64,000 bases of DNA from Bacteroidetes bacterium CG12_big_fil_rev_8_21_14_0_65_60_17 (lineage in GTDB: Bacteria; Bacteroidota; Rhodothermia; Rhodothermales; UBA10348): assembly GCA_002787815.1 (NCBI GenBank), contig PCUY01000062.1:1-64000 (forward strand), in the 5' to 3' direction. Positions 1 through 64,000 of this stretch are shown piece by piece. A model generated the notes under the pieces. It made no database searches, was not told the origin of the DNA, and saw nothing but the letters and a program-made list of their open reading frames with translations. The position numbers and the translations under genes were made by a program. Every line of letters begins with the position of its first letter. The first letter of the stretch is position 1.

Positions 1-31
1 GCACGCTGGTTCTTCAACGGACTTCCAAGGG
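1..31. repeat. End of a palindromic repeat copy running off the window
   Basis: The first 24 bases match the right end of the element at 4260-4422 with a single mismatch (GCACGCTGGTTC then TCAACGGACTTC). Read inward this is the same GGAAGTCCGTTGA end found twice there, so another copy begins here and continues outside the window. The TGA stop of the GT2 gene (14-16) and its last codons lie inside this repeat end. Confidence 0.7.
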
Positions 32-1123
32 GCGCGCCTGTTCCAGGCGGGTGAACGTGCGCCGGCCGCGCAGAATGTAGTGCCAGGCGAGCGTGCCGCG
101 CCATGGGAGGGGAGCGGCGGAGCCAGCTGCGGGGCGCGCCGCGCTGTAGCGGCTTTTCAAACGGTGAGCTGCCCAGTACGCTCTCGGTATGGCCAGTGCT
201 TCCTGCCATCGCCCCCCCAGCGCGGCGCGCCCCGCAGCCAGCATGTCGAGCGGCGTCCGCAGCACCAGAATGCGGTAGAATGGCCCCGGGCCGAAGCGGC
301 CCGGCGGCAGATTCTTGTACAGCATGAGGAGGTTGTTGCGGAAATTCAGGAACGTCTTGTCCGGGCTTCCCTGTGGGAGCGATGCGCCGCCGATATGGAA
401 GACCCGGCTGCCCGGTTCAACACCTACGCGCCATGTGCGCGCTGCGGGCTCTGAACCGACGTGCAAGTCGGCGTGCGAGCGCCGGTGCTGCAGTCGCCAG
501 CAGAGATCAATTTCCTCCATGTGCATGACGAACTCCTCATCAAACCCGCCCGAAACGTCCCATGCCTGGCGCCTGATCATGAGCGCCGCACCGGTCGCCC
601 AGAATGCGTGACGGGCATCATCATATTGCCCTTCGTCCCGCTCCATGGTAAAGAGCACCCGTCCGCGCGTGAACGGGTATCCAAGCGCGTCCATGAATCC
701 GCCGGCGGCACCTGCATACTCGAATGCGCCGCGGTCGTCATGCCGCAGCAGCTTCGGTTGCACGGCGACCAGATCCGGTTCGGACTCCATCCTGGCCACA
801 AGCGGGCGCAACCAGTCGGACGGTACCTCCACGTCGTTGTTCAGGAAGACATAATAGTCGGCCTGGAGCGCCTGAACACGCGCATCCCGCACGGCTTCGT
901 TGTTGCCGCGGGCAAATGCCCAGTTTTCGGCGTGCGTTACGACATGAACGCGGGGAAAGCGTTGCCGCACCCAGGCCGCCGAGCCGTCGGTCGATGCATT
1001 GTCGGCGAGCACCACCTCGAAATCGGGGTAGTCTGTCGCCATGACGCTCGGCAGGCACGACTTCAGCAGCGGAAGGGCATTCCACGACACAATGACGATG
1101 ACGACGCGGGGAGTGTGGCTCAT
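14..1123 (-). CDS. Family 2 glycosyltransferase (rhamnosyl/GlcNAc-transferase-like)
   Basis: This 369-aa protein opens with the GT-A nucleotide-sugar fold: VVIVIVSWNALPLL at residues 7-20, then LADNASTDGS and the metal-binding LNNDVEVPSDW region. It resembles the WbbL/RfbF-type transferases that extend surface glycans or lipid-linked sugars. The donor and acceptor cannot be read from the sequence. The ATG at 1123 is chosen because it overlaps the rnhB stop (ATGA) and directly precedes the first beta strand; upstream codons only repeat rnhB in another frame. It is the last gene of the hydrolase-murF-rnhB-GT2 operon. Its final codons LEVR-stop are written by the end of the palindromic repeat, so an insertion may have replaced the original C-terminus. 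Cytoplasmic or membrane-associated. Confidence 0.85.
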   Translation of the reverse strand: MSHTPRVVIVIVSWNALPLLKSCLPSVMATDYPDFEVVLADNASTDGSAAWVRQRFPRVHVVTHAENWAFARGNNEAVRDARVQALQADYYVFLNNDVEVPSDWLRPLVARMESEPDLVAVQPKLLRHDDRGAFEYAGAAGGFMDALGYPFTRGRVLFTMERDEGQYDDARHAFWATGAALMIRRQAWDVSGGFDEEFVMHMEEIDLCWRLQHRRSHADLHVGSEPAARTWRVGVEPGSRVFHIGGASLPQGSPDKTFLNFRNNLLMLYKNLPPGRFGPGPFYRILVLRTPLDMLAAGRAALGGRWQEALAIPRAYWAAHRLKSRYSAARPAAGSAAPLPWRGTLAWHYILRGRRTFTRLEQARPLEVR

Positions 1124-1770
1124 TCCAGACGAAAGGATGTGCGATGCATGGGAGATGGTCCATGAGCCCGGAGCGCTTCGTAGTGGGCCTTTGTGGGATA
1201 TCCCACGTTCGTATCCCACCCATAGCACGGCCAGCGGGTGTGATATTCGTGCATGATGGCATCGCGATGCGTTTTGGCCAGGATGGACGCGGCCGCAATG
1301 GACCGGCTCCGGGCATCGCCACCGATCACGGTCTTCGAAGGACACGGGCACGACGGAATGAGGGTTCGTCCGTCAATGAGCGCGTAGTCCGGCCTGGTGT
1401 CGAGCGCCACGAGTGCACGCCGCATGGCTTCCATGGACGCCCAGAGGATGTTGAGCTTATCGATTTCGACCGGACTGCACGCCGCGACAGCCCAGGCAAC
1501 TGCTTCGTGCCTGATGGCAGTGGCCAGCTTCTCCCGCCGATCGGCGGACAGCGCCTTGGAGTCGGTGACGCCTGCCAGGGGATCCGACGCACCCTGCCCC
1601 GCACTGCTCTCCATGGGCAGTATGATCTCCATGGGCAGAATGACCGCGGCGGCCACCACGGGGCCCGCCAGGCATCCGCGGCCCGCTTCATCGGTACCGG
1701 CAATGGCGCCGTACCCGCGCTCGTGCAGGAAGCGCTCCATTTCCATCGTTGTGCCGTGTGTGGCGATCAT
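1120..1770 (-). CDS. rnhB: Ribonuclease HII
   Basis: A 216-aa enzyme that cuts the RNA strand of RNA-DNA hybrids and initiates removal of single ribonucleotides from DNA. The diagnostic GTDEAGRGCLAGPVVAAAV block is at residues 25-43 and carries the first two acidic catalytic residues (D27, E28). The later DYALIDGRTLI supplies another acidic residue, and SRSIAAASILAKTHRD is the usual C-terminal signature. The start at 1770 overlaps the murF stop as TGATG. ATGs at codons 9 and 11 are equally compatible with the domain start, so the N-terminus may be 8-10 residues shorter. Length is normal for the family. Translationally coupled to murF and the GT2 gene. Confidence 0.95.
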   Translation of the reverse strand: MIATHGTTMEMERFLHERGYGAIAGTDEAGRGCLAGPVVAAAVILPMEIILPMESSAGQGASDPLAGVTDSKALSADRREKLATAIRHEAVAWAVAACSPVEIDKLNILWASMEAMRRALVALDTRPDYALIDGRTLIPSCPCPSKTVIGGDARSRSIAAASILAKTHRDAIMHEYHTRWPCYGWDTNVGYPTKAHYEALRAHGPSPMHRTSFRLE

Positions 1771-3401
1771 CAGGATGCCTCCGTGTACTGATCCGGCAGA
1801 TCATTTTCGTAGAGCACTGTATCGCCTGGCTTCGCGTTGCGGGTGAGCCAGGCACGCGCATCGAACAGCGTCCGCACCGTGACAATGCCCTCGTCCGGAA
1901 AGCCGGCACGTCGCAGCCCCTCCGCAATGGGGCGTGTGCGATCCGCGCCAACGAGCACGACGGTATCGACACGCAATGCCATATAGGCGCCCCAGGCTCG
2001 ATTTTCCTCCTCCTCGACAGCGCCCAGTTCCACCATGCCGGGAGTGATCACGATACGCTGCCCGCTGGTAAAGTGGGAAAGCACGTCGACGGCGCTGCGT
2101 GCGCCAACGGGATTGCTGTTGAAGGCATCGTCCAGCACAGTCAGCCCTCCGGGATCATGGCGCAGTTCGAGCCGGTGGGGAACGGGTTGCAGCCGACGGA
2201 AGGCGGGGGCCATCTGACGCAGCGTGAGACCGGATGCATGGCCGACGGCAAGCGCCAGCAGCATGTTCGTGATATTGTGTGCGCCGAGCAGGCGTGTCTC
2301 GATCCGCACGCGGTCACGCCGAAACACGACATCAAATGCGCACCCACAGGCGTCATAACGCACGTTCTCAGCCCGGATGTCAGCCTCTTCGTGTCCTGCA
2401 GCCGATACGTATATATAATGTACATCCTCCTCTGCGCGCATGGATGCTACGTGTTTGTCGTCCCAGTTGAGAATGGCCGTTCCACCGCGTGGCAGGAACC
2501 GGAGCAGACTTCCCTTTTCCCGGGCAATGGCCTCCACACTGCCCATTGTCGCCAGATGCGCTTTTCCGACCGAGGTCACGACCGCGATGTCGGGTCGTGC
2601 TATCTCGCACAGGGCTGTAATGTCACCGCTGTGCCTGGTGCCCATCTCAAGCACGAGCCATCGATGGTCGTCCTCGAGCATATTATTCACGACGCGGCAT
2701 ATGCCCATGGGCGTATTGAAACTCCCAGGAGAAGCCAGTACCGGATGGCGCTGTGAGAGCATCTCCCGGATGGCAAATTTTGTCGAAGTCTTCCCGTACG
2801 AACCGGTAATGGCCACAATTCCCAAATCGGGTCGATGCGCAAGCCGCGTCTGTGCCTGCCGTATGAACCCCTGGTGGACGCGCCGCTCCAGGGGAACGTT
2901 CACAGCGAGAGCCGTGGCGACGGCAACTGGCGCCAGAAGGTCGGCCGCCAGCAGAAATGCCAGCAACGCCAGTGGTGGATGGCTGCTCAGAGCCGCTGCC
3001 ACGAAGGTGGATACCAGCAGTGTGACCAATACGGATGTCACGGCGAGCCGCTTCATTCGGGGCGTCCAGGCGAGCGCCTTCTTCGGCCGGTCCCGCCGGT
3101 AGCGTCTCGATGACATGAATGCCACGGCCCAGGCGGAAAACAGTCCGGCAAGGGCAGGGCCGGTGGGCTTCAGAACAACAAGAATCACGAGCAGCAGCGT
3201 GCCGACGGCATGGCTCCATCTCAGGACAACATCGAACATGCGCCCGGTTACCCACGCCGCGAAGGGCGCGACCTTGTACCCTTCGAGCTGCGCCATGTGC
3301 AGGAAGAACACCTGGCGGCGGCCGGCACGCCATACGGCAAATGCCGTGGCCAGCGTGCCGGCCGCCGCCAGGAGAAGTGTGGTATGCCACGCAGTAGTCA
3401 T
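1770..3401 (-). CDS. Membrane-anchored MurF-type Mur ligase
   Basis: This 543-aa protein has about 170 N-terminal residues with roughly five hydrophobic helices (near 5-24, 63-78, 81-97, 118-137, 143-166), followed by a complete Mur ligase. The ATP loop ITGSYGKTSTK is at 198-208, LVLEMGTRHSGDI and SVGKAHL follow, then the HNITNMLLALA substrate block, and DDAFNSNPVGAR with GMVELG in the C-terminal domain. MurF joins D-Ala-D-Ala to UDP-MurNAc-tripeptide in peptidoglycan synthesis. Standard MurF proteins are about 450 aa and soluble, so the fused membrane domain is the odd feature. It could be the cell's MurF or a dedicated ligase acting on a lipid-linked or amidated substrate. It overlaps the upstream hydrolase and downstream rnhB genes. 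The C-terminal ENDLPDQYTE recurs in membrane Mur-ligase relatives as I recall them. Confidence 0.8.
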   Translation of the reverse strand: MTTAWHTTLLLAAAGTLATAFAVWRAGRRQVFFLHMAQLEGYKVAPFAAWVTGRMFDVVLRWSHAVGTLLLVILVVLKPTGPALAGLFSAWAVAFMSSRRYRRDRPKKALAWTPRMKRLAVTSVLVTLLVSTFVAAALSSHPPLALLAFLLAADLLAPVAVATALAVNVPLERRVHQGFIRQAQTRLAHRPDLGIVAITGSYGKTSTKFAIREMLSQRHPVLASPGSFNTPMGICRVVNNMLEDDHRWLVLEMGTRHSGDITALCEIARPDIAVVTSVGKAHLATMGSVEAIAREKGSLLRFLPRGGTAILNWDDKHVASMRAEEDVHYIYVSAAGHEEADIRAENVRYDACGCAFDVVFRRDRVRIETRLLGAHNITNMLLALAVGHASGLTLRQMAPAFRRLQPVPHRLELRHDPGGLTVLDDAFNSNPVGARSAVDVLSHFTSGQRIVITPGMVELGAVEEEENRAWGAYMALRVDTVVLVGADRTRPIAEGLRRAGFPDEGIVTVRTLFDARAWLTRNAKPGDTVLYENDLPDQYTEAS

Positions 3402-4207
3402 GGTGTGTACATAGGCTGCATCTCCAGTCTTGAAGCCAGGTCTCGAACCGCCGCGGCGACAATGTCCGGCGCGTCAAGTTGAACGTAGTGCCCTGCGCCT
3501 TCCACCTCATGGGCTCCGGCGTCGGGAAGGAGCCGGACCATGGTGTCGATCTGTGCCGGGGTAATGGCCTCATCATGTGCGCCCCGCAGGATGACCGTGG
3601 GGGTCCCAACGCGGGGAAGTACGTTTTCCAGATACGTATTCACGCATCGGATGAAGGTCTCTCGCATGACGCCGCTCGTTGCAGCATAGTCGGAGCTTGA
3701 GAGCGCTCGCCACAGGAGAGAGTGCCTCAGCCAATCCAGTCCGAAATCACGCAGCGGTCGCGGCAGGATGGCAAAGGGAGCTTTCAACGTGCGCGCAAGG
3801 GCCGTTTTCAGGTACCAGGAGGGACGGCGCGGGCGGCGGGTACCGCTCGGTCCCAGGAGAAGGAGAGCCCGCACGCGGTCCGGCGTCGAGGGGCGGGCCA
3901 TGGTGAAGAGTGCGATGCGGCCTCCGTTGGAATGCCCGACGACGAGTACCGGGCCGTCAGTGTGCTCATCGATCACAGCCTGGACCAGGTCGGCATGGCG
4001 GTCCATGTCCCACGGCTCCGCGGGTTCGGGTGCGCTGCCGTGTCCGGGGAAATCCAGCATGACCACACGGAAGTCTGTCGCGAGCAGACGGGCCAGAGGG
4101 CGCATGTGGGCCATCGAACTTCCCCAGCCGTGGAGCAGGAGGACGGTCGGGCCAGCCTCCTTTCCGAGGACCTCGACCGGCAGTCCATCTGAAATTCGTT
4201 GTGCCAA
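3398..4207 (-). CDS. Alpha/beta hydrolase
   Basis: A predicted 269-aa serine hydrolase of the alpha/beta fold. TVLLLHGWGSS holds the oxyanion turn, VLVVGHSNGGRIAL the nucleophile elbow, ILRGAHDEAITP the acid and VEGAGHYVQLDAP the catalytic histidine. Substrate unknown; it resembles general esterase/lipase-like hydrolases. The start is uncertain. The open frame runs upstream into the palindromic repeat and even the rho gene, which is not credible. A TTG at 4207 preceded by AGAAGG nine bases away gives a sensible N-terminus (LAQRISDGLPVEVL). It is the first gene of the operon with the Mur ligase and overlaps it by 4 nt (ATGA). That association hints at a role in cell-envelope metabolism, which is inference. 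Confidence 0.8.
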   Translation of the reverse strand: MAQRISDGLPVEVLGKEAGPTVLLLHGWGSSMAHMRPLARLLATDFRVVMLDFPGHGSAPEPAEPWDMDRHADLVQAVIDEHTDGPVLVVGHSNGGRIALFTMARPSTPDRVRALLLLGPSGTRRPRRPSWYLKTALARTLKAPFAILPRPLRDFGLDWLRHSLLWRALSSSDYAATSGVMRETFIRCVNTYLENVLPRVGTPTVILRGAHDEAITPAQIDTMVRLLPDAGAHEVEGAGHYVQLDAPDIVAAAVRDLASRLEMQPMYTP

Positions 4208-4259
4208 GCCGCGATACCTTCTATATTCCGTATGTACTGATTCTTCTTCCTTCCGCCCT

Positions 4260-4422
4260 GGAAGTCCGTTGAAAAGCCATCGCACACCCGTACGCGGCGG
4301 CGAAACGCCATCTGCTGCGTTGTCCCTCCTTCGAATAGCGCTGCTATTCGGCGTCGGGACGCCTTGCATCTGACATTCCGGCGCTCGCGTCCAGGCGCAC
4401 GCTGGTTCATCAACGGACTTCT
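4260..4422. repeat. Long palindromic intergenic repeat
   Basis: The left end GGAAGTCCGTTGAAAAGCC (4260-4278) is mirrored by TTCATCAACGGACTTC (4407-4422). The centre holds a perfect CGAATAGC-GCT-GCTATTCG hairpin (4332-4350). An internal pair ATCTGCTGCGTTG / GCCTTGCATCTG resembles interspersed palindromes I recall from delta- and gammaproteobacterial genomes. The window's first 31 bases are the end of another copy. It sits between the divergent hydrolase operon and rho, so it may be transcribed in the 5' leader of either. No transposase is nearby, consistent with a non-autonomous element. Confidence 0.75.
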
Positions 4423-4472
4423 GGAAGGCCCGTTTCGTCGTTGGTCCGGAAGATAACCAATCCCAGCAGGTA

Positions 4473-5606
4473 ATGGCTCGCAATTCGAATCCGAAGACCT
4501 TTTCAGGCATCCTTGAACTCATTGGCGGCAAGAAATTCGGTTTCATCCGTCAATTCCAGTCCGACATCCCCAAGGGTGACAGCGACCCGTTCTGCTCTCC
4601 GAACGTGATCAACAAGCACAAGCTGCGCGACGGCGTGGTGCTGGAGGGCACGTTGCGACCGGGTCGCAAGGGCGATATGCAGGTTCACCACATTGACAAA
4701 GTCATGGGTGTCAGCCTGGACGAGTGGACGAACAACCGCAAATTCGAGAAGGGAAACACCATTTTCCCGGATGAAAAACTGAACCTTGTCACGTCGCCGG
4801 GCAATTTCACACAGCGCGTCATTGATCTGGTGGTCCCCATCGGCAAGGGGCAGCGTGCCCTCATTGTGGCGCCACCCAGGACGGGAAAGACATTCATCCT
4901 GAAGGAAATTGCGGCAGCCATCACGAAGAACCATCCGGAGGTGGACCTGGTGGCGCTGCTTGTGGATGAGCGTCCAGAAGAGGTAACCGACTTTCGACGC
5001 TCGACGTCCGCCACGTTGTTCGCAAGCTCAAATGACCGGGAAGAGGACAATCATATCCGCGTGTCCCAGCTCTCGCTGGAGTACGCCAAGCGCCTGGTTG
5101 AGCTCGGACGTGACGTGGTCATCCTGCTCGATTCCCTGACGCGTCTCGGCCGCAACTTCAATATTTACAGTGAAGGCAGCGGGCGCACGCTTTCCGGCGG
5201 CCTCGATGCCCGTGCGCTGACCATCCCCCGCAAACTGTTCGGTGCAGCCCGCAATATCGAGGGTGGCGGTTCGTTGACGCTGATAGCCACCGCCCTTGTT
5301 GACACGGGATCGCGCATGGACGAGGTGATTTTCGAAGAATTCAAGGGCACGGGCAACGCGGAGATCGTACTGGACCGTGAAATGGCGAACAAACGCATTT
5401 ATCCGGCCATCAACCTGCGAAAGAGCGGTACGCGGAACGAGGAGATCCTGATCGGGGAGCAGATTGAGCAGCACCGGCGGCTCATGCGCGTACTCAACAG
5501 TCGAAGCCCTCTCGACGCCATGCAGGCCCTCCTGCGCCACATGCAGCAGTCGCCGACGAACGAGCAGCTCCTGAACGATCTGATTCCGACCACATCGGAC
5601 GTATAG
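4473..5606 (+). CDS. rho: Transcription termination factor Rho
   Basis: This 377-aa RNA-dependent ATPase forms a hexameric ring that loads on nascent RNA and terminates transcription. Residues 8-80 are the cold-shock-like RNA-binding fold (FSGILELIGGKKFGFIR, then GVVLEGTLRPGRKGDM). The ATPase core follows: Walker A VAPPRTGKTF near 130, VDERPEEVTDFRR, Walker B VVILLDSLTRLGRNFN, then SGGLDARAL and the Q-loop/R-loop region GTGNAEIVLDR. The protein is compact. It lacks the N-terminal helix-bundle and the large N-terminal insertion common in Bacteroidota Rho. The ATG at 4473 has only a weak AGCAGG upstream; no better start lies inside the conserved fold. Confidence 0.95.
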   Translation: MARNSNPKTFSGILELIGGKKFGFIRQFQSDIPKGDSDPFCSPNVINKHKLRDGVVLEGTLRPGRKGDMQVHHIDKVMGVSLDEWTNNRKFEKGNTIFPDEKLNLVTSPGNFTQRVIDLVVPIGKGQRALIVAPPRTGKTFILKEIAAAITKNHPEVDLVALLVDERPEEVTDFRRSTSATLFASSNDREEDNHIRVSQLSLEYAKRLVELGRDVVILLDSLTRLGRNFNIYSEGSGRTLSGGLDARALTIPRKLFGAARNIEGGGSLTLIATALVDTGSRMDEVIFEEFKGTGNAEIVLDREMANKRIYPAINLRKSGTRNEEILIGEQIEQHRRLMRVLNSRSPLDAMQALLRHMQQSPTNEQLLNDLIPTTSDV

Positions 5607-5767
5607 GGGAAGTCTCGGCTCGCCGTGGTGCGGGATTCTTTCCGTTGAGGTTACGATTGCGGTTGTTCGGGGTCTGATGGGTGACAAATCATTCAAGAAC
5701 CCCGTCTCTGCATCGAAATCATCACACAGGGTCGGCGGCCTGTATGCCAACACATGCGTGCTGAAAC

Positions 5768-6490
5768 ATGTCCCTGGTCCCTGTTCCTTTCGAATCTGCG
5801 TCTCCACTTCGACTTTGGCCCGAGAGCGAGAGGCCGCGGGAGCGCCTGTTCCTTCGCGGGCCGTCGGCGCTCTCCGACGCCGAATTGTTGGCCATTGTCC
5901 TGGGAAGCGGTGTCCGGGGGCGACAGGGTTCGCTAACGGCCATGAGTCTGGCCCGCCAGGTCCTCTCGCGCTACGGCTCATTGCGCCTCACGGCAGCACG
6001 CGAGGCCCGGGAGTTCACGGGCGTAGACGGTGTGGGGCCGGCGCGGGCCGCCCGTCTGGCGGCGACCTTTGAGTTGGGAAGAAGAGTTGGATCGGCGCCG
6101 CGGTCGGCGCAGGTGGCCCTGCGCCGGCCCCACGACGTCTACGCCCATTTCGGGCATCGCATCCGGGATCTCCATCGCGAGGTGTTCCTTGTCGTACTCC
6201 TGAACACAGCACACCGCTGCATCGGGGAATTCACCGCGTCGGAGGGCGGACTCGCCGCAAGCGTGGTCGAACCTCGGCTGGTGTTTCGCCGGGCCATCCT
6301 GGACCATGCGGCCGCCGTCATCTGTCTGCACAACCATCCATCCGGAAATCCGGAGCCGAGCCGGGAGGACTGCCAGATTACGCGGCAACTCGTGGAGGCG
6401 GGCCGGGTTGTCGGCATACCGCTCAGGGATCACCTGATTGTAGCTGGCGACACCTGGACAAGCCTGGCCGAGCGCGGACTCATCGGTTGA
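5768..6490 (+). CDS. radC: RadC-family JAB/MPN-domain protein
   Basis: A 240-aa member of the RadC family. The N-terminal part (residues 20-100) has PRERLFLRGPSALSDAELLAIVLGSG and a helix-hairpin-helix-like FTGVDGVGPARAARLAA segment that could bind DNA. The C-terminal JAMM metalloprotease fold has the zinc motif HNHPSGNPEPSREDCQ with an upstream conserved Glu. RadC was once linked to DNA repair, but the biochemical role is unresolved. Length and motif order are standard. It stands alone between rho and glycyl-tRNA synthetase, with 161 bases of unassigned sequence upstream. Confidence 0.9.
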   Translation: MSLVPVPFESASPLRLWPESERPRERLFLRGPSALSDAELLAIVLGSGVRGRQGSLTAMSLARQVLSRYGSLRLTAAREAREFTGVDGVGPARAARLAATFELGRRVGSAPRSAQVALRRPHDVYAHFGHRIRDLHREVFLVVLLNTAHRCIGEFTASEGGLAASVVEPRLVFRRAILDHAAAVICLHNHPSGNPEPSREDCQITRQLVEAGRVVGIPLRDHLIVAGDTWTSLAERGLIG

Positions 6491-6612
6491 CAGAGTTCTG
6501 GGCGTGGGTGCCAAAGCCATTCATGCGCAGGTTTCAACAGCGATTCACCCCGTTTCTTTTTGATGGGAACACGGTGCGGGCTACTTTCGCTGGCTACGCA
6601 TCCCGTGCAAAT

Positions 6613-6652
6613 CCGGGCTATCGGCCCGCAGACCGGGCTATCGGCCCGCAGA
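6613..6652. repeat. Two perfect 20-bp tandem repeats upstream of glyS
   Basis: The 20-bp unit CCGGGCTATCGGCCCGCAGA occurs twice back to back. Each unit can fold as CGGGC/GCCCG, giving two adjacent small hairpins that end 19 bases before the glycyl-tRNA synthetase start. Whether this affects expression is unknown. Confidence 0.6.
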
Positions 6653-6671
6653 ACCAAACCCTGGCGCATCC

Positions 6672-8105
6672 ATGAGTGATCTGTTCGAAAAAATTGTCTC
6701 CCTGTCCAAGCGACGCGGCTTTGTGTTCCAGTCGTCGGAAATCTATGGCGGACTGGCGGCCACCTATGACTACGGTCCGCTCGGGGCGGAACTCAAGCGG
6801 AATCTGACCCAGCGCTGGTGGCAGGCCATGGTATACCGGCACGAGAATGTATCGGGGATCGATGCATCCATCCTCATGCATCCGAGTGTGTGGAAGGCCT
6901 CCGGGCATGTCGATGCCTTCAATGACCCGATGATTGACGACAAAACGTCGAAGAACCGGTACCGGGCGGATCAACTCATCGAGGACCATATTGAGCGGCT
7001 GCGCAAGAAGGGCAAGGACGAGGATGCGGAGCGTGTGTACGAAGCGCTGGTGGCGGCACTGAATTCGGAGAACATGTCACAGGGGCTCTACGACATCATC
7101 ATTTCCGAGGAAATCAAATCGCCCGATTCAGGCGTGGCCGACTGGACGGACGTGCGCCAGTTCAACCTGATGTTCGCCACGCACCTCGGGCCCATCCAGG
7201 AAGCCGACAACAAGATTTACCTGCGACCCGAAACGGCACAGGGCATTTTCGTGAACTTCCACAATGTCAGGGAGACGGCGCGCCATCAGATTCCTTTCGG
7301 CATAGCACAGATCGGCAAGGCGTTCCGCAACGAGATCGTTGCACGCCAGTTCATTTTCAGGATGCGGGAGTTCGAGCAGATGGAAATGCAGTACTTCGTG
7401 AAGCCGGGCGAGCAGATGGAGGCGTTTGAGGCGTGGCGTGAGAAGCGCATGCAGTGGCACGTGGACAACGGCATCCGGGCCGGGAGGCTCCGCTGGCACG
7501 AGCACGAGAAACTGGCGCACTACGCCGATGCGGCGTGGGATATCCAGTATCAATTCCCGATCGGGTGGCAGGAGGTGGAAGGCATCCACAGTCGGACCGA
7601 TTTCGATCTGAAAAGCCACCAGGAACTCTCGGGCAAGAAACTGGAGTACTTCGATCAGCAGACACAGGACCGGTATATACCGTATGTGGTCGAAACGTCG
7701 GCGGGCCTGGACAGGACGTTCCTGATGACGCTCTGCGATGCGTACACGGAAGAAGAGGTGGACGGGGACATGCGGTCGGTGCTGAAATTCCATCCGGCGG
7801 TTGCACCCATCAAGGTCGGTATCCTGCCGCTCGTGAAAAAGCATGGCATGCCCGAGATGGCACACGCCGTGGAGGCCGACCTCCAGGAGCATTTCCACAC
7901 GTTCTACGATGAAAAGGGGGCCATCGGGCGCCGGTACCGCCGTATGGACGAGGTCGGTACGCCCTGGTGTGTCACCATCGACGGCGACTCGGTCGAGGAC
8001 GCTACGGTAACCGTCCGGGATCGCGACTCGATGGCGCAAGACCGGATTCCGGCGGACAACCTGGCCACATACCTCTTTGACAAGCTCCGGAATTGGAAGG
8101 CCTGA
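6672..8105 (+). CDS. glyQS: Glycyl-tRNA synthetase, dimeric type
   Basis: A 477-aa class II aminoacyl-tRNA synthetase that charges tRNA-Gly with glycine in the cytoplasm. It is the single-chain alpha2 form (archaeal, eukaryotic and many-bacterial type), not the alpha2beta2 GlyQ/GlyS type. Recognisable blocks are FVFQSSEIYGGLAATYDYGP at residues 16-35, LRPETAQGIFVNFHN (motif 2 approach), GKAFRNEIVARQFIFRMREF (motif 2), EGIHSRTDFDLKSHQ, and ETSAGLDRTFLMTL (motif 3). The C-terminal anticodon-binding domain starts near IKVGILPLVKK. The ATG at 6672 is directly at the conserved N-terminus. Full length, with no insertion or break. Confidence 0.96.
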   Translation: MSDLFEKIVSLSKRRGFVFQSSEIYGGLAATYDYGPLGAELKRNLTQRWWQAMVYRHENVSGIDASILMHPSVWKASGHVDAFNDPMIDDKTSKNRYRADQLIEDHIERLRKKGKDEDAERVYEALVAALNSENMSQGLYDIIISEEIKSPDSGVADWTDVRQFNLMFATHLGPIQEADNKIYLRPETAQGIFVNFHNVRETARHQIPFGIAQIGKAFRNEIVARQFIFRMREFEQMEMQYFVKPGEQMEAFEAWREKRMQWHVDNGIRAGRLRWHEHEKLAHYADAAWDIQYQFPIGWQEVEGIHSRTDFDLKSHQELSGKKLEYFDQQTQDRYIPYVVETSAGLDRTFLMTLCDAYTEEEVDGDMRSVLKFHPAVAPIKVGILPLVKKHGMPEMAHAVEADLQEHFHTFYDEKGAIGRRYRRMDEVGTPWCVTIDGDSVEDATVTVRDRDSMAQDRIPADNLATYLFDKLRNWKA

Positions 8106-8241
8106 TGGCGTGCTCCACTTCTTCAGCGCACTGTTAATATCTGCGTAATATGGAACGTCCGGCCTGTGGACGGAATTCACGTGATTGCATCCCACCGGTG
8201 CGCCCGGTGGCGATCATCGTTCAAAACAGGAGAGGCCTTCC

Positions 8242-9222
8242 ATGCTGATTGACCCTGACATCGGATATGTGAACGAGGATGTGGATCCGACGCTTGACAT
8301 AGTTGACGAAATTGATCGTCTTCGGCGAGAGAAGAACGCCGTCATTCTGGCGCATTATTACCAGGAGGCTCCCATCCAGGATCTGGCCGACTATATCGGC
8401 GACTCGCTCGGCCTCGCGCGCCAAGCAGCCGACACGGACGCCGACATCATTGTATTCGCAGGCGTCCACTTCATGGCGGAAACGGCCAAAATTCTGAATC
8501 CGTCCAAAAAGGTGCTTCTTCCGGATTTGAATGCCGGATGCTCGCTGGCCGATGCCTGTCCAGCGGACGAATTTGCGGCCTTCAAGGCGCGGCATCCGGG
8601 TCACACGGTGATTTCCTATATCAACTGCAGCGCCGCGACCAAGGCGCAGTCGGATATCATTTGTACGTCGTCGAATGCCGAGCACCTGGTTCGCAGTCTG
8701 CCGGAAGACGAGCCCATTATTTTTGCCCCCGACCGCAATCTGGGGGCGTGGCTCAACCGGAAGACAAATCGCAACATGGTGCTGTGGGACGGTGTCTGCA
8801 TAGTGCATCAGACGTTTTCGGAGAAGAAACTGGTGCGGCTCAAAATGCGGTATCCGGGGGCGCCGGTGCTGGCCCACCCCGAGTGTGACGAGCCGGTGCT
8901 CAGGCAGGCGGATTTCGTCGGATCTACCAGTCAGATCCGCTCGTATGCCCGCGATTCGGACCAGGACACGTTCATCGTGGCCACCGAAGAGGGCATTCTG
9001 CACCAGATGCAGAAGGACTCTCCGGAGAAGACGTTCGTTCCGGCGCCGCCCGACAGCGGGTGCAACTGTAATCAATGCCCGCACATGCGCCTGAACACGA
9101 TCGAGAAACTGTATCTCTGCCTGAGGCACGAGGCCCCGGAGATCACCATGGACGAGGAGATCCGCAGGCGCGCGCTCGTGCCGATTGAGCGCATGCTTGA
9201 AATGAGTGCGGCCGTAGTGTAG
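8242..9222 (+). CDS. nadA: Quinolinate synthase A
   Basis: This 326-aa [4Fe-4S] enzyme condenses iminoaspartate with dihydroxyacetone phosphate to quinolinate in de novo NAD synthesis. Family marks: [23 protein letters not shown] near residue 35, FMAETAKIL, and the three cluster cysteines in [10 protein letters not shown], in HPECDEPV or nearby, and in [12 protein letters not shown] at the C-terminus. The ATG at 8242 follows a strong AGGAGAGG ribosome-binding site at 8228-8235; the longer open frame to 8185 lacks one. No nadB or nadC lies in the window. The stop overlaps a perfect palindrome (9221-9240) shared with the facing outer-membrane gene. Confidence 0.96.
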
Positions 9223-9240
9223 GGCCTGTCAACAGGCCCT
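9221..9240. terminator. Perfect palindrome between convergent nadA and outer-membrane gene
   Basis: AGGGCCTGT-CA-ACAGGCCCT is a perfect 9-bp stem with a 2-base centre and overlaps the nadA TAG stop. It lacks a T-run, so classical Rho-independent termination is uncertain. The same GGGCCTGT end forms the termini of the 300-bp element at 29240-29539. Confidence 0.55.
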
Positions 9241-9257
9241 GGGGCCGGCCATTCGGC

Positions 9258-10661
9258 TCAGAAGTCGAACCTCAGTCCCAGCAGCGGTTCAAAGCGGCGC
9301 TGTACCACAAATTGTTCCCGGCCTCCGGGTCCCGTGCCGGACGGCACGAACGTATACCGGGCCTCGGTCCGTGCCCAGAGGGCACCGCGGATGTTGTAGG
9401 TAAAGTCGAACACGAGCGCATTCTCGTCACCGGCCTCCCCGAAGAGGGAGAAGAATCCGTCCAGTCCCGCGCGATCCTGGCCTATGGACAATTCCAATCG
9501 CTCCAGGCGCAGGAACAGGCGGAGGTGGTATTCACTGAGGTCCTGCGTGCCATGGTGGCGCAGGAACTGGTACCAGAGCTCGAACCGCTGGAAAAAGTGT
9601 ATCCGTAGTTCGGTCCAGACCGAGTTGTCGCGGAATACGAATTCGATGGGTACGCCGGCCAGGAATTCGTTGTCATCGCCGGGCAGTACAATACCGTCGC
9701 GTGTGGCGTCCGGATCGGCAATCAGATTGGCGCGGCGACTTCGGACGGTGTAAAGGCTGCCGAAATAGCCGGGCTGGAACGCAGCCCCGTTGAAATGCAG
9801 GGCCAGGCGGAGTTGCAGTCGCGCAATGTCTATGAAGTTGTTGTTGATGAGATCGGCCCCGACGAGGACACCACGACCCATGGTCTGGATCTGGGCTACC
9901 GATGCGAACGGTTCGAAGGAGAACGAACCGGCTTCAAATGCCGTCATGCGGGCATCGACTGACCAGGCCACGAGCGGGTCGCCGGCGCGGCCCGTGGCCG
10001 AGCGGTCCGTGAGCGCGGAGCCTGCCAGCCAGAGACTGGAGAGTCGGGAGGACTGCGCAAAGAACGGGCGAAAGGCCAGACGTCCTGCGAAAAGCCGGGA
10101 CCGTGTCAGGTCTTCAACAATGACCTGGGCCTGCACGCTGCGTTCACCGAACGATGCTTCAACGCCCGCCGACCGTGTATCCCAGGCGTTCTGCGTGGAA
10201 AAAAAATTGACCAGGTGGCCCACTCCCAACCGGCTGCGGTCCAGGGGTCCGACACGGATGTACGTAGCCGAGTTCCGGGGTGTCCAGCGGGCGAAATCCA
10301 CAATGCGGATGGCATCGCGCCACTCATCAAAATCCTCTTCGAACGTGCCAAAGATTCCCGTCCGGGCCGCGGCATCGATCCGCAGGCTTGCCTGTGAGCG
10401 TTTGACGTGCGCCGCCAGGCGCGTAGCCCCTCGCCACTGGGGCCCGATCAGGGAAAAGCCTCCATACGCGGTTACACCCGCCTCGGTATCCCACCACGCC
10501 AGCGCATTGTATTCGGAGGGATCATCGAGCGATCCGAATGTATGCGTCTGTGATGCAGCGGGAGCGGCCTGCAGGCCGAACACGCACACGCAGGCCGCGA
10601 CGGCCGCTGCGACCGTGCGCGACGGTACACCATCGATTCGGGGTGGGGTGGGATGCGTCAT
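9258..10661 (-). CDS. Predicted outer-membrane beta-barrel protein
   Basis: A 467-aa protein of unknown specific function. The start at 10661 gives a signal peptide with hydrophobic core VAAAVAACVCVFGLQAAPA ending in ASQ near residue 38. The mature part alternates hydrophobic and polar residues in repeated strands rich in aromatic and Arg residues, such as YIRVGPLDRSRLGVGHLVNFFS and WTELRIHFFQRFELWYQFL. It ends in LLGLRFDF, with the C-terminal Phe typical of BAM-inserted barrels. I do not recognise a family; the pattern is that of porin-like or DUF5916/alginate-type carbohydrate-binding barrels. The longer frame to 10730 overlaps the divergent LON-domain gene and adds a charged stretch before the signal peptide, so it was not used. 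Confidence 0.7.
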   Translation of the reverse strand: MTHPTPPRIDGVPSRTVAAAVAACVCVFGLQAAPAASQTHTFGSLDDPSEYNALAWWDTEAGVTAYGGFSLIGPQWRGATRLAAHVKRSQASLRIDAAARTGIFGTFEEDFDEWRDAIRIVDFARWTPRNSATYIRVGPLDRSRLGVGHLVNFFSTQNAWDTRSAGVEASFGERSVQAQVIVEDLTRSRLFAGRLAFRPFFAQSSRLSSLWLAGSALTDRSATGRAGDPLVAWSVDARMTAFEAGSFSFEPFASVAQIQTMGRGVLVGADLINNNFIDIARLQLRLALHFNGAAFQPGYFGSLYTVRSRRANLIADPDATRDGIVLPGDDNEFLAGVPIEFVFRDNSVWTELRIHFFQRFELWYQFLRHHGTQDLSEYHLRLFLRLERLELSIGQDRAGLDGFFSLFGEAGDENALVFDFTYNIRGALWARTEARYTFVPSGTGPGGREQFVVQRRFEPLLGLRFDF

Positions 10662-10733
10662 GTCGTGGGCAACAAGGATGCGTGAGCCGTGTTCAAACGG
10701 TTCCAAAATAGGGTTCAACACAACGTACAAACC

Positions 10734-11372
10734 ATGCCGCTGACCGGCCTTCCGCTCTTTCCGCTCGATATCGTTCTTTTTCCGGACGAAGGGCTACCCC
10801 TGCACGTTTTCGAGGAGCGGTACCGCCAGTTGCTGAAGGATTGTCTCAACGCGAACGTGCCGTTCGGTCTCATCCGGTATACCAACAGTACGTTTGAGGA
10901 TGTGGGTTGTACGGCGCGAATCAAGGACGTGGTGGAGACGCATACTGACGGTTCGAGCGACATCATCGTGGTTGGAGAGGAACGATTCCGGCTCCTGGAG
11001 CTGCAGGGAAATCGGATGTACCGCACGGCCGACGTGGACATCGTGGCTGACGTTCCGGCCATCGTAAACGATGAGGAGCGGGAGCGCCTCGTGGCACAGC
11101 ACATTAAACTGCTCGAGCTCGCAGGACGGATTCCCTCACCGAGTTCCTATGAGGACCGGGATCGGCTTTCCTACTTTGTGGGACGTAATGCCGGGCTCTC
11201 GGTAGATCAACGGCAGATGCTCCTCGAAATGCGAAACGAAGCCCAGCGTATCCATTACCTGGTCGGTCACCTGGAAGCTTTCATTCCGGCTGTCGAGGAG
11301 GCGGAAGACCTGAGACGGAAAATTACATCCAATGGCCACTTCCCTGATTTTCCACTCCGGCACGATTTTTGA
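10734..11372 (+). CDS. LON peptidase N-terminal (substrate-binding) domain protein
   Basis: A 212-aa stand-alone LON substrate-binding (LAN/PUA-like) domain protein without the AAA ATPase or protease of Lon. The opening LPLFPLDIVLFPDEGLPLHVFEERYRQLL is diagnostic, followed by PFGLIRY and DIIVVGEERFRLLEL. The C-terminal half is helical and coiled-coil-like (LLEMRNEAQRIHYLVGHLEAFIPAVEEAEDL). Such proteins are widespread and usually of unknown cellular role; they may bind unfolded protein or act as adaptors. The ATG at 10734 is preferred over upstream in-frame codons because the conserved fold begins two residues later. Divergent from the outer-membrane gene; the sensor gene follows 27 bases after its stop. 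Confidence 0.85.
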   Translation: MPLTGLPLFPLDIVLFPDEGLPLHVFEERYRQLLKDCLNANVPFGLIRYTNSTFEDVGCTARIKDVVETHTDGSSDIIVVGEERFRLLELQGNRMYRTADVDIVADVPAIVNDEERERLVAQHIKLLELAGRIPSPSSYEDRDRLSYFVGRNAGLSVDQRQMLLEMRNEAQRIHYLVGHLEAFIPAVEEAEDLRRKITSNGHFPDFPLRHDF

Positions 11373-11399
11373 CAATTTACAGGGCGAACTGATTTCCCA

Positions 11400-12830
11400 T
11401 TGTTTTCCCGTCACACCGCCGTGAATCGTACGTTCGCACTCGCAACGGGTCTCTCTCTGAGACATGTCCTGCTGACATGGATACTTCCTGGAACTCTCGT
11501 CGTGTTGTTGGCAAGCCTGGGTCTCGCCTGGTTTGTTCAGAGAGGAATTACGACGAACCGCTGGTCGACTGAGCGCGCCACCGTGGACGCCGTTTTTCAC
11601 TCGCACGAAATGATTACCGGAACACGTCCCCATTTGGCACAATTGGCCGCATCCAGTGGGTTTGAGCGTATATGGGTGGTAGATGCGACGGGGCGCGTAC
11701 TGGCGTCCTCGCTCAGAGCTGATGTTGGAAATCTGCTGGACGCGTGGTGGTGGAACCGGGTCCAGGCAGCCGGGGAGGGATTCGAAGCACAGCAGGTCAG
11801 GTATGGATCTGCCGACGTGGTGTTGCTCTCGCGCCACGATGCGTCGCTCGGGCGCTGGGTGATAGCCGTTGCCGCATTGCCCGCAGCCGGCGTAAACCCC
11901 GGTGCGTGGCTGCTCATTCCGGGAACGGGACTCCTGCTGTGGTTTGTTTGCGTAACACTGGTGTTTGTCCTCGTGACACGTGGGCTTCACGCGCCAATTC
12001 GTCGACTCGACGAAGCCCTGCTTGCCTCCCTGCGCGGTGAAGATGTGTCCGATTCCTCGCTGGACCGCCTGGAAGCGAACCTTGTACCCCGGCTTGGCGG
12101 ACACGCCACCGGCGTAATCGACGTTCTGCGTCTGTCCATGCGGGCAAAAGCGAGGGTGAAAGACCTTGAGACCAGGTTGCAGTCCGTGCTCGACGCACTT
12201 CCAGGTTTTGCCGTGATTATCGCGTCAGACGAAAGTATTCTGGCCGCAGGACGCCGCGTTGTGGATGCGCGGCCCGGCCAGCCGTTCCCCGATACGCTCG
12301 GTGCACTCGGTGATCGGATGCCCGTGGAACGGATCCGTCGCTGGTTGCAGCGCACGGGAAGCCGGGGAGCCGGCGTTCATCAGGTACGGATCGACAGGGA
12401 GCAGATGCTGTCCATCCAGCCTGTTGCATGGAATGGTCGGGTTGCCTCGCTGGCCTGCGTTTCCGGGGCAGGTGATCCGGACATGCCGGAAAGTGACGGT
12501 TTTGTCGATATTCTGCACGCAGCTGGTGTGCATGCGATGGTTTTTGACGAGGAGGGACATTTTCTATTCCAGACGGCCGGGCTCGAGGCGACAGACCTCA
12601 AGTCATTCCGCGAACAGTGTCTGGTCTCTGAGAGTGACAGGCAGGCATTTGCCGCGTGGCTGCAGGAGCGTCCTGACGAAACAAGTATTCCACTCTCCCT
12701 CCGGATGGGACGTGCACTCGTTGGACCACTCGAATGGAGAGCCTCGGAAATCCTGTTCGCCGGGCGCGAATCAGGTTTCCTGTGGGCAGTAGAGCCCGAA
12801 AAGAAGGCAACTGCGGAACCCATCATCTGA
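11400..12830 (+). CDS. Membrane sensor protein with PAS-like regions, no kinase domain
   Basis: A 476-aa protein with two membrane helices (about 22-46, VLLTWILPGTLVVLLASLG; and 168-192). These bracket a roughly 120-aa periplasmic domain of Cache-like character (WVVDATGRVLASSLRADVG). After the second helix comes a HAMP-like linker, a short coiled coil (AKARVKDLETRLQSVLDALP) and one or two PAS-like segments (FAVIIASDESILAAGRRVV; MVFDEEGHFLFQTAGLEAT). No DHp, HATPase, GGDEF or EAL domain follows before the stop. This is the architecture of a histidine kinase truncated after its sensors. Start uncertain: TTG at 11400 or GTG at 11421. The next gene encodes just the missing DHp-like domain 18 nt downstream. 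Confidence 0.65.
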   Translation: MFSRHTAVNRTFALATGLSLRHVLLTWILPGTLVVLLASLGLAWFVQRGITTNRWSTERATVDAVFHSHEMITGTRPHLAQLAASSGFERIWVVDATGRVLASSLRADVGNLLDAWWWNRVQAAGEGFEAQQVRYGSADVVLLSRHDASLGRWVIAVAALPAAGVNPGAWLLIPGTGLLLWFVCVTLVFVLVTRGLHAPIRRLDEALLASLRGEDVSDSSLDRLEANLVPRLGGHATGVIDVLRLSMRAKARVKDLETRLQSVLDALPGFAVIIASDESILAAGRRVVDARPGQPFPDTLGALGDRMPVERIRRWLQRTGSRGAGVHQVRIDREQMLSIQPVAWNGRVASLACVSGAGDPDMPESDGFVDILHAAGVHAMVFDEEGHFLFQTAGLEATDLKSFREQCLVSESDRQAFAAWLQERPDETSIPLSLRMGRALVGPLEWRASEILFAGRESGFLWAVEPEKKATAEPII

Positions 12831-12848
12831 GAATGATTTAACGAGGCC

Positions 12849-13121
12849 ATGGACGTACAGACTGCATCGGAACTCAAACAGGCCCTGGCTCGCGTCAGGG
12901 GTTTGCTCTCGCGTATCCATCACGACGTGAACAACCCTCTGTCCGTCCTTTCTGGCAACGTGGAACTGCTTCAGGAACTGGTTTCGGTATTGGGGATGGA
13001 AGAAGAGCTCCGCGAGCCTCTCGCTGACATGCTGGAAGCGGTTCAGGGTCTGGGCGACTCCATTGATCGACTCATGGTGGTCCGGGGTATGCTCTCCGAA
13101 CTGGAGTCGAAAGTGGATTGA
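12849..13121 (+). CDS. Stand-alone histidine-kinase dimerisation/phosphoacceptor-like domain
   Basis: A 90-aa all-helical protein whose residues 15-40 (RVRGLLSRIHHDVNNPLSVL) form the H-box of a HisKA/DHp domain, with H25 the candidate phosphoacceptor (HDxxNPL). The second half forms the antiparallel helix (LREPLADMLEAVQGLGDSIDRL). No ATP-binding N, G1 or G2 boxes are encoded here or in the next frame, so it cannot autophosphorylate by itself. ATG at 12849 is preceded by ACGAGG. Placed directly after the membrane sensor gene and before porU. It may relay phosphate, dimerise with another kinase, or act as a sequestering partner. Function is inference. Confidence 0.6.
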   Translation: MDVQTASELKQALARVRGLLSRIHHDVNNPLSVLSGNVELLQELVSVLGMEEELREPLADMLEAVQGLGDSIDRLMVVRGMLSELESKVD

Positions 13122-13189
13122 TTTTTACCCTCTGAAACAAGCAACAGTCTATAGACACGAAGCGTTACGGCACTTTATACACCTTCAAC

Positions 13190-16100
13190 ATGCGACCCAT
13201 GGGCCGTTTTGTGCGTGCTTCTTCGATTCCAACGCGCTTGTTTCTTCTTTTCGTCCTGCTGTCTGCGGCAACAGCCCAGGCCCAGGATCTGAGAACGACC
13301 GTCATTGAGGACGACGGAACACGCCTCGTTCTGGAATTCAGCGTGGACTGGTCGCAATCCCTTGCGGCAGCTGTCGATTCCTCGGGTATCACGGAGTGGA
13401 CACCCGCGGAGTTGGACGTATTCGCCGCCGGTCTGGCCTCGGCGTCATACACCCTCGATTTACCCGTTCTGGAGCGTCCCGTAGTGCGCGTGACAAGCAG
13501 GCAATACGATGAAGTGCAGGTCATGGAGCCTGACGCTTCGGCCCAGGGGTTCAGCCAGGGGGAAGTCGACCTGGTTGGCCTTGGTATGTACCGGAAGCGT
13601 CCTGTCGTGGATGTGGTGGCGGGACTCGTACGTGTGAATCGGCAGCAAGGTGTGTTGCAGCGCGTGAGACGGATGCGCGTGGATGTAACACGTCCGGAAG
13701 TATCGGGCGTAAGTCCCCGAACAGCTGCAGCTGCCCGCTCGGCGTCTGTCGTTACAGACAGCAAGCTGGCCGATGGATTGATTTTCAAAGTACTCGTGGA
13801 AGAGGAGGGGGTGTTGCGTGTAGATCGAGGCACGATTACGGCACTGGGTCTGGATCCGAACACGGTCGATCCGGCCCAGGTTCGGATCCTCGGTAACGGT
13901 GGACGGCCACTGCCGGCACTCAACAGTGCACCCCGTCCGGTTGACCTGGTGGAGCAGGCGGCGGTACGTGTCGGTGCAGGAGATGGTCGGTTCGATGCGT
14001 CGGATGCGGTGGTGTTTTTTGCCGACGCGCCGCGCAGATGGTTCTACAACCGTGATTCGCTCGAATTCGATCACTTCGTGCACCCGTTTTCCAACGAAAA
14101 CGTGTATTTCATCAAAATTGACCCTGTACCGGGTTCGCTCACGAGTGTTGAACCATTCCTGGATGTGGCCGCTACTCCTTTCGAAACGGTAGACGGTTTT
14201 TATGCGCTCGACGTGGAAGAATTCAACTGGTCGCGCGAACACGGATCGGGGCAGGACTGGGTCTCGAACCCCATCCGTTCCGGCAGTCAGAGACGCTTCC
14301 TGACCAACCATGTGCTTCCCGGACTCGTTGCGGGGACAATCCGCATCCAGGCACTGACCGCCGTGAGCTCGAATCCGGCGGCAACCGTCGCGTTTGAGTC
14401 GGACGGAGTGGTGCTGGGTCAGCGGACCGCACCCGGAATTACGCGACCGGGTGCAGAAAACCCGTCGGCAGTACACACAGAGTTGGAATTCACACGGACC
14501 ATGGCGGCCGGAGAACCGCTCAATCTGACCATGCGCCTGCTCCAGCAGACCAATGAGCCTGAGGCGGCTCTTGACTGGCTGCGTGTCTTCTACGAAAGAC
14601 GACTCACGGCGAGCGACGACAGACTGGTGTTCTTCACGCGAGCCGGTGCGGCCGGAGACCATGAGTACGTTCTGGATGGATTCTCGGCGCGGCCTGTTGT
14701 ACTGGACGTGACCGGAGGACAGGCGACACGTGCACTGGAGGTGAGACAGGCTGGCAGCACATGGCGTGTACAGGTCCGCGCCTCGGACGTGCAGGACGGC
14801 CCACGTCGTCTGGTTGCGTTCGTCCCGGGATCGGCATCGTCGCTTGGCGCATCGGACGCCGTCGCCGTACCGAACCAGAACATCCGCGCCACGATCGGTC
14901 TACCCGAGTTCATCATTGTGACCGCCGAGCCGTTCCGCCCTGCCGCCAACAGGCTTGCCGACCGGCGCCGCAGCCAGGGGCTGTCCGTGGCCGTCGTATC
15001 CATCGAAGAAACCTACAACGAATTCTCCGGGGGTGTACCGGACATGCGGGCCATTCGGGACCTGTTCAAATTCGTATATGACCAGGCCCGGACCGATGCC
15101 CAGAGGCTGCGTTATGCACTCCTTCTCGGCGATGGCCACTTCGACTATCGGGGATTGTCGGGCCTGCAGGGGGCGCTGGCCAACCATATACCCCCGTATG
15201 AGACGGAAAACACCATTTTTACGGACGGTTCGTATACGTCAGATGATTACTTCGGTCTGCTCGATGACAATGAGGGAATCTGGGAGTACACGGGCTTTAC
15301 CGGAACGACATTCGAGCGGCTTGATCTGGGCATTGGCCGTTTTCCCGTCCAGACGGTGGCGGAAGCCGAACTGATGGTGGACAAAGTCGAGACGTATGAG
15401 GATCCGGCGACGTTCGGGCCGTGGCGAAACGTCTATACGGCCATTGCCGATGACGGGCCGACGGGACTGGCCGGGATCAAGAACGACTTCGATCTGCATA
15501 TGGCCAACGTCGACCAGGTGGCCGAACTCATCCGGGGCGGGCTCTATCCGGAGATCAACATGGACAAGATCTACGGGGAAAGCTTTGACCGTGTCTTCCT
15601 GAACGGCTTCAAGATTCCGGAGGCGCGGCGTGAGATCCTGGCATCGATGAACCGTGGTGGACTGATTTACAACTACTCGGGCCATGGTGGACCGGAGGGG
15701 CTTGCCCAGGAAGAAATCTTTACCAAGGAAGATGCGGCCGCGCTCACCAACGGGGACCGCCTGACCATTTTCCTGACAGCCACGTGCTCGTTTGGATGGT
15801 GGGATCTCGAAGACACCCAGAGTGGGGCCGAAGTGCTGCTTACCAATCCGAACGGTGGCGCCGTGGCGCTGTTGACAACAGTCCGTCTTGTGTATACATC
15901 CGGGTCGAACACGACGCTGAATGCGGGGTTGAACAGGGCGCTCAATATTGCGTTGTTCACGAAGGACGAGGATGGTCGCCCTAAACGGCTGGGGGATGTG
16001 CTCCGGGAGACCAAGAACACGACTGTTGGACTGCAGGGCAACAGTCGCAAGTTCAATCTGCTGGGCGATCCGACACTTCGTGTGGGACTGCCGACGAACA

Positions 16101-17200
16101 AGGCGATTGTGGAGCAACTGGGAGATACGGATCTGTCGGCCTCTGAAGGACAACTCAAAGCGCTTGACCGGGTACGCATCCGGGGACGGCTCCAGGATGC
16201 ATCGGGAGGTTTCCTGTCGAATTTCAACGGTCGGGTACAGATTACCGTTTTCGACGCCCTTCGTCGCGTCCCGGTGCAGGTACGGCTGAATATGCCTACT
16301 CCGTTCTACAACCAGCGGGAAGATGTGATATGGCGGGGCAATGTGCAGGCTACGGGTGGAAGGTTCGAAGCGGAGTTCGTGGTGCCCAAGGACATCAGTT
16401 ACTCGAACGAACCGGGGCGGATTTCCGTCTACGCCTTCGATAACGAAGGACACGCCCTGGGCTTCACGGAGTCGTTCATAGTCGGTGGCACGTCGGATAA
16501 TCCTCCCAATGATTCCGAGGGGCCGAATGTGGATCTGTTCATGAACGATTCCACGTTCGTGGACGGGGGCACAACGGGCCCGGATCCAACGCTTCTGGTC
16601 CGCCTCTTCGATGAGAGTGGGATCAATACGGTCGGCGCAGGGGTGGGGCATGAGTTGTTGCTCGTGGTCGACGACAACGAGGATCAGGCGGTCGATATTG
16701 CGTCGGCGTTCGTGGCCGATGAAAATTCATTCCAGAGCGGAGAAGTGCGGTGGCCGCTGACGGATCTTGAGTCCGGCCTGCATACCGCTCGTGTGCGTGC
16801 GTGGGACGTGCTGAACAACTCGTCCACGGCGGAAATTTCATTCGAGATCGCAAACGATGAGGTACTCGACGTACGTAATGTGTATAACTATCCCAATCCC
16901 ATGAATAGGGAAACACGGTTTGTGTTTGAGCATAACCAGCCTGCTGGAACATCTGCCCGTGTTGAAATTCGTATTTTCACGCTCAACGGACAGGTCATTC
17001 GAACCATACCCACGGAAGAGGCGTTACCGGAAGGTATACTGGGCTCAGGCCCGGTACAGGTCGTGTGGGATGGCCGGGACGATGATCTCGGAAGACCAGC
17101 CACAGGCGTGTACCTCTACAGGGTGCGCATTGAGACAGATGCCCCCGACGGCTCGCGACAGGCGAGCGATCACATTGAGAAATTGGCCATCATACGGTAG
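13190..17200 (+). CDS. porU: Type IX secretion system sortase PorU
   Basis: A 1336-aa surface C25-family (gingipain-like) peptidase. PorU cuts C-terminal sorting domains from T9SS cargo and transfers the cargo to a surface anchor. The N-terminus is a signal peptide (LFLLFVLLSAATAQA). A roughly 560-aa N-terminal region precedes the peptidase domain, which begins at PEFIIVTAEPFRPAANRLADRR. The catalytic dyad is visible: His832 in NYSGHGGPEG and Cys866 in LTATCSFGWWD. YTSDDYFGLLDDNEG and LGIGRFPV are also typical. Ig-like repeats follow, and the C-terminus carries a FlgD/Por-secretion-type domain (NYPNPMNRETRFVF ... GVYLYRVRI). Length fits the family. porV follows 61 nt downstream, the usual pairing. 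Its partner complex is PorV, PorQ and PorZ. Confidence 0.93.
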   Translation: MRPMGRFVRASSIPTRLFLLFVLLSAATAQAQDLRTTVIEDDGTRLVLEFSVDWSQSLAAAVDSSGITEWTPAELDVFAAGLASASYTLDLPVLERPVVRVTSRQYDEVQVMEPDASAQGFSQGEVDLVGLGMYRKRPVVDVVAGLVRVNRQQGVLQRVRRMRVDVTRPEVSGVSPRTAAAARSASVVTDSKLADGLIFKVLVEEEGVLRVDRGTITALGLDPNTVDPAQVRILGNGGRPLPALNSAPRPVDLVEQAAVRVGAGDGRFDASDAVVFFADAPRRWFYNRDSLEFDHFVHPFSNENVYFIKIDPVPGSLTSVEPFLDVAATPFETVDGFYALDVEEFNWSREHGSGQDWVSNPIRSGSQRRFLTNHVLPGLVAGTIRIQALTAVSSNPAATVAFESDGVVLGQRTAPGITRPGAENPSAVHTELEFTRTMAAGEPLNLTMRLLQQTNEPEAALDWLRVFYERRLTASDDRLVFFTRAGAAGDHEYVLDGFSARPVVLDVTGGQATRALEVRQAGSTWRVQVRASDVQDGPRRLVAFVPGSASSLGASDAVAVPNQNIRATIGLPEFIIVTAEPFRPAANRLADRRRSQGLSVAVVSIEETYNEFSGGVPDMRAIRDLFKFVYDQARTDAQRLRYALLLGDGHFDYRGLSGLQGALANHIPPYETENTIFTDGSYTSDDYFGLLDDNEGIWEYTGFTGTTFERLDLGIGRFPVQTVAEAELMVDKVETYEDPATFGPWRNVYTAIADDGPTGLAGIKNDFDLHMANVDQVAELIRGGLYPEINMDKIYGESFDRVFLNGFKIPEARREILASMNRGGLIYNYSGHGGPEGLAQEEIFTKEDAAALTNGDRLTIFLTATCSFGWWDLEDTQSGAEVLLTNPNGGAVALLTTVRLVYTSGSNTTLNAGLNRALNIALFTKDEDGRPKRLGDVLRETKNTTVGLQGNSRKFNLLGDPTLRVGLPTNKAIVEQLGDTDLSASEGQLKALDRVRIRGRLQDASGGFLSNFNGRVQITVFDALRRVPVQVRLNMPTPFYNQREDVIWRGNVQATGGRFEAEFVVPKDISYSNEPGRISVYAFDNEGHALGFTESFIVGGTSDNPPNDSEGPNVDLFMNDSTFVDGGTTGPDPTLLVRLFDESGINTVGAGVGHELLLVVDDNEDQAVDIASAFVADENSFQSGEVRWPLTDLESGLHTARVRAWDVLNNSSTAEISFEIANDEVLDVRNVYNYPNPMNRETRFVFEHNQPAGTSARVEIRIFTLNGQVIRTIPTEEALPEGILGSGPVQVVWDGRDDDLGRPATGVYLYRVRIETDAPDGSRQASDHIEKLAIIR

Positions 17201-17261
17201 ATCCTTATTGAAAAAAGCGTTACAAAGTCCTTTCAATACGCAAAACAAACCTGGTAAAGGT

Positions 17262-18413
17262 ATGAAAACGGGGTTTAACCGGATCGTGATCGCATGTGCT
17301 GTCCTGGTGGCAGTCGCTTTGCTGCCGCAGGCGGCAGCAGGCCAGGCGGGCACCTCCGCCGTTGTATTTTTGAAAATCGAGCCGGATAGCCGTGCGGCCG
17401 GGATGGGTAACGCCGGGGTTGCACTCGCGGACAATGCCAGTGCCATTTTCTGGAATCCGGCCGGACTGGCGTTCCAGACCGGTACGGAAGCGGCCATTAC
17501 GCACTCGAACTGGCTGCCGGAGTTCAATGCAGGACTCTTTTACGAGTATCTGACGGCAAAACACCACGTTCCGGGAGTCGGTACGTTCGGTGGACACCTG
17601 ACGTATCTGTTCCTGGGTGAACATGACGGCCGGGATGACCAGAACAATCCTACAGGCACGTTCCGGTCCTACGACCTGGCGACGGGCCTTTCCTATGGCG
17701 TGAAGGTCACCGAGCGCTTCGGTATCGGTACGAGTCTCCGCTTCATTTACTCCAACCTGGCGCCGGGCCAGACCATTGGCGCGGAGCAGACCAAGGCAGG
17801 GGTTGCGACAGCATTTGACCTGGCCGGTCTCTACCGGAGTGGTCAGTTCGGTCTCGGCGGTGAGGCGAAGGGAACCCTTTCACTCGGTTTCAACTTGGCC
17901 AACATGGGGTCGAAGATCAGCTACTCGGACAATGCACAGGCCGATCCCATCCCAACCAACCTGCGGTTGGGCTATGCTTTCAAGGTCGACTTCGATGAGT
18001 TCAATTCCCTGACGTGGGTGACCGACTTCAACAAGGACATGATTTCGTTCTCGGGCGAAGGTGCAGACCGCGAGGCAGATCCGTTCTATGAGGCCATTTT
18101 CTCCTCCTGGAAGTCGGTCAAGGTCCAGACCAATTCGCTGTCCGAGGACGAGGCCGAGTTCAGGAATCTCTCCGTGCTGGATCAGATGACGATTGGCACC
18201 GGTATCGAGTACTGGTACAACAGCCAGTTTGCACTGCGTTCCGGATATTTCTACGAAAACCCGAACAACGGCAACCGCAAGTTCCTGACATTGGGTGCTG
18301 GCGTCCGTGTGAATATTATCGGTGTTGACTTTTCCTATATCTATGCTCTTGAAGAGGACTCACCGCTGTCCAACACAATGCGGTTCTCGTTGTTGGTCGA
18401 CTTCAAGAAATAG
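17262..18413 (+). CDS. porV: T9SS outer-membrane shuttle protein PorV (LptO)
   Basis: A 383-aa FadL-like outer-membrane barrel that carries T9SS cargo from the translocon to PorU. It has a signal peptide (IVIACAVLVAVALLPQAAAGQ). The family block is AGTSAVVFLKIEPDSRAAGMGNAGVALADNASAIFWNPAGLA, seen at about residues 29-71. Strands of a barrel follow and the protein ends in MRFSLLVDFKK. ATG 17262 follows AAAGG at 17256-17260 and sits at the signal peptide; the open frame runs further upstream but lies within porU. Directly downstream of porU, so the two are probably cotranscribed. PorV binds C-terminal signals of cargo. Confidence 0.93.
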   Translation: MKTGFNRIVIACAVLVAVALLPQAAAGQAGTSAVVFLKIEPDSRAAGMGNAGVALADNASAIFWNPAGLAFQTGTEAAITHSNWLPEFNAGLFYEYLTAKHHVPGVGTFGGHLTYLFLGEHDGRDDQNNPTGTFRSYDLATGLSYGVKVTERFGIGTSLRFIYSNLAPGQTIGAEQTKAGVATAFDLAGLYRSGQFGLGGEAKGTLSLGFNLANMGSKISYSDNAQADPIPTNLRLGYAFKVDFDEFNSLTWVTDFNKDMISFSGEGADREADPFYEAIFSSWKSVKVQTNSLSEDEAEFRNLSVLDQMTIGTGIEYWYNSQFALRSGYFYENPNNGNRKFLTLGAGVRVNIIGVDFSYIYALEEDSPLSNTMRFSLLVDFKK

Positions 18414-18416
18414 TGC

Positions 18417-19085
18417 ATGAACAGCACCCTTGTTTCTGGTATGGGGCTGGTCATGATAGCCGTAGGGGTGGGGTTTCTGTACTTGCTCTTCCGGGACAAT
18501 GAGGCCCGATGGCCGCGCGATACAATGGAATGGGTCGGGACCGTGTTGTCGGTCCTGCTGATCGTGTTTGCCATTGCACTGATCGTCCTCTCCAGGCAGC
18601 AGGCGGCGGCGGATGAGATGCAGCGCGAAGTTGCGGCGACGGCGTCGGCATTCCAGGATGTACAACTCGAGGTACCGGCTGAAAATTTCCCATTCCAGCT
18701 ACTGGACACGGGCGAGGCGCGCGACGTGGCATCCTATCGCGGTCAGGTCGTGGTGGTGAACTTCTGGGCTACCTGGTGTGCACCCTGTCTCGAGGAGCTG
18801 CCGGCACTGAACCGACTACAGGCATCATACGCGGACCAGGGACTGCGGGTCATTGCCATTTCAGATGAAGATCCGGCCGAGCTGATGGCCTTCAGGCGAC
18901 GCGTTCCGCTCGACGTCGACACGGCATTCATGCCGTTTGGCACCGATTTGCCAACACCATTCACAGGGGCCTTCGATGTGCGTCCCACGTCGTACATCAT
19001 AGACCGTGACGGGGTCGTGCGGCGGTATCTGCTCGGAAATCGGAACTATGGCTTCTTCGAAAAGGCCATCACTCCCTATCTCTGA
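18417..19085 (+). CDS. TlpA/ResA-like membrane-anchored thioredoxin
   Basis: A 222-aa redox protein with two N-terminal membrane helices (about 8-24 and 41-58) and a thioredoxin fold. VNFWATWCAPCLEELPALN carries the active CxxC. FDVRPTSYIIDRDGVVRRY contains the conserved Pro loop. Such proteins reduce or isomerise disulfides in periplasmic partners, often in cytochrome or secretion-related processes. It starts 3 nt after the porV stop, so transcription with porU-porV is likely. A link to cargo folding in the type IX pathway is plausible but is inference from position only. Confidence 0.87.
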   Translation: MNSTLVSGMGLVMIAVGVGFLYLLFRDNEARWPRDTMEWVGTVLSVLLIVFAIALIVLSRQQAAADEMQREVAATASAFQDVQLEVPAENFPFQLLDTGEARDVASYRGQVVVVNFWATWCAPCLEELPALNRLQASYADQGLRVIAISDEDPAELMAFRRRVPLDVDTAFMPFGTDLPTPFTGAFDVRPTSYIIDRDGVVRRYLLGNRNYGFFEKAITPYL

Positions 19086-19090
19086 CGCAT

Positions 19091-20428
19091 ATGTTCTCCT
19101 GGAACCCCGTTCTGGCCAGTACGCTGCTTCTGCTTGGAGTGGTGTCCTGGGTAGCCGGGTGGAGGCACCTCGGAGCCGTCGGCGCCGTATCTGCGGAAAC
19201 CGTGCGTCGATGGGTGCAGGTCGGGGCTGCCCTGTCAGTTGTCCTGGCCGTGCATGTTGTACCACGCGCTGGAATGCTCTACGTGGCAGCTACGCTTGTA
19301 CCGCTGGTGTCGTTCTACGTGACTACCCGGCTTGGGGGACAACATAGGTGGACGTGGCTCATGGGCGCTGTTCCGGGATCGCTTGCACTGTTGGTATTGT
19401 TGCCGTTCTGTTGGGAGTACACGGGTGACGGGGGGTGGATACCGGGTGTGACGGGAGCCGGTAGTGCGGTCGAGACGTTCCTGCTCAGACGTGCTGTGGG
19501 AATACCTGATGGAGCTGGTATGTATGCGCTGCAGGCCGCGTTCCTGCTGGTGGCGGTCGCAGATCCCATGGCTACCATGGTGGGGCGTCACCGCGGTACC
19601 GCCGAGAAGTCCACATCGGGCAGTATAGGGTTCTTCCTTGTGGCCTCGGTTCTGCTCCTCTCGCTCAATGGTGTGATCGCGCTGCGGTATGGCCTGACGG
19701 ATCTGGATGGATCCATGGCCTGGGCGGGCGTCATTGTCCTGGCCGCTGCCGCTACGTCGGCTGAACGCGTTGTTGCCGGTCGATGGGACGATTTTTCCAT
19801 TGCCATTGTGACGGCTGCGTCGGCGCTTCTTTTTGCCATATTTCCCGACAGCTTCGGGGACCTGTTGATGGCTGCCGTGGTGGGCTCCCTCATGGCATGG
19901 TTGGGTTTCCGTTATGACATGGTTACGCGGCGGGGTGCTACGACGGTGGGACTCCTGACAACGTTCGTATGGTGGATCGGAGGATGGCCCATGGTACTTC
20001 CCGTGCTGCTGACTGCCCTGGTGACACGGGGACGTACGGCTGTTGATCTGCTCTCACTTCACGTCGTTGCCTGGACATCTGCGACGGGTATCGCCTTCTC
20101 CGGTGTTGCCAACACGCCCGGTGTACTCTTTTTCAGTGCTACGCTCGTCTCATCCTGTGCCGCGGCGGCCGCATCCACCAGGCATTCGGTGCCGCAACAG
20201 GCATTTCTGGCGGGAATGATTGTCGCGTCGTCCTGGTGGATGCTTCCTACCGGTGTCGGTCCGGTTGCCATGTTGGTGTTGGTTGTGTCGGGCACGCTCG
20301 GAGCACAGGTGGCTGGCGCCCTGATGCGCCACAGGGGTGAAATGGTGACGATTACAGGCCGGAACTTGATTTGTACTTTTTTCGGCGCGTTCTTGGGGGC
20401 GATTCCAGTCCATTTCATCACCTTCTGA
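19091..20428 (+). CDS. DUF92 / phytol-dolichol kinase-like membrane protein
   Basis: A 445-aa integral membrane protein with about a dozen hydrophobic helices. The first half resembles CTP-dependent polyprenol/phytol kinases (DPMATMVGRHRGTAEKSTSGSIGFF near residue 160: an aspartate, a GR-G and a K-S-GS pattern). The second half resembles DUF92 proteins (WLGFRYDMVTRRGATTVGLLTTFVWWIGG). It may phosphorylate an isoprenoid or other long-chain alcohol using CTP; the exact substrate cannot be called. The two related halves may be a fusion or a duplication. Starts 5 nt after the thioredoxin gene stop and 9 nt before the symporter, so an operon is likely. Confidence 0.6.
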   Translation: MFSWNPVLASTLLLLGVVSWVAGWRHLGAVGAVSAETVRRWVQVGAALSVVLAVHVVPRAGMLYVAATLVPLVSFYVTTRLGGQHRWTWLMGAVPGSLALLVLLPFCWEYTGDGGWIPGVTGAGSAVETFLLRRAVGIPDGAGMYALQAAFLLVAVADPMATMVGRHRGTAEKSTSGSIGFFLVASVLLLSLNGVIALRYGLTDLDGSMAWAGVIVLAAAATSAERVVAGRWDDFSIAIVTAASALLFAIFPDSFGDLLMAAVVGSLMAWLGFRYDMVTRRGATTVGLLTTFVWWIGGWPMVLPVLLTALVTRGRTAVDLLSLHVVAWTSATGIAFSGVANTPGVLFFSATLVSSCAAAAASTRHSVPQQAFLAGMIVASSWWMLPTGVGPVAMLVLVVSGTLGAQVAGALMRHRGEMVTITGRNLICTFFGAFLGAIPVHFITF

Positions 20429-20437
20429 TAATTTCCC

Positions 20438-21739
20438 ATGCCCTGGTATAAAAAACTGCATTGGCAGATCATTATTGGTCTGATTCTCGGCCTCGTATTT
20501 GGTGTTGTTTCGGCCGTGATGGGCTGGGGTGCGTTCACGACGGCATGGATTGCTCCGTTCGGGACGATTTTCATCAACCTGCTGAAGCTGATCGCGGTGC
20601 CGCTCATCCTGGCATCGCTCATCACGGGTGTTACCTCACTGTCCGACCTGAAAAAATTGAGCCGGATTGGTGGGAAGACCATCGCTATTTACATGGGCAC
20701 GACGGTGATTGCGCTGGTAATTGGGCTTACCATCGTGAACGTGATGCAGCCGGGCAAGACCGTACCCCCGGAAATGCGCGAGAAGCTGGAAGCGACCTAT
20801 TCAGGCGATGCATCTGCCCGGACGCTCCTGGCCGATGAAGCCAAGCAGCGTGGACCGCTGCAGCCCATCGTTGATATGGTACCGGAGAACATCGTGGGAG
20901 CGGCAGGAAGCAATCGGAACATGCTCCAGGTGGTTTTTTTCGCCATTTTCGCTGGTATCGGGCTTCTTCTCATTCCAAGAGAGAATGCAGAGCCCATCAT
21001 TTCGTTTTTCAGCAGTTTGAATGACCTGGTCATCAAGCTGGTGGAAATCATCATGATCACGGCGCCCGTAGGTGTTTTCGCCCTGTTGGCCGACACCATA
21101 TCAAGTATTGCAGGAGACAACATTGCGCAGGTACTGGAGCTGCTGGCGGCACTTGGCTACTACATGATTGCCGTCATCCTGGGGTTGTTCCTGCACATGC
21201 TGTTCACCTACTCGGGTATGATCAAGCTGTTTACTCCGAGGACACTCGGGCAGTTTTACCGGGCCATCGGTCCGGCACAGCTGGTGGCTTTTTCCACGTC
21301 ATCGAGTGGCGCTACGCTGCCTGTGACCATGGAACGTTGTGAGAAGGAACTGGGCGTTTCGGAGGAGGTGTCTTCGTTTGTGCTACCGCTTGGCGCGACC
21401 ATAAATATGGATGGAACGGGGCTCTACCAGGCTGTTGCGGCTGTGTTCATTGCGCAGACGTTGGGTATGGGACTGGACCTGGCCGCGCAGCTTACGATTG
21501 TTTTCACGGCGGTACTGGCGTCGATCGGTACGGCAGCCGTGCCGAGTGCCGGTATTGTGATGCTGGTCATCATCCTGGAGGCCGTGGGCGTGCCCAGTGC
21601 AGGAATTGCGCTTATCCTGGGTGTGGACCGCATTCTGGATATGCTTCGCACAGTGACCAATGTGACGGGCGATGCAGCCGTGGCGACGGTGGTGGCCGCG
21701 AGCGAAAACCAGTTGGGCCCCATACAGTCGGCGGCCTGA
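20438..21739 (+). CDS. Dicarboxylate/amino acid:cation symporter (DAACS family)
   Basis: A 433-aa inner-membrane Na+- or H+-coupled transporter of glutamate, aspartate or C4-dicarboxylates. Family signatures are visible: FINLLKLIAVPLILASLITGVTSLSDLKKLSRIGGKT at residues 44-81, the serine-rich hairpin STSSSGATLPVTMERCEKELGVS, LPLGATINMDGTGLYQAVAA, and VPSAGIVMLVIILEAVGVPSAGIALILGVDRILDMLRTVTNVTGD. The last includes the conserved DRxxDMxRTxxNVTGD substrate-binding segment. Full length with no broken motif. Substrate choice among Glu, Asp and succinate cannot be made from sequence. The last gene of the porU-to-symporter run on the plus strand. Confidence 0.93.
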   Translation: MPWYKKLHWQIIIGLILGLVFGVVSAVMGWGAFTTAWIAPFGTIFINLLKLIAVPLILASLITGVTSLSDLKKLSRIGGKTIAIYMGTTVIALVIGLTIVNVMQPGKTVPPEMREKLEATYSGDASARTLLADEAKQRGPLQPIVDMVPENIVGAAGSNRNMLQVVFFAIFAGIGLLLIPRENAEPIISFFSSLNDLVIKLVEIIMITAPVGVFALLADTISSIAGDNIAQVLELLAALGYYMIAVILGLFLHMLFTYSGMIKLFTPRTLGQFYRAIGPAQLVAFSTSSSGATLPVTMERCEKELGVSEEVSSFVLPLGATINMDGTGLYQAVAAVFIAQTLGMGLDLAAQLTIVFTAVLASIGTAAVPSAGIVMLVIILEAVGVPSAGIALILGVDRILDMLRTVTNVTGDAAVATVVAASENQLGPIQSAA

Positions 21740-22009
21740 CGACGAACCGCGAGTGGCTTTGTTGGTCTCAGTTACCTTATCATTTTGAGACAGGCCAGGA
21801 GGAGCGGAGGTGAAATCGCTGTTTTCAGGCGATCGGAAGGGAGTAACTTATTTTTGGCATAATCTTGGATAAGGCACTGTGCAGTTCATTGCTGTGTTGC
21901 TGCCTCTCCGCAGCTTTGTACCTCCTGGAGAACGGTCGGGCAGGGCCCGCTGAAAGCGGGCCCTGCCGACTCTCCCTCATTCCGGGAGCTGCAAAAAGCG
22001 GAAGGATAC
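21740..22009. other. Intergenic region with one strong hairpin
   Basis: No credible gene in these 270 bases. A long hairpin at 21927-21975 (GTCGGG-CAGGGCCCGCT, loop GAA, AGCGGGCCCTGCCGAC; one bulged G, extended by GGAGA/TCTCC) has no T-run on either side, so it is not a textbook terminator. A TATTTTTG at 21849-21856 matches the Bacteroidota -7 element TAnnTTTG on the plus strand, but I see no good -33 TTTG, so the promoter call is weak. Confidence 0.45.
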
Positions 22010-22054
22010 AAAAAGCCCCGGGCAACGTCATGTCTCCATGATGCCACACGGGGC
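22010..22054 (-). terminator. Rho-independent terminator of tRNA-Arg
   Basis: On the minus strand GCCCCG...CGGGGC (22054-22049 with 22020-22015), extended inward by TCATG/CATGA, is followed by five Ts (22014-22010). It begins 3 bases after the tRNA 3' end. Confidence 0.75.
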
Positions 22055-22057
22055 GAG

Positions 22058-22131
22058 CGCGCTTGGGAGGATTCGAACCCCCGACCTTTGGAACCGGAAT
22101 CCAACGCTCTATCCAACTGAGCTACAAGCGC
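22058..22131 (-). tRNA. tRNA-Arg (anticodon CCG)
   Basis: The minus strand folds into a full cloverleaf. The acceptor is GCGCTTG/CAAGCGC, the D stem GCTC/GAGC. The anticodon stem is TTGGA/TCCAA around the loop TTCCGGT with CCG at positions 34-36, and the T arm is GGGGG-TTCGAAT-CCTCC. Discriminator G; no encoded CCA. It reads CGG arginine codons. A terminator follows at once. Confidence 0.95.
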
Positions 22132-22237
22132 GAAGAGAGGCAATATAGCGATGAATGCCCGCAGACGGCAACAGCCGTCCCTGGGTCGGGCCCACATTAC
22201 AGAAACTTTAATACGCTGTGAGCCTCCGGCAGCATCC

Positions 22238-23026
22238 ATGACCGACACCGCACTCATACAGCAGTTCAAGGTAGATCCATCCAGAGGGTACGCCGCTCTG
22301 CTGGACCACTACACACCCATCATTCTGCGCATGATCCGGCGATTCCTCAGCGACCCGGACGAGGTCATGGAGACCTATACCGCCATCTGCGAGCGTCTTC
22401 AGAACGAAAATTTCAAAGCACTCAGAGAGTTCCGCATCAACAGTGAACTTACTCCATGGTTGAGCGTCGTCGTGGCCAATGCATGCCGCGACCGTTTTCG
22501 CAAGAATCGGGCAACGTCCACGCCCCGATCCGTTCTGGACCAGCTCACGGAGCGAGAACAGAAAGTATTCAAGTACTACTATCAGGATCACATTCCCCAG
22601 TCGGAAATCCCCGATATCATCCACGGCCAGAATCAGCTGACGTGCACCAGTGTGGACGTGAACCAGGCCATTACCAAGATCGACTCGCTGCTGTCTATCA
22701 ACAAGCGGTGGCACCTTTTGGCGGCACTGCGCGCGAACAAACCGGCGGTATCGCTGGAAGACCTGGAGGCGGTCGGTCTGTCTCCTGTTTCCGACATGGA
22801 GCGACCGGACAACGTAAAAGACGACGAAGAGCGGGTGACGAGGCTGAATCTGGCCGTCGAAGAACTGGATCCGGAAGACCAACTCCTCATTCTGCTCCGG
22901 TTTGACCACGGAATGCGCGCCGAACAAATTGCGAAGGTCATGCATTACGAGAACCACAAGTATGTGTATACTCGTCTTCGAACCATCGTGAACCGGCTGC
23001 GTCGCTCCATGACTCCCGTGTCATAG
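22238..23026 (+). CDS. Sigma-70/ECF-like RNA polymerase sigma factor with an extra HTH region
   Basis: This 262-aa protein starts with a sigma-2-like segment (residues 6-92: ALLDHYTPIILRMIRRFL ... LTPWLSVVVANACRDRFRK). It ends with a sigma-4-like HTH (LDPEDQLLILLRFDHGMRAEQIAKVM, about 209-255). A second, similar helix-turn-helix segment lies in the middle (LDQLTEREQKVFKYYYQDHIPQSEIPDII, about 100-128). Ordinary ECF sigmas are about 190 aa with a single sigma-4. ATG 22238 is chosen because the sigma-2 helix starts there; upstream codons run into the tRNA region. No anti-sigma gene is adjacent. It may be an atypical ECF regulator; target promoters unknown. Confidence 0.7.
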   Translation: MTDTALIQQFKVDPSRGYAALLDHYTPIILRMIRRFLSDPDEVMETYTAICERLQNENFKALREFRINSELTPWLSVVVANACRDRFRKNRATSTPRSVLDQLTEREQKVFKYYYQDHIPQSEIPDIIHGQNQLTCTSVDVNQAITKIDSLLSINKRWHLLAALRANKPAVSLEDLEAVGLSPVSDMERPDNVKDDEERVTRLNLAVEELDPEDQLLILLRFDHGMRAEQIAKVMHYENHKYVYTRLRTIVNRLRRSMTPVS

Positions 23027-23053
23027 GCCAGCCCCAACCCGAGCACAGAACCA

Positions 23054-24007
23054 TTGTTGTCCTTTCCCCTTGACGGACGCCTGGAGCGGGCCGCGCTCAA
23101 TCCGCTTCTTGCGGCAGTACTGGGGCTCCTGGTGGCATTCGTCCTGTTCCAGGGCATCAGCACCCTGGTTGCGTTCGGTCTCATTCTGATCTGGCACGCG
23201 GTGCCTCTTTCCGAGCTCGTGGCGGACATGCCTGCGGTGCTTGAAACGCATGCTGCAGACCTGATTGTAGCCAATACGGTGGGCCAGGTGTTTGGTCTTC
23301 TCGTTCCATCCATTCTATTTGCCCGGCTACACAGTTCGGCGTGGCCGGGCATGTTGCGTGTCCGCCGCGCGCCGGTCGTGTTTACCATCGTCTCGGTAGT
23401 TGCCCTGCTGGCGCTCATACCTCTTGTCCAGGCGCTTGGTGCGTGGGCCGATTCGTGGCCGTGGCCGGAATCCATCCGCCACTTTGAGCAGGGTCAGATG
23501 GATTTGATTGAGCGTATTCTGTTACAGGATTTCCCGCTCGTCTTTTCGATTTCCATGCTGGCCTTGACGCCGGCCATCTGTGAGGAATTCCTGTTCCGGG
23601 GGTATGTACAGCGCCAGGCCGAGCGGTCACTGGGTGCATTGCACGGTGTGCTTTTTTCAGGTATCGTATTCGGGCTCTATCACCTGCGGCTGACCCAGGC
23701 ACTTGCACTCTCGGTGCTTGGTATCTACCTGGCCTGGATTACGTGGCGGTCGGGCAGTATTCTGCCGGCGATTTTGGTACACCTCGTGAATAATGCGCTT
23801 GCCGCCGTGCTCGGAAAGCTGTCGGCAGTCGGAGATCTGGAGGTGGACCTGGAAACCTTTCAGGTGCCATGGCCTATAGTTGCGGGAGGGGTGGCTGTAT
23901 TTGCCCTGCTCGTGATCGTCATGAATCGCGTTGCCGGCAGTCCCGTTTCCGAAGACGATGTCCCATCCGACAGGCTGCCTGCGCAGCCGGAGCAGCCGAA
24001 TGAGTGA
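23054..24007 (+). CDS. CPBP/CAAX-family intramembrane metalloprotease
   Basis: A 317-aa integral membrane protein with about eight hydrophobic helices. The ABI/CPBP motifs are intact: CEEFLFRGYVQRQ (EExxxR), FGLYHLR and HLVNNAL, which coordinate the metal in Rce1-like proteases. These enzymes cleave membrane-embedded or prenylated peptides, or process bacteriocins and signalling peptides; the target here is unknown. No ATG lies near the start. TTG 23054 (or 23057) gives a hydrophobic first helix at residues 18-45. The stop overlaps the DUF2007 gene by 8 nt, and cdsA follows. Confidence 0.85.
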   Translation: MLSFPLDGRLERAALNPLLAAVLGLLVAFVLFQGISTLVAFGLILIWHAVPLSELVADMPAVLETHAADLIVANTVGQVFGLLVPSILFARLHSSAWPGMLRVRRAPVVFTIVSVVALLALIPLVQALGAWADSWPWPESIRHFEQGQMDLIERILLQDFPLVFSISMLALTPAICEEFLFRGYVQRQAERSLGALHGVLFSGIVFGLYHLRLTQALALSVLGIYLAWITWRSGSILPAILVHLVNNALAAVLGKLSAVGDLEVDLETFQVPWPIVAGGVAVFALLVIVMNRVAGSPVSEDDVPSDRLPAQPEQPNE

Positions 24008-24299
24008 ACAACGACGACGCGATGGTTGGGTATCCGTGTTTTCGACCGGCACGGATTACGAGGCCGAATTGGTTCAGAGCCGTCTGCGCGATGCGGGCAT
24101 GGAACCTGTCATCCATTCCAACCGGGATCATGCGTACAACCTGAACGTCGGGACGATGTCGACGGTGAACGTCATGGTTGCTCCGGACGAGGAGCAGCAG
24201 GCACGTGAGCTTCTGGCATCGCATCCGTTTTCTGACGAGGAACTGACGAATATGGCCCTTCGATCCGATCCCGACCGCCCTCCCGACAGCACACCGTGA
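24000..24299 (+). CDS. DUF2007-domain small protein
   Basis: A 99-aa cytoplasmic protein of the DUF2007 (putative signal-transducing) family. WVSVFSTGTDYEAELVQSRLRDAGMEPVI and a following VNVMVAPDEEQQARELLASH show the beta-alpha-beta-beta-alpha pattern of this GlnB-like fold. The role of the family is not established. ATG 24000 overlaps the end of the CPBP gene, and the stop overlaps the GTG start of cdsA (GTGA), so the three are translationally coupled. Confidence 0.8.
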   Translation: MSEQRRRDGWVSVFSTGTDYEAELVQSRLRDAGMEPVIHSNRDHAYNLNVGTMSTVNVMVAPDEEQQARELLASHPFSDEELTNMALRSDPDRPPDSTP

Positions 24300-25117
24300 T
24301 TCCGTCCGGCATGAAGCGTGTGGCAACGGCCATTCTGGGGGGCGCGGGCATGGTGCTCAGTCTCTGGTTGGGACCCCTCTGGTTCTGGATCGTAGTGATG
24401 GCGGTGGCGCTTATTGCCCAATATGAGTTGCTGCACATGCTCCGCCTGCGGGACATGCCTGTGGATTATGTGGTTGCGATCGTAGCCGGGTTCTTCGTCA
24501 TGCTGCACGTGGTCTGGGCGTACTGGTATGCAGGCCTCGGTGTCGTATTCCTGTTTTACATTCTTCAACTGCAGTCCAGGGGAAGCGAGAAAAGACCGAT
24601 GGAACGCCTGGCGGGTTTTACGCTGTCACTGCTCTGGCCGGTGGCAGGGCTGTCGTTTCTTGCCGGTATGTATGTGCAGCTTCACGCTGCCAGTGGCCGT
24701 CAGGTTGCCTTTCCGTTGATGTTGGTGCTGCTGCTTCTCGTCTGGGCGTCAGATTCTGGTGCATATTATGCCGGCAGGGCCCTGGGGCGCCACAAACTTG
24801 CACCAGCTGTATCACCGGGAAAGACGTGGGAGGGGGCGGCTGGAGGGCTTGTTGCTGCCCTGGGTATAGCCTGGGCGGCGGTTTCGTATGGTCCGCTTGA
24901 GATTCCGATGTACCACGCCTTGGCTCTCGCGCTGATAGCCGCCACGGTAGGTCCGGTGGGTGACCTGCTCGAGAGCCTGTTCAAGCGCAGTGCCCGGATA
25001 AAGGATTCAGGGACCTGGCTTCCCGGGCATGGCGGATTCCTGGACAGATTCGATGCGCTCATTCTCGTTGCGCCGGCATATTGGATCTACTGGAACGTGA
25101 TGAATATCATGCCGTAG
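24296..25117 (+). CDS. cdsA: Phosphatidate cytidylyltransferase (CDP-diacylglycerol synthase)
   Basis: A 273-aa membrane enzyme that makes CDP-diacylglycerol from CTP and phosphatidate, the branch point of phospholipid synthesis. It has about seven or eight helices. The C-terminal signature is SPGKTWEGAAGGLVAA ... GDLLESLFKRSARIKDSG, followed by LPGHGGFLDRFDALI, the conserved GGxxDRxD end. The GTG at 24296 overlaps the DUF2007 stop; an ATG at 24311 is an equal alternative. Full length and intact. Confidence 0.93.
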   Translation: MIPSGMKRVATAILGGAGMVLSLWLGPLWFWIVVMAVALIAQYELLHMLRLRDMPVDYVVAIVAGFFVMLHVVWAYWYAGLGVVFLFYILQLQSRGSEKRPMERLAGFTLSLLWPVAGLSFLAGMYVQLHAASGRQVAFPLMLVLLLLVWASDSGAYYAGRALGRHKLAPAVSPGKTWEGAAGGLVAALGIAWAAVSYGPLEIPMYHALALALIAATVGPVGDLLESLFKRSARIKDSGTWLPGHGGFLDRFDALILVAPAYWIYWNVMNIMP

Positions 25118-25146
25118 ACATGGCTTGAACAGTTTTCAGGTCTGCC

Positions 25147-25353
25147 ATGGGCTTGTTTGGTCCCTCAAAAAGGAGTCGATACCGCCGATTCTCCTATGAA
25201 CCCCGGTATTATGATCCGGAACGGGAAGAACGTCTCTCCCGCCGGATGAACGTCATGTCACGTACGCGTCGTCGTCGCAGCCCGGCGGGAATCATCTATT
25301 TCGGCCTGTTGCTTGCATTTGCCATCTGGATCTATCAGAGTATCAGCGTGTGA
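25147..25353 (+). CDS. Small single-helix membrane protein, unknown function
   Basis: A 68-aa protein with a very basic and tyrosine-rich N-terminal half (KRSRYRRFSYEPRYYDPERE, then RTRRRR) and one membrane helix (GIIYFGLLLAFAIWIYQSI) at the C-terminus. This suggests an inner-membrane protein with its basic tail in the cytoplasm. No family recognised. The stop overlaps the GTG start of mutL (GTGA), and the frame is tightly packed between cdsA and mutL, supporting a real gene. Confidence 0.7.
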   Translation: MGLFGPSKRSRYRRFSYEPRYYDPEREERLSRRMNVMSRTRRRRSPAGIIYFGLLLAFAIWIYQSISV

Positions 25354-27239
25354 GCCATCGGGAGAAGGACGGCATCATTGCCGTGATGCCCCCCACGCTT
25401 TCCAACAAGATTGCGGCGGGTGAGGTGGTACAGCGACCGGCCTCGGTCGTCAAGGAGCTCGTTGAAAACGCGCTCGATGCGGGTGCGGAGCGGGTCGATG
25501 TCCACCTGCAGGGGGCCGGAAGTACGTTGATCCAGGTCGTGGATACCGGATCGGGAATGAGTCCATCCGATGCCATCATGGCTTTTAAGCGGCATGCGAC
25601 GAGCAAAGTTCGTGAAGTTGGCGACCTGGAGCGTATCCACACGTTGGGTTTCCGGGGAGAAGCGCTCGCCTCCATCGCATCTGTTTCGCAGGTGGAGCTG
25701 CGTACGTGCCGGAAAGAAGATGAAGTCGGGACACGTGTGCGGCTCGACGGAGGGGAAGATGCCCGACAGGAGCCGGGACCGGCTGCCGTGGGGACGTCCA
25801 TTGCCGTCCGGAATCTGTTTTTCAATGTACCCGCCCGTCGCAACTTCCTGAAGCGCCCGCAGACGGAGCTCAAGCATTGTATGGATGTCGTGACCGTTCT
25901 GGCACTTTCTCATCCGGGTGTGCATTTCCACCTCGAGCACGACGGGAATGAGCTGCTCGACGTGAAGGCCGAGTCCACGGGCACGTTTTTCGATAAGGTG
26001 ACGCGCCGGGCCGCTGATCTGGCGAGCGTACCGGATGCCAGCGAGTTGATTGACGTGGAGGAGTCGACCAGTTATCTGAGGGTAAGGGGTGTTCTCGGTC
26101 CCCCGGATGTGTACCGCAAGAGTCGCGGACAACAGTACCTGTTCGTCAATGGTCGCTATGTTCGGCACCGTTCCCTGGAACACGCGGTGCTGTCGGCCTA
26201 TGAGTATCTCCTTCCGGAGGACTCATACCCTTTCTTTGTGCTGTTCCTGGATATTGACCCGCGCCATGTGGATGTGAATGTGCACCCGGCCAAGGCGGAG
26301 GTCAAGTTTGACGATGAGCGCGGGGTGTACAGCATGTTGCGGACGGTGGTCAAGCGGGTAGTCAGCGTGCACAGCCTGACACCAGAGCTGGGGGGAGGAC
26401 GCGACGAGCCGCGATCCAGACGACAAGGGGTTTCCGGATACGCGGGGCTGCAGATTGATTTGTCGGAGCACGGTCCCGACCGGCGTACGGATTCAAAAAG
26501 GGACGGTTCAAAAAGGGACGGTTCAAAACGCGACGTTGCACCGGATTGGGTCCGGCAGGAGCACCCGGGCCGGGTAGCCGGTACGCGTGCGGAGGCGGGA
26601 CAGCTTTCGACGCAATTGCTCGGTCCTGCGCTTGCACGGACCGACGACGATGCCCCGGAGACACACCCACCGGACCAACTTCTCTGGCAGGTTCATGGCG
26701 CATACATCCTGACGCAGATCCGATCCGGCCTGGTGATCCTGGACCAGCAGCGGGCTCATGAACGTATTCTCTACGAACAGATCCTGGCTACGCTCGACGG
26801 CGGGGTCGGAATGAGTCAACAACTGCTCTTCCCCCAGACCGTGTCACTCTCGCCCAGTGACTTTGCGCTCTACTCCAGCCTCGAGAAGGAACTTCAGCAG
26901 CTCGGGTTCGATGCCGAGCCGTTCGGAGGCAACACAGTCATTGTTCGCGGCGTTCCTGCGGACATCCGGAATGGCGACGAGCGCTCTGTCCTGGTAGATG
27001 TAATCCAGTCTTTCCAGGAAGAAGAAGCCACTTCAGGGCAATCCGCCCGTACGGATCGACTGGCCAGGGCCGTGGCACGCCGGAGTGCCATTCGGGCTGG
27101 GACCCGTCTGTCAGGAAAGGAAATGCGTGCCCTGATAGATCAACTCTTTCAGTGCAGCGAGCCCTACCATGCACCCGACGGTCGCTCTACGCTGGTAAAA
27201 CTGTCCGTGGATGAGATCCGCTCCAGATTTGATCGTTGA
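25350..27239 (+). CDS. mutL: DNA mismatch repair protein MutL
   Basis: A 629-aa homodimeric GHKL ATPase that couples mismatch recognition by MutS to strand removal. ATPase motifs: KIAAGEVVQRPASVVKELVENALDAGA near residues 19-45, DTGSGM and TLGFRGEALASI, then RHVDVNVHPAKAEVKF. The linker (about 345-440) is low in conservation and holds a SKRDG tandem repeat. The C-terminal domain has DQQRAHERILYEQ where endonuclease-type MutL has DQHAxxE (D465-Q467), and APDGRST (608-614) where CPHGRP is usual. Metal-dependent nicking is therefore doubtful. GTG 25350 or ATG 25386 is the start. The end overlaps tilS by 29 nt. Confidence 0.94.
   Translation: MSHREKDGIIAVMPPTLSNKIAAGEVVQRPASVVKELVENALDAGAERVDVHLQGAGSTLIQVVDTGSGMSPSDAIMAFKRHATSKVREVGDLERIHTLGFRGEALASIASVSQVELRTCRKEDEVGTRVRLDGGEDARQEPGPAAVGTSIAVRNLFFNVPARRNFLKRPQTELKHCMDVVTVLALSHPGVHFHLEHDGNELLDVKAESTGTFFDKVTRRAADLASVPDASELIDVEESTSYLRVRGVLGPPDVYRKSRGQQYLFVNGRYVRHRSLEHAVLSAYEYLLPEDSYPFFVLFLDIDPRHVDVNVHPAKAEVKFDDERGVYSMLRTVVKRVVSVHSLTPELGGGRDEPRSRRQGVSGYAGLQIDLSEHGPDRRTDSKRDGSKRDGSKRDVAPDWVRQEHPGRVAGTRAEAGQLSTQLLGPALARTDDDAPETHPPDQLLWQVHGAYILTQIRSGLVILDQQRAHERILYEQILATLDGGVGMSQQLLFPQTVSLSPSDFALYSSLEKELQQLGFDAEPFGGNTVIVRGVPADIRNGDERSVLVDVIQSFQEEEATSGQSARTDRLARAVARRSAIRAGTRLSGKEMRALIDQLFQCSEPYHAPDGRSTLVKLSVDEIRSRFDR
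26492..26536 (+). repeat. Three tandem 15-bp units in the mutL linker
   Basis: TTCAAAAAGGGACGG is repeated twice perfectly, then once with changes (TTCAAAACGCGACGT). It encodes consecutive SKRDG pentapeptides between the ATPase and dimerisation domains. In-frame slippage here would lengthen or shorten a basic linker without breaking the gene. Confidence 0.8.
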
Positions 27240-28662
27240 ATCGGTCCAGGCCAGCCTTTGCGGGTTGTCGGACCAGACCCTGCTTCTCGGATGCAGTGGG
27301 GGGGTGGACTCAATGGTCCTGGCGCGTACAATGCTCGAACTTGGCCAATCGTTCGAGGTGGCGCACGTGGATTACGGTCTGCGGCCGGAATCGGCGGCCG
27401 ATGCAGAGCTCGTTGCCCGCTGGTGCGGTGACCACGACGTTCCCGTTCATGTGCTCCGGGCCGGGACAGCACCGAAGACGGGTTCGCTGCAGGCATGGGC
27501 CCGCAACGTGCGTTACCATTTCTTCGCGGAAACGGTGGCCTGGCGAGAGCTCGCTGCCGTCCTGGTTGCCCATCATGCTGATGACCAGGCAGAAACAGTT
27601 GCGCTCGCCCAGGAGCGGGGCGGTGGTGTGGACGGCCTCTCGGGTATGTCCCCTGTGGCATACCTGCCGGTAGCATCCGTGACGGGGCGACGGTACCGGT
27701 TGTTGCGCCCGCTGCTGGAAACGGCGCGATCGACCATCGAGTCGGCTGCCGAAGCGTGGAATGTGCCGTACAGGAGCGACAAATCGAACGAGGACATGCG
27801 ATTCAGACGTGCTGTTGTTCGTCGGGACATGACAGCACTTCGACGTGAGGTGCTGCTGCGTACGGCCCGGTCGTCACAGAAGCAGGCTGAAGAGTGGCTG
27901 GATGAATTGCCGGTGCAACTCGTTGGGACGCTTACGTCCAATGCGCCCGACTATCGGAGAATTCCACTGGAAGCGCTGCAAGAATTGTCTGACGACCATC
28001 GGGCCTGGTATCTGCTTCGCCTGGCTGCGGCACTGCACCCGGCAGCCCCGCGCCGTCGAAGTTGGGTCGACGCGGTGAACAATCTGGTTCAGAGCCCGCC
28101 GGGATCTAGGCTCTCGGTCGGTGTCATTGAGGGTGTCCGGGATCGGGAGTCGATTTTTGTATACTCGAAGCCTTTCAGGCGGCGCGTCGGGGAAGAGACA
28201 CAGGAGCGCACGGTAGACCTGCCCCTGGCACGCGGAGAGCGGCTGTCGGAGCATTTTGGTGTGGGGACGCTGCGGATTTCCCGGCTTTCCGGCCGGCGCA
28301 TGGACGAGAGCGTCCATTCCACTGCAGATACGGACCACGCCGGGATGCAGCCGATCTGGCTGGACCCTGCGTCGGTGGTGGGTCGCGTCCGCGTGCGACG
28401 CTGGGCAGCGGGAGATCGATTCACTCCACTTGGCGCACAGGGCAGTACGAAGATCAAAGCGCTCCTGACCGGGAGCGCGGTTCCGCCGTCGCTCAAGCCG
28501 TACGTACCGGTGCTTGTCGACGACGCTGGCATAATGTGCGTTCCTGGGTACAGGGCGGCCGAACGGTTTCGCGCGAGGGACGCGACGCAAGAAATGCTTT
28601 GCGTGGAGTGGGAACCGGGCAGTGCGTATTTTCAGCGCGCCCCGGATTGCACTCATCCATAA
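27211..28662 (+). CDS. tilS: tRNA(Ile)-lysidine synthetase
   Basis: This 483-aa enzyme attaches lysine to C34 of tRNA-Ile2(CAU) so that it reads AUA. The PP-loop LLLGCSGGVDSMVLARTML is at residues 24-42, followed by EVAHVDYGLRPES, AWARNVRYHFF, LVAHHADDQAETV and the C-terminal TilS domain (VRVRRWAAGDRFTPLGAQGSTKIKALLTGSAVP). The ATG at 27211 overlaps the end of mutL by 29 nt, which is unusual but leaves the N-terminal helix intact. Together with a tRNA-CAU gene at 51357 it covers AUA decoding if that tRNA is the Ile2 species. Confidence 0.93.
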   Translation: MRSAPDLIVESVQASLCGLSDQTLLLGCSGGVDSMVLARTMLELGQSFEVAHVDYGLRPESAADAELVARWCGDHDVPVHVLRAGTAPKTGSLQAWARNVRYHFFAETVAWRELAAVLVAHHADDQAETVALAQERGGGVDGLSGMSPVAYLPVASVTGRRYRLLRPLLETARSTIESAAEAWNVPYRSDKSNEDMRFRRAVVRRDMTALRREVLLRTARSSQKQAEEWLDELPVQLVGTLTSNAPDYRRIPLEALQELSDDHRAWYLLRLAAALHPAAPRRRSWVDAVNNLVQSPPGSRLSVGVIEGVRDRESIFVYSKPFRRRVGEETQERTVDLPLARGERLSEHFGVGTLRISRLSGRRMDESVHSTADTDHAGMQPIWLDPASVVGRVRVRRWAAGDRFTPLGAQGSTKIKALLTGSAVPPSLKPYVPVLVDDAGIMCVPGYRAAERFRARDATQEMLCVEWEPGSAYFQRAPDCTHP

Positions 28663-28673
28663 CAACGCCTGCC

Positions 28674-29249
28674 ATGCCTCCTCCCGCTCTGGAACATCAC
28701 TCGGACCGCCACATCTCCGTTCGGGGCGAGCCCTTCCGCGTCTACATTGATCGGAACCGCATTGCCCGGCGCGTCGAGGAGCTTGGCGAGCAGATTTCAA
28801 GGGATTACGAAGGGAAGCGTCCGATCCTGATTGGTGTGCTGAACGGGGCCTATATCTTTCTGGCCGATCTCATGCGTGCCATCCGCATTGATTGCGAGGT
28901 CGACTTCATGAAGCTCTCCTCCTATGGCGCAGACAAGATTTCGAGTGGTACCGTCAGGTCACTGAAACGGATTGACGCGGATATCAAGGGACGCCACGTC
29001 ATTATTGTGGAGGACATTGTGGATACGGGTCTGTCCATGGAGTACATCCTGGACAGGCTTGCCCGCGAACGTCCGGCCTCCATGCAGGTGGCCACCATGT
29101 TGCACAAGGCGGCGGCCACAAAAGTGGATCTGGAACTGCGCTACGTCGGATTTGAAATTGACAACCTTTTCGTCGTCGGATACGGTCTGGACTATGGCCA
29201 GGTGGGACGCAATCTGAAGGATATTTTTATTCTTGACTCGGGCCTGTAA
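28674..29249 (+). CDS. hpt: Hypoxanthine phosphoribosyltransferase
   Basis: A 191-aa purine-salvage enzyme that converts hypoxanthine or guanine plus PRPP to IMP or GMP. The PRPP loop HVIIVEDIVDTGLSMEYIL, the flexible-loop SSYGADKISSGTVRS, LIGVLNGAYIFLADL and the C-terminal VGYGLDYGQVGRNLKDI are all intact. The ATG at 28674 is preferred; the upstream in-frame sequence is tilS read in another frame. The TAA stop (29247-29249) lies within the left arm of the 300-bp repeat element. Confidence 0.94.
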   Translation: MPPPALEHHSDRHISVRGEPFRVYIDRNRIARRVEELGEQISRDYEGKRPILIGVLNGAYIFLADLMRAIRIDCEVDFMKLSSYGADKISSGTVRSLKRIDADIKGRHVIIVEDIVDTGLSMEYILDRLARERPASMQVATMLHKAAATKVDLELRYVGFEIDNLFVVGYGLDYGQVGRNLKDIFILDSGL

Positions 29250-29539
29250 ACACAACGCCAGAACCCGCTGTAGCAGACGAACGCGCCGGTACTCGGCGCG
29301 GGCGCTTATCAAGGCGTGAGGAGCGAAGTATGGCAGCTCCACTTGGCGAAGTATTTCGCAAGAGTGATGAACAACACAGAGAAACGCCATTTTCGACGCT
29401 ACCCTGCGGGACGGGGCCAATTTCTTGTCCGCCATCGTTGTTCTCACCTCGAGTAACGCTGCTACACTTCGGTTCGTCTGCCTTGGCGGACAGGAATTTT
29501 GCTACCGTCAGCGGGCTCTGACGTAGTGTTAACAGGCCC
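29240..29539. repeat. 300-bp element with 31-bp terminal inverted repeats
   Basis: The left arm 29240-29270 (GGGCCTGTAAACACAACG...) and the reversed right arm 29539-29509 (GGGCCTGTTAACACTACG...) agree at 27 of 31 positions. The hpt TAA stop is inside the left arm, and the kynU TGA begins at 29540, one base beyond the right end, so the element fills the whole gap between convergent genes. Its interior repeats GCAGACGAAC near both arms and holds no convincing gene. Likely a non-autonomous palindromic mobile repeat doubling as a terminator. Confidence 0.8.
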
Positions 29540-30832
29540 TCATAGAACGGCCTCCTCCATGTGGGAAACAAGGCGAGCCACATCTTCGAACGAGTTGTAG
29601 AGGGGGACGGGTGCGGCCCGGATGATATCGGGTTCACGCCAGTCGCAGCGCACGTCCGCCTGTACAAGCTGGTCGTAGACGCTACGGCCGTCAGCACGCA
29701 CGACGCGCAGGGACAGTTGCGCTCCGCGCTGTCTGGGATCGGAAGGTGTGATTATTTCGATGTCATCGGGTAACCGTTCTGACAGAGCCTCCTCCAGGAA
29801 TCGGGTGAGGAGCAGGCTTTTTTCCCGGAGGGCGGCCATGCCAACAGCATCGAAGGCATCGAGAGCCGCGTCCAGACCCGCGAGCATCAGGATGGAGGGA
29901 TTGGAGAGTTGCCAGCCCTCGGCGCCCTCGGCGGCCCGGAATGTGGAATCCATGCGGAAACGATCGGCCAGATCCACGCCCCACCAGCCCGCAACGTGGG
30001 GCCGGGCGGTGTGGCGGTCGTGCACGAATATGGCGCTCGGCCCGCCCGGCCCGGAATTCAGGTATTTATAGGTGCACCAGGCTGCAAAATCGACACCCCA
30101 GTCATGGAGCTTCAGCGGTACGTTGCCGGCGGCGTGCGCCAGGTCCCAGCCGGCCAGGGCCCCCACATCGTGCAGCCGGGCCGTGATGTTGCCGATGTCC
30201 ATGAACTGCCCGGTCCAGTAATTCACGCCGCCGACCAGTCCGAGTGCGACGCCTTCTCCATGTTCACCAAGTGCCGCGGCGAGTGCGCTGTCTGTAAGCA
30301 TGTCGCTGTCACCGGGCACAAGGATTGCCGTTTCCGGGTCCATACCGTGGAGCGCCAGGTGTGATGAGACGACATGCGTGTCGGACGGAAACGCGTGCGG
30401 CTCCATGAGGATGCGGAATCGGCCCTGTTCGGGCCGATAGAAAGCGGTCAGGAGCAGGTGAAGGTTCACCGTGAGGCTGTTCATGACCGTTACTTCACGG
30501 GATTCCGCTCCGACGATGGGCGCCAGCCGCTCGGCAAGCGGCCGGTGATATGTCGTGAACGGTCGCTCGCCGGAAAAATGACCGTCAACCCCGCGCGTAG
30601 CCCAGGCCTCAAGTACGTCCTGCACGCGCTGGGCCGTGACACGCGGCTGCAGTCCCAGTGAGTTGCCGGTGAAATACAGCACGCGGTCTCCCGCGGGAGT
30701 TCTGGGCCAGTAAAACGCCTCACGCCAGGCCGACAGCGGGTCGTCGCGGTCCAAGGCACGGGCCCGGCGCAGCCACGCCGCAGCTGTGCTCCGCTCATTG
30801 CCGGGCGAGAGGTCGGTTTTACGATGTGTCAT
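29540..30832 (-). CDS. kynU: Kynureninase
   Basis: This 430-aa PLP enzyme hydrolyses kynurenine to anthranilate and alanine. YFTGNSLGLQPR opens the fold, GWDLAHAAGNVPLKLHDWGVDFA contains the cofactor Asp and His. The Schiff-base Lys is in WCTYKYLNSGPGG, and GWWG and AAEGAEGWQLSNPSIL are family blocks. The ATG at 30832 overlaps the kynB stop (ATGA); upstream codons are kynB in another frame. It forms a two-step tryptophan-degradation module with kynB. No tryptophan 2,3-dioxygenase is in the window. The stop abuts the 300-bp repeat. Confidence 0.94.
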   Translation of the reverse strand: MTHRKTDLSPGNERSTAAAWLRRARALDRDDPLSAWREAFYWPRTPAGDRVLYFTGNSLGLQPRVTAQRVQDVLEAWATRGVDGHFSGERPFTTYHRPLAERLAPIVGAESREVTVMNSLTVNLHLLLTAFYRPEQGRFRILMEPHAFPSDTHVVSSHLALHGMDPETAILVPGDSDMLTDSALAAALGEHGEGVALGLVGGVNYWTGQFMDIGNITARLHDVGALAGWDLAHAAGNVPLKLHDWGVDFAAWCTYKYLNSGPGGPSAIFVHDRHTARPHVAGWWGVDLADRFRMDSTFRAAEGAEGWQLSNPSILMLAGLDAALDAFDAVGMAALREKSLLLTRFLEEALSERLPDDIEIITPSDPRQRGAQLSLRVVRADGRSVYDQLVQADVRCDWREPDIIRAAPVPLYNSFEDVARLVSHMEEAVL

Positions 30833-31659
30833 GGATTCGTGTGCCGGCTGCGTTGGCTGACGTCGGGATAGAAAAGGGGCCGGCTGGGCGCGGCATCGGA
30901 ATCGAACGGGGGAATCTGGATATCCAGCCATCCGTGGCCATCCTGCACATTCCCGGGAATGGCAATGAGTTCCGTGATGGTCATTGTGCGTGGATCGGGG
31001 CCTGGAGTAACGGGGTCCGGTTCGACCGAGCCGGGTGCCATTCCCCAGAACGCCCGATGGGCAGCCAGGCGGCCGCCGTCATCCATAGGATCGACCGACG
31101 GCGCATCGATCAGCAGGTGCTCGAATCCGGCGGTCCGGATCCAGGTGGCGGCTTCCACGGAAAGGTGGCGGCCACGCGCCGCCGCCTCTCCTTGACTGTC
31201 ACCGTCGATCCGCGTCTGCGTTCGGAGAATGATGGCCCGCGGCACGAGGGTGTCAGCATGGCCAGTTCCAGGCGTGATGCGTTCGACGGACGATTCAAGC
31301 TCCCGAGCCGACACGCCGAACCGGTGCGCCTCAGAGCCGCGTCCTTCCGGCAACGTGACAGAGACGAGTATGGCCCTGATCGGACCTGGTCGCCACGTGT
31401 CCATGAGCGACATACGCCTTTGCGTTATGTGGCCTACGCACTCGGTGTGCGTTCCGTGGACATGAGGCGTAATGGTCAGTGTCTCCACGTTGCAGGACGC
31501 GCCACCAGCGACCTGCCCACAGAATCCGTCTGTGCGGGCCCACTGTCGCGAAGCACTCGGCAGGTTGAACAGAGCGGTCTGCGAGCCGTCGAATCGGATG
31601 GGGACGGACAGGTCGATGGGGCTGGCGTCGAACGGACTGGGGGAGGAATTCGGAGCCAT
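30829..31659 (-). CDS. Cyclase-family protein, probable kynurenine formamidase
   Basis: This 276-aa protein belongs to the metal-dependent cyclase family that includes KynB, which deformylates N-formylkynurenine. The metal motif is HVHGTHTECVGHI near residues 66-78, a variant of HxGTHxDxPxH with Glu for Asp. DLSVPIRFDG near the start and LLIDAPSVDPMDDGG later are typical. Position upstream of kynureninase, overlapping by 4 nt, supports the formamidase role. The protein is longer than standard KynB (about 210 aa), so a related amide hydrolase is possible. It overlaps the HD hydrolase gene by 1 nt (TGATG). Confidence 0.8.
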   Translation of the reverse strand: MAPNSSPSPFDASPIDLSVPIRFDGSQTALFNLPSASRQWARTDGFCGQVAGGASCNVETLTITPHVHGTHTECVGHITQRRMSLMDTWRPGPIRAILVSVTLPEGRGSEAHRFGVSARELESSVERITPGTGHADTLVPRAIILRTQTRIDGDSQGEAAARGRHLSVEAATWIRTAGFEHLLIDAPSVDPMDDGGRLAAHRAFWGMAPGSVEPDPVTPGPDPRTMTITELIAIPGNVQDGHGWLDIQIPPFDSDAAPSRPLFYPDVSQRSRHTNP

Positions 31660-32975
31660 CAGCTTCGGACGAGGACTTCTTTTGGATAACAGATCCAGGT
31701 ACGCTCCTTCCGGGCCCAGGTCTCCGGCCGCATTACCGTACCAGCGACATCGGCGAGCTCTTCAATCCGCCCATCGCGCCTCAGTATGCCGATGCCGTCC
31801 CGGTCTGCCGTATAGGCTTCGTGCCGTGTCGTTTCCGAGCCCACGAAATGCGCCAGATTCCGCTCCGTGTCCGGTATGTCGTGCATTCGAAGCCATGCGG
31901 CAACACGATCCTGTAGCGCCCCGGTCGCAGGCACGTCATGGTCCTCGTCCAGGAATGAGACCCGGAAAAAATCACGCGTCAGGAAGCGTTGACACAGTTG
32001 GGCCAGCACGGGATCGTGTGACGCACTCCACGTCTTGAGGCTGAAAATGATATCCGTATCGTCCAGATCGACAAACGCCGACAGCACGTCACTCCGGTCC
32101 AGGTCATCCGGTCCGAAAGTGTGTTCGAGAAAGAACATGAACCGGGGAGATGCACCCGTTGAGACGTCCACTTCTTCCTGCCCCATCCGGCCGTGGATGT
32201 GGTCCCGGACGCGGCCAATGATGCTCTTCATGAGGAAGTCACCGGAGAGTACCGTCTTGTGCAGGTAAACCTGCCAGTACATGAGGCGCCGGGACAACAG
32301 GAAGTTTTCTACGGCGTATCGCCCTTTGGCCTCGACCACGAGTCGATCGCGGCCCAGTCGATGGTCGTGCACCACGCGAAGCGTCCGGATAATGCGTCCA
32401 ACGCCCACCCGCCCTTCGACGACGCCCGTGTAGTAGGAGTCGCGGCGCAGGTAGTCGAGCCGATCCATGTCGAGCTGACTGGAGAGCAGGCTGTGCAGCC
32501 AAGCCGGCGGAAGGTCCGTACCGCACTCCCTGTCGAAAACCGAGAGAGCCCTGGACAGCGCACCGTTGAACCTGTCATTGAGCCTCAATATCAGGGCCCG
32601 GGAGAGGCGTTCGTGCTCAATGCCCGAAATGAGGGTGTGTTCAAGCGTGTGTGAGAAAGGTCCGTGTCCCACATCGTGCAGCAGCGCTGCAATGAGCGCC
32701 GCCTGGACGTCCTTTGCCGGCAGTTCGGTTCCTTTTTCCCGAAGCGATACAAGGGCATCGTGCATCAGCGCCATGGCTCCGAGAGCATGCCCGAACCGGG
32801 AGTGTTCAGCACCCGGGAACACCATGTGACCCACACCCAGCTGCCGTATGCGGCGCAGGCGCTGCACTTCCGGAGTCTGGACCAGATCCAGTACCAGATC
32901 CTTGGGTACGGACACGAATCCGTGGACCGGATCCGAGAAAAGTTTGAATCGACCAATCACGGAAGTGTCTGACAT
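31659..32975 (-). CDS. HD-domain phosphohydrolase (dNTPase/SAMHD1-like)
   Basis: A 438-aa metal-dependent hydrolase. DPVHGFVSVPKDLVLDLVQTPEVQRLRRIRQLG begins the domain, EHSRFGHALG gives the first His, and AALLHDVGHGPFSHTLEH carries the HD motif. SSQLDMDRLDYLRRDSYYTG supplies the last metal Asp. Relatives act on dNTPs or other nucleotides; the substrate here is not settled. The start is the ATG at 32975. The longer open frame reads through the divergent neighbour and is not coding. It begins the HD-kynB-kynU operon. Its start codon interlocks with that of the opposite-strand gene (CATG). Confidence 0.85.
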   Translation of the reverse strand: MSDTSVIGRFKLFSDPVHGFVSVPKDLVLDLVQTPEVQRLRRIRQLGVGHMVFPGAEHSRFGHALGAMALMHDALVSLREKGTELPAKDVQAALIAALLHDVGHGPFSHTLEHTLISGIEHERLSRALILRLNDRFNGALSRALSVFDRECGTDLPPAWLHSLLSSQLDMDRLDYLRRDSYYTGVVEGRVGVGRIIRTLRVVHDHRLGRDRLVVEAKGRYAVENFLLSRRLMYWQVYLHKTVLSGDFLMKSIIGRVRDHIHGRMGQEEVDVSTGASPRFMFFLEHTFGPDDLDRSDVLSAFVDLDDTDIIFSLKTWSASHDPVLAQLCQRFLTRDFFRVSFLDEDHDVPATGALQDRVAAWLRMHDIPDTERNLAHFVGSETTRHEAYTADRDGIGILRRDGRIEELADVAGTVMRPETWARKERTWICYPKEVLVRS

Positions 32976-34479
32976 GTTGTATATAACCTGCTCACGAACG
33001 GTAACATACGCAGACGTGTTCACTCCTCCACATATCGGTCCGGACGTTTCTGTCGTGCTTGACGTGCCGGATGCGTACCGGCCCGTGGCCTGGTACGGAA
33101 TCCGTATGGCCCTCATGCCTTTCAGGCTTCGTCCGGTTCCGGTTGCGGCATCCGAAGCCGACGTGGACGGATCGGGTATCTGGTACGCCTGTCCGGGAGA
33201 CACCGCGGTCGGCGCAGTCGTGCCGGGAAATGGGTGGTTCCGTGTCGTGGCGCCCGCGGGGACGGCTGGCACGTTCCTGGAGCGCCGGCCGCTTCGGGCG
33301 GCTGATGTACCGTTCGAGGGTGACATACCGGTTCTGTTTCCGTGTGAGGGTGACATCTCCTTCGACCCCATTGCCAGCGTTGCATACCTTCTCGGTCTGT
33401 GGCATGAGACGATGACGACCGCCCGTGATGAACACGGTCGCATCCAGGATCACGACATGTTTTCTGCGCAGTTGGGCGTCTCGGATCGCCCCATAGCTGA
33501 CCAGATCCGGTTGGCATTCGGAAGCCTGTTGGCTCGTCATGGTCTGGAGATGGAGCGCCGGACGTTCGGTGACGGCTCGTGGGCGTTTTGCTCGACTCAC
33601 GACATTGACTACGACCGCAAGTGGCGAAAAGGCATTTTCTACCGGGAAATCGTGGAGCGTGGCCTGCTCGGAAAAAGTACCGACGTGCATCGATCCGGCG
33701 GCTGGCGCATTCGTGGCCGGTGGCAGCATGTCATGGGCGCCGTCCGGGGAGCAGGCCAGGCCGTCCGTGGTGACGACCCGTTCCGTCAAGCCACGGTACG
33801 CATGCGCGAGGAAGTTGTGGCCCGCGGAGGCCGGGGCACGTTTTTCTTCAAGGCCGGAGCCCATGGATTCCGTGATGTAGCCTACAGTCTCCGGTCCACC
33901 TTCATGCAGAACCAACTGCGGGCTCTGCGCAGGGACGGCTTCGGGATTGGGCTGCATCCATCCTATTTTGCCTGGGACCGGCCCGACTGGTTGCACACGG
34001 AACGCGAAAAACTGGGTGCCGCCGCGGGGCTGCCCATGGATTCGGTCCGCATGCACTACCTGCGATGGTCGCATCCGCTGACACCGCGAATGTTGGCCGA
34101 GGAGGGATTCCGGATAGATTCGACGGTCGGATTTTCCGCGTCGGCAGGTTTTCGGGCGGGTACATGTCTTCCATTTGCGCTCTTCGATACGGTTTCCATG
34201 GAGGAAATGGGCATGTGGGAAGTCCCGCTCATTGCCATGGAATCGGCCATGTTCAACAGAATGGGAGCTACCGGCGCCGCCGCCGTGGACGTGACCCGGC
34301 ATCTCATGCGCACATGTGAAGAGATGGGAGGTGTATTCACGGGGTTGTGGCACAACACGTTGTGGGATGAGGACGACTTTCCGGAGTGGGGCTACCATTT
34401 CACATGGTCGCTCGACCGGGCCCTGAGGCGCCATGCCGCCATGCTGCGTGTGGACGAAATTCCGGGGGCGTGGTCGTGA
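32974..34479 (+). CDS. Polysaccharide deacetylase-like protein
   Basis: This 501-aa protein has an N-terminal segment of about 180 aa (YITCSRTVTYADVFTPPH onward) and a NodB-like fold. STHDIDYDRKWRK gives the acid/metal motif, GTFFFKAGAH a beta strand, GIGLHPSYFAWDR the metal His, and MHYLRWSHPLTPRMLAEEG with STVGFSASAGFRAGTCLPF the later motifs. Such proteins deacetylate surface polysaccharides or, in this bacterial subset, have unknown targets. ATG 32974 is chosen as the only start keeping the conserved ITCSRTVTYADVF. It shares CATG with the opposite HD gene, so each promoter must lie inside the other gene. Overlaps sua5 by 4 nt. Confidence 0.8.
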   Translation: MLYITCSRTVTYADVFTPPHIGPDVSVVLDVPDAYRPVAWYGIRMALMPFRLRPVPVAASEADVDGSGIWYACPGDTAVGAVVPGNGWFRVVAPAGTAGTFLERRPLRAADVPFEGDIPVLFPCEGDISFDPIASVAYLLGLWHETMTTARDEHGRIQDHDMFSAQLGVSDRPIADQIRLAFGSLLARHGLEMERRTFGDGSWAFCSTHDIDYDRKWRKGIFYREIVERGLLGKSTDVHRSGGWRIRGRWQHVMGAVRGAGQAVRGDDPFRQATVRMREEVVARGGRGTFFFKAGAHGFRDVAYSLRSTFMQNQLRALRRDGFGIGLHPSYFAWDRPDWLHTEREKLGAAAGLPMDSVRMHYLRWSHPLTPRMLAEEGFRIDSTVGFSASAGFRAGTCLPFALFDTVSMEEMGMWEVPLIAMESAMFNRMGATGAAAVDVTRHLMRTCEEMGGVFTGLWHNTLWDEDDFPEWGYHFTWSLDRALRRHAAMLRVDEIPGAWS

Positions 34480-35462
34480 CGAGTACGAAGGATATCGAAT
34501 GGGCGGCACGCATCCTGCGTCGGGGTGGACTGATTGCGTTTCCGACCGAGACGGTCTACGGCCTGGGGGCACACGCTCTCCTGCCCGAGGCGGTCCGTGC
34601 CATATTCAAGGCAAAGGGAAGGCCTTCGGACAATCCGCTCATCGTCCACATTGGACGACGGGAGGATGTGAGCCGGATTGCGCGGGACGTGCCGGAGAGC
34701 GCGCTCCGGCTCATGAATGCGTTCTGGCCAGGCCCCCTCAGTATCGTATTGCCGAGACGATGGGACGTACCCGATGTGGTGACCGGGGGAAGGGACACGG
34801 TGGCCATCCGCATGCCCGATCATCCGGTGGCCCTGCGCCTGTTGCAGGTGGCCGACGTGCCGGTGGCGGCGCCGAGCGCAAACCGCTCCGGAGCACCAAG
34901 TCCGACTACCAGCCAGGCGGTACTGGAGGACCTTGGAGACCGGATTGACGGTGTACTTGAAGGGGGAGTCCCCCGCGTCGGTCTGGAGTCGACCGTGGTG
35001 GATTGCACGGGTATCCAACCGGTCGTACTGCGCCATGGCGGCATCCCGCTGGAGGAGCTGCGCCTCGTCGAGCCCGACATTCGCGTTGCCACGACGGCAG
35101 AGCTCGGCGCCGGTCGAAGCCCGGGTGCGCGACATGTGCACTACCGGCCGCGTGCCCGGGTCTGGATCGTGACTCCGGGAGATGCGGCGCAGGGTGGCAT
35201 GCCCCCCGGGAGCGCATGGATCGGGCAGTCAGAGCCGGCGGACCGGGGGTACGGACTGACACCCTGGGCAAAAATCGAAGTGGTTCCGGATGTGGAAACC
35301 TATGCGCGTCGCATTTTTGCCTTTTTCAGGGAGTGTGACAGGGAGGGTATAGCGCATATCCATTGCGAAAATGTGCAGCCGGGTGGTCTTGGGGAGGCGC
35401 TCATGGATCGTCTGCGGCGGGCGGCCGGTGACGATTCCATCCCGGGGTATACGGGGCCTTGA
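34476..35462 (+). CDS. tsaC: L-threonylcarbamoyladenylate synthase (Sua5/TsaC)
   Basis: This 328-aa enzyme makes threonylcarbamoyl-AMP from threonine, bicarbonate and ATP, the first step of t6A tRNA modification. GGLIAFPTETVYGLGAHAL is at about residues 18-36; KAKGRPSDNPLIVHI, FWPGPLSIVLPRR, VAIRMPDHPVALRLL and AAPSANRSGAPSPTTS all match. A C-terminal Sua5 domain (SPGARHVHYRPRA onward) is present, so it is the long Sua5 form. The GTG at 34476 overlaps the preceding stop (GTGA). The partner subunit gene tsaB is at 46270. Confidence 0.94.
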   Translation: MTSTKDIEWAARILRRGGLIAFPTETVYGLGAHALLPEAVRAIFKAKGRPSDNPLIVHIGRREDVSRIARDVPESALRLMNAFWPGPLSIVLPRRWDVPDVVTGGRDTVAIRMPDHPVALRLLQVADVPVAAPSANRSGAPSPTTSQAVLEDLGDRIDGVLEGGVPRVGLESTVVDCTGIQPVVLRHGGIPLEELRLVEPDIRVATTAELGAGRSPGARHVHYRPRARVWIVTPGDAAQGGMPPGSAWIGQSEPADRGYGLTPWAKIEVVPDVETYARRIFAFFRECDREGIAHIHCENVQPGGLGEALMDRLRRAAGDDSIPGYTGP

Positions 35463-35522
35463 AGATGTACAGGGGCTTGAAGAGGTGCGGGGAAGACGTC
35501 TCGGTCGGAACCCGGACTGTTC

Positions 35523-36323
35523 TCAGAACCGGACCCGGAAGCCGAGCGTCTGGGCACTGGTAATGGGTTCAAATGACGGCCCGTCACTTTCCGTGTGGCG
35601 CGCACCGTGGCGCCGGGAGAGCCACCAGGCGGTCGTCGTGCCCATGAACGCGCCTGCAAGGACATCCGACGGCCAGTGGAAAGCCAACACGATGCGCGAT
35701 GAGGTGGTCGCGAGCGCTAGTCCCCCCAGAATCCACATGGATGGTTCAGGGTAGTAGAACACCCAGGGCATGACCCCGGCGAAAACCGTCGTGGCGTGGC
35801 CACTCGGGAATGACGAGTTGCCGGAGAATGGCTCGAAGGAGTCGGCACCCATGTCCTGGAAGGGACGCGCCCGTCCTATGGCGACCTTCAACACATTGGT
35901 GCCCAGATTGGCGAGCGCAAGGGCTTCAAGGCTTGTGAAGGCAGCATCCTGTGCCCGCGTGCTTCCTTCGAACAGGGTTCCAACAAAGATTACGAAGGCC
36001 AGGGGGCGCATGGCGTCCGCATCTCCAAACTCCTCGGCAGCCCGGAAGAATTCCTCAGCGCCGAGGGACCGTGCTTCCCGGGAGAGAGTTGCGTCCCATG
36101 CCGATGTGGTGGCAATAACGAGGCCGGCCGTACCAAGGCGCAGTGGCGGTGTCCGGACGAGCGCCGTGGGTATGGCCCGGGCATCCGAGGATAGCCAATG
36201 AACAAACCGAAGGGGGTCATCACTGGACTGGGCATGTGCGTTGTCCGACCCCTGTGCGACGAAGGACAGGGCGACAATGGCCGCCAACAGGAGGGGGCGT
36301 ATGTGCAGGTGTGGCAGTGCCAT
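35523..36323 (-). CDS. PAP2-family phosphatase
   Basis: A 266-aa exported or membrane phosphatase. It has an N-terminal signal (PLLLAAIVALSFVAQGSDNAHA) and the three acid-phosphatase motifs: KVAIGRARPFQD (KxxxxxxRP), SSFPSGHATTVF (PSGH) and SRIVLAFHWPSDVLAG (SRxxxxxHxxxD). It ends in LGFRVRF with a terminal Phe. These enzymes remove phosphate from undecaprenyl pyrophosphate, phosphatidate or lipid A; the substrate is not determined. The N-terminus and the C-terminal Phe suggest an outer-membrane or periplasmic position. Convergent with sua5. Confidence 0.88.
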   Translation of the reverse strand: MALPHLHIRPLLLAAIVALSFVAQGSDNAHAQSSDDPLRFVHWLSSDARAIPTALVRTPPLRLGTAGLVIATTSAWDATLSREARSLGAEEFFRAAEEFGDADAMRPLAFVIFVGTLFEGSTRAQDAAFTSLEALALANLGTNVLKVAIGRARPFQDMGADSFEPFSGNSSFPSGHATTVFAGVMPWVFYYPEPSMWILGGLALATTSSRIVLAFHWPSDVLAGAFMGTTTAWWLSRRHGARHTESDGPSFEPITSAQTLGFRVRF

Positions 36324-36398
36324 CTGAAACGTGTATCTTCGCGGGTACGGAGGGACAGATTACGGTCTCCAGAATATAGGATCCATCCAGAAATCACC

Positions 36399-36854
36399 AT
36401 GAGCGACATCCGTATACGCCGGGCAGGGGCCCGGGACGTGGCGCAACTGGCACCCCTGTTTGACGGGTATCGGCAGTTTTACGGAAAACAAAGTGATCTA
36501 CCCGGGGCGCACCTCTTTTTGACCCGGCGCCTGGAGCGGGGAGAGGCCGTTGTATTTCAGGCTGAGACAGATCAGGCCGTTGGGTTTACGCTGCTTTACC
36601 CCATTTTTTCATCGGTGCGCATGTTGCCTGTGTGGGTACTCAACGATTTGTTCGTCGATCCTGATTTCCGCAGGTTGGGTGCAGGCCGAAAGCTGCTCCT
36701 GCACGCGGAGGAATTTGCCCGCGCGACGGGTGCGGCCGGGCTGGAGCTTGCCACGGAGAAGGACAACACAGGCGCCAAATCGGTGTATGAGCGCCTGGGG
36801 TGGACACTCGACAAGGCATTCGATCACTACTCGCGGGACTTCGGGACGCCATGA
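36399..36854 (+). CDS. GNAT-family N-acetyltransferase
   Basis: A 151-aa acetyl-CoA-dependent transferase. IRIRRAGARDVAQLAPLFDGYRQFYGK opens the fold, and VLNDLFVDPDFRRLGAGRKLLLHAEEFARATGA is the acetyl-CoA pyrophosphate-binding beta4-alpha3 with the R/Q-x-x-G-x-G/A pattern. ELATEKDNTGAKSVYERLGWTLD is the C-terminal block. Substrate unknown; the pattern resembles the diamine/amine acetyltransferase subgroup. The ATG at 36399 is preferred because the fold starts there. Overlaps the isoaspartyl peptidase gene by 4 nt. Confidence 0.87.
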   Translation: MSDIRIRRAGARDVAQLAPLFDGYRQFYGKQSDLPGAHLFLTRRLERGEAVVFQAETDQAVGFTLLYPIFSSVRMLPVWVLNDLFVDPDFRRLGAGRKLLLHAEEFARATGAAGLELATEKDNTGAKSVYERLGWTLDKAFDHYSRDFGTP

Positions 36855-37819
36855 CTGCGAAGGCGAGCGTGCGCAGCATGCAGCTGCCGGAATCGGAAGG
36901 GCCTGCGTTGTTGGTGCATGGTGGCGCGTGGGACATTCCTCCCGGGGAGTGGACAAATCATGAACGTGGCCTCGGGGAGGCGCTGTCGACCGGTGCCGCG
37001 ATGCTGCTGGAGGGCGCAGCGGCGGTCGATGTGGTTACCGAGGTGGTCGCTGGCATGGAGGCGCATGGCGCGTTTGATGCCGGCAGGGGGTCGGTGCTGA
37101 CCCGGGGTGGATTCGTGGAAATGGATGCTGGTATCATGTGTGGCCGCCGCGCCGCATACGGCGCGGCGGCCCTCTTGCGGGAAACGGTGCATCCGATTCG
37201 TCTGGCCCGGGCGCTGATGGAGGCGGAGCACGCGCTCCTCCGTTTTGCGGCCGGACCGGAGGCCGATCGAATGGCCGGCATGTTCGGTCTGCAACAGGAA
37301 CAGAACCCGTGGTTTGTGAGTGCCCGGGAACGTGACCGTCATGAGGCCATTGCCCGCGATCTGGGCACATTCCATCCAAGCCAGCCGTTCCACGGCCGCG
37401 GCACACCTCGCGGGACGGTTGGCGCCGTGGCCCGTGATCTCAGCGGTGATCTCGCGGCGGCAACGTCGACGGGAGGGACCCCGTTTCGGCCGGAAGGGCG
37501 CATTGGAGACACGCCGTTGCCCGGATGCGGGTTTTTTGCGGATGACGTTGCCGCCGCGAGTGCGACCGGGTGGGGAGAGGCCATCTCTGCATCGATACTC
37601 TGCGCCAGGGCGGTTCTGGATGACATGTCGCCCGTCGAGGCCGCGAATTCCCGGGTCCGGGACATGTACAGGCGTATTGTGGCGCCGGACGGAGGGGGCG
37701 CGACCGGCGGGTTGATCCTGCTTACGGCGCGCGCCGGCGGGGCGGTGGCCTGGACCACGCCCCGCATGGCGCGCGCCGCATGGAGCGCTGATGGGACATC
37801 ATTTTTGGTCGTAGATTGA
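36851..37819 (+). CDS. Isoaspartyl peptidase/type-2 L-asparaginase (Ntn hydrolase)
   Basis: A 322-aa precursor that self-cleaves to expose a catalytic Thr. ALLVHGGAWDIPPGEW is the N-terminal block; DAGRGSVLTRGGFVEMDAGIMCG holds the substrate loop. GRGTPRGTVGAVARDLSGDLAAATSTGG contains the cleavage site (GTVGAVA). GCGFFADD and ATGWGEAI follow. It degrades isoaspartyl dipeptides arising from protein damage and can hydrolyse asparagine. Length is normal. It overlaps the GNAT gene (ATGA) and precedes the GHL10 gene by 22 nt. Confidence 0.92.
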   Translation: MTAKASVRSMQLPESEGPALLVHGGAWDIPPGEWTNHERGLGEALSTGAAMLLEGAAAVDVVTEVVAGMEAHGAFDAGRGSVLTRGGFVEMDAGIMCGRRAAYGAAALLRETVHPIRLARALMEAEHALLRFAAGPEADRMAGMFGLQQEQNPWFVSARERDRHEAIARDLGTFHPSQPFHGRGTPRGTVGAVARDLSGDLAAATSTGGTPFRPEGRIGDTPLPGCGFFADDVAAASATGWGEAISASILCARAVLDDMSPVEAANSRVRDMYRRIVAPDGGGATGGLILLTARAGGAVAWTTPRMARAAWSADGTSFLVVD

Positions 37820-37841
37820 TGAGCGGTTCACCCCATCCACC

Positions 37842-39368
37842 ATGCTGTTGACTCCTTTTTCCGGATCCCGTCTGTGTATTGCCGTCGTGCTGCTGGGTGC
37901 GTCCGTACTGCAGGGATGTGCAGTGTTTTCGGGTACGCGTCTCCCCGACGAGGCGACACTGCGAGCCGCGGTACCGGCACCGGAACGGGAATTTCGGGCT
38001 GCCTGGGTGGCAACGGTGGCCAATATTGACTGGCCCTCGGCTCCGGGACTGGCCGTATGGCAGCAGCAGGCTGAACTGCGAACGATCCTGGACCGGGCTG
38101 CAGCCATGGGACTCAATGCCATTGTCCTGCAGGTGCGACCGACAGCCGATGCGTTCTACGACAGTCCGCTGGAGCCCTGGTCGTGGTATCTGAGCGGGAA
38201 ACAGGGAACAGCCCCGTCACCGCCATACGACCCGCTGGCGTTTGCCATTGAGGAGGCCCATCGCCGGGGGCTCGAATTGCACGCCTGGTTCAATCCCTAC
38301 CGTGCGCTGCATCCAACCGCCCTGGACTCGGTGAGCGCACTGCACGTATGGCGGCGGCTACCGGATGTGACGGTGCCTTACGGAGAACTTGTATGGATGG
38401 ACCCGGGAAGTCAGGCTGCGACGGAGCAGTCGTTGGCTGTAATGCTGGACGTTGTTCGCCGCTATGACGTGGATGGGATACACCTGGACGACTACTTTTA
38501 TCCGTATCCCGTGACCGGAGATAATGGCCAGCTGGTTCCGTTTCCTGACTCGTTGTCCTTTTCGGGGGATGCTGCGGACCGGCTCCCGCTCGACGATTGG
38601 CGGCGTCGGAACGTGGACACATTCATCCGCACACTGTATGAGGAGGTCAAGGCGGTCAAGCCGTGGGTAAAGGTGGGTATTTCTCCGTTTGGTATCTGGC
38701 GACCTGGATACCCGGCGTCCATTACGGGTTTTGACCAGTATGAAGGCTTGTTTGCAGACGCCCGGAAGTGGCTTCGCGAGGGCTGGATTGATTATTTCTC
38801 GCCTCAACTCTACTGGGCCATGGACAGCAGCGGTCAGAGTTATCCGAAACTGTTGGATTGGTGGATCGGGGAGAATGTCCATGGACGGCATATATGGCCG
38901 GGAAACTATACGAGCCGGGTCATCCTGGATGGGAATGCCCATTGGGATCCCGCCGAAATTGTCCGGCAAATCAGACATACGCGATCGACGCCGGGTGCCA
39001 CGGGCAACGTTCATTTTTCCATGCGCGCCCTGATGCCGGCGTCACACGGGATGGGACGTGCTGTTGCGCAGGAATACGCCAGCCCTGCGCTCATACCAGC
39101 CAGTCCATGGTTGGACGACGCACGTCCGGAGGCGCCGCTCGTATCGGTGACGTCCACACACGTCGCCATCCAACCGCAGGGGGACGTGCAGGCGCGATGG
39201 TGGTCCATTCACTGGTTCGACGGAAGGCGGTGGGATTTCGACGTCATTCCGGCCTGGCAGCAACGACTTTCCGTTCCCGCCGGTGTCGACCCTGAATATC
39301 TTGCCGTGCGCGCGGTGTCGCGTACGGGTATTGCTTCCTTACCCTCACTTCTGCGGATACGTGACTGA
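37842..39368 (+). CDS. GHL10/DUF187-family glycosyl-hydrolase-like lipoprotein
   Basis: A 508-aa surface or periplasmic lipoprotein. It has a lipobox SVLQGC with C26 as the lipid-modified residue. A GHL10 (DUF187, YngK-like) TIM barrel begins at EFRAAWVATVANIDWPSAPG; NAIVLQVRPTADAFY, LHAWFNPYRALHPT, VDGIHLDDYFYPYP and SPFGIWRPGYPASITGFDQYEGLFAD are recognisable. A small C-terminal Ig-like domain ends the protein (AVSRTGIASLPSL). Family members are thought to be glycoside hydrolases acting on cell-wall or similar glycans; the activity is not well established. The stop overlaps the next gene's GTG start by 8 nt. Confidence 0.85.
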   Translation: MLLTPFSGSRLCIAVVLLGASVLQGCAVFSGTRLPDEATLRAAVPAPEREFRAAWVATVANIDWPSAPGLAVWQQQAELRTILDRAAAMGLNAIVLQVRPTADAFYDSPLEPWSWYLSGKQGTAPSPPYDPLAFAIEEAHRRGLELHAWFNPYRALHPTALDSVSALHVWRRLPDVTVPYGELVWMDPGSQAATEQSLAVMLDVVRRYDVDGIHLDDYFYPYPVTGDNGQLVPFPDSLSFSGDAADRLPLDDWRRRNVDTFIRTLYEEVKAVKPWVKVGISPFGIWRPGYPASITGFDQYEGLFADARKWLREGWIDYFSPQLYWAMDSSGQSYPKLLDWWIGENVHGRHIWPGNYTSRVILDGNAHWDPAEIVRQIRHTRSTPGATGNVHFSMRALMPASHGMGRAVAQEYASPALIPASPWLDDARPEAPLVSVTSTHVAIQPQGDVQARWWSIHWFDGRRWDFDVIPAWQQRLSVPAGVDPEYLAVRAVSRTGIASLPSLLRIRD

Positions 39369-42354
39369 TTTCCTTCCTTTTCGTTTGCTTCTCCTGGTGC
39401 TTCTGGCCGGGTGTACCTCGACCCGGGCCACACGTGTTGCAGATACGCCCCACGACCGGTTCACGTGGCATCTGGAGCAGGTGCTTGCGAACTGCGACTG
39501 GTGCCATGACGACTCCGGGCTGGATTCGCTGGTCATTGACCCTGCTGCACAGCGACTCGAAGTCTACTTCAACGACGCATTCGCCCAGGTACCTTTTCGC
39601 GACAGCACGCTGATGGCGTTCGAGGGGGACGTGCTCCGCGGCATACCGGAGGAACTGGCCGCTTGGCATGTTGACCTGGCAAGTCTGGGAGCTCCGCTCT
39701 CCCGCCTAGTACCCAACCTCTACTCCCGGAGACCCGACCCGGAGAAGACGCCCGTCAGTGACGATGCAGTGCGGCCGCTGGTCGATCCGGTGAACAGTCC
39801 GTGGCGACAGGGTGCACTCCGTGGGCGCCACATCGCGGTATGGCCCAGTCATGGCTGGTACTGGGAAGGTGCACTGGAACGGTGGGAATGGCAACGTGCT
39901 CGTCTCTTTCAGACCGTCGAGGACCTGCTTCCCTTCTCGTTTGTGGTGCCCTATCTGGCGCCCATGTTGGAGCGTGCCGGCGCCAATGTGCATATGCCCC
40001 GCGAACGGGACATGCAGATGCACGAAGTTGTTGTCGACAACGACGGGATGTCGGACGCGCGGTCGCGATATCTGGAAGTGGGCCCTGAAGGTGCCAGCTG
40101 GAGGGCCGGAAGGGGTGACGGGTTTGCCTTTCGGGAGCGGTGGCAGACGGGTGAGAATCCGTTCGAGCAGGGTACCTATCGCATTGCAGACGCCAGCCCG
40201 GAGCCGACGGCGGAGCTTGCCTGGGTTCCGGATATTCCTGAGGCAGGCAGGTATGCCGTGTACGTGTCATGGGCCAGGCTCGATGCGGCTGCTCCCGATG
40301 CGGAATACGTAGTACATCATACGGGAGGTAAGACATCGTTTCGGGTGGATCAGCGAATGGGGGGTGGAACGTGGGTCTATCTGGGGACCTTCCGGTTCGA
40401 GGCCGGGGTTTCGGCCGAGAGTGGAGCAGTCAGGTTGTCCAACCGGAGTCGCCGGGAGGGGGCACTTGTGTCGGCCGATGCGGTCCGGTTTGGAGGGGGA
40501 ATGGGTAATGTGGAGCGGGGTGGCCAGGTGAGTGGTCGACCCCGTTTCATGGAGGGTGCCCGATACTTCATGCAGTACGCCGGCATGCCTGCCGACTTGG
40601 TGTACAATGTGACCGAGTCTACCAACGATTATGTGGATGACTACCGGGGACGTGCCGAATGGGTCAACTATCTGCGTGGACGGCCCGAAGGACCCAACAA
40701 GAACCGTCTGGCCGGGGGGCTCGGTATACCGATTGATCTGTCTCTGGCGTTTCATACAGATGCCGGTGTAACCCGTTCGGACTCGACCGTGGGTACGCTC
40801 ATGATCTATTCGTCCACGGGTATGTTGGGCGAGCGTTCGTTCCCGGACGGCATGTCCCGGTTTGCGAACCGGGATCTGGCTGACATCATGCAAACCCTGA
40901 TCGTAGAAGACATTCGCGCGCTCTACGATACGTCCTGGACCCGGCGGGACATCTGGGACAGGGACTACAGTGAAGCTGTTCGGCCGAACGTGCCCGGCGT
41001 GCTTTTGGAGTTGCTTTCCCATCAGAACTTCGCCGACATGCAATTCGCACTCGACCCGCGGTTTCGGCATGATGTGGCGCGTTCCATCTACAAGGCCATG
41101 GTCCGGTTTCTGGCTGCTCAGCATGGGGAGCAGCCGGTGATTACCCCGCTGGCACCCGATCATCTCTCGGCTGTCTGGAGCCCTGGCGGAACACTTGAAC
41201 TGTCCTGGGAGGGGCGGGAGGATCCGCTGGAGCCCTCGGCAAGCCCCGCTGCCTATGTGGTTTACATGCGCCGCTCCGATGGAGGTTATGACAATGGCCG
41301 ACTGATCCAGGGAAACCGGCTGGTTTTGAGCCACATGGAGCAGGGCGTGGTGTATGGGTTCCGGGTATCGGCCGTCAACAGAGGGGGGGAAAGTCTCCCG
41401 TCGGAGGAAGTAGCGGTTGCATCTGCCGGCCCGGGCGCTCCCACCATGCTGGTGGTTTCGGCGTTCGACCGACTGGCGGCGCCCGCATCCATCGATGAAA
41501 ACAGATTCCGTGGATTCGGCTACGTACAGGATGAGGGCGTCTCCGACGGTTGGGATCCGGCCTTTGTCGGTCATCAGTATGATTTCGATCCGGATTCCCG
41601 GTGGTTGGACGATGACTCACCGGGACATGGAGCCAGCTATGCGACGTGGGAGGCTGCACCGACGGTGGGCAATACGTTCGACTATGCGGCTGTACATGCC
41701 CGCGCGGCACTCGGGGCAGGTTGGAGCGTGTCTTCCGTGAGCGATGAGCGCTTTGTGGCGATGGATCCAAGCCCGTTCGACGTCGTGAATGTTGTACTCG
41801 GCGAGGAACGGAGAACGCATGGTCCTGGACGTGGTGACACCTCGTTTGAGGCACTGCCACCGGGTGTACGCGAATCCCTGTCACTGGCCCGGAGCGCTGG
41901 GGCTTCGCTGCTTCTTTCCGGCGCTCATGTGGCGACCGACAGTGCGGGTCCCCTTGCCGACAGTCTGTCGCGGGACTGGGCCGAGCGGGTTCTACTCTTC
42001 CGGTGGCGCACGGACCATGCCTCCGAGCGGGGCGACGTGAATGTCGTGTCCGAAATGCTGCAGGATGATGGTGCACCGGGCCAGGGAGCGCTGTCCAGTC
42101 TCGTATTCAATACCAGATTCGGACAGTCCGTTTACCGGGTGGAAAGCCCGGATGCGCTGGAGCCCGTCAATGCGGCAGAGACGCTCTTGCGCTATGCCGA
42201 CAACAACATGAGCGCTGCGACGGGGCATCCCGGGCCCACGGGAGTTGTCGTGCTCGGCTTCCCATTCGAAACCATTCGTGGCGAAGACGTGCGGCGAGAC
42301 TTCATGCGCCGACTGCTTTTCTATCTTCACCCCGAATATCCATATGAGCGTTGA
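39361..42354 (+). CDS. N-acetylmuramoyl-L-alanine amidase-like lipoprotein with golvesin and FN3 domains
   Basis: A 997-aa secreted protein of the type often annotated 'xanthan lyase' in Bacteroidota. Starting at GTG 39361, the N-terminus VTDFLPFRLLLLVLLAGC has a lipobox. The Amidase_3-like zinc fold shows as AVWPSHGWYWEGA (H164), AFHTDAGVT (H465) and VLLELLSHQN (E550). Between the first and second His sits a golvesin/Xly-type carbohydrate-binding-like domain (about 270-395), so the amidase is interrupted by an insertion. A fibronectin III region (about 620-690) and a C-terminal domain (from about 690) follow. It should cut the glycan-peptide bond of peptidoglycan. The previous gene overlaps it by 8 nt and the permease follows 2 nt later. 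Confidence 0.82.
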   Translation: MTDFLPFRLLLLVLLAGCTSTRATRVADTPHDRFTWHLEQVLANCDWCHDDSGLDSLVIDPAAQRLEVYFNDAFAQVPFRDSTLMAFEGDVLRGIPEELAAWHVDLASLGAPLSRLVPNLYSRRPDPEKTPVSDDAVRPLVDPVNSPWRQGALRGRHIAVWPSHGWYWEGALERWEWQRARLFQTVEDLLPFSFVVPYLAPMLERAGANVHMPRERDMQMHEVVVDNDGMSDARSRYLEVGPEGASWRAGRGDGFAFRERWQTGENPFEQGTYRIADASPEPTAELAWVPDIPEAGRYAVYVSWARLDAAAPDAEYVVHHTGGKTSFRVDQRMGGGTWVYLGTFRFEAGVSAESGAVRLSNRSRREGALVSADAVRFGGGMGNVERGGQVSGRPRFMEGARYFMQYAGMPADLVYNVTESTNDYVDDYRGRAEWVNYLRGRPEGPNKNRLAGGLGIPIDLSLAFHTDAGVTRSDSTVGTLMIYSSTGMLGERSFPDGMSRFANRDLADIMQTLIVEDIRALYDTSWTRRDIWDRDYSEAVRPNVPGVLLELLSHQNFADMQFALDPRFRHDVARSIYKAMVRFLAAQHGEQPVITPLAPDHLSAVWSPGGTLELSWEGREDPLEPSASPAAYVVYMRRSDGGYDNGRLIQGNRLVLSHMEQGVVYGFRVSAVNRGGESLPSEEVAVASAGPGAPTMLVVSAFDRLAAPASIDENRFRGFGYVQDEGVSDGWDPAFVGHQYDFDPDSRWLDDDSPGHGASYATWEAAPTVGNTFDYAAVHARAALGAGWSVSSVSDERFVAMDPSPFDVVNVVLGEERRTHGPGRGDTSFEALPPGVRESLSLARSAGASLLLSGAHVATDSAGPLADSLSRDWAERVLLFRWRTDHASERGDVNVVSEMLQDDGAPGQGALSSLVFNTRFGQSVYRVESPDALEPVNAAETLLRYADNNMSAATGHPGPTGVVVLGFPFETIRGEDVRRDFMRRLLFYLHPEYPYER

Positions 42355-42356
42355 CC

Positions 42357-43658
42357 ATGGCTGAACCTCCCGCATCGACCCTGCAGGAACGCCGCAGGGC
42401 GTGGAAATGGATTCCTTCGCTCTATTTCGCCGAGGGTATCCCGTATGTCCTCGTAATGACGGTTTCGGTGGTCATGTATAAACGGCTGGACATTTCCAAC
42501 GCCGATATTGCGCTGTACACAAGCTGGCTCTATCTGCCGTGGGTCATCAAGCCGCTCTGGAGCCCGGTTGTGGACTTGTTGGGTACGAAGCGCGCATGGA
42601 TTACCGGTATGCAGCTTCTTGTGGGAGCCGCACTGGCCGGCGTGGCCTTTACGATCCCCATGGACAGCTTTTTCCAGTGGTCCCTGGCGTTCCTGTGGCT
42701 GGTCGCCTTCAGCAGTGCAACGCATGACATAGCTGCGGACGGGTTCTACATGCTGGCCATGGACGATGCAAACCAGGCGTGGTTCGTGGGTATCCGCTCA
42801 ACGTTCTACCGACTGGCCATGATCACCGGCCAGGGATTGCTTGTCATGCTGGCCGGATGGTTGGAGGTCAGGCAGTCCTCGGTCCAGGAAGCCTGGGCGG
42901 TTACGTTCGGCATCGTGGCTGCCGGGTTCCTGCTGCTCATGGTCTGGCACCGTTTCGTGCTGCCGGTGCCGGACGAGGATGCGCCAACGGCCCGGGCATC
43001 GGGCGCAGCCTTGCTCTCCGAGTTTCTGGCAACCTTTGTCTCGTTTTTCCGGAAACCGGGAATTGGAATCATTCTTGCATTTTTATTGCTGTATCGCTTT
43101 GCTGAAGCGCAACTGGCAAAGATGGCCTCCCCGTTCCTGTTGGATTCCGTGGATGCAGGGGGGCTTGCCCTCACAACGGCCCAGGTCGGACTTGTCTACG
43201 GGACAGTGGGTGTGCTGGCACTGACGCTCGGTGGAATCCTGGGCGGAATGATGGTTGCACGGAACGGGCTCAAGTACTGGCTATGGTGGATGGCTATTGC
43301 CATAAACGTACCCAATGCCGTCTATATTTTCCTGTCCTGGTCCATGCCCACATCGCTGCTCGTGGTCAACGCCGCCGTGGCCGCAGAACAATTCGGATAC
43401 GGTTTCGGATTCACGGCGTACATGATGTACATGATTTACGTGTCTGACGGGCCCCACAAAACGGCCCACTTTGCACTCTGTACCGGATTCATGGCACTGG
43501 GGATGATGCTTCCCGGGATGGTATCCGGTTGGATCCAGGAAGCACTGGGCTACAAGATGTTCTTCGTGTACGTGCTGATCGCGACCGTTCCCGGATTTGT
43601 TGCTACGGCGTTGATACCACTGCGGGAGTCATTCGGGCGCGGGGAGCAGGCGGGATGA
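42357..43658 (+). CDS. AmpG-like MFS permease
   Basis: A 433-aa inner-membrane transporter with 12 predicted helices of the peptide-acetyl-CoA transporter/AmpG branch. KWIPSLYFAEGIPYVLVMTVSVVMYKRL at residues 17-44, LPWVIKPLWSPVVDLLGTKRAWI (the MFS loop), FSSATHDIAADGFYMLAM and VGIRSTFYRLAMITGQG match that branch. AmpG imports 1,6-anhydromuropeptides from the periplasm. ATG 42357 is chosen over the TTG at 42351, which overlaps the amidase stop. Immediately after the amidase gene, which supports a muropeptide or amino-sugar substrate. Convergent with the SpoIID-domain gene after 4 nt. Confidence 0.88.
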   Translation: MAEPPASTLQERRRAWKWIPSLYFAEGIPYVLVMTVSVVMYKRLDISNADIALYTSWLYLPWVIKPLWSPVVDLLGTKRAWITGMQLLVGAALAGVAFTIPMDSFFQWSLAFLWLVAFSSATHDIAADGFYMLAMDDANQAWFVGIRSTFYRLAMITGQGLLVMLAGWLEVRQSSVQEAWAVTFGIVAAGFLLLMVWHRFVLPVPDEDAPTARASGAALLSEFLATFVSFFRKPGIGIILAFLLLYRFAEAQLAKMASPFLLDSVDAGGLALTTAQVGLVYGTVGVLALTLGGILGGMMVARNGLKYWLWWMAIAINVPNAVYIFLSWSMPTSLLVVNAAVAAEQFGYGFGFTAYMMYMIYVSDGPHKTAHFALCTGFMALGMMLPGMVSGWIQEALGYKMFFVYVLIATVPGFVATALIPLRESFGRGEQAG

Positions 43659-43662
43659 TTTT

Positions 43663-45072
43663 TTACCATCCTACGCGTCGTACCGTGGGCTTCGGATCCT
43701 CTTCTTCGACTGGGGAAGAAGGACTGTTTGTGGCACGGCCCCATGCGGAATGGGCATCCAGAATCCGGCCTGATTTTTTTTCTTGAGTAATCGGGTTTCT
43801 GTCCGATACCGTTTGTGAAGGCGCGTCAGGGGCTGGCAAAGCGGCAAGGATCGGCCCGGACGGGACCGATACCGGCGGTGAAGAAAGCCGCTCAAGTCGG
43901 CTTCCGGGGTAGTAGAAGGCCAGGATATCCCGGTGGTCATGTCCCTCGAGGGCACGACCGTGGGCGCCCCACTGGCTGAGGCCTACGCCATGGCCGAAAC
44001 CGCGACCTTCAAGGTGGTAGGATTTTCCCCGGTCATCCAGGGAAAAAAACGTGCTTCGTGCCGATTTCGGGCCGTAGGCATCCGCCAGAAGCGCGCGGAA
44101 TGCCGTGCCGCTCACGACGCGGTCGCCCGAGCCCTTCGCCCGGAGTTCAATCGTACGTACACGTCCGTCCGGGGCTGTATCAAGGACACGTACTTCGTGG
44201 ATCGAAGCACCATAGCGGCGCGAGAGCAGATCGTGCATCACGTTCTTGTCTACGTCGAACTGCCATTCGGAATAGGGCGAGACCGCATCGAATGGATCTT
44301 TGCGAGCCGCGAGGTATGGACGGGAAGGCGTATCCCATACGCTCGTATTGCTGGCCGTGTATCCACCGTTCGATGCCGAGTAAACGGCCTCCACCAATTC
44401 ATTACCGTGCAAAAGTACGTATCCGGCGGTGTCGTTTGCCGCCTTTTGGGCGGCAGGTGTCGTGAATGACAGTCCTCGAAAGACCTGGCTCCGCTCATCG
44501 TCATGCAGCAACTGCCCGGACTCCTGGGTCGCGAGGGCATAGGTCCTGGCGACCACGGCCATGGCACGCGTACCTTCGGTGTCCTTCAGGCCGTACTCGG
44601 CTGAGATGACCGCTGCCACATACTCTTCGAGCGGAACGACGTTCACAATTCGGGGATGACCCGTCTTCGGGTGTAGCAGAAACTCCAGTGTTCCACTGTA
44701 TGTGTTTGCACCTATCTGGAATACGTGTTCCGGCTCCGTGGTCAACGCGAAAGAGTGCCCACGTACCGCGTTGTCGTTCCAGGAGAGTTGGACGCCGCGA
44801 TCGCTTTTTGCGGCAGAAAGCGCTGCTCCCGGGGGAAGAGGGTACGTGCGCTTCGAATCTGTATCGACGAGTATGGCCCCGATCGGAGGAACGCGCACGA
44901 TGGTTTTATCAATTTCCCGGGAGAGGAGCACACGAACGTGCATCCCGGCTACGTCCTGGGCCTGGGCCGGCGTAATCCCGGATCGATCAGAGAAGACGGC
45001 CACAACCAGCAAGAGAAATATGGAGCGGGCCAGGGTGGATGGTGTGGGAGACGTGAAGCGTTGTACGGGCAT
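43663..45072 (-). CDS. SpoIID/LytB-domain protein
   Basis: A 469-aa exported protein (signal-like SIFLLLVVAVFSDRSGITPAQA) with a SpoIID catalytic region at about residues 125-340. NVVPLEEYVAAVISAEYGLKD contains the proposed active Glu (E159); VVARTYALAT, SNGGYTA and the C-terminal GRGFGHGVGLSQWGAHGRA with FYYPGSRL are family marks. SpoIID is a lytic transglycosylase that cleaves peptidoglycan glycans from which peptides have already been removed. The C-terminal 70 residues are low complexity and proline-rich. It faces the GHL10-amidase-AmpG operon, leaving 4 nt between stops. The start at 45072 is consistent with the signal peptide. Confidence 0.87.
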   Translation of the reverse strand: MPVQRFTSPTPSTLARSIFLLLVVAVFSDRSGITPAQAQDVAGMHVRVLLSREIDKTIVRVPPIGAILVDTDSKRTYPLPPGAALSAAKSDRGVQLSWNDNAVRGHSFALTTEPEHVFQIGANTYSGTLEFLLHPKTGHPRIVNVVPLEEYVAAVISAEYGLKDTEGTRAMAVVARTYALATQESGQLLHDDERSQVFRGLSFTTPAAQKAANDTAGYVLLHGNELVEAVYSASNGGYTASNTSVWDTPSRPYLAARKDPFDAVSPYSEWQFDVDKNVMHDLLSRRYGASIHEVRVLDTAPDGRVRTIELRAKGSGDRVVSGTAFRALLADAYGPKSARSTFFSLDDRGKSYHLEGRGFGHGVGLSQWGAHGRALEGHDHRDILAFYYPGSRLERLSSPPVSVPSGPILAALPAPDAPSQTVSDRNPITQEKKSGRILDAHSAWGRATNSPSSPVEEEDPKPTVRRVGW

Positions 45073-45276
45073 AGTGGCGTTCCTGGTTGGTGTCTCCGGT
45101 ATCGACGATCGCCATGTGCAATTTAAGTAATGCCGAATGGCGCCGATCAGGCTTCACCATTCACACGTGAAACGGTACCGTTCGAGGGGCGCTCAGTACC
45201 ACTCACTTTGCACGTCGCTCTTTTTCCGTAACGCTCCGTAACAAATCCTGGTTCTTGTTCATCCTATTGACGGGTG
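45073..45276. other. Intergenic region upstream of the SpoIID gene
   Basis: No open frame of coding character. It must hold the promoter for the minus-strand SpoIID gene and the beginning of the structured RNA candidate. I see no clear TAnnTTTG promoter element or ribosome-binding site other than weak purine stretches. Confidence 0.4.
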
Positions 45277-45369
45277 AGCTACTGTGGCATCTCTGAGAAG
45301 GGTGAACCACAACGGTAGCTGCAAAGAGACCTCCGGTGAAGTGGGTGCACCGGGGGTCTCGTTTTTTTT
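45277..45369 (+). ncRNA. Structured RNA candidate ending in a strong terminator
   Basis: Two hairpins in a row: AGCTACTGTGG (45277-45287) with CCACAACGGTAGCT (45307-45320) around a 19-base loop. Then GAGACCTCCGGTG (45326-45338) with CACCGGGGGTCTC (45348-45360), directly followed by eight Ts (45362-45369) on the plus strand. No plus-strand gene lies upstream, so the T-run marks the end of a short plus-strand transcript, or else this is a bidirectional terminator for accD on the minus strand (which has only TTT there). I checked it by eye against SRP RNA and TPP riboswitch consensus and found no match. Confidence 0.45.
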
Positions 45370-45399
45370 GTGCGTTGCGAACAGGCTCTGGCCTTGGTA

Positions 45400-46245
45400 T
45401 CAGCTCAGCACCATGTCAAGAAGGTGGCCCAACTCATCCTTGAGAGAGCGACGATCCACAATCCGGTCAATGAACCCTTTTTCGACCAGAAATTCGGAAG
45501 TCTGAAAGCCTGACGGCAGGTCCTGCCCCATGGTCTCACGTATGACCCGGGGGCCCGCGAACCCGATGAGAGCACCGGGTTCCGCCAGGTGGAGGTCGCC
45601 GAGCATCGCGAAAGATGCGGTTACACCACCAGTTGTCGGGTTCGTGAGCAATACCAGGAAGGGCAGACCTGCGTCGTCAAGTTTTGCCAGGTGGGCGCTT
45701 GTTTTGGCCATCTGCATGAGGGAGAGTGCTCCCTCCATCATGCGAGCGCCTCCGCTCTGACTGATGACCAGCACAGGCCAGTTGTTTTCATAACCCCGTT
45801 TGATGGACCGGGCAATGACTTCGCCAACAACGGAGCCCATACTGCCCCCGATGAACCCGAAGTCCATGGCCGCAACGGACGTATGGTGACCATTTATTTT
45901 GCCTGCCGCTGCACGCGCGGCATCGGTCAGTCCCGTCTTGGCACGTGTCTGCTCCAGGCGATCTGCATACTTCTTCCTGTCGGCGAACCCGAGCGGATCG
46001 GTTGGTGTCAGGTTCTGGTCGAAGAGTTCATATTCTTTCTCGTCGAAGAGCAGGTCGAAGTACCCGATACTGGACATCTTGAAGTGATAATTGCACTTGG
46101 GACATACCAGGAGATTTCGTTCGATTTCGCGTCTGTTCACCGTGTCGGAGCACCCCGTGCATTTGACCCATTGGCCGTCGGGGACTTCGATCTGCTGGCT
46201 GGTTTTGGTCTTGATACCAGCCGATTTTCGCATGAACCAGGACAT
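45400..46245 (-). CDS. accD: Acetyl-CoA carboxylase carboxyltransferase subunit beta
   Basis: This 281-aa subunit transfers carboxyl from biotin to acetyl-CoA in malonyl-CoA synthesis, with AccA. The N-terminal zinc ribbon is CTGC ... CPKC at residues 29-51. The crotonase-like core has AMDFGFIGGSMGSVVGEVIARS, ISQSGGARMMEGALSLMQMAK and NPTTGGVTASFAMLGD; AEPGALIGFAGPRVI then forms the binding site. Complete. Separated from tsaB by 24 nt, so likely the second gene of tsaB-accD on the minus strand. Confidence 0.96.
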   Translation of the reverse strand: MSWFMRKSAGIKTKTSQQIEVPDGQWVKCTGCSDTVNRREIERNLLVCPKCNYHFKMSSIGYFDLLFDEKEYELFDQNLTPTDPLGFADRKKYADRLEQTRAKTGLTDAARAAAGKINGHHTSVAAMDFGFIGGSMGSVVGEVIARSIKRGYENNWPVLVISQSGGARMMEGALSLMQMAKTSAHLAKLDDAGLPFLVLLTNPTTGGVTASFAMLGDLHLAEPGALIGFAGPRVIRETMGQDLPSGFQTSEFLVEKGFIDRIVDRRSLKDELGHLLDMVLS

Positions 46246-46269
46246 AGAACCTCGTGAGTGATCGTGTTG

Positions 46270-46968
46270 TCAGGACCCGCCGGAGGGCAACCGGTCAAAA
46301 ATACTGCCGCGGCGAGGTTTTGCTGCCACTTCCTTCAGATAATACGGTTCAAACGTGGCTGCGTCCGCTTGAAGGTAAGCATCGGGGTGCTCATGCACGA
46401 GTCGAGCGGCCCACGTGGCACTGGCCTGGACGTCTGTTTCATGTGGCGTAGAGGAACAGGGAAGTCTGGACAACCAGGCGGAAATATCCGACTCCGGGAC
46501 CACGGTATCGGGCACGATGGCCTGCGGTTGAGGCCGAACGGGGAATTCAGGTCCAGCAGGCACCATGCGATACGCCCCCATATACCACTCACCCTCCCGC
46601 GCCCGGAATCGAGGTACTATTGTGACAGGCGCCATTCCAGGATCATGCCCTGCCAACTCTTCGTGCCAGGAGACAAATGCCATGACTTCCAGCGTGGAGA
46701 CCGCATAGAGGGACGCACCCAGTGCAAGGCACAGACCTTTTGCCGAGGCAAGGCCGATCCTCAGCCCGGTATACGAACCAGGCCCGGCGAGCACAACAAT
46801 GCCCTCCACGGGCCCCTCTCCCGCAGAACCGAGTAAATCGGCCACGAAGGGGGCCACCAGCCGGGCATGGGATCGGGGCTCGTGCGAAATGTGCTCTTTG
46901 ATGCCGGCGCCGTCAAAAAGCGCGACGGAGCAGGTCTCCCTTGATGTGTCGATAGATAGCAGCTTCAT
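46270..46968 (-). CDS. tsaB: tRNA t6A synthesis protein TsaB
   Basis: A 232-aa ASKHA-fold subunit that partners TsaD and TsaE in transferring threonylcarbamoyl to A37 of tRNAs decoding ANN codons. LLSIDTSRETCSVALFD opens the fold, and VLAGPGSYTGLRIGLASAKGLCLALG is the diagnostic block, followed by VVPESD and AAATFEPYYLKEVAAK. Start at ATG 46968; a further in-frame start to 46989 adds only MRIRLRL. Encoded just upstream of accD; the first-step enzyme Sua5 is at 34476. Confidence 0.93.
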   Translation of the reverse strand: MKLLSIDTSRETCSVALFDGAGIKEHISHEPRSHARLVAPFVADLLGSAGEGPVEGIVVLAGPGSYTGLRIGLASAKGLCLALGASLYAVSTLEVMAFVSWHEELAGHDPGMAPVTIVPRFRAREGEWYMGAYRMVPAGPEFPVRPQPQAIVPDTVVPESDISAWLSRLPCSSTPHETDVQASATWAARLVHEHPDAYLQADAATFEPYYLKEVAAKPRRGSIFDRLPSGGS

Positions 46969-47120
46969 GAGCCGTAACCGAATCCGCACTGGTCCCGTGG
47001 GGTTCCCGAGTCGGAGAAACCCCTACAATGCTGGATGGACGAGCCGGAGTTGACTTAATGAAGGGTGCGCGTATTTTATCAGCCCGTAAACCGGATCGCC
47101 AACCAGACCGTCAGGTGATT

Positions 47121-49238
47121 ATGAAAGTATATGATGCAGATCACATCAGAAACGTGGCCCTCGTGGGGCACCAGGGCAGTGGAAAAACCATGCTGGCTGA
47201 ATCCATGCTGTATGCTGCAGGTGGCCTGAAGCGCATGGGCAGTATAGAGGAAGGGACCACGATCAGCGATTACCACGCCAGTGAAAAGGAGCGCGGGATG
47301 TCGGTATTCGCATCGCTCCTGCACGTTGAGTATCTGGGCAAGAAAATCAATGTGATGGATACGCCAGGTTATCCGGATTTCGTGAGTGAAGTTGCAGCTT
47401 CGTTGCATGTCACGGATTCGGCCCTTTTTGTCATCAACGCAGGGGAAGGTGTACAGGTAGGTACCGAACTGGCGTGGCGTTCGGCCGTGCGGCAGAATAC
47501 GCCCTCCATGTTCGTCATCAATCACCTGGACAAGTCCGACTCGAATTTCAGGGACGTCATTGCTCAGATAAAAGATCGATTCGGGCGCGGTGCTACCGTT
47601 GTGCAGATTCCTGGTGGATCCGGCAGTCGCTCCATCATTGATGTGCTTGTCATGAAGCAGATCACATTCGATGACCACGGCCGGATGACCCTTTCCGGGA
47701 TCGACGCCGCGTTTGTCGATGAGGCGCAGCAGCTCCACAATGAACTGGTCGAAAACATTGCTGAGAATGATGAGAGTCTGATGGATCTGTATTTCGAAAA
47801 GGGTACGTTGACCGAAGACGAAATGAGGGCCGGTTTACGCGAAGCCATGATTCGGCACCAGTTGTTTCCGATCTTCCTGACGAGCGCGACGAAGAACATT
47901 GGTGTTTCGCGCCTGATGGAATTCGTCGGAAACGTATGCCCGACGCCCAATCAGATGCCGCCTGCACCGTTGGTCAACGGCGGGGCCATTGCGCCAGACT
48001 CGGGGGCGGAGCCTGTTGCACTCATTTACCACACGACGTCGGAAGCCCACGTCGGTGATTATTCGTTCTTCCGGATATACTCGGGAACGCTCGATACAGG
48101 CATGGACCTGGTAAATGCCGAGACCGGTGTGACCGAGCGCCTCGGACAGATTTTTACGATCAACGGACATGATCGTGATCCGGTCGGAAAGATGTACGCG
48201 GGGGATCTTGGAGCACTCGTGAAGCTCAAGAATACGCATACCAACAACACATTGCACCTGAAGGGAAGCAAGGCCGTGGTTGAGCCCTTCGAGGTACCAT
48301 CTCCCCGGTACTCTGTCGCTGTCGTCTCGGTACGCGATGGAGAGGAGGACAAGCTGGCAGCCGGGTTGCACCAGTTGCACGAAGAAGATCCTTCGCTGCA
48401 GATAACCCATGACCAGCTGCTCAGTCAGATCGTTTTGAGTGGTCAGGGAGAAATGCACCTCGAAATCGCAAAATACAGACTCAAAAACAGGTTCGGGGTC
48501 GACGTCGAGTTTATAAAGCCCAAGGTAGCATACCGGGAAACCATCCAGATGCAGGCCCGGGCAAAATATCGTCACAAGAAGCAGACGGGAGGTGCCGGTC
48601 AATTTGCGGATATATCCATGCTGATTGAGCCGCTCAATGGCGAATTCGTGCCGCCGGACGATATCAAGGTTCGAGGCGAACACACCGAAACTACCGCCTG
48701 GGGGTCTACCATTCATTTTGTAGATGCGATCGTGGGTGGCGTGATTGACATGCGCCGCTTTTTCGGAGCCATACAGAAAGGGGTGCTGGAGGTGTGTCAG
48801 CACGGCCCCGTGGCAGGGTATCCCGTCGGCGATGTCCGCGTCGTCATCTATGATGGGGGCATGCATCCTGTCGATTCAAACGAGGCGGCATTCAAGTCGG
48901 CGGCACGGGCATGTTTTCGGGACGCGTTCCGACAGGCAAAGGCCGTCATGCTGGAGCCGGTGCATCATCTGGAAGTCCTGATCCCCGATTCTTATACGGG
49001 TGATATAATGGGAGACCTCAATACACGACGAGCGCGTATCCAGGGCATTGAGTCCGAAGGCCCGTTCCAGAAAGTTGTTGCCGATGCCCCGGAAGCGGAG
49101 CTCCACCGGTACTCCACGTCTCTGCGGTCCATGACCCAGGGTAGGGGGCTGCATCGATCCGAGTTTGCTGGTTACGAACCCATGCCCAGGCATGTACAGG
49201 ATGAGATTGCATCGGCCGCTGTACACGATGAAGAGTAG
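47121..49238 (+). CDS. Elongation factor G paralogue (EF-G2-like)
   Basis: A 705-aa translational GTPase-fold protein distinct from main EF-G. G1 is GHQGSGKT (16-23) and G3 is DTPGYPDF (80-87), but the G4 site reads NHLD (134-137) where NKxD is standard. Domains II-V follow: HTTSEAHVGDYSFFRIYSG, SPRYSVAVVS, LSGQGEMHLEIAKYRLKNRFGV, KQTGGAGQFADISM and the C-terminal VLIPDSYTGDIMGDLNTRR. Paralogues in Bacteroides have been reported to support translation under starvation with reduced or absent GTP use (from memory). ATG 47121 follows CAGGTGATT; the upstream frame is not conserved. Amidase follows 8 nt later. Confidence 0.85.
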   Translation: MKVYDADHIRNVALVGHQGSGKTMLAESMLYAAGGLKRMGSIEEGTTISDYHASEKERGMSVFASLLHVEYLGKKINVMDTPGYPDFVSEVAASLHVTDSALFVINAGEGVQVGTELAWRSAVRQNTPSMFVINHLDKSDSNFRDVIAQIKDRFGRGATVVQIPGGSGSRSIIDVLVMKQITFDDHGRMTLSGIDAAFVDEAQQLHNELVENIAENDESLMDLYFEKGTLTEDEMRAGLREAMIRHQLFPIFLTSATKNIGVSRLMEFVGNVCPTPNQMPPAPLVNGGAIAPDSGAEPVALIYHTTSEAHVGDYSFFRIYSGTLDTGMDLVNAETGVTERLGQIFTINGHDRDPVGKMYAGDLGALVKLKNTHTNNTLHLKGSKAVVEPFEVPSPRYSVAVVSVRDGEEDKLAAGLHQLHEEDPSLQITHDQLLSQIVLSGQGEMHLEIAKYRLKNRFGVDVEFIKPKVAYRETIQMQARAKYRHKKQTGGAGQFADISMLIEPLNGEFVPPDDIKVRGEHTETTAWGSTIHFVDAIVGGVIDMRRFFGAIQKGVLEVCQHGPVAGYPVGDVRVVIYDGGMHPVDSNEAAFKSAARACFRDAFRQAKAVMLEPVHHLEVLIPDSYTGDIMGDLNTRRARIQGIESEGPFQKVVADAPEAELHRYSTSLRSMTQGRGLHRSEFAGYEPMPRHVQDEIASAAVHDEE

Positions 49239-49246
49239 GCCGCCCG

Positions 49247-50263
49247 GTGTCGCGTAAGGAAATTCTCCGTGGCGTCTACGAGGAGAACAGACGCATTGCG
49301 GAAAGCGGAGACCGGAAATCGACAGCGGGGGACAGTCGCAGATTCGGGCCGGGAACGCTGGTGGTCGCAGCTGTTCTCCTGGCGGCGGTCGGCGTCGTGT
49401 TGTGGGACAATACGTCCCGCCACGACGGAACGGAATCCAGTTCGTCGTCAACGTCGCCTGACGCCCGGTTTGAAATGGCCATTCCGGACGACCCGGGGCT
49501 GCGTGCGTTGGAATTACCGGAAGGCATGTCACTCGAGCAGTTGACCAGTTCGGCCGTTCCCATTGCTGATCTGTTTGATCTTGGTGTACGTACCATTATT
49601 ATCGACGCCGGACATGGTGGGGTGGACAGTGGGGCCAGGTCCCGCATTGGACTCCAGGAGAAAGACATCACGCTCGATGTCGCGAAAAGGCTGTCAAGGC
49701 GTCTTGAGCGCTACGGCGTTTATGACGTTCTGATGACGCGGGAGGCGGACTCGTCATTGACTCTTCGTCAACGCGTCGATTTTTCGAACAGCCAGGGAGC
49801 CGACATATTCGTGTCCATCCACGTCAACTGGTTCCCATCGGATTCGGTCTATGCACTCGAGACGTACTATTTCGGTGGACAAGCCGATGCCGTCGCCCTG
49901 AGACTGGCTGAACGCGAGAACCGGAACTCGGATTACACCGTGGCTGAATTCAATCGTCTCATGTCACGGATGTCAGACCGGATGAAAGGAGAGGAGTCAC
50001 GACGTCTTGCCCTGGCTGTACAACGAAGCATGATTCGCAATACCCGCCGCGAGACGGGGCCGGTGGAAAATTGGGGGATCAAATCAGGTCCTTTCGTAGT
50101 GCTTGTTGGAACGGACGCCCCTGGCATCCTAGCTGAAATTGGTGTAATTAGTAATGGGCCTGAAGCGGAGCGTCTTGCGACGGTCGAATACCGGGAACGG
50201 TTGGCCCTCTACCTCGAAGAAGGGATTATCAATTATTTGAATCAAATGGCATCCAACGAGTAA
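49247..50263 (+). CDS. N-acetylmuramoyl-L-alanine amidase (Amidase_3), membrane-anchored
   Basis: A 338-aa zinc amidase with one membrane helix near residues 36-53 after a basic N-terminus. TIIIDAGHGGVDSGARS carries the first Zn His (H123), LQEKDIT the Glu (E138), FVSIHVNWFPSD the second His (H192), and ILAEIGVISNGPEAE the catalytic Glu (E297). AmiC-like enzymes separate daughter cells by splitting septal peptidoglycan. No SPOR or AMIN domain is present. The GTG at 49247 is the only start before the membrane helix. It precedes the MamK-like actin gene by 2 nt, so the two are almost certainly cotranscribed. Confidence 0.92.
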   Translation: MSRKEILRGVYEENRRIAESGDRKSTAGDSRRFGPGTLVVAAVLLAAVGVVLWDNTSRHDGTESSSSSTSPDARFEMAIPDDPGLRALELPEGMSLEQLTSSAVPIADLFDLGVRTIIIDAGHGGVDSGARSRIGLQEKDITLDVAKRLSRRLERYGVYDVLMTREADSSLTLRQRVDFSNSQGADIFVSIHVNWFPSDSVYALETYYFGGQADAVALRLAERENRNSDYTVAEFNRLMSRMSDRMKGEESRRLALAVQRSMIRNTRRETGPVENWGIKSGPFVVLVGTDAPGILAEIGVISNGPEAERLATVEYRERLALYLEEGIINYLNQMASNE

Positions 50264-50265
50264 TT

Positions 50266-51306
50266 ATGGCTGCAGAAAAAAAGACTACTAAAAAGAAGGC
50301 ATTGTCCAATGTCCTGTATATCGGGATGGATCTGGGTACGTCCCGAAGTGCCGTGGTAGCCAGCAATGGCAAGCGGGACTGGGTCCACAGCTATGTGGGA
50401 TGGCCCAAGGATTTTGTTGCCCGTAAGCATTTGGGAAAGGATGTATTGTTCGGAGAGGAGGCGTTGGACAATCGGTTGTCCGTACACCTTTCCAGACCGC
50501 TCGAACAGGGGGTTATCCGGGATGGTACTGTTCGGGACGAGGATGCTGTCCGGGAATTGGTGCATTATCTGATCGAGGCGGCAGCTCCCGGCGATTCGAC
50601 TGAAGTGTATGCGGCCGTGGGTGTGCCCGCTGAAGCGCTTCGCGTCAACAAAATGGCCATCAGGGATGCCGTCAAAGAATATGCGGACAGGTTGATGGTC
50701 GTCTCGGAACCGTTTGCCATCGCGTATGGCATTGGCATTCTGAACAATGCGCTTGTGATTGACATCGGGGCGGGGACCATGGATTTCTGCATAATGCATG
50801 GCACCATGCCAACGGAGGAAGATCAGCGCACACTGACCGTGGCTGGCGACTATATTGACAGGCACCTGCTCGATGTACTGTCGGAAAAGTATCCAAACGC
50901 CCGTTTTTCTGAACCCCTCATTCGCCAGGCAAAAGAGCAGGGAGCCTTTGTAGGGAGTGGTAAAAACAGGGTCAAGGTCAAAGTACCTGTGGACGGGGTG
51001 ACGACTGAGCTCGACATTACACCCGAAATGCAGCGGGTCTGCGCAAGTATCGTACCCGTCATAACGGAAGCCATGATGGACTTGATATCAGAATACGAAC
51101 CTGATTTTCAGGATGAAGTAAAACAGAATATCTATCTGGCAGGCGGGGGAAGTCAGATCCATGGATTGGACAAAGCACTTGTCGATGCGCTCAAGGACCA
51201 TGGGTCGTTGAACGTGAAAGTAATCGATGATCCGCTCTACGCCGGTGCAGAAGGTGCCCTGGCTCTGGCCCAGGACATGCCGGACGAATATTGGGAAGAC
51301 ATGTGA
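50266..51306 (+). CDS. MamK-like bacterial actin
   Basis: A 346-aa actin-fold ATPase. YIGMDLGTSRSAVVAS is phosphate-1, ALVIDIGAGTMDFCIMHGT phosphate-2, and NIYLAGGGSQIHGLDKAL the adenosine motif. Several blocks follow MamK as I recall it: VVGYPKD-like YVGWPKDFVARK, VSEPFAIAYGIG, LTVAGDYIDRHLLD and the C-terminal DEYW end (MamK ends with QYW). It is distinct from MreB by the absence of the MreB GxDxG-type regions. MamK forms filaments that position magnetosomes; here no other magnetosome gene is present. It could organise the amidase or another membrane complex. ATG 50266 starts a lysine-rich leader (KKTTKKK). Confidence 0.82.
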   Translation: MAAEKKTTKKKALSNVLYIGMDLGTSRSAVVASNGKRDWVHSYVGWPKDFVARKHLGKDVLFGEEALDNRLSVHLSRPLEQGVIRDGTVRDEDAVRELVHYLIEAAAPGDSTEVYAAVGVPAEALRVNKMAIRDAVKEYADRLMVVSEPFAIAYGIGILNNALVIDIGAGTMDFCIMHGTMPTEEDQRTLTVAGDYIDRHLLDVLSEKYPNARFSEPLIRQAKEQGAFVGSGKNRVKVKVPVDGVTTELDITPEMQRVCASIVPVITEAMMDLISEYEPDFQDEVKQNIYLAGGGSQIHGLDKALVDALKDHGSLNVKVIDDPLYAGAEGALALAQDMPDEYWEDM

Positions 51307-51322
51307 CGTAGCCATTGAACAG

Positions 51323-51357
51323 ACAAAGCCCCGCTGGGTATTCCAACGGGGCTTTGT
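51323..51357. terminator. Bidirectional terminator hairpin after the actin gene
   Basis: ACAAAGCCCCG (51323-51333) and CGGGGCTTTGT (51347-51357) pair into an 11-bp stem with a short loop. It lies between the plus-strand actin gene and the minus-strand tRNA-Met and can serve both; T-runs are short on each side. Confidence 0.65.
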
Positions 51358-51430
51358 GGCGCGGGAGAGACTTGAACTCTCGACCTCCGGGTTATGAATC
51401 CGACGCTCTAACCACCTGAGCTACCGCGCC
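51357..51430 (-). tRNA. tRNA with CAU anticodon (tRNA-Met, possibly tRNA-Ile2)
   Basis: The minus strand gives a cloverleaf. Acceptor GGCGCGG/CCGCGCC with discriminator A, D arm GCTC/GAGC, anticodon loop TTCATAA with CAU. The top pair of the anticodon stem is an A-C mismatch. The T arm is GAGAG-TTCAAGT-CTCTC. G1-C72 pairing excludes the initiator. It is elongator Met by default; a lysidine-modified Ile2 species (tilS is at 27211) cannot be excluded without a comparison. Confidence 0.9.
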
Positions 51431-51512
51431 TGATGTGGGCCGAAAATACGATGGCAGGGATCGCGGATCAACGCCCCATGGGGATCGGGGTTCTTTCTTC
51501 ATTACAGTTTAT

Positions 51513-52667
51513 ATGGGCTGGGACAGACTGATAGGACAGGACAGAGTGAAGCGCGTGCTTTCGAGCGCTGTTGCTTCAAAGAGGGTTGCCCATGCGTGGC
51601 TGTTTCACGGCCCGCCCGGCTCGGGCAAGCGCGCCGCGGCCCTCGCGTTTGCCCAGGCACTGCAGTGCAAGGAGCGGTTCGATGGCACGGTCTGCAATTC
51701 GTGTTCGGCGTGCCACAAAGTGCCGCGTATGTTGCATCCGGACGTTCATGTTCTGATTCCACACGCCAATGATGCGAAGCCGCAGGACCTTGGCGCTCGT
51801 GTGGCGCTTCTGGCTGAGTCTCCCTACGCAGTCATTGATTATTCGCGTCGACCTGACCTAAACGGTTCGGGAGGAACAGGAAACAAACAGGTTGCCTATC
51901 TCCTCGGCCAGGTACAGGAAGAGTTGCAGGCTCCCATGAAATACCGACCTGTGGAAGGATCCTGGCGCATTTCCATAGTGACGTCGGTGCATTCCATGCG
52001 AACGGCGGGTGCCAACGCCTTCCTGAAGCTGCTGGAGGAGCCCGGACGGGATACGGTATTCATTCTTCTGGCGGAAAGGCTGGATCAGGTATTGCCTACC
52101 ATCCTGAGCCGTTGTCAACAGGTTCGGTTCTCCCCGCTCGAAGTGGATGAGATGGCCAATGGCCTCGTTCAGGAAGGGTTGGCTCCCGCCGACATGGCGG
52201 CCGTCCTGGCGAGGATGGCAGATGGTTCGTACGAGCAGGCTCGTGAGCTGGCCCTGAGCACGGAACTGAGGAGTTCGAGGGATCTGGTTCTGGACTTTCT
52301 CCGGCAGGCTTTCAGAGCGTCGGGAGATGACGTCATGTCGCGAGTGGACGAACTTGCCTCACACGGGCGGGAATCTGTCAAATTTCATCTGCATGTCCTG
52401 CTTGGGCTGATTCGTGACCTGCTCTTGTACGCTGAGGTCGGGTCGCATGCCCCGATTGTCAATCTGGATTGGCAGGACGTGTTGTCAAAGTTTTCCAGGG
52501 GACTGCCGCATGCACGGCTGGATGTCATGGCTGAAGCCGTGGAATACGCCATGTACATGGTGGACCGGAACGTGAATCAGCGAATAGCGCTTGCCCATCT
52601 GGCGATTGTCCTTGGCAGGTCCATGCAGGGAGATACTCAGGTGAAGCCCGTGCCCCGGTTGGAGTGA
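51513..52667 (+). CDS. holB: DNA polymerase III subunit delta-prime
   Basis: A 384-aa clamp-loader ATPase-fold protein. GWDRLIGQDRVKRVLSSAV and WLFHGPPGSGKRAAALAFAQAL give the Walker-like loop. LQCKERFDGTVCNSCSACHKV is the zinc-binding four-Cys motif, and SMRTAGANAFLKLLEEPGRDTVFILLAERLDQVLPTILSRCQ is the SRC region. The C-terminal domain is helical. It loads the beta clamp together with the delta and gamma/tau subunits. The ATG at 51513 is preferred because it directly precedes the conserved N-terminus. Its 3' end overlaps the convergent GT4 gene by 31 nt. Confidence 0.9.
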   Translation: MGWDRLIGQDRVKRVLSSAVASKRVAHAWLFHGPPGSGKRAAALAFAQALQCKERFDGTVCNSCSACHKVPRMLHPDVHVLIPHANDAKPQDLGARVALLAESPYAVIDYSRRPDLNGSGGTGNKQVAYLLGQVQEELQAPMKYRPVEGSWRISIVTSVHSMRTAGANAFLKLLEEPGRDTVFILLAERLDQVLPTILSRCQQVRFSPLEVDEMANGLVQEGLAPADMAAVLARMADGSYEQARELALSTELRSSRDLVLDFLRQAFRASGDDVMSRVDELASHGRESVKFHLHVLLGLIRDLLLYAEVGSHAPIVNLDWQDVLSKFSRGLPHARLDVMAEAVEYAMYMVDRNVNQRIALAHLAIVLGRSMQGDTQVKPVPRLE

Positions 52668-53872
52668 CGTTCCAGGATGGCCTGTGCACATTCCACGTAC
52701 CGGTCCAGACTGCTTTCGCGCGTGTAGAATCTGCTTCGCCGGATGGCGTTGTTACTCCACGTAGCCACGGTTCTTGCGGGGTCCGACCGGGTTTTCCAGA
52801 TCGGGTCCAGATCCAGGTCGGTCCAGGAGATGAGCGGCCCCAGGTCATGCTGACCGACTTCCCTGCCAAGTGGCCCATCGGAGTCGCACACGGCCAGGAT
52901 GGGTGCCCCGGCAGATATGGCGGGGATGAGTTTGGATGGAAGGAACGCGTGGCCTGCCCCTTGGCGCTCCGTGATTACATAGAAGTCGCACCAGGAAAGC
53001 CAGTCAGCGAGTTCTTCTTCAGATGTCAATGGATGAAGAAGAAAGCGGGAGTCTCCGATGTTATTCAGCCATATCCGGAGTTCTTCAACACGTGCACCTC
53101 CCGCGTGTATACGGAATTCAAACGCATCGCTCCGGTGGTGCATGGCCATACAGAATGAAAGCAGGTCCTGTTTGGCACCCACGTTCCCCGAGTAGAGTAA
53201 CCGAAGAGGATTATGTGTTTCGGCTCTTGTTCGTGATTGCAGGGAGAGCATTCGGGCCATGTCGGCATGAAGCCAATTCGGCAGACAGAAAATGTGTTTG
53301 GGAGCACCGGGAATCTGGCGGAGTGCACCCACCATGGAGCCGGAAATACTTGACCAGGCATGGGCGCGCCTGAAAAGGGTGTTCTGGACCCAGAGCATGA
53401 GTCGGGCGGACGCTCCGGCAAGTCCTCCTGCGACGGCGGCCTGAGCAGACAGATCCTGGACATTCAGCCATAACGGAGCATGCGAAAAACGTGAAGCTGC
53501 TACACCGTAGGCTACAGATGCAATGAGCGGGCAGAAGGCCATGACCAGGTCGTATTCTCCACGAGACGGTCGTCTTCGCATCAGGGACAGGAAGAAAGAA
53601 GCCTCATGAAGCAGACGCTGGGGCAAGCTGTTCGGGTTGCCCGGGATGTAGAGGCCGTGTCGCTCAATGCGAAGTCCGTGCTCCCGACTTTCTTCGATCA
53701 TGATCCCGTTTTTGCCGGATTTGTCTTGCCACTCGGGGTAATAGGAAAAAGCACATTTTACCGACACATCCCATCCGCGTTCTGCAAATCCGTTGCACAG
53801 GTCCGTGAACAGGATACCACCACCGAGGTCAGGTTTGAATACGTTGACTATGACAAGAAGACGGGGTTTCAA
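52637..53872 (-). CDS. Family 4 glycosyltransferase
   Basis: This GT-B-fold protein (411 aa from TTG 53872) starts with LKPRLLVIVNVFKPDLGGGILFTDLCNGFAERGWDV. NVQDLSAQAAVAGGLAGASARLM and LLYSGNVGAKQDLLS are the family blocks, and FYVITERQGAGHAFLPSKLIPAISAGAPILA is the C-terminal nucleotide-sugar site (FxPSKxxxxxxxGxP). It resembles WbuB-like transferases of surface-polysaccharide pathways. Start uncertain: a GTG at 53920 lies in a transcription terminator, and TTG at 53872 is the first alternative. No other polysaccharide gene neighbours it. Convergent with holB. Confidence 0.8.
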   Translation of the reverse strand: MKPRLLVIVNVFKPDLGGGILFTDLCNGFAERGWDVSVKCAFSYYPEWQDKSGKNGIMIEESREHGLRIERHGLYIPGNPNSLPQRLLHEASFFLSLMRRRPSRGEYDLVMAFCPLIASVAYGVAASRFSHAPLWLNVQDLSAQAAVAGGLAGASARLMLWVQNTLFRRAHAWSSISGSMVGALRQIPGAPKHIFCLPNWLHADMARMLSLQSRTRAETHNPLRLLYSGNVGAKQDLLSFCMAMHHRSDAFEFRIHAGGARVEELRIWLNNIGDSRFLLHPLTSEEELADWLSWCDFYVITERQGAGHAFLPSKLIPAISAGAPILAVCDSDGPLGREVGQHDLGPLISWTDLDLDPIWKTRSDPARTVATWSNNAIRRSRFYTRESSLDRYVECAQAILERHSNRGTGFT

Positions 53873-53910
53873 GGCGTTCTGAATGGACGAATCGTGCGTT
53901 GCAGATAAAG

Positions 53911-53939
53911 AAAAAAGCACAGCCGCGGGGCGGCTGTGC
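53911..53939 (-). terminator. Rho-independent terminator downstream of the purF transcript
   Basis: On the minus strand GCACAGCCGC/GCGGCTGTGC (10-bp stem) is followed by six Ts (53916-53911). It lies after purF and the small minus-strand frame and just before the GT4 gene. Confidence 0.85.
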
Positions 53940-54007
53940 TGATTCTTTCCAACACCTTACTGATTGAGCGACCAGAAGGTACTGGTTCGGAGCGGAAGTA
54001 GCCGGAG
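53940..54007. other. Spacer between the small membrane frame and the terminator
   Basis: 68 bases with no gene and no recognised motif; they belong to the 3' part of the minus-strand purF/small-protein transcript. Confidence 0.35.
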
Positions 54008-54199
54008 CTACAGAAGTTGAAACACCATGAGGACAATCAGACCTACGACGCCCGCTCCAAACGTCATCGTTCTGATCGCACGATCGACGGGATTACGCAT
54101 ATGGGCGTGGCTGAATGGTTCGGTAGGAAGGCGAGACAGGCGGAAAGTACGAAGCGTGCTCCCGGAGTAAAACGAATAGTCCTTGGAAACGACACACAT
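54008..54199 (-). CDS. Possible small single-helix membrane protein downstream of purF
   Basis: A 63-aa frame (or 30 aa from the ATG at 54100) whose C-terminus is one hydrophobic helix (MTFGAGVVGLIVLMVFQLL). The 30-aa form, MRNPVDRAIRTMTFGAG onward, looks like a short membrane peptide with a basic start. No family recognised. It lies in the same direction as purF, after 48 nt, and before a terminator, so it may be the last gene of that transcript. Coding status is uncertain. Confidence 0.4.
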   Translation of the reverse strand: MCVVSKDYSFYSGSTLRTFRLSRLPTEPFSHAHMRNPVDRAIRTMTFGAGVVGLIVLMVFQLL

Positions 54200-54247
54200 A
54201 TGTTAAATTCACACTATCTTCACATAATCACTTGGTTATTCCAGTGT

Positions 54248-55747
54248 TTACAGTTCGTTTTCGTCTTTAAGCGCTGCATGTTCAACCGGAACGGGATAAT
54301 TCCGGGAGAAACAGGCATTGCAGTAGCCCAAGTCTGACGTATTGGCTGCACGAACCGCCCGCATCATACCGTCAATGGACAGGTATGCCAACGAGTCCAC
54401 CTCCAGCCATGCTGCCATGGCATCAATGTCACCTTCGAAACGGTTGGCCAGAAGTTCGTTGTGCGTCGGAAAGTCCATTCCGTAAAAACAGGGAGATACA
54501 ACCGGGGGAGACGAGACGCGGAAGTGGATCTCCCGTGCTCCCGCTGCTCGAACCATGCGGACAAGCTGACGGGCAGTGGTACCACGAACAATGGAGTCAT
54601 CGACCATTACGACGATCCGATCCTTGAGAACGCCTTCAACCGTGTTGAATTTGGTCCGGACCCTCTGTTCACGGGCTGCCTGCCCCGGGGCTATGAAGGT
54701 GCGTCCAACATAGTGGTTTCGAATAAGCCCGATTTCGTACCTGCACCGGTTCCCCAGTTTCTCGCACTCACTGACGTACCCGAGTGTGGCCGTATTGGAA
54801 GAGTCCGGAACGCTGATCACAATCGGGCGCTGATCCTCGGGACCAACACGGGGAACGGGAGCATCATGGGCCAATTCCTTGCCCAACTTGCGTCGCACCT
54901 TGTCTACCATTTCGCCGAAAATCTTGGAGTCGGGCCTGGAAAAATAAACGTATTCAAACACACACTGACTTACGCCGTTATTACAAGCAAGGTGGATGGA
55001 GTGGAAATCCTCCGAAGCACAGCCATGGTCGTCAATTACGAGCACCTCGCCCGGCTCGATATCCCGCATGTACGACGCGCCGATCAGATCAAATGCACAT
55101 GTTTCCGATGCGACGCAATAGCCGGAATCCTGGGCAGACGTCCCTTTCAGTCGGCCGAGAGCGAGGGGCCTGAATCCATTGGGGTCTCGCACGGCAATGA
55201 GCTCGTTATCTGTCAGGATGACCAGCGAAAAAGCACCTTCGAGCTGCGATACCGCATCGACGATCTTGTCGATCTGTTTTCGGCGCGTACTCTGTGCAAT
55301 GAGGTGCAGGATGAGTTCAGAATCGGATGTGCTCGAAAAAAGTGTGCCCCGCTCAATGAATGAGTTTCGGATTTCACGGGCGTTCGAAATGTTGCCGTTG
55401 TGGGCGAGAGCCAGGTTTCCGTCCCGATAATGGACGCGAAACGGTTGGATGTTCGTCGCGTTGTTTGAAGCACCTGACGTGGAGTAGCGGTTGTGACCAA
55501 TGCCACTGCGGCCCAGGAGGGTTGTCTCGAATATGGTCGCATCTTCGAATACATCGAGGACAAGTCCTGCCCCCTTGTGTGAAGGCATTACTTTGCGCCC
55601 TCGAGCCTCATCGAACACACTCGTCACAATTCCTGCCGATTCCTGCCCGCGGTGTTGAAGAGCGTGGAGCGAGAGGTAGATCTTGTGTGCGGCATCGGCG
55701 ACGTTGTACATGCCGGCGATGCCGCAGGAATCTTTGTGTTGGCGCAT
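54248..55747 (-). CDS. purF: Amidophosphoribosyltransferase
   Basis: This 499-aa enzyme makes 5-phosphoribosylamine from PRPP and glutamine, the first committed step of de novo purine synthesis. The start MRQHKDSCGIAGMYN includes a short propeptide; Cys8 is the N-terminal nucleophile after processing. The glutaminase blocks GRSGIGHNRYSTSG and ALAHNGNISNAREIR, and the PRPP loop VVMVDDSIVRGTTARQLVRMV, are intact. YFSRPDSKIFG and PDSSNTATLGY also match. A C-terminal cysteine-containing end (YCNACFSRNYP) fits iron-sulfur-containing forms. ATG 55747 is preferred over the longer frame. Confidence 0.95.
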   Translation of the reverse strand: MRQHKDSCGIAGMYNVADAAHKIYLSLHALQHRGQESAGIVTSVFDEARGRKVMPSHKGAGLVLDVFEDATIFETTLLGRSGIGHNRYSTSGASNNATNIQPFRVHYRDGNLALAHNGNISNAREIRNSFIERGTLFSSTSDSELILHLIAQSTRRKQIDKIVDAVSQLEGAFSLVILTDNELIAVRDPNGFRPLALGRLKGTSAQDSGYCVASETCAFDLIGASYMRDIEPGEVLVIDDHGCASEDFHSIHLACNNGVSQCVFEYVYFSRPDSKIFGEMVDKVRRKLGKELAHDAPVPRVGPEDQRPIVISVPDSSNTATLGYVSECEKLGNRCRYEIGLIRNHYVGRTFIAPGQAAREQRVRTKFNTVEGVLKDRIVVMVDDSIVRGTTARQLVRMVRAAGAREIHFRVSSPPVVSPCFYGMDFPTHNELLANRFEGDIDAMAAWLEVDSLAYLSIDGMMRAVRAANTSDLGYCNACFSRNYPVPVEHAALKDENEL

Positions 55748-55806
55748 GTGGCAGGATGGAGATGGAGCGGAACGGCCCGGAGCCTTGCGGGCTGCGTAGA
55801 TGAGGT

Positions 55807-57198
55807 CTACTGCGGAGCGCCCGCGTCGGTTTCTGCACATTTCATGCGAACGCGGACGACACGATTGTTTTCGACCTCCTCTACCGTGAATTCCAACTGA
55901 TCGTGTTGGAATGTATCGCCGGGGTTGGGAATTTCGCCAGCCAGATGAAACATGAGACCGCCGAGTGTCTCGAAGTCAAATTGCTCCGTATCCATTCTGA
56001 CATTGGCAATATCATTGATTTCGTCCAGGTCAATGCGGGCGTCGAACATGTACTCCGTGTCGGAGAGTCGCTCATACTGGTCGAATTCGGTCTCATCCTG
56101 TTCGTCGCGGATATCCCCGACAATTTCTTCCAAGACGTCTTCCAGGGTAACCAGACCGGCTGTCCCTCCATATTCGTCAACGACCATGGCGATGTGGGTT
56201 TTTCTGGTCTGAAAATCGGCAAGCAGGTCATCCAGCTTCTTGAACAGCGGGACGAAAACGGCTGGTCTTGCTATTCGTGTCCAATCCACTTTTTCCTGAT
56301 CTGGATGCTCGGTCACGAAACGCAGAATGTCCTTGGCGTAGATGATGCCCAGGATATTGTCAAGGTGTCCTACGTACAGCGGTATGCGCGAGCGGCCACT
56401 TTGCCGGATGAGCATGATGGCGTCCATGATACTCGCATCGGCCGGGAGCGCGACCACGTCCAGGCGGCTTACCATGATTTCGCGTACACTTGTCTCCCCG
56501 AATTCCACGATGGAGTGGATGAGCTCACGTTCCGTTTCCTCGAGGTGGCCATGGGCTTCGCCGATTTCAGCCATGGTTTTCAGGTCATCGGCAGACAGGC
56601 GGCCAGCCGTATCGTGAAAACGGGCATTGAAAGACTTCATGGTTCGAGCCAGGAGAAACGAAAGCGGGTACAGCACGCGATGCAACGCAAGCAGTATGCC
56701 ACTTATGCGCTTGGCAAATGTTGCAGGACTTCGATTGGCGAGCAACTTCGGCGTGATTTCCGATACCACGAGAAGCACGAACGCGAGAACGACGACCTCC
56801 GTCAAAACTGTCACCCACGGATTCCACCCATTCGTCTGGGCGATACTGTGTGTCAGCAGGGCGGCCAGGATAGCGGCTGCCACATTGACCAACGTATTCA
56901 GTATCAGGATGCTGACCAGTACCGAGCGTGGCGTTTCCAGGAGGTGCAGTACGCGGGTAGCCCCCGGTGATGGGTCGTTCGCCAATCGTTCCCTCGATCC
57001 ACTGTCCAGTGAAAAGAGGGCAACCTCTGAACCGGAGAAAAGTGCAGACAGGAGGAGTAGGCAGACGATCCCCATCAACCCTGCCAGCATGGCGGCATCT
57101 GACAGGATTACGGCGTCGGGAAAATCCTGTGCAATGTTCCCGGCGTAATCCAGCGATCGGATCAGAAGGAACAAAGACGGAGGCTCATCGGGGTCCAC
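55807..57198 (-). CDS. CNNM/CBS/CorC-type membrane protein (GldE-like)
   Basis: A 463-aa protein. The N-terminal CNNM (DUF21) membrane domain ([26 protein letters not shown] onward) is followed by two CBS repeats (about 220-340: [65 protein letters not shown]). A CorC/HlyC C-terminal domain ends it. Relatives are Mg/Co transporters, and in Bacteroidota the GldE gliding-associated protein. The type IX proteins PorU/PorV elsewhere in the window make GldE-like assignment reasonable, but gldD is not adjacent. Start is GTG at 57198. Followed on the minus strand by purF after 59 nt. Confidence 0.85.
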
Positions 57199-57208
57199 GG
57201 TCGGATAG

Positions 57209-58576
57209 CTAGAAATATTGTTGCGTCACGATAACATAGACAAGGATACCGGCGACAGCAACGGGGCACACGAACTTTACGAGAAAGCCGAAGAGCGACG
57301 TGGCTGGCATGCGATGTCCACTTGATTGCAGTGCGGCAAGCGCTGCAGGAATACCCCACTTCCATCCGGCAAAAACGCAGACCATGAGTGCGCCGATGGA
57401 CAGGGAGTAGTTGCCCCAGATGATGTTCTGCAGGCTGAGGAAGTCAATGCCAACGCCCGGAAGGTCGAAAAAGAACGATCCCTCCGCCTGGGATAATGCG
57501 CTCGGGATAGCCAGCGCGAAGCACGCCGTTCCCAATATGGTTACGGCCTTTGTACGACTCCATCCTTTTTCATCCACAAAATAGGAGACCACAACTTCAA
57601 GCAGCGAGATGGTCGAGGTCAGGGCGGCTATGGCCAGGAGCGCATAGAATGCGATGGCAAAAATCTGCCCGGCGGGAATCTGTGCGAAGACCGTCGGCAG
57701 CACGACGAACACCAGCCCCGGGCCAGCCTCCGGAGCAACGCCAGCCGAGAAAAGCGCCGGAAATATGATCAGACCGGCGAGCAGGGCTATGCTCGTGTCG
57801 AAGATGGCCACGATGATACCCGCCTGATGGATGTTTTCCCGTTCGGGGAAATACGAACCGTAGGTGATCATGGCCCCCATGCCGAGCGACAAGCTGAAGA
57901 GCGCCTGCCCAAGTGCCGCGGCCATGACACCCACTGTGATCTTGCTGAAGTCCGCCGAGAAGATATAGGAAAGTCCCTCGGTTCCACCGGGTAGTGTCAT
58001 GGCGCGGATGGCCATACCCACCAGCATGACGAGCAGAATGGGCATAAGGATGGTGGTGGCCTTCTCTATGCCACCTGAAATACCGCCGCGCACGATGACA
58101 GCGGTAATGGCAAGGAAAACACCCGCCAGGAATACCATGAGGCCGGGGTTGCCGATGAGTGCCCCGAACACCGCACTGCTTTGTTCGGCAGTTGTTACGC
58201 CTTCCAGTGCGCCGGAGACAGCTCCCCAGAGATAGGACAGCGTCCAGCCGGCAATGACTACGTAAAAAGAGAGGATCACGAACCCAGTCAGGATGCCAAG
58301 CCCTCCGAGCCAGTGCCAATGCGTTCCGGGTGCCAGGGCGGCGAACGCGCCCACTGGATTGCGCTCCGTCTTGCGTCCGATGGCCAGTTCCGACAGTACG
58401 ACGGGCACGCCGATGGCGAAGACGAAAAAGAGGTATATAAGCACAAAGGCACCACCGCCATTTTCACCGGCCGTGTACGGGAAACGCCAGATGTTGCCGA
58501 GGCCGATTGCTGAGCCGGCAGCAGCCAGGATAAAACCCATTTTGCCACTCCATTGACCGCGCGCTGCAGATGCCAT
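57209..58576 (-). CDS. Sodium-dependent neurotransmitter/amino-acid symporter (SNF family)
   Basis: A 455-aa transporter of the LeuT fold. QWSGKMGFILAAAGSAIGLGNIWRFPYTAGENGGGAFVLIYLF at residues 8-50 is the signature of transmembrane helix 1. GMGAMITYGSYF, FDTSIALLAGLIIFPALF and ALTSTISLLEVVVSYFVD follow. It carries an amino acid or amine with Na+. The ATG at 58576 is preferred; the open frame continues to 59119 but reads through ssb in another frame and is not coding. GAAC-like ribosome-binding context is weak. Ten bases separate it from the GldE-like gene downstream. Confidence 0.93.
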   Translation of the reverse strand: MASAARGQWSGKMGFILAAAGSAIGLGNIWRFPYTAGENGGGAFVLIYLFFVFAIGVPVVLSELAIGRKTERNPVGAFAALAPGTHWHWLGGLGILTGFVILSFYVVIAGWTLSYLWGAVSGALEGVTTAEQSSAVFGALIGNPGLMVFLAGVFLAITAVIVRGGISGGIEKATTILMPILLVMLVGMAIRAMTLPGGTEGLSYIFSADFSKITVGVMAAALGQALFSLSLGMGAMITYGSYFPERENIHQAGIIVAIFDTSIALLAGLIIFPALFSAGVAPEAGPGLVFVVLPTVFAQIPAGQIFAIAFYALLAIAALTSTISLLEVVVSYFVDEKGWSRTKAVTILGTACFALAIPSALSQAEGSFFFDLPGVGIDFLSLQNIIWGNYSLSIGALMVCVFAGWKWGIPAALAALQSSGHRMPATSLFGFLVKFVCPVAVAGILVYVIVTQQYF

Positions 58577-58629
58577 GTGTTCTTTACCTAGTGTGGTGAT
58601 TGGATCGGTCCAATAACCCCCACAGACCC

Positions 58630-58671
58630 AAAAAAAGCAAGCGGGGCAACGCGTTTTGACGCTGCCCCGCC
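58630..58671 (-). terminator. Rho-independent terminator of ssb
   Basis: On the minus strand a GCGGGGCAGCGTC...GCGTTGCCCCGC hairpin (58670-58641) is followed, four bases on, by seven Ts (58636-58630). It lies 40 bases after the ssb stop and 54 before the symporter start. Confidence 0.85.
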
Positions 58672-58710
58672 TGAAAGTGCCCAACAGAGTGCTCGCCGGG
58701 CGGCCTGCTG

Positions 58711-59205
58711 TCAGAACGGCAGGTCGTCGTCGGGCTCGAACGTGTAGTCGTCTCCGGAATCTGCAGCTGCCGAAGACGTTGCCGCCGAAGGTGCTGCTGC
58801 CTTGGTGGCACCCGCTGGCTTGGCTGACCTGGCAGCTGGAGCGCTGTCCGAGTAACTGGACCCGCTGTCTCCACGGCCGGAGAGCATCATCATCTCTCGT
58901 GCCTTGACCTCCGTGACATACTTCGTATTGCCATCCTTGTCGTCGTAGGAACGGGTCTGAAGCGAGCCCTCGAAATACACCTGACTGCCTTTGGTGAGGT
59001 ATTCGTTGCAGATTTCCGCGAGTCGGCCCCACGTGACCACGCTGTGCCACTCGGTCCGCTCGACCCACTCGCCCGATGCGTCCTTGTATGATTCGTTCGT
59101 TGCCAGACGCAGATTGCATACGGCTGTTCCGGATCCTGTATAGCGCAGTTCCGGATCCTGCCCCAGATTACCCACCAGAATAACCTTGTTTACTCCTCTT
59201 GCCAT
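58711..59205 (-). CDS. ssb: Single-stranded DNA-binding protein
   Basis: A 164-aa OB-fold protein that coats single-stranded DNA at replication and repair. [36 protein letters not shown] at residues 5-40 and the [18 protein letters not shown] and [17 protein letters not shown] blocks are typical. A disordered Ala/Ser-rich linker leads to the acidic tail [13 protein letters not shown], the binding peptide for partner proteins. Complete; ATG at 59205. Divergent from mazG. Confidence 0.96.
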
Positions 59206-59330
59206 GATTTTACTTACACCTCCCGTGTCTCTGAATTTCTTTGATAGCTGTTTTCCCGTAATGACGGTCTATTCATAGAGCCGTAAACTCATCAAACGTA
59301 ACTTACCGAACGCAACATCCAAGGTTCGGC

Positions 59331-60140
59331 ATGCAGGAGAAGATCTACGAGAAAAGTTTTCAAGAGTCGGCCGATGCCCTCGAGGCGTGGAACGACTTCG
59401 TCGCCATTGTCCGGCAACTACGCAGGGATTGCCCCTGGGATCGCAAGCAGAACCACGACAGCATAAAACACCTGCTCATAGAGGAAGCCTACGAAACGGT
59501 AGAGGCCATAGACGACGAGGACTGGCCAAGCCTGCGCAAAGAACTTGGAGATCTGCTCCTGCACGTTGTGTTCCATGCCGTGATCGCTGCAGAAACCGGG
59601 TCTTTCACGGTCAAGGATGTGATTGAGTCCGAAACGGAAAAACTGGTCCGGCGGCATCCGCATGTATTTGGAGATACGCACGTGGGAGGTGTCGAGGACG
59701 TGCTCACCAACTGGGAATCGATCAAGATCCGGGAGGGAGAGAAGACATCGGCCATGGAAGGCGTTCCCCGGCATCTGCCGACACTCCTCCGGGCCTACCG
59801 GATGCAGGAGAAGGCCGCCGGTGTCGGTTTTGACTTCCCGACACTGGACGATGCGTGGGACAAGGTGGCGGAGGAACTTGCTGAATTCCGGGATGTGGTG
59901 GCGAACAACGAATCCGAGGCGAGGAAGGAGGAAGAACTCGGGGACCTGCTGTTTTCCATCGTAAACCACGCACGCCGGGCCGGAATCAACCCGGAAAATG
60001 CACTTTCACGGACGAACGACAAATTCCTGCGTCGCTTCCGCGAGGTGGAGGACCGCCTCCGCGCCGAGGGTCTTTCCATTGTGGATGCGACGCTTGAGCA
60101 GATGGATGCGCACTGGGATGCGATCAAACGCCGGCCCTGA
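59331..60140 (+). CDS. mazG: Nucleoside triphosphate pyrophosphohydrolase MazG
   Basis: A 269-aa NTP-pyrophosphohydrolase with two MazG domains. The first is RRDCPWDRKQNHDSIKHLLIEEAYETVEAID with the EExxE metal motif, followed by ELGDLLLHVVFHA. The second domain is DAWDKVAEELAEFRDVV ... KEEELGDLLFSIVNHARRAGINPENAL. It hydrolyses abnormal and canonical NTPs and influences starvation responses. Length agrees with the family. Convergent with the amidohydrolase gene (15 nt between). Confidence 0.95.
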   Translation: MQEKIYEKSFQESADALEAWNDFVAIVRQLRRDCPWDRKQNHDSIKHLLIEEAYETVEAIDDEDWPSLRKELGDLLLHVVFHAVIAAETGSFTVKDVIESETEKLVRRHPHVFGDTHVGGVEDVLTNWESIKIREGEKTSAMEGVPRHLPTLLRAYRMQEKAAGVGFDFPTLDDAWDKVAEELAEFRDVVANNESEARKEEELGDLLFSIVNHARRAGINPENALSRTNDKFLRRFREVEDRLRAEGLSIVDATLEQMDAHWDAIKRRP

Positions 60141-60155
60141 TACGTCCGACACGCA

Positions 60156-61499
60156 TCAGTTATCGGCGGGCAGTACTGGAACGGGCGCACGGCGCCCTTC
60201 ATCCCTGTCCAGGAACTCCTCATAGAGCTCGATCTGGCGGTTCGTAATGGGTAGGTTGAAGCCGTCAATGAAGAGCGCTGTGATCTGTGTTTTCGGTTCA
60301 AAGGGGTCGCCCGTTGCTACGAACAGATTCGCTTTCTTGCCGACTTCGAGCGAGCCGTAGTCATCTTCAATACCCAGCACTTCGGCAGCCGTCAATGTGA
60401 CCGCCCGCAGGGCATCTTCACGCCCCATGCCATAGGCGGCAGCAAAGCCGGCATTGAAAGGCAGGTTGCGTACGTTCTCGGATTCCCCACTTCGCAGGGC
60501 AACCGTGACCCCCGCCTGGCTCATGAGCCCTGCGTTGGCATACGCTTTGTCGAACCGGTCTGAATTACGCGTGGGCGTGGCCAGGACCGGCCCGGCGAAG
60601 ACGGGTATGCCGGCGGCGGCAAGCTTGTCGGCCACGCGCCAGCCCTCACTCACCCCGCTGAAAACGACGTGTTCGAGGCCACGGTCTTTTACCCACTCGA
60701 TGGCCGCCTCGATGTCCTGGGCGGCGTTCACTCTGATCATCAATGGCATGTCGCCGCGTATCACATTCCTGAGAGCCGCCATTTCGGGAACGTATTCCGG
60801 CTTCTTTTTTCCTGATGGATCTTCCTCCCAGGAAGATGCTATCCGGTGGTGGAGCTCGGCCCGGTCCCAGACCTCATTCAACTTGTCCATGGCCTCGCGA
60901 TACCGTTTCTCCGGGTCATCGCCATCGTCCTGACTTCGAAAGGAAAACCGGGGAGGGGATTTCCTGGGAAACTCCAGTACCATGAGCCGCACGCCGCCGG
61001 CAGTCATCTGCTCGGGCGTGTATCCATACAGATTGATGGCGGCGGCCATACCAGGAAACAGGCCTCCTGACGGTTCCGATATGACCGTTGTCACGCCACT
61101 CACGCGTGTGACCGGGATGGCGACCGCATTGGGGTTGACTGCCGTAAGGGCGTCCATCTGGGGCGTCAGATCTCCGATCTCATTGGTGTCATTCGTCTCA
61201 TTGACCGATCCGATCTCAACGAGTCCGAGTTGCGTACCGGTATCAATCATTCCCGGATAGACGTGCTGGCCCCCGGCATCGATCACTGTCGCATGGGCAG
61301 GAACCGTGACGTCCGCGCCCAACGCGGTAATCCGATCTCCTTCAATGATGATGGTGCCCTGTTCGAGGACGCCGTCGGAGACCGTTTCGATACGGGCATT
61401 CGTGATGGCGTACGTTCCCTGCTTGGGTCCGCTGGCGTCCTGGTCGACACGCTGCACGAAGAGGGATGCAGCGAGCAGCAGAAGAGCTGATAAGTTCAT
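60156..61499 (-). CDS. Amidohydrolase-fold exported protein lacking the HxH metal motif
   Basis: A 447-aa exported protein (signal MNLSALLLLAASLFVQ) of the amidohydrolase/imidazolonepropionase-like fold. The metal-binding HxH that should follow the first barrel strand is replaced: YPGMIDTGTQLG has T87 and T89 where HTH is expected. The ending GSLEVGKKANLFVATGDPFEP is typical. It has probably lost or changed catalysis, so a binding or structural role is likely. It overlaps the second amidohydrolase gene by 4 nt (ATGA) and is last in the three-gene operon. Confidence 0.8.
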   Translation of the reverse strand: MNLSALLLLAASLFVQRVDQDASGPKQGTYAITNARIETVSDGVLEQGTIIIEGDRITALGADVTVPAHATVIDAGGQHVYPGMIDTGTQLGLVEIGSVNETNDTNEIGDLTPQMDALTAVNPNAVAIPVTRVSGVTTVISEPSGGLFPGMAAAINLYGYTPEQMTAGGVRLMVLEFPRKSPPRFSFRSQDDGDDPEKRYREAMDKLNEVWDRAELHHRIASSWEEDPSGKKKPEYVPEMAALRNVIRGDMPLMIRVNAAQDIEAAIEWVKDRGLEHVVFSGVSEGWRVADKLAAAGIPVFAGPVLATPTRNSDRFDKAYANAGLMSQAGVTVALRSGESENVRNLPFNAGFAAAYGMGREDALRAVTLTAAEVLGIEDDYGSLEVGKKANLFVATGDPFEPKTQITALFIDGFNLPITNRQIELYEEFLDRDEGRRAPVPVLPADN

Positions 61500-62851
61500 G
61501 GCGTGATATCGAAAAGGTCAAAGAAATCAATGACGTCGTGAATGTGATGGCGCCCGGTTTCCTGCTCGATGTACGTATCCAGGTCGGCACTTGGTGATAT
61601 CTGGAGACGGACATCGTCAGGGTCGTTCTCGCGGTCGAAATAGCGCACGCCGTCGACGAACGTCAGGTCTGTGACGGCATAGATGCTCAGCGGGTGGTCA
61701 CTGAAAACGGCCAGATCGGCGTCTTTTCCCACTTCAATTGAACCGACCCGATCGTCAATGCCCAGCTGTTTCGCCGGGTTGATCGTGATGAGCGCAAGGG
61801 CTTCATCATCGGTCAGATCCCCATACCGCTGGCTCTTGGCCGCTTCATGGTACAGGTGTCGGTCGAGTTCAGCCGAGTCGGAGTTGATGGAAGTCACCAC
61901 ACCATTGCGCGTGAGAATGGCGGCGTTATGTGCGGTAGAGTAGTAGACCTCGAATTTGTACGACCACCAGTCAGAAAAAACCGAGGCCGTGGCTCCGTAG
62001 GCCGCGAGTTCAGGTGCCACCTTGAACGCCTCGTTGGCGTGTTGGAATGTGATCTTGTCCACGCCATAATCGGACAGGACCCGTACAAGCATGAGGATTT
62101 CGTCGGCCCGGTAACTGTGGCTGTGCACGAGGATATCCCCCCGCAGGATGTCGGCCATGATCTCCAGGCGTTCGTTGTAGGCGGGGGGTATGGCACGCGT
62201 GTCCGTGATGGCATGGTAGGCATCCCATGCCTCCATGTACCGCTGCCCTCTTTCGAATGCGTTGCGAAGTACCTGCTCGACACCCATCCTTGTCGCCGGC
62301 ACGATGGCACCCGTTCCCCCGCTGCCCCGCCGACCATGAACACGCGTTGGGTTCTCGCCAAGGGCAAATTTTATCGTACGGGGGGCACCCTCGAACCGAA
62401 TGGCGTCCGGGTTGGTCGCTCCCCAGCGATGCTTGATGGTTTCATTCTGCCCCCCGATCACGTTCGCCGAGCCGTGCATGATATGCGATGTGGTTACACC
62501 ACCGGCCAGTGCGCGATAGATACCGATATGATACGGATTGGTCACGTCCTCCATGGTTACTTCGGCGGTGACCGGTGACGACGCCTCGTTCACACTTGAC
62601 AGTGCGATATGGGCATGGGTGTCGATGATTCCCGGCATGACATATTTACCGCTCACATCAACGGTTTCCACGCCGCGCGGGGCACGTAGATTTCGGCCAA
62701 CTCCCGTGATGATGCCATTTTCAACGAGCACATCTGCATTCTGCAGCGTGCCCTGCGTTACCGTCAAGACGGTTCCTCCGCGCAGCAATACGTTCTGGGC
62801 TGACACTGGTAATGCCGTGAGCACGGCCAGGAGTAGAAGGGATGTTCTCAT
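61496..62851 (-). CDS. Exported amidohydrolase with intact metal site
   Basis: A 451-aa exported metal-dependent hydrolase. The signal peptide is MRTSLLLLAVLTALPVSAQ. MPGIIDTHAHIALSS (H79, H81) is the metal motif; LVHSHSYRADEIL supplies a His, and INSDSAELDRHLYHEA the catalytic Asp region. GSIEVGKDADLAVFSDHPLSIYA closes the barrel. Such periplasmic amidohydrolases act on cyclic amides, dipeptides or other nitrogenous compounds. Substrate unknown. Overlaps both neighbours by 4 nt, so all three amidohydrolase genes are translationally coupled. Confidence 0.87.
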   Translation of the reverse strand: MRTSLLLLAVLTALPVSAQNVLLRGGTVLTVTQGTLQNADVLVENGIITGVGRNLRAPRGVETVDVSGKYVMPGIIDTHAHIALSSVNEASSPVTAEVTMEDVTNPYHIGIYRALAGGVTTSHIMHGSANVIGGQNETIKHRWGATNPDAIRFEGAPRTIKFALGENPTRVHGRRGSGGTGAIVPATRMGVEQVLRNAFERGQRYMEAWDAYHAITDTRAIPPAYNERLEIMADILRGDILVHSHSYRADEILMLVRVLSDYGVDKITFQHANEAFKVAPELAAYGATASVFSDWWSYKFEVYYSTAHNAAILTRNGVVTSINSDSAELDRHLYHEAAKSQRYGDLTDDEALALITINPAKQLGIDDRVGSIEVGKDADLAVFSDHPLSIYAVTDLTFVDGVRYFDRENDPDDVRLQISPSADLDTYIEQETGRHHIHDVIDFFDLFDITP

Positions 62852-64000
62852 TGGTTTTCGTAGTTCACTGGTGTTCCATCCACGAATACGCGGACTACTT
62901 TCATGTCGTCAGAGAATAGGTCTCCTTTGACAAGGGTCAGATTGGCCATGTATCCTTCGGCAATCCGCCCCTGGGTGGCACTGACGCCTGCAAAGGCGGC
63001 CGCATGGGTCGTCAGTGCAGCCAGTGCTGCGTCGGTTGAAAGTCCGGCATCCACCATGGCTCGCAGATTGGGCATGATGTCTCTCGTCTTCATGCCATAG
63101 GTCGTAAAGGCAAATGCCAGTCCTTCCTGCTCAAAAAGCGCCGGCATTCCCACGTATTGTTGGCGGGAACGGAGTTGTCGTATTTCAAGGTTCCGTCGCT
63201 CCGCCTCAATGTCCCTGTAGGTCGGCGTGCGCAGGTCCGGATCCACCTCGAAGGCCTCCAGCATGGACATCAGGGAATCGTCCTCGATTTCCTTCATCCA
63301 GTCGGATTTTTCCGGAAACGCCAGCGTGACGGCAAGCGGCACGCCTGCATCCCGGAGCACTGGCACCGCATCGAACCCGCCCGACAGGCCGGCCAGTTTC
63401 AACCGGAAACCAAGTGCATCCCGGAGATCCAATGCGCGGTGGATCTCCAGGGCATCGCTCGTGAAGACGAGCAGCGCCTGCTCCTGCCGGGCGACGGGGA
63501 AAAATGCCTCGTGAACAGGATCCTGCGGAGGGCGGGAGAGCCCCGACGGATTGTCAGCATACATGGACTCGATGGCAAGGCGCCGTTCCGATTCCCTGTA
63601 CAACTGGCGGACCTTGGCCATGATGCCCATGGGCGTACCGGGGTACACCCCTCGTGCTCCCTCGAACTGGAGAAAGAGATCGGTCGGTCCGCCATAACGC
63701 ATTGACGTACTGTGCAGCAGCGCCACGGCGCCCGACCCCGGCAGCATGCCACCATGCGGGACGACGTGCGCGGCCGTGAATCCGAGCTTGCGGTACGCAT
63801 CTACCGATTTGTCCGACGGGTCCATCAGGTCGCGGACGTCCACATGTGGCTGGATGCCGGCACGCTCGGGCGGTGGGTTCGATCGATCCGGGACGGGGGC
63901 CGGATTGTCCGGGCGCCCGGGTTCGGGAATACCGGCATGCGAGAGGGCATCGATGAAGCCGGCCACGACGGTTACGGAGTCGCCGTCGATGGTGGATGCA
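62848..64000 (-). CDS. Amidohydrolase-family protein, N-terminus beyond the window
   Basis: Partial gene: the open frame continues past base 64000, reading DGDSVTVVAGFIDALSHAG at the edge. The first metal position of the expected IDxHxH is Leu here (IDALSH), so only one of the pair remains. The barrel continues (VRDLMDPSDKSVDAYRKLGFTAAHVVPHGG, LLVFTSDALEIHRALDLRDAL, LAFAFTTYGMKTRDIMPNL) and ends with IAEGYMANLTLVKGDLFSDDMKVVRVFVDG. It is the first of the three amidohydrolase genes in the window and overlaps the second by 4 nt. Full length and signal peptide cannot be judged. Confidence 0.8.
   Translation of the reverse strand, partial: ASTIDGDSVTVVAGFIDALSHAGIPEPGRPDNPAPVPDRSNPPPERAGIQPHVDVRDLMDPSDKSVDAYRKLGFTAAHVVPHGGMLPGSGAVALLHSTSMRYGGPTDLFLQFEGARGVYPGTPMGIMAKVRQLYRESERRLAIESMYADNPSGLSRPPQDPVHEAFFPVARQEQALLVFTSDALEIHRALDLRDALGFRLKLAGLSGGFDAVPVLRDAGVPLAVTLAFPEKSDWMKEIEDDSLMSMLEAFEVDPDLRTPTYRDIEAERRNLEIRQLRSRQQYVGMPALFEQEGLAFAFTTYGMKTRDIMPNLRAMVDAGLSTDAALAALTTHAAAFAGVSATQGRIAEGYMANLTLVKGDLFSDDMKVVRVFVDGTPVNYENQ

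Follow-up and report, generated by a model that had tools for sequence, protein, structure and literature searches.

In Escherichia coli, the division amidases AmiA, AmiB, and AmiC have a signal that is cleaved on export, and they work together with the LytM-type proteins EnvC and NlpD. In Bacillus subtilis, the pairs MreBH/LytE and Mbl/CwlO join actins of the MreB family to enzymes that are secreted; neither a direct tail in the cytosol nor a fixed pairing of the genes is known for them. There, the MreB-type actins guide two autolysins, LytE and CwlO (PMC3817527), and this is the nearest functional precedent for control of a wall hydrolase by a bacterial actin.

Another group of bacterial actins centers on MamK of the magnetosome. 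In Magnetospirillum, MamK is bound by the membrane proteins McaA and McaB, for which no linear motif is named (PMC13170167), and a hypothetical ancestral MamJ-like adaptor has been proposed (PMC10653835). Two actins of this group have been described outside magnetosomes. BeeR is a three-stranded, MamK-related actin of non-magnetotactic Verrucomicrobiota whose function is stated as unknown (PMC11929497), and Bbp ("big bacteria protein") is a MamK-like actin of large bacteria, including Desulfobacterota and Gammaproteobacteria (PMC10580974). We found no published account of a MamK-type actin together with an N-acetylmuramoyl-L-alanine amidase, in a search that covered few subscription papers.

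An amidase and an actin as one unit

The window is a stretch of 64,000 nucleotides (contig PCUY01000062.1) from a member of the Rhodothermales. It includes an Amidase_3 gene that is followed on the same strand by an actin gene (Table 1). From the stop codon of the amidase to the start codon of the actin there are 2 nt, and both ORFs have the expected domain matches, so we agree with the initial annotation that the two are encoded as one unit. The EF-G-like GTPase just upstream is probably cotranscribed with the amidase, but it is context only: we did not find it at the amidase-actin loci of other families and phyla.

Table 1. Features of the amidase-actin locus (window coordinates; residues are numbered within the amidase).
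Feature	Coordinates	Strand	Description
EF-G-like GTPase	47028-49238	+	Pfam EF-G domains; ends 8 nt before the amidase
Amidase ORF	49247-50263	+	GTG start, 338 aa; Amidase_3 (PF01520), E = 2.8e-43
Cytosolic tail motif SRKEILRGVYEENRRI, residues 2-17	49250-49297	+	Putative actin-docking helix
Predicted transmembrane helix, residues 35-56	49349-49414	+	AF2 helix 35-56; N-terminus inside
Catalytic domain, residues 113-337	49583-50257	+	Predicted periplasmic; AmiA/AmiC-like helical insert (~213-270)
Actin ORF	50266-51306	+	346 aa; MamK family, amidase-linked clade

Identity of the actin

Family models place the actin with MamK. It scores 402.4 bits on the NCBIfam model for MamK (NF040964), which is 2 bits over the cutoff of 400; its relatives score 371 to 435, and we regard it as borderline. 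Its scores on the models for BeeR (NF053558, 219 bits with a cutoff of 530), MreB (88 bits with a cutoff of 293), and FtsA (22 bits with a cutoff of 176) are all below threshold. The family search gave no match to ParM, and an Alp7A-like C-terminal domain reached 19 of 22 bits. Among solved structures, the best match is MamK (5ljw, E = 8e-77; 38% identity), followed by BeeR (8r2n) and MreB. An AF2 model that was built from 19 relatives (pLDDT 81.5) suggests a MamK fold, as its top Foldseek matches are MamK (5ljw/5ljv, TM up to 0.85) and then BeeR. The N-terminus of the actin is lysine-rich, and we saw no membrane-binding helix in it. The same genome encodes a separate MreB (463 bits), and further, smaller actin-fold matches in it have frame lengths that fit DnaK and FtsA.

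In phylogenetic trees, the amidase-linked actins form a clade of their own, both in a careful tree (21/21 monophyletic, support 97/99) and in a larger tree (49/49, SH-aLRT 99). MreB lies outside of this clade in both trees, with support of 100. BeeR also falls outside of the clade in the tree, and its model score likewise sets it apart from the window's actin. FtsA is excluded by the family model, not by a tree. Thus, the initial annotation of a MamK-type actin, rather than MreB, FtsA, or ParM, stands by models and by fold, but the protein is not the MamK of magnetosomes itself, as it belongs to a separate clade. For Bbp, the paper that describes it makes no mention of an amidase (PMC10580974).

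In the trees, the amidase-linked clade has two others next to it. One comprises MamK from the magnetosome clusters of Desulfobacterota and Nitrospirota; the other is small, and coiled-coil proteins are encoded beside its actins. (The magnetosome identity of the former comes from MamB-type CDFs of about 235 bits at loci L197 and L198 and from a MamE-like protease at L197.) The branch that separates these three clades from MamK of M. magneticum has moderate support only (86; 90/86), so we draw no conclusion as to which use came first.

Could the lineage be magnetotactic and the window's actin a magnetosome MamK that has been displaced? The actin does pass the NCBIfam cutoff for MamK, if only by those 2 bits. 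However, its clade is a separate one (97/99), no protein in the genome matches the MamE model above the cutoff, and the genome's single CDF, which lies on another contig, looks generic (111 bits on the MamB model, versus 235 in a magnetosome cluster). As the initial annotation had noted, there are no magnetosome genes near the actin, and the CDF and MamE results extend this to the genome, which has no magnetosome set. We therefore rejected a magnetosome origin, and we consider a displaced MamK to be extremely improbable. Unlike magnetosome MamK, the window's actin has a clade of its own, no magnetosome genes, and an amidase as its constant partner.

The pair across phyla

The adjacency that was first noticed in the window is conserved among relatives. 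For 100 of the 100 distinct actins of the amidase-linked clade that we examined, the same Amidase_3 gene lies directly upstream on the same strand. The pair occurs in five phyla (Rhodothermota, Desulfobacterota, Nitrospirota, Proteobacteria, and Aminicenantes). Where we measured the spacing (86 distinct pairs), the two genes overlap in 60 and lie within 30 nt in 18. The result does not depend on searching for the amidase: in 80 relatives, we located the actin by its profile alone and disregarded the amidase, and at each locus that was read with a full MamK-family match, the amidase comes immediately before the actin in the same orientation. When we scanned one genome per species, we obtained 80 more loci from Rhodothermota, Desulfobacterota, Nitrospirota, Gamma- and Betaproteobacteria, and Aminicenantes, with the amidase at all of them; these actins are 52–98% identical to the window's. 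Profile surveys of Desulfobacterota (297 genomes) and Nitrospirota (246 genomes) added another 19 loci of the same clade, again all with the amidase. The MamK-family actins of other clades in these two surveys (34–48% identity) have no amidase beside them.

Within our sample of the window's phylum (394 genomes), the actin is restricted to the window's order, and inside several families of that order its presence and absence alternate. We searched the order's 114 genomes, using the amidase alignment, for the form of the amidase with the conserved N-terminal tail. The actin is present in 34 of these genomes and the tailed amidase is present in exactly those 34 (34/34 versus 0/80; Fisher's exact test, P ~ 8e-30, which is overstated because kinship is ignored). 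The tailed amidases are easily told from others, at 339–437 bits as compared to at most 219 bits for the next amidases. Their matches begin at the tail, unless the contig stops short of it (G006, G009, and G030). Apart from one fragment in G030, the amidases at or below 219 bits match from the linker or the catalytic region onward and lack the tail. Most of the 34 genomes also encode a second, ordinary amidase (~140–170 bits). Given the 100 of 100 distinct clade members and the perfect co-occurrence, the adjacency is not due to chance. The suggestion that the coupling, rather than the single gene, is the new part is borne out by this conserved pairing.

Other neighbors vary by lineage, with EF-G and HolB in the window's family and different sets elsewhere. 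A comparison of neighbors across lineages found no third gene that is conserved at the locus in all phyla. In many Nitrospirota, and in that one phylum only, a Response_reg+SPOR gene lies directly downstream of the actin (L184:373-1506:-, L179:222-1481:-, and 12 loci such as L068, L092, and L105). In L184, a frame of 721 codons (G970) seemed to be a natural amidase-actin fusion, which we rejected: there, the actin reads through into the downstream Response_reg+SPOR gene. Also, L035 and L036 are a single locus that appears twice, inverted, on a metagenome contig (JAJCYR010000091.1), which is probably an assembly artifact.

Anatomy of the amidase

E. coli AmiA (8c2o) is closest to the window's amidase both by sequence (phmmer) and by fold (Foldseek with the AF2 model). 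The phmmer alignment to AmiA passes through the helical insert, while the alignment to AmiC2 (5emi), which is insert-free, breaks there; the AF2 model shows the insert helices at 215–270. The active-site residues H123, E138, H192, and E297 are invariant in 30 diverse relatives, so the zinc-binding and catalytic set is complete. Amidase_3 is the only domain above the cutoff, and we did not find an AMIN domain. (AmiA also lacks one.) In common with AmiA, AmiB, and AmiC, then, the window's amidase has the zinc site, the Amidase_3 fold (as predicted for its domain), and the helical regulatory insert, whose regulatory role is putative here. Unlike them, it is predicted to stay anchored, with a conserved tail in the cytosol, and it has no AMIN match.

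In 99% of the 83 distinct relatives compared, the hydrophobic segment near the N-terminus reaches a hydropathy of 1.6 or more. The net charge around it in these relatives is +5 before and −1 after. From this pattern, the N-terminus is predicted to be inside and the enzyme outside. The AF2 layout is a helix (residues 2–20), a disordered stretch, the membrane helix (35–56), a disordered linker, and the domain. Hence, we predict that the amidase crosses the membrane once, with a short tail in the cytosol and an intact AmiA-type active site outside.

The N-terminal helix of the tail carries a motif with the consensus R/KxxILRGVYEENLRI. Among 30 diverse amidases, N14 is invariant (30/30) and L7, V10, and Y11 are each at least 90% conserved, at a mean column identity of 35%. 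Ahead of the catalytic domain, conservation in these 30 amidases is limited to the tail helix: no column is conserved in the linker, in the membrane segment, or elsewhere in the tail. In the cultured species Roseithermus sacchariphilus (L015/L043), the amidase has the tail motif doubled in tandem. A search of 18 genomes for other carriers, with a degenerate DNA pattern, gave only scattered matches outside the amidases. None of these had a membrane segment nearby or the motif in its full context, and we rejected them as further clients of the filament.

One genome of the same order has lost both the actin and the motif. In G059, which belongs to a different family (f15) from the window's, the amidase is at the same position as in its f15 relatives, and it is followed directly by a dihydrofolate-reductase-like gene and the same further neighbors; the f15 relatives have the actin in between. 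The G059 amidase keeps its membrane helix and its enzyme domain, but the tail motif is gone. This joint loss is one case, and it points in the expected direction. (The helical insert of the G059 amidase, L201:2975-3910, is also shortened between ETFYF and SRRLA, which may mean that this enzyme is regulated differently as well.)

A proposed role in placing wall hydrolysis

The best reading of these data is probably that a cytosolic filament tethers and positions the wall amidase via its tail. The MamK-family actin would form the filament (we infer polymerization from the family), and the tail helix with the motif would dock on it. The membrane helix and the flexible linker would carry the link across the inner membrane, so that the AmiA-type domain would cut peptidoglycan in the periplasm where the filament is. 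The filament could concentrate and place the amidase at a chosen site, or hold it back there, and the tailed amidase would work beside the ordinary AmiC-type amidase that is also present in most of these genomes. The site would most likely be the division septum, for daughter-cell separation. We infer the binding of tail to actin, the formation of filaments, the direction of control, and the site, and of these the septum is the weakest step. Two things make it the likeliest site: the likeness of the enzyme to AmiA and the Response_reg+SPOR gene that comes next in many Nitrospirota (SPOR is a septal-wall-binding domain). The idea in the initial annotation of septal or polar positioning of wall hydrolysis thus appears plausible, and the conserved tail motif suggests a mechanism for the coupling.

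A second possibility is that control runs in the reverse direction. The tail would be mainly a membrane anchor and a nucleation or cell-cycle cue, the amidase would bring the filament to the septum, and the cargo of the filament would be something else. As we saw no membrane-binding helix in the N-terminus of the actin, the filament would need a membrane adaptor, and none of the genomes scanned has the motif in context anywhere but in the amidase; both observations fit this alternative. However, the invariant catalytic residues imply that wall cutting is under selection, and no other gene is linked to the pair across phyla. We consider this alternative unlikely.

A similar motif beside magnetosome mamK

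Placement of the amidase through its tail would also fit with what lies beside mamK in the neighboring magnetosome clade. These loci have no amidase, but a small protein is encoded directly before mamK, and its last 20–25 residues resemble the amidase tail (for example, YKKALLRGVLQENIMLREET in L164 and RRRGVLRAIMESNKLLWEQAG in L148). Deep-branching magnetosome MamK thus resembles the window's actin in having a neighbor with a docking-like motif. The small protein is directly before the actin in L164–L174, L176, and L148/L149 and beside mamK in two other clusters (L197:9291-9908:- and L198:5211-5687:+). These proteins, from Nitrospirota and Desulfobacterota, have no Pfam or NCBIfam match.

We scored the C-termini beside mamK with a profile that was built solely from amidase tails. 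In L148, L149, L164–L167, L171, and L172, the C-terminus is the best match of all ORFs at the locus. The scores in L164–L166 exceed those of all 589 background proteins, and for L148, L149, L167, L171, and L172, 0.7 to 1.9% of background proteins score as high or higher. Over 14 loci, which are related to each other and are not 14 independent tests, the mean C-terminal score is 6.3, versus −6.1 (sd 1.1) for shuffled C-termini. (This joint PSSM test did not pick up L172, and it scored L176 on the wrong frame; the real upstream ORF of L176 ends in ...LLRQLVEINKELRGE.) Overall, about half of the magnetosome loci give a strong motif score for the partner protein and others a weak one, and the protein beside mamK in L175 has no recognizable motif.

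The likeness suggests, as a lead from sequence comparison, a docking motif common to MamK-family actins, and it makes the small protein a candidate MamK adaptor. More tentatively, R/KxxhLRxhYEENhxh could be an ancient docking motif of MamK-family actins that is used on unrelated cargo: many non-magnetotactic bacteria would have it on the N-terminal tail of the amidase, and deep-branching magnetotactic bacteria at the C-terminal end of a magnetosome protein. We view this as possible, with the odds somewhat against it.

These results also bear on a third explanation for the gene pair, which is that the two proteins are merely coexpressed. The actin would organize some cytoplasmic item, the amidase would act alone, and the tail motif would serve another partner (e.g., a division protein). 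Overlapping genes may indeed mean just matched expression, and docking remains putative. But the perfect co-occurrence of the actin with the tailed amidase, the loss of the motif along with the actin in G059, and the similar motif beside magnetosome mamK, where there is no amidase, speak against it. We think that this explanation is quite improbable.

Several other loci have MamK-family or related actins. Tandem MamK-family actins surround a small protein in three genomes (L147/L160 in G618, L150/L162 in G668, and L151/L161 in G713); this protein is apparently membrane-anchored and ends in ...HYLPAGVVRNMM or similar. These pairs are labeled "mtbD" in our trees, and we do not claim them as magnetosome genes because G618 shows generic CDFs only, with no clear magnetosome CDF found. 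A further MamK-family clade from Desulfobacterota (L152–L154 and L157; L199 and L200) has a coiled-coil-like protein directly upstream, with neither an amidase nor the tail motif at the locus. Finally, the Nitrospirota magnetosome cluster in L197 encodes a second actin-like protein (L197:10121-11362, + strand; Pfam Volactin PF25216, E = 6e-81), which we presume may be the Mad28 of the literature. The name of the Volactin family comes from an archaeal actin.

Implications

Our analysis points to an internal skeleton, so far undescribed, by which a wall hydrolase would be held and placed. The MamK-type actins outside of magnetosomes (BeeR and Bbp) have no known function, and a strict enzyme partner in five phyla gives one clade of these actins a concrete function that can be tested. 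The function that we propose is the cytoskeletal placement of wall hydrolysis through a direct transmembrane link, and the tail motif makes this proposal testable with a short peptide. Deep-branching magnetotactic bacteria may have an adaptor that is still missing from the picture, and the likeness of the C-terminus beside magnetosome mamK to the tail could reveal it. If the docking motif is indeed ancient and shared, then the recognition of cargo by these filaments would be older than either use of the motif, and in the amidase-actin pair we would have a cytoskeleton of the cell wall that is widespread and loads its cargo by a single rule.
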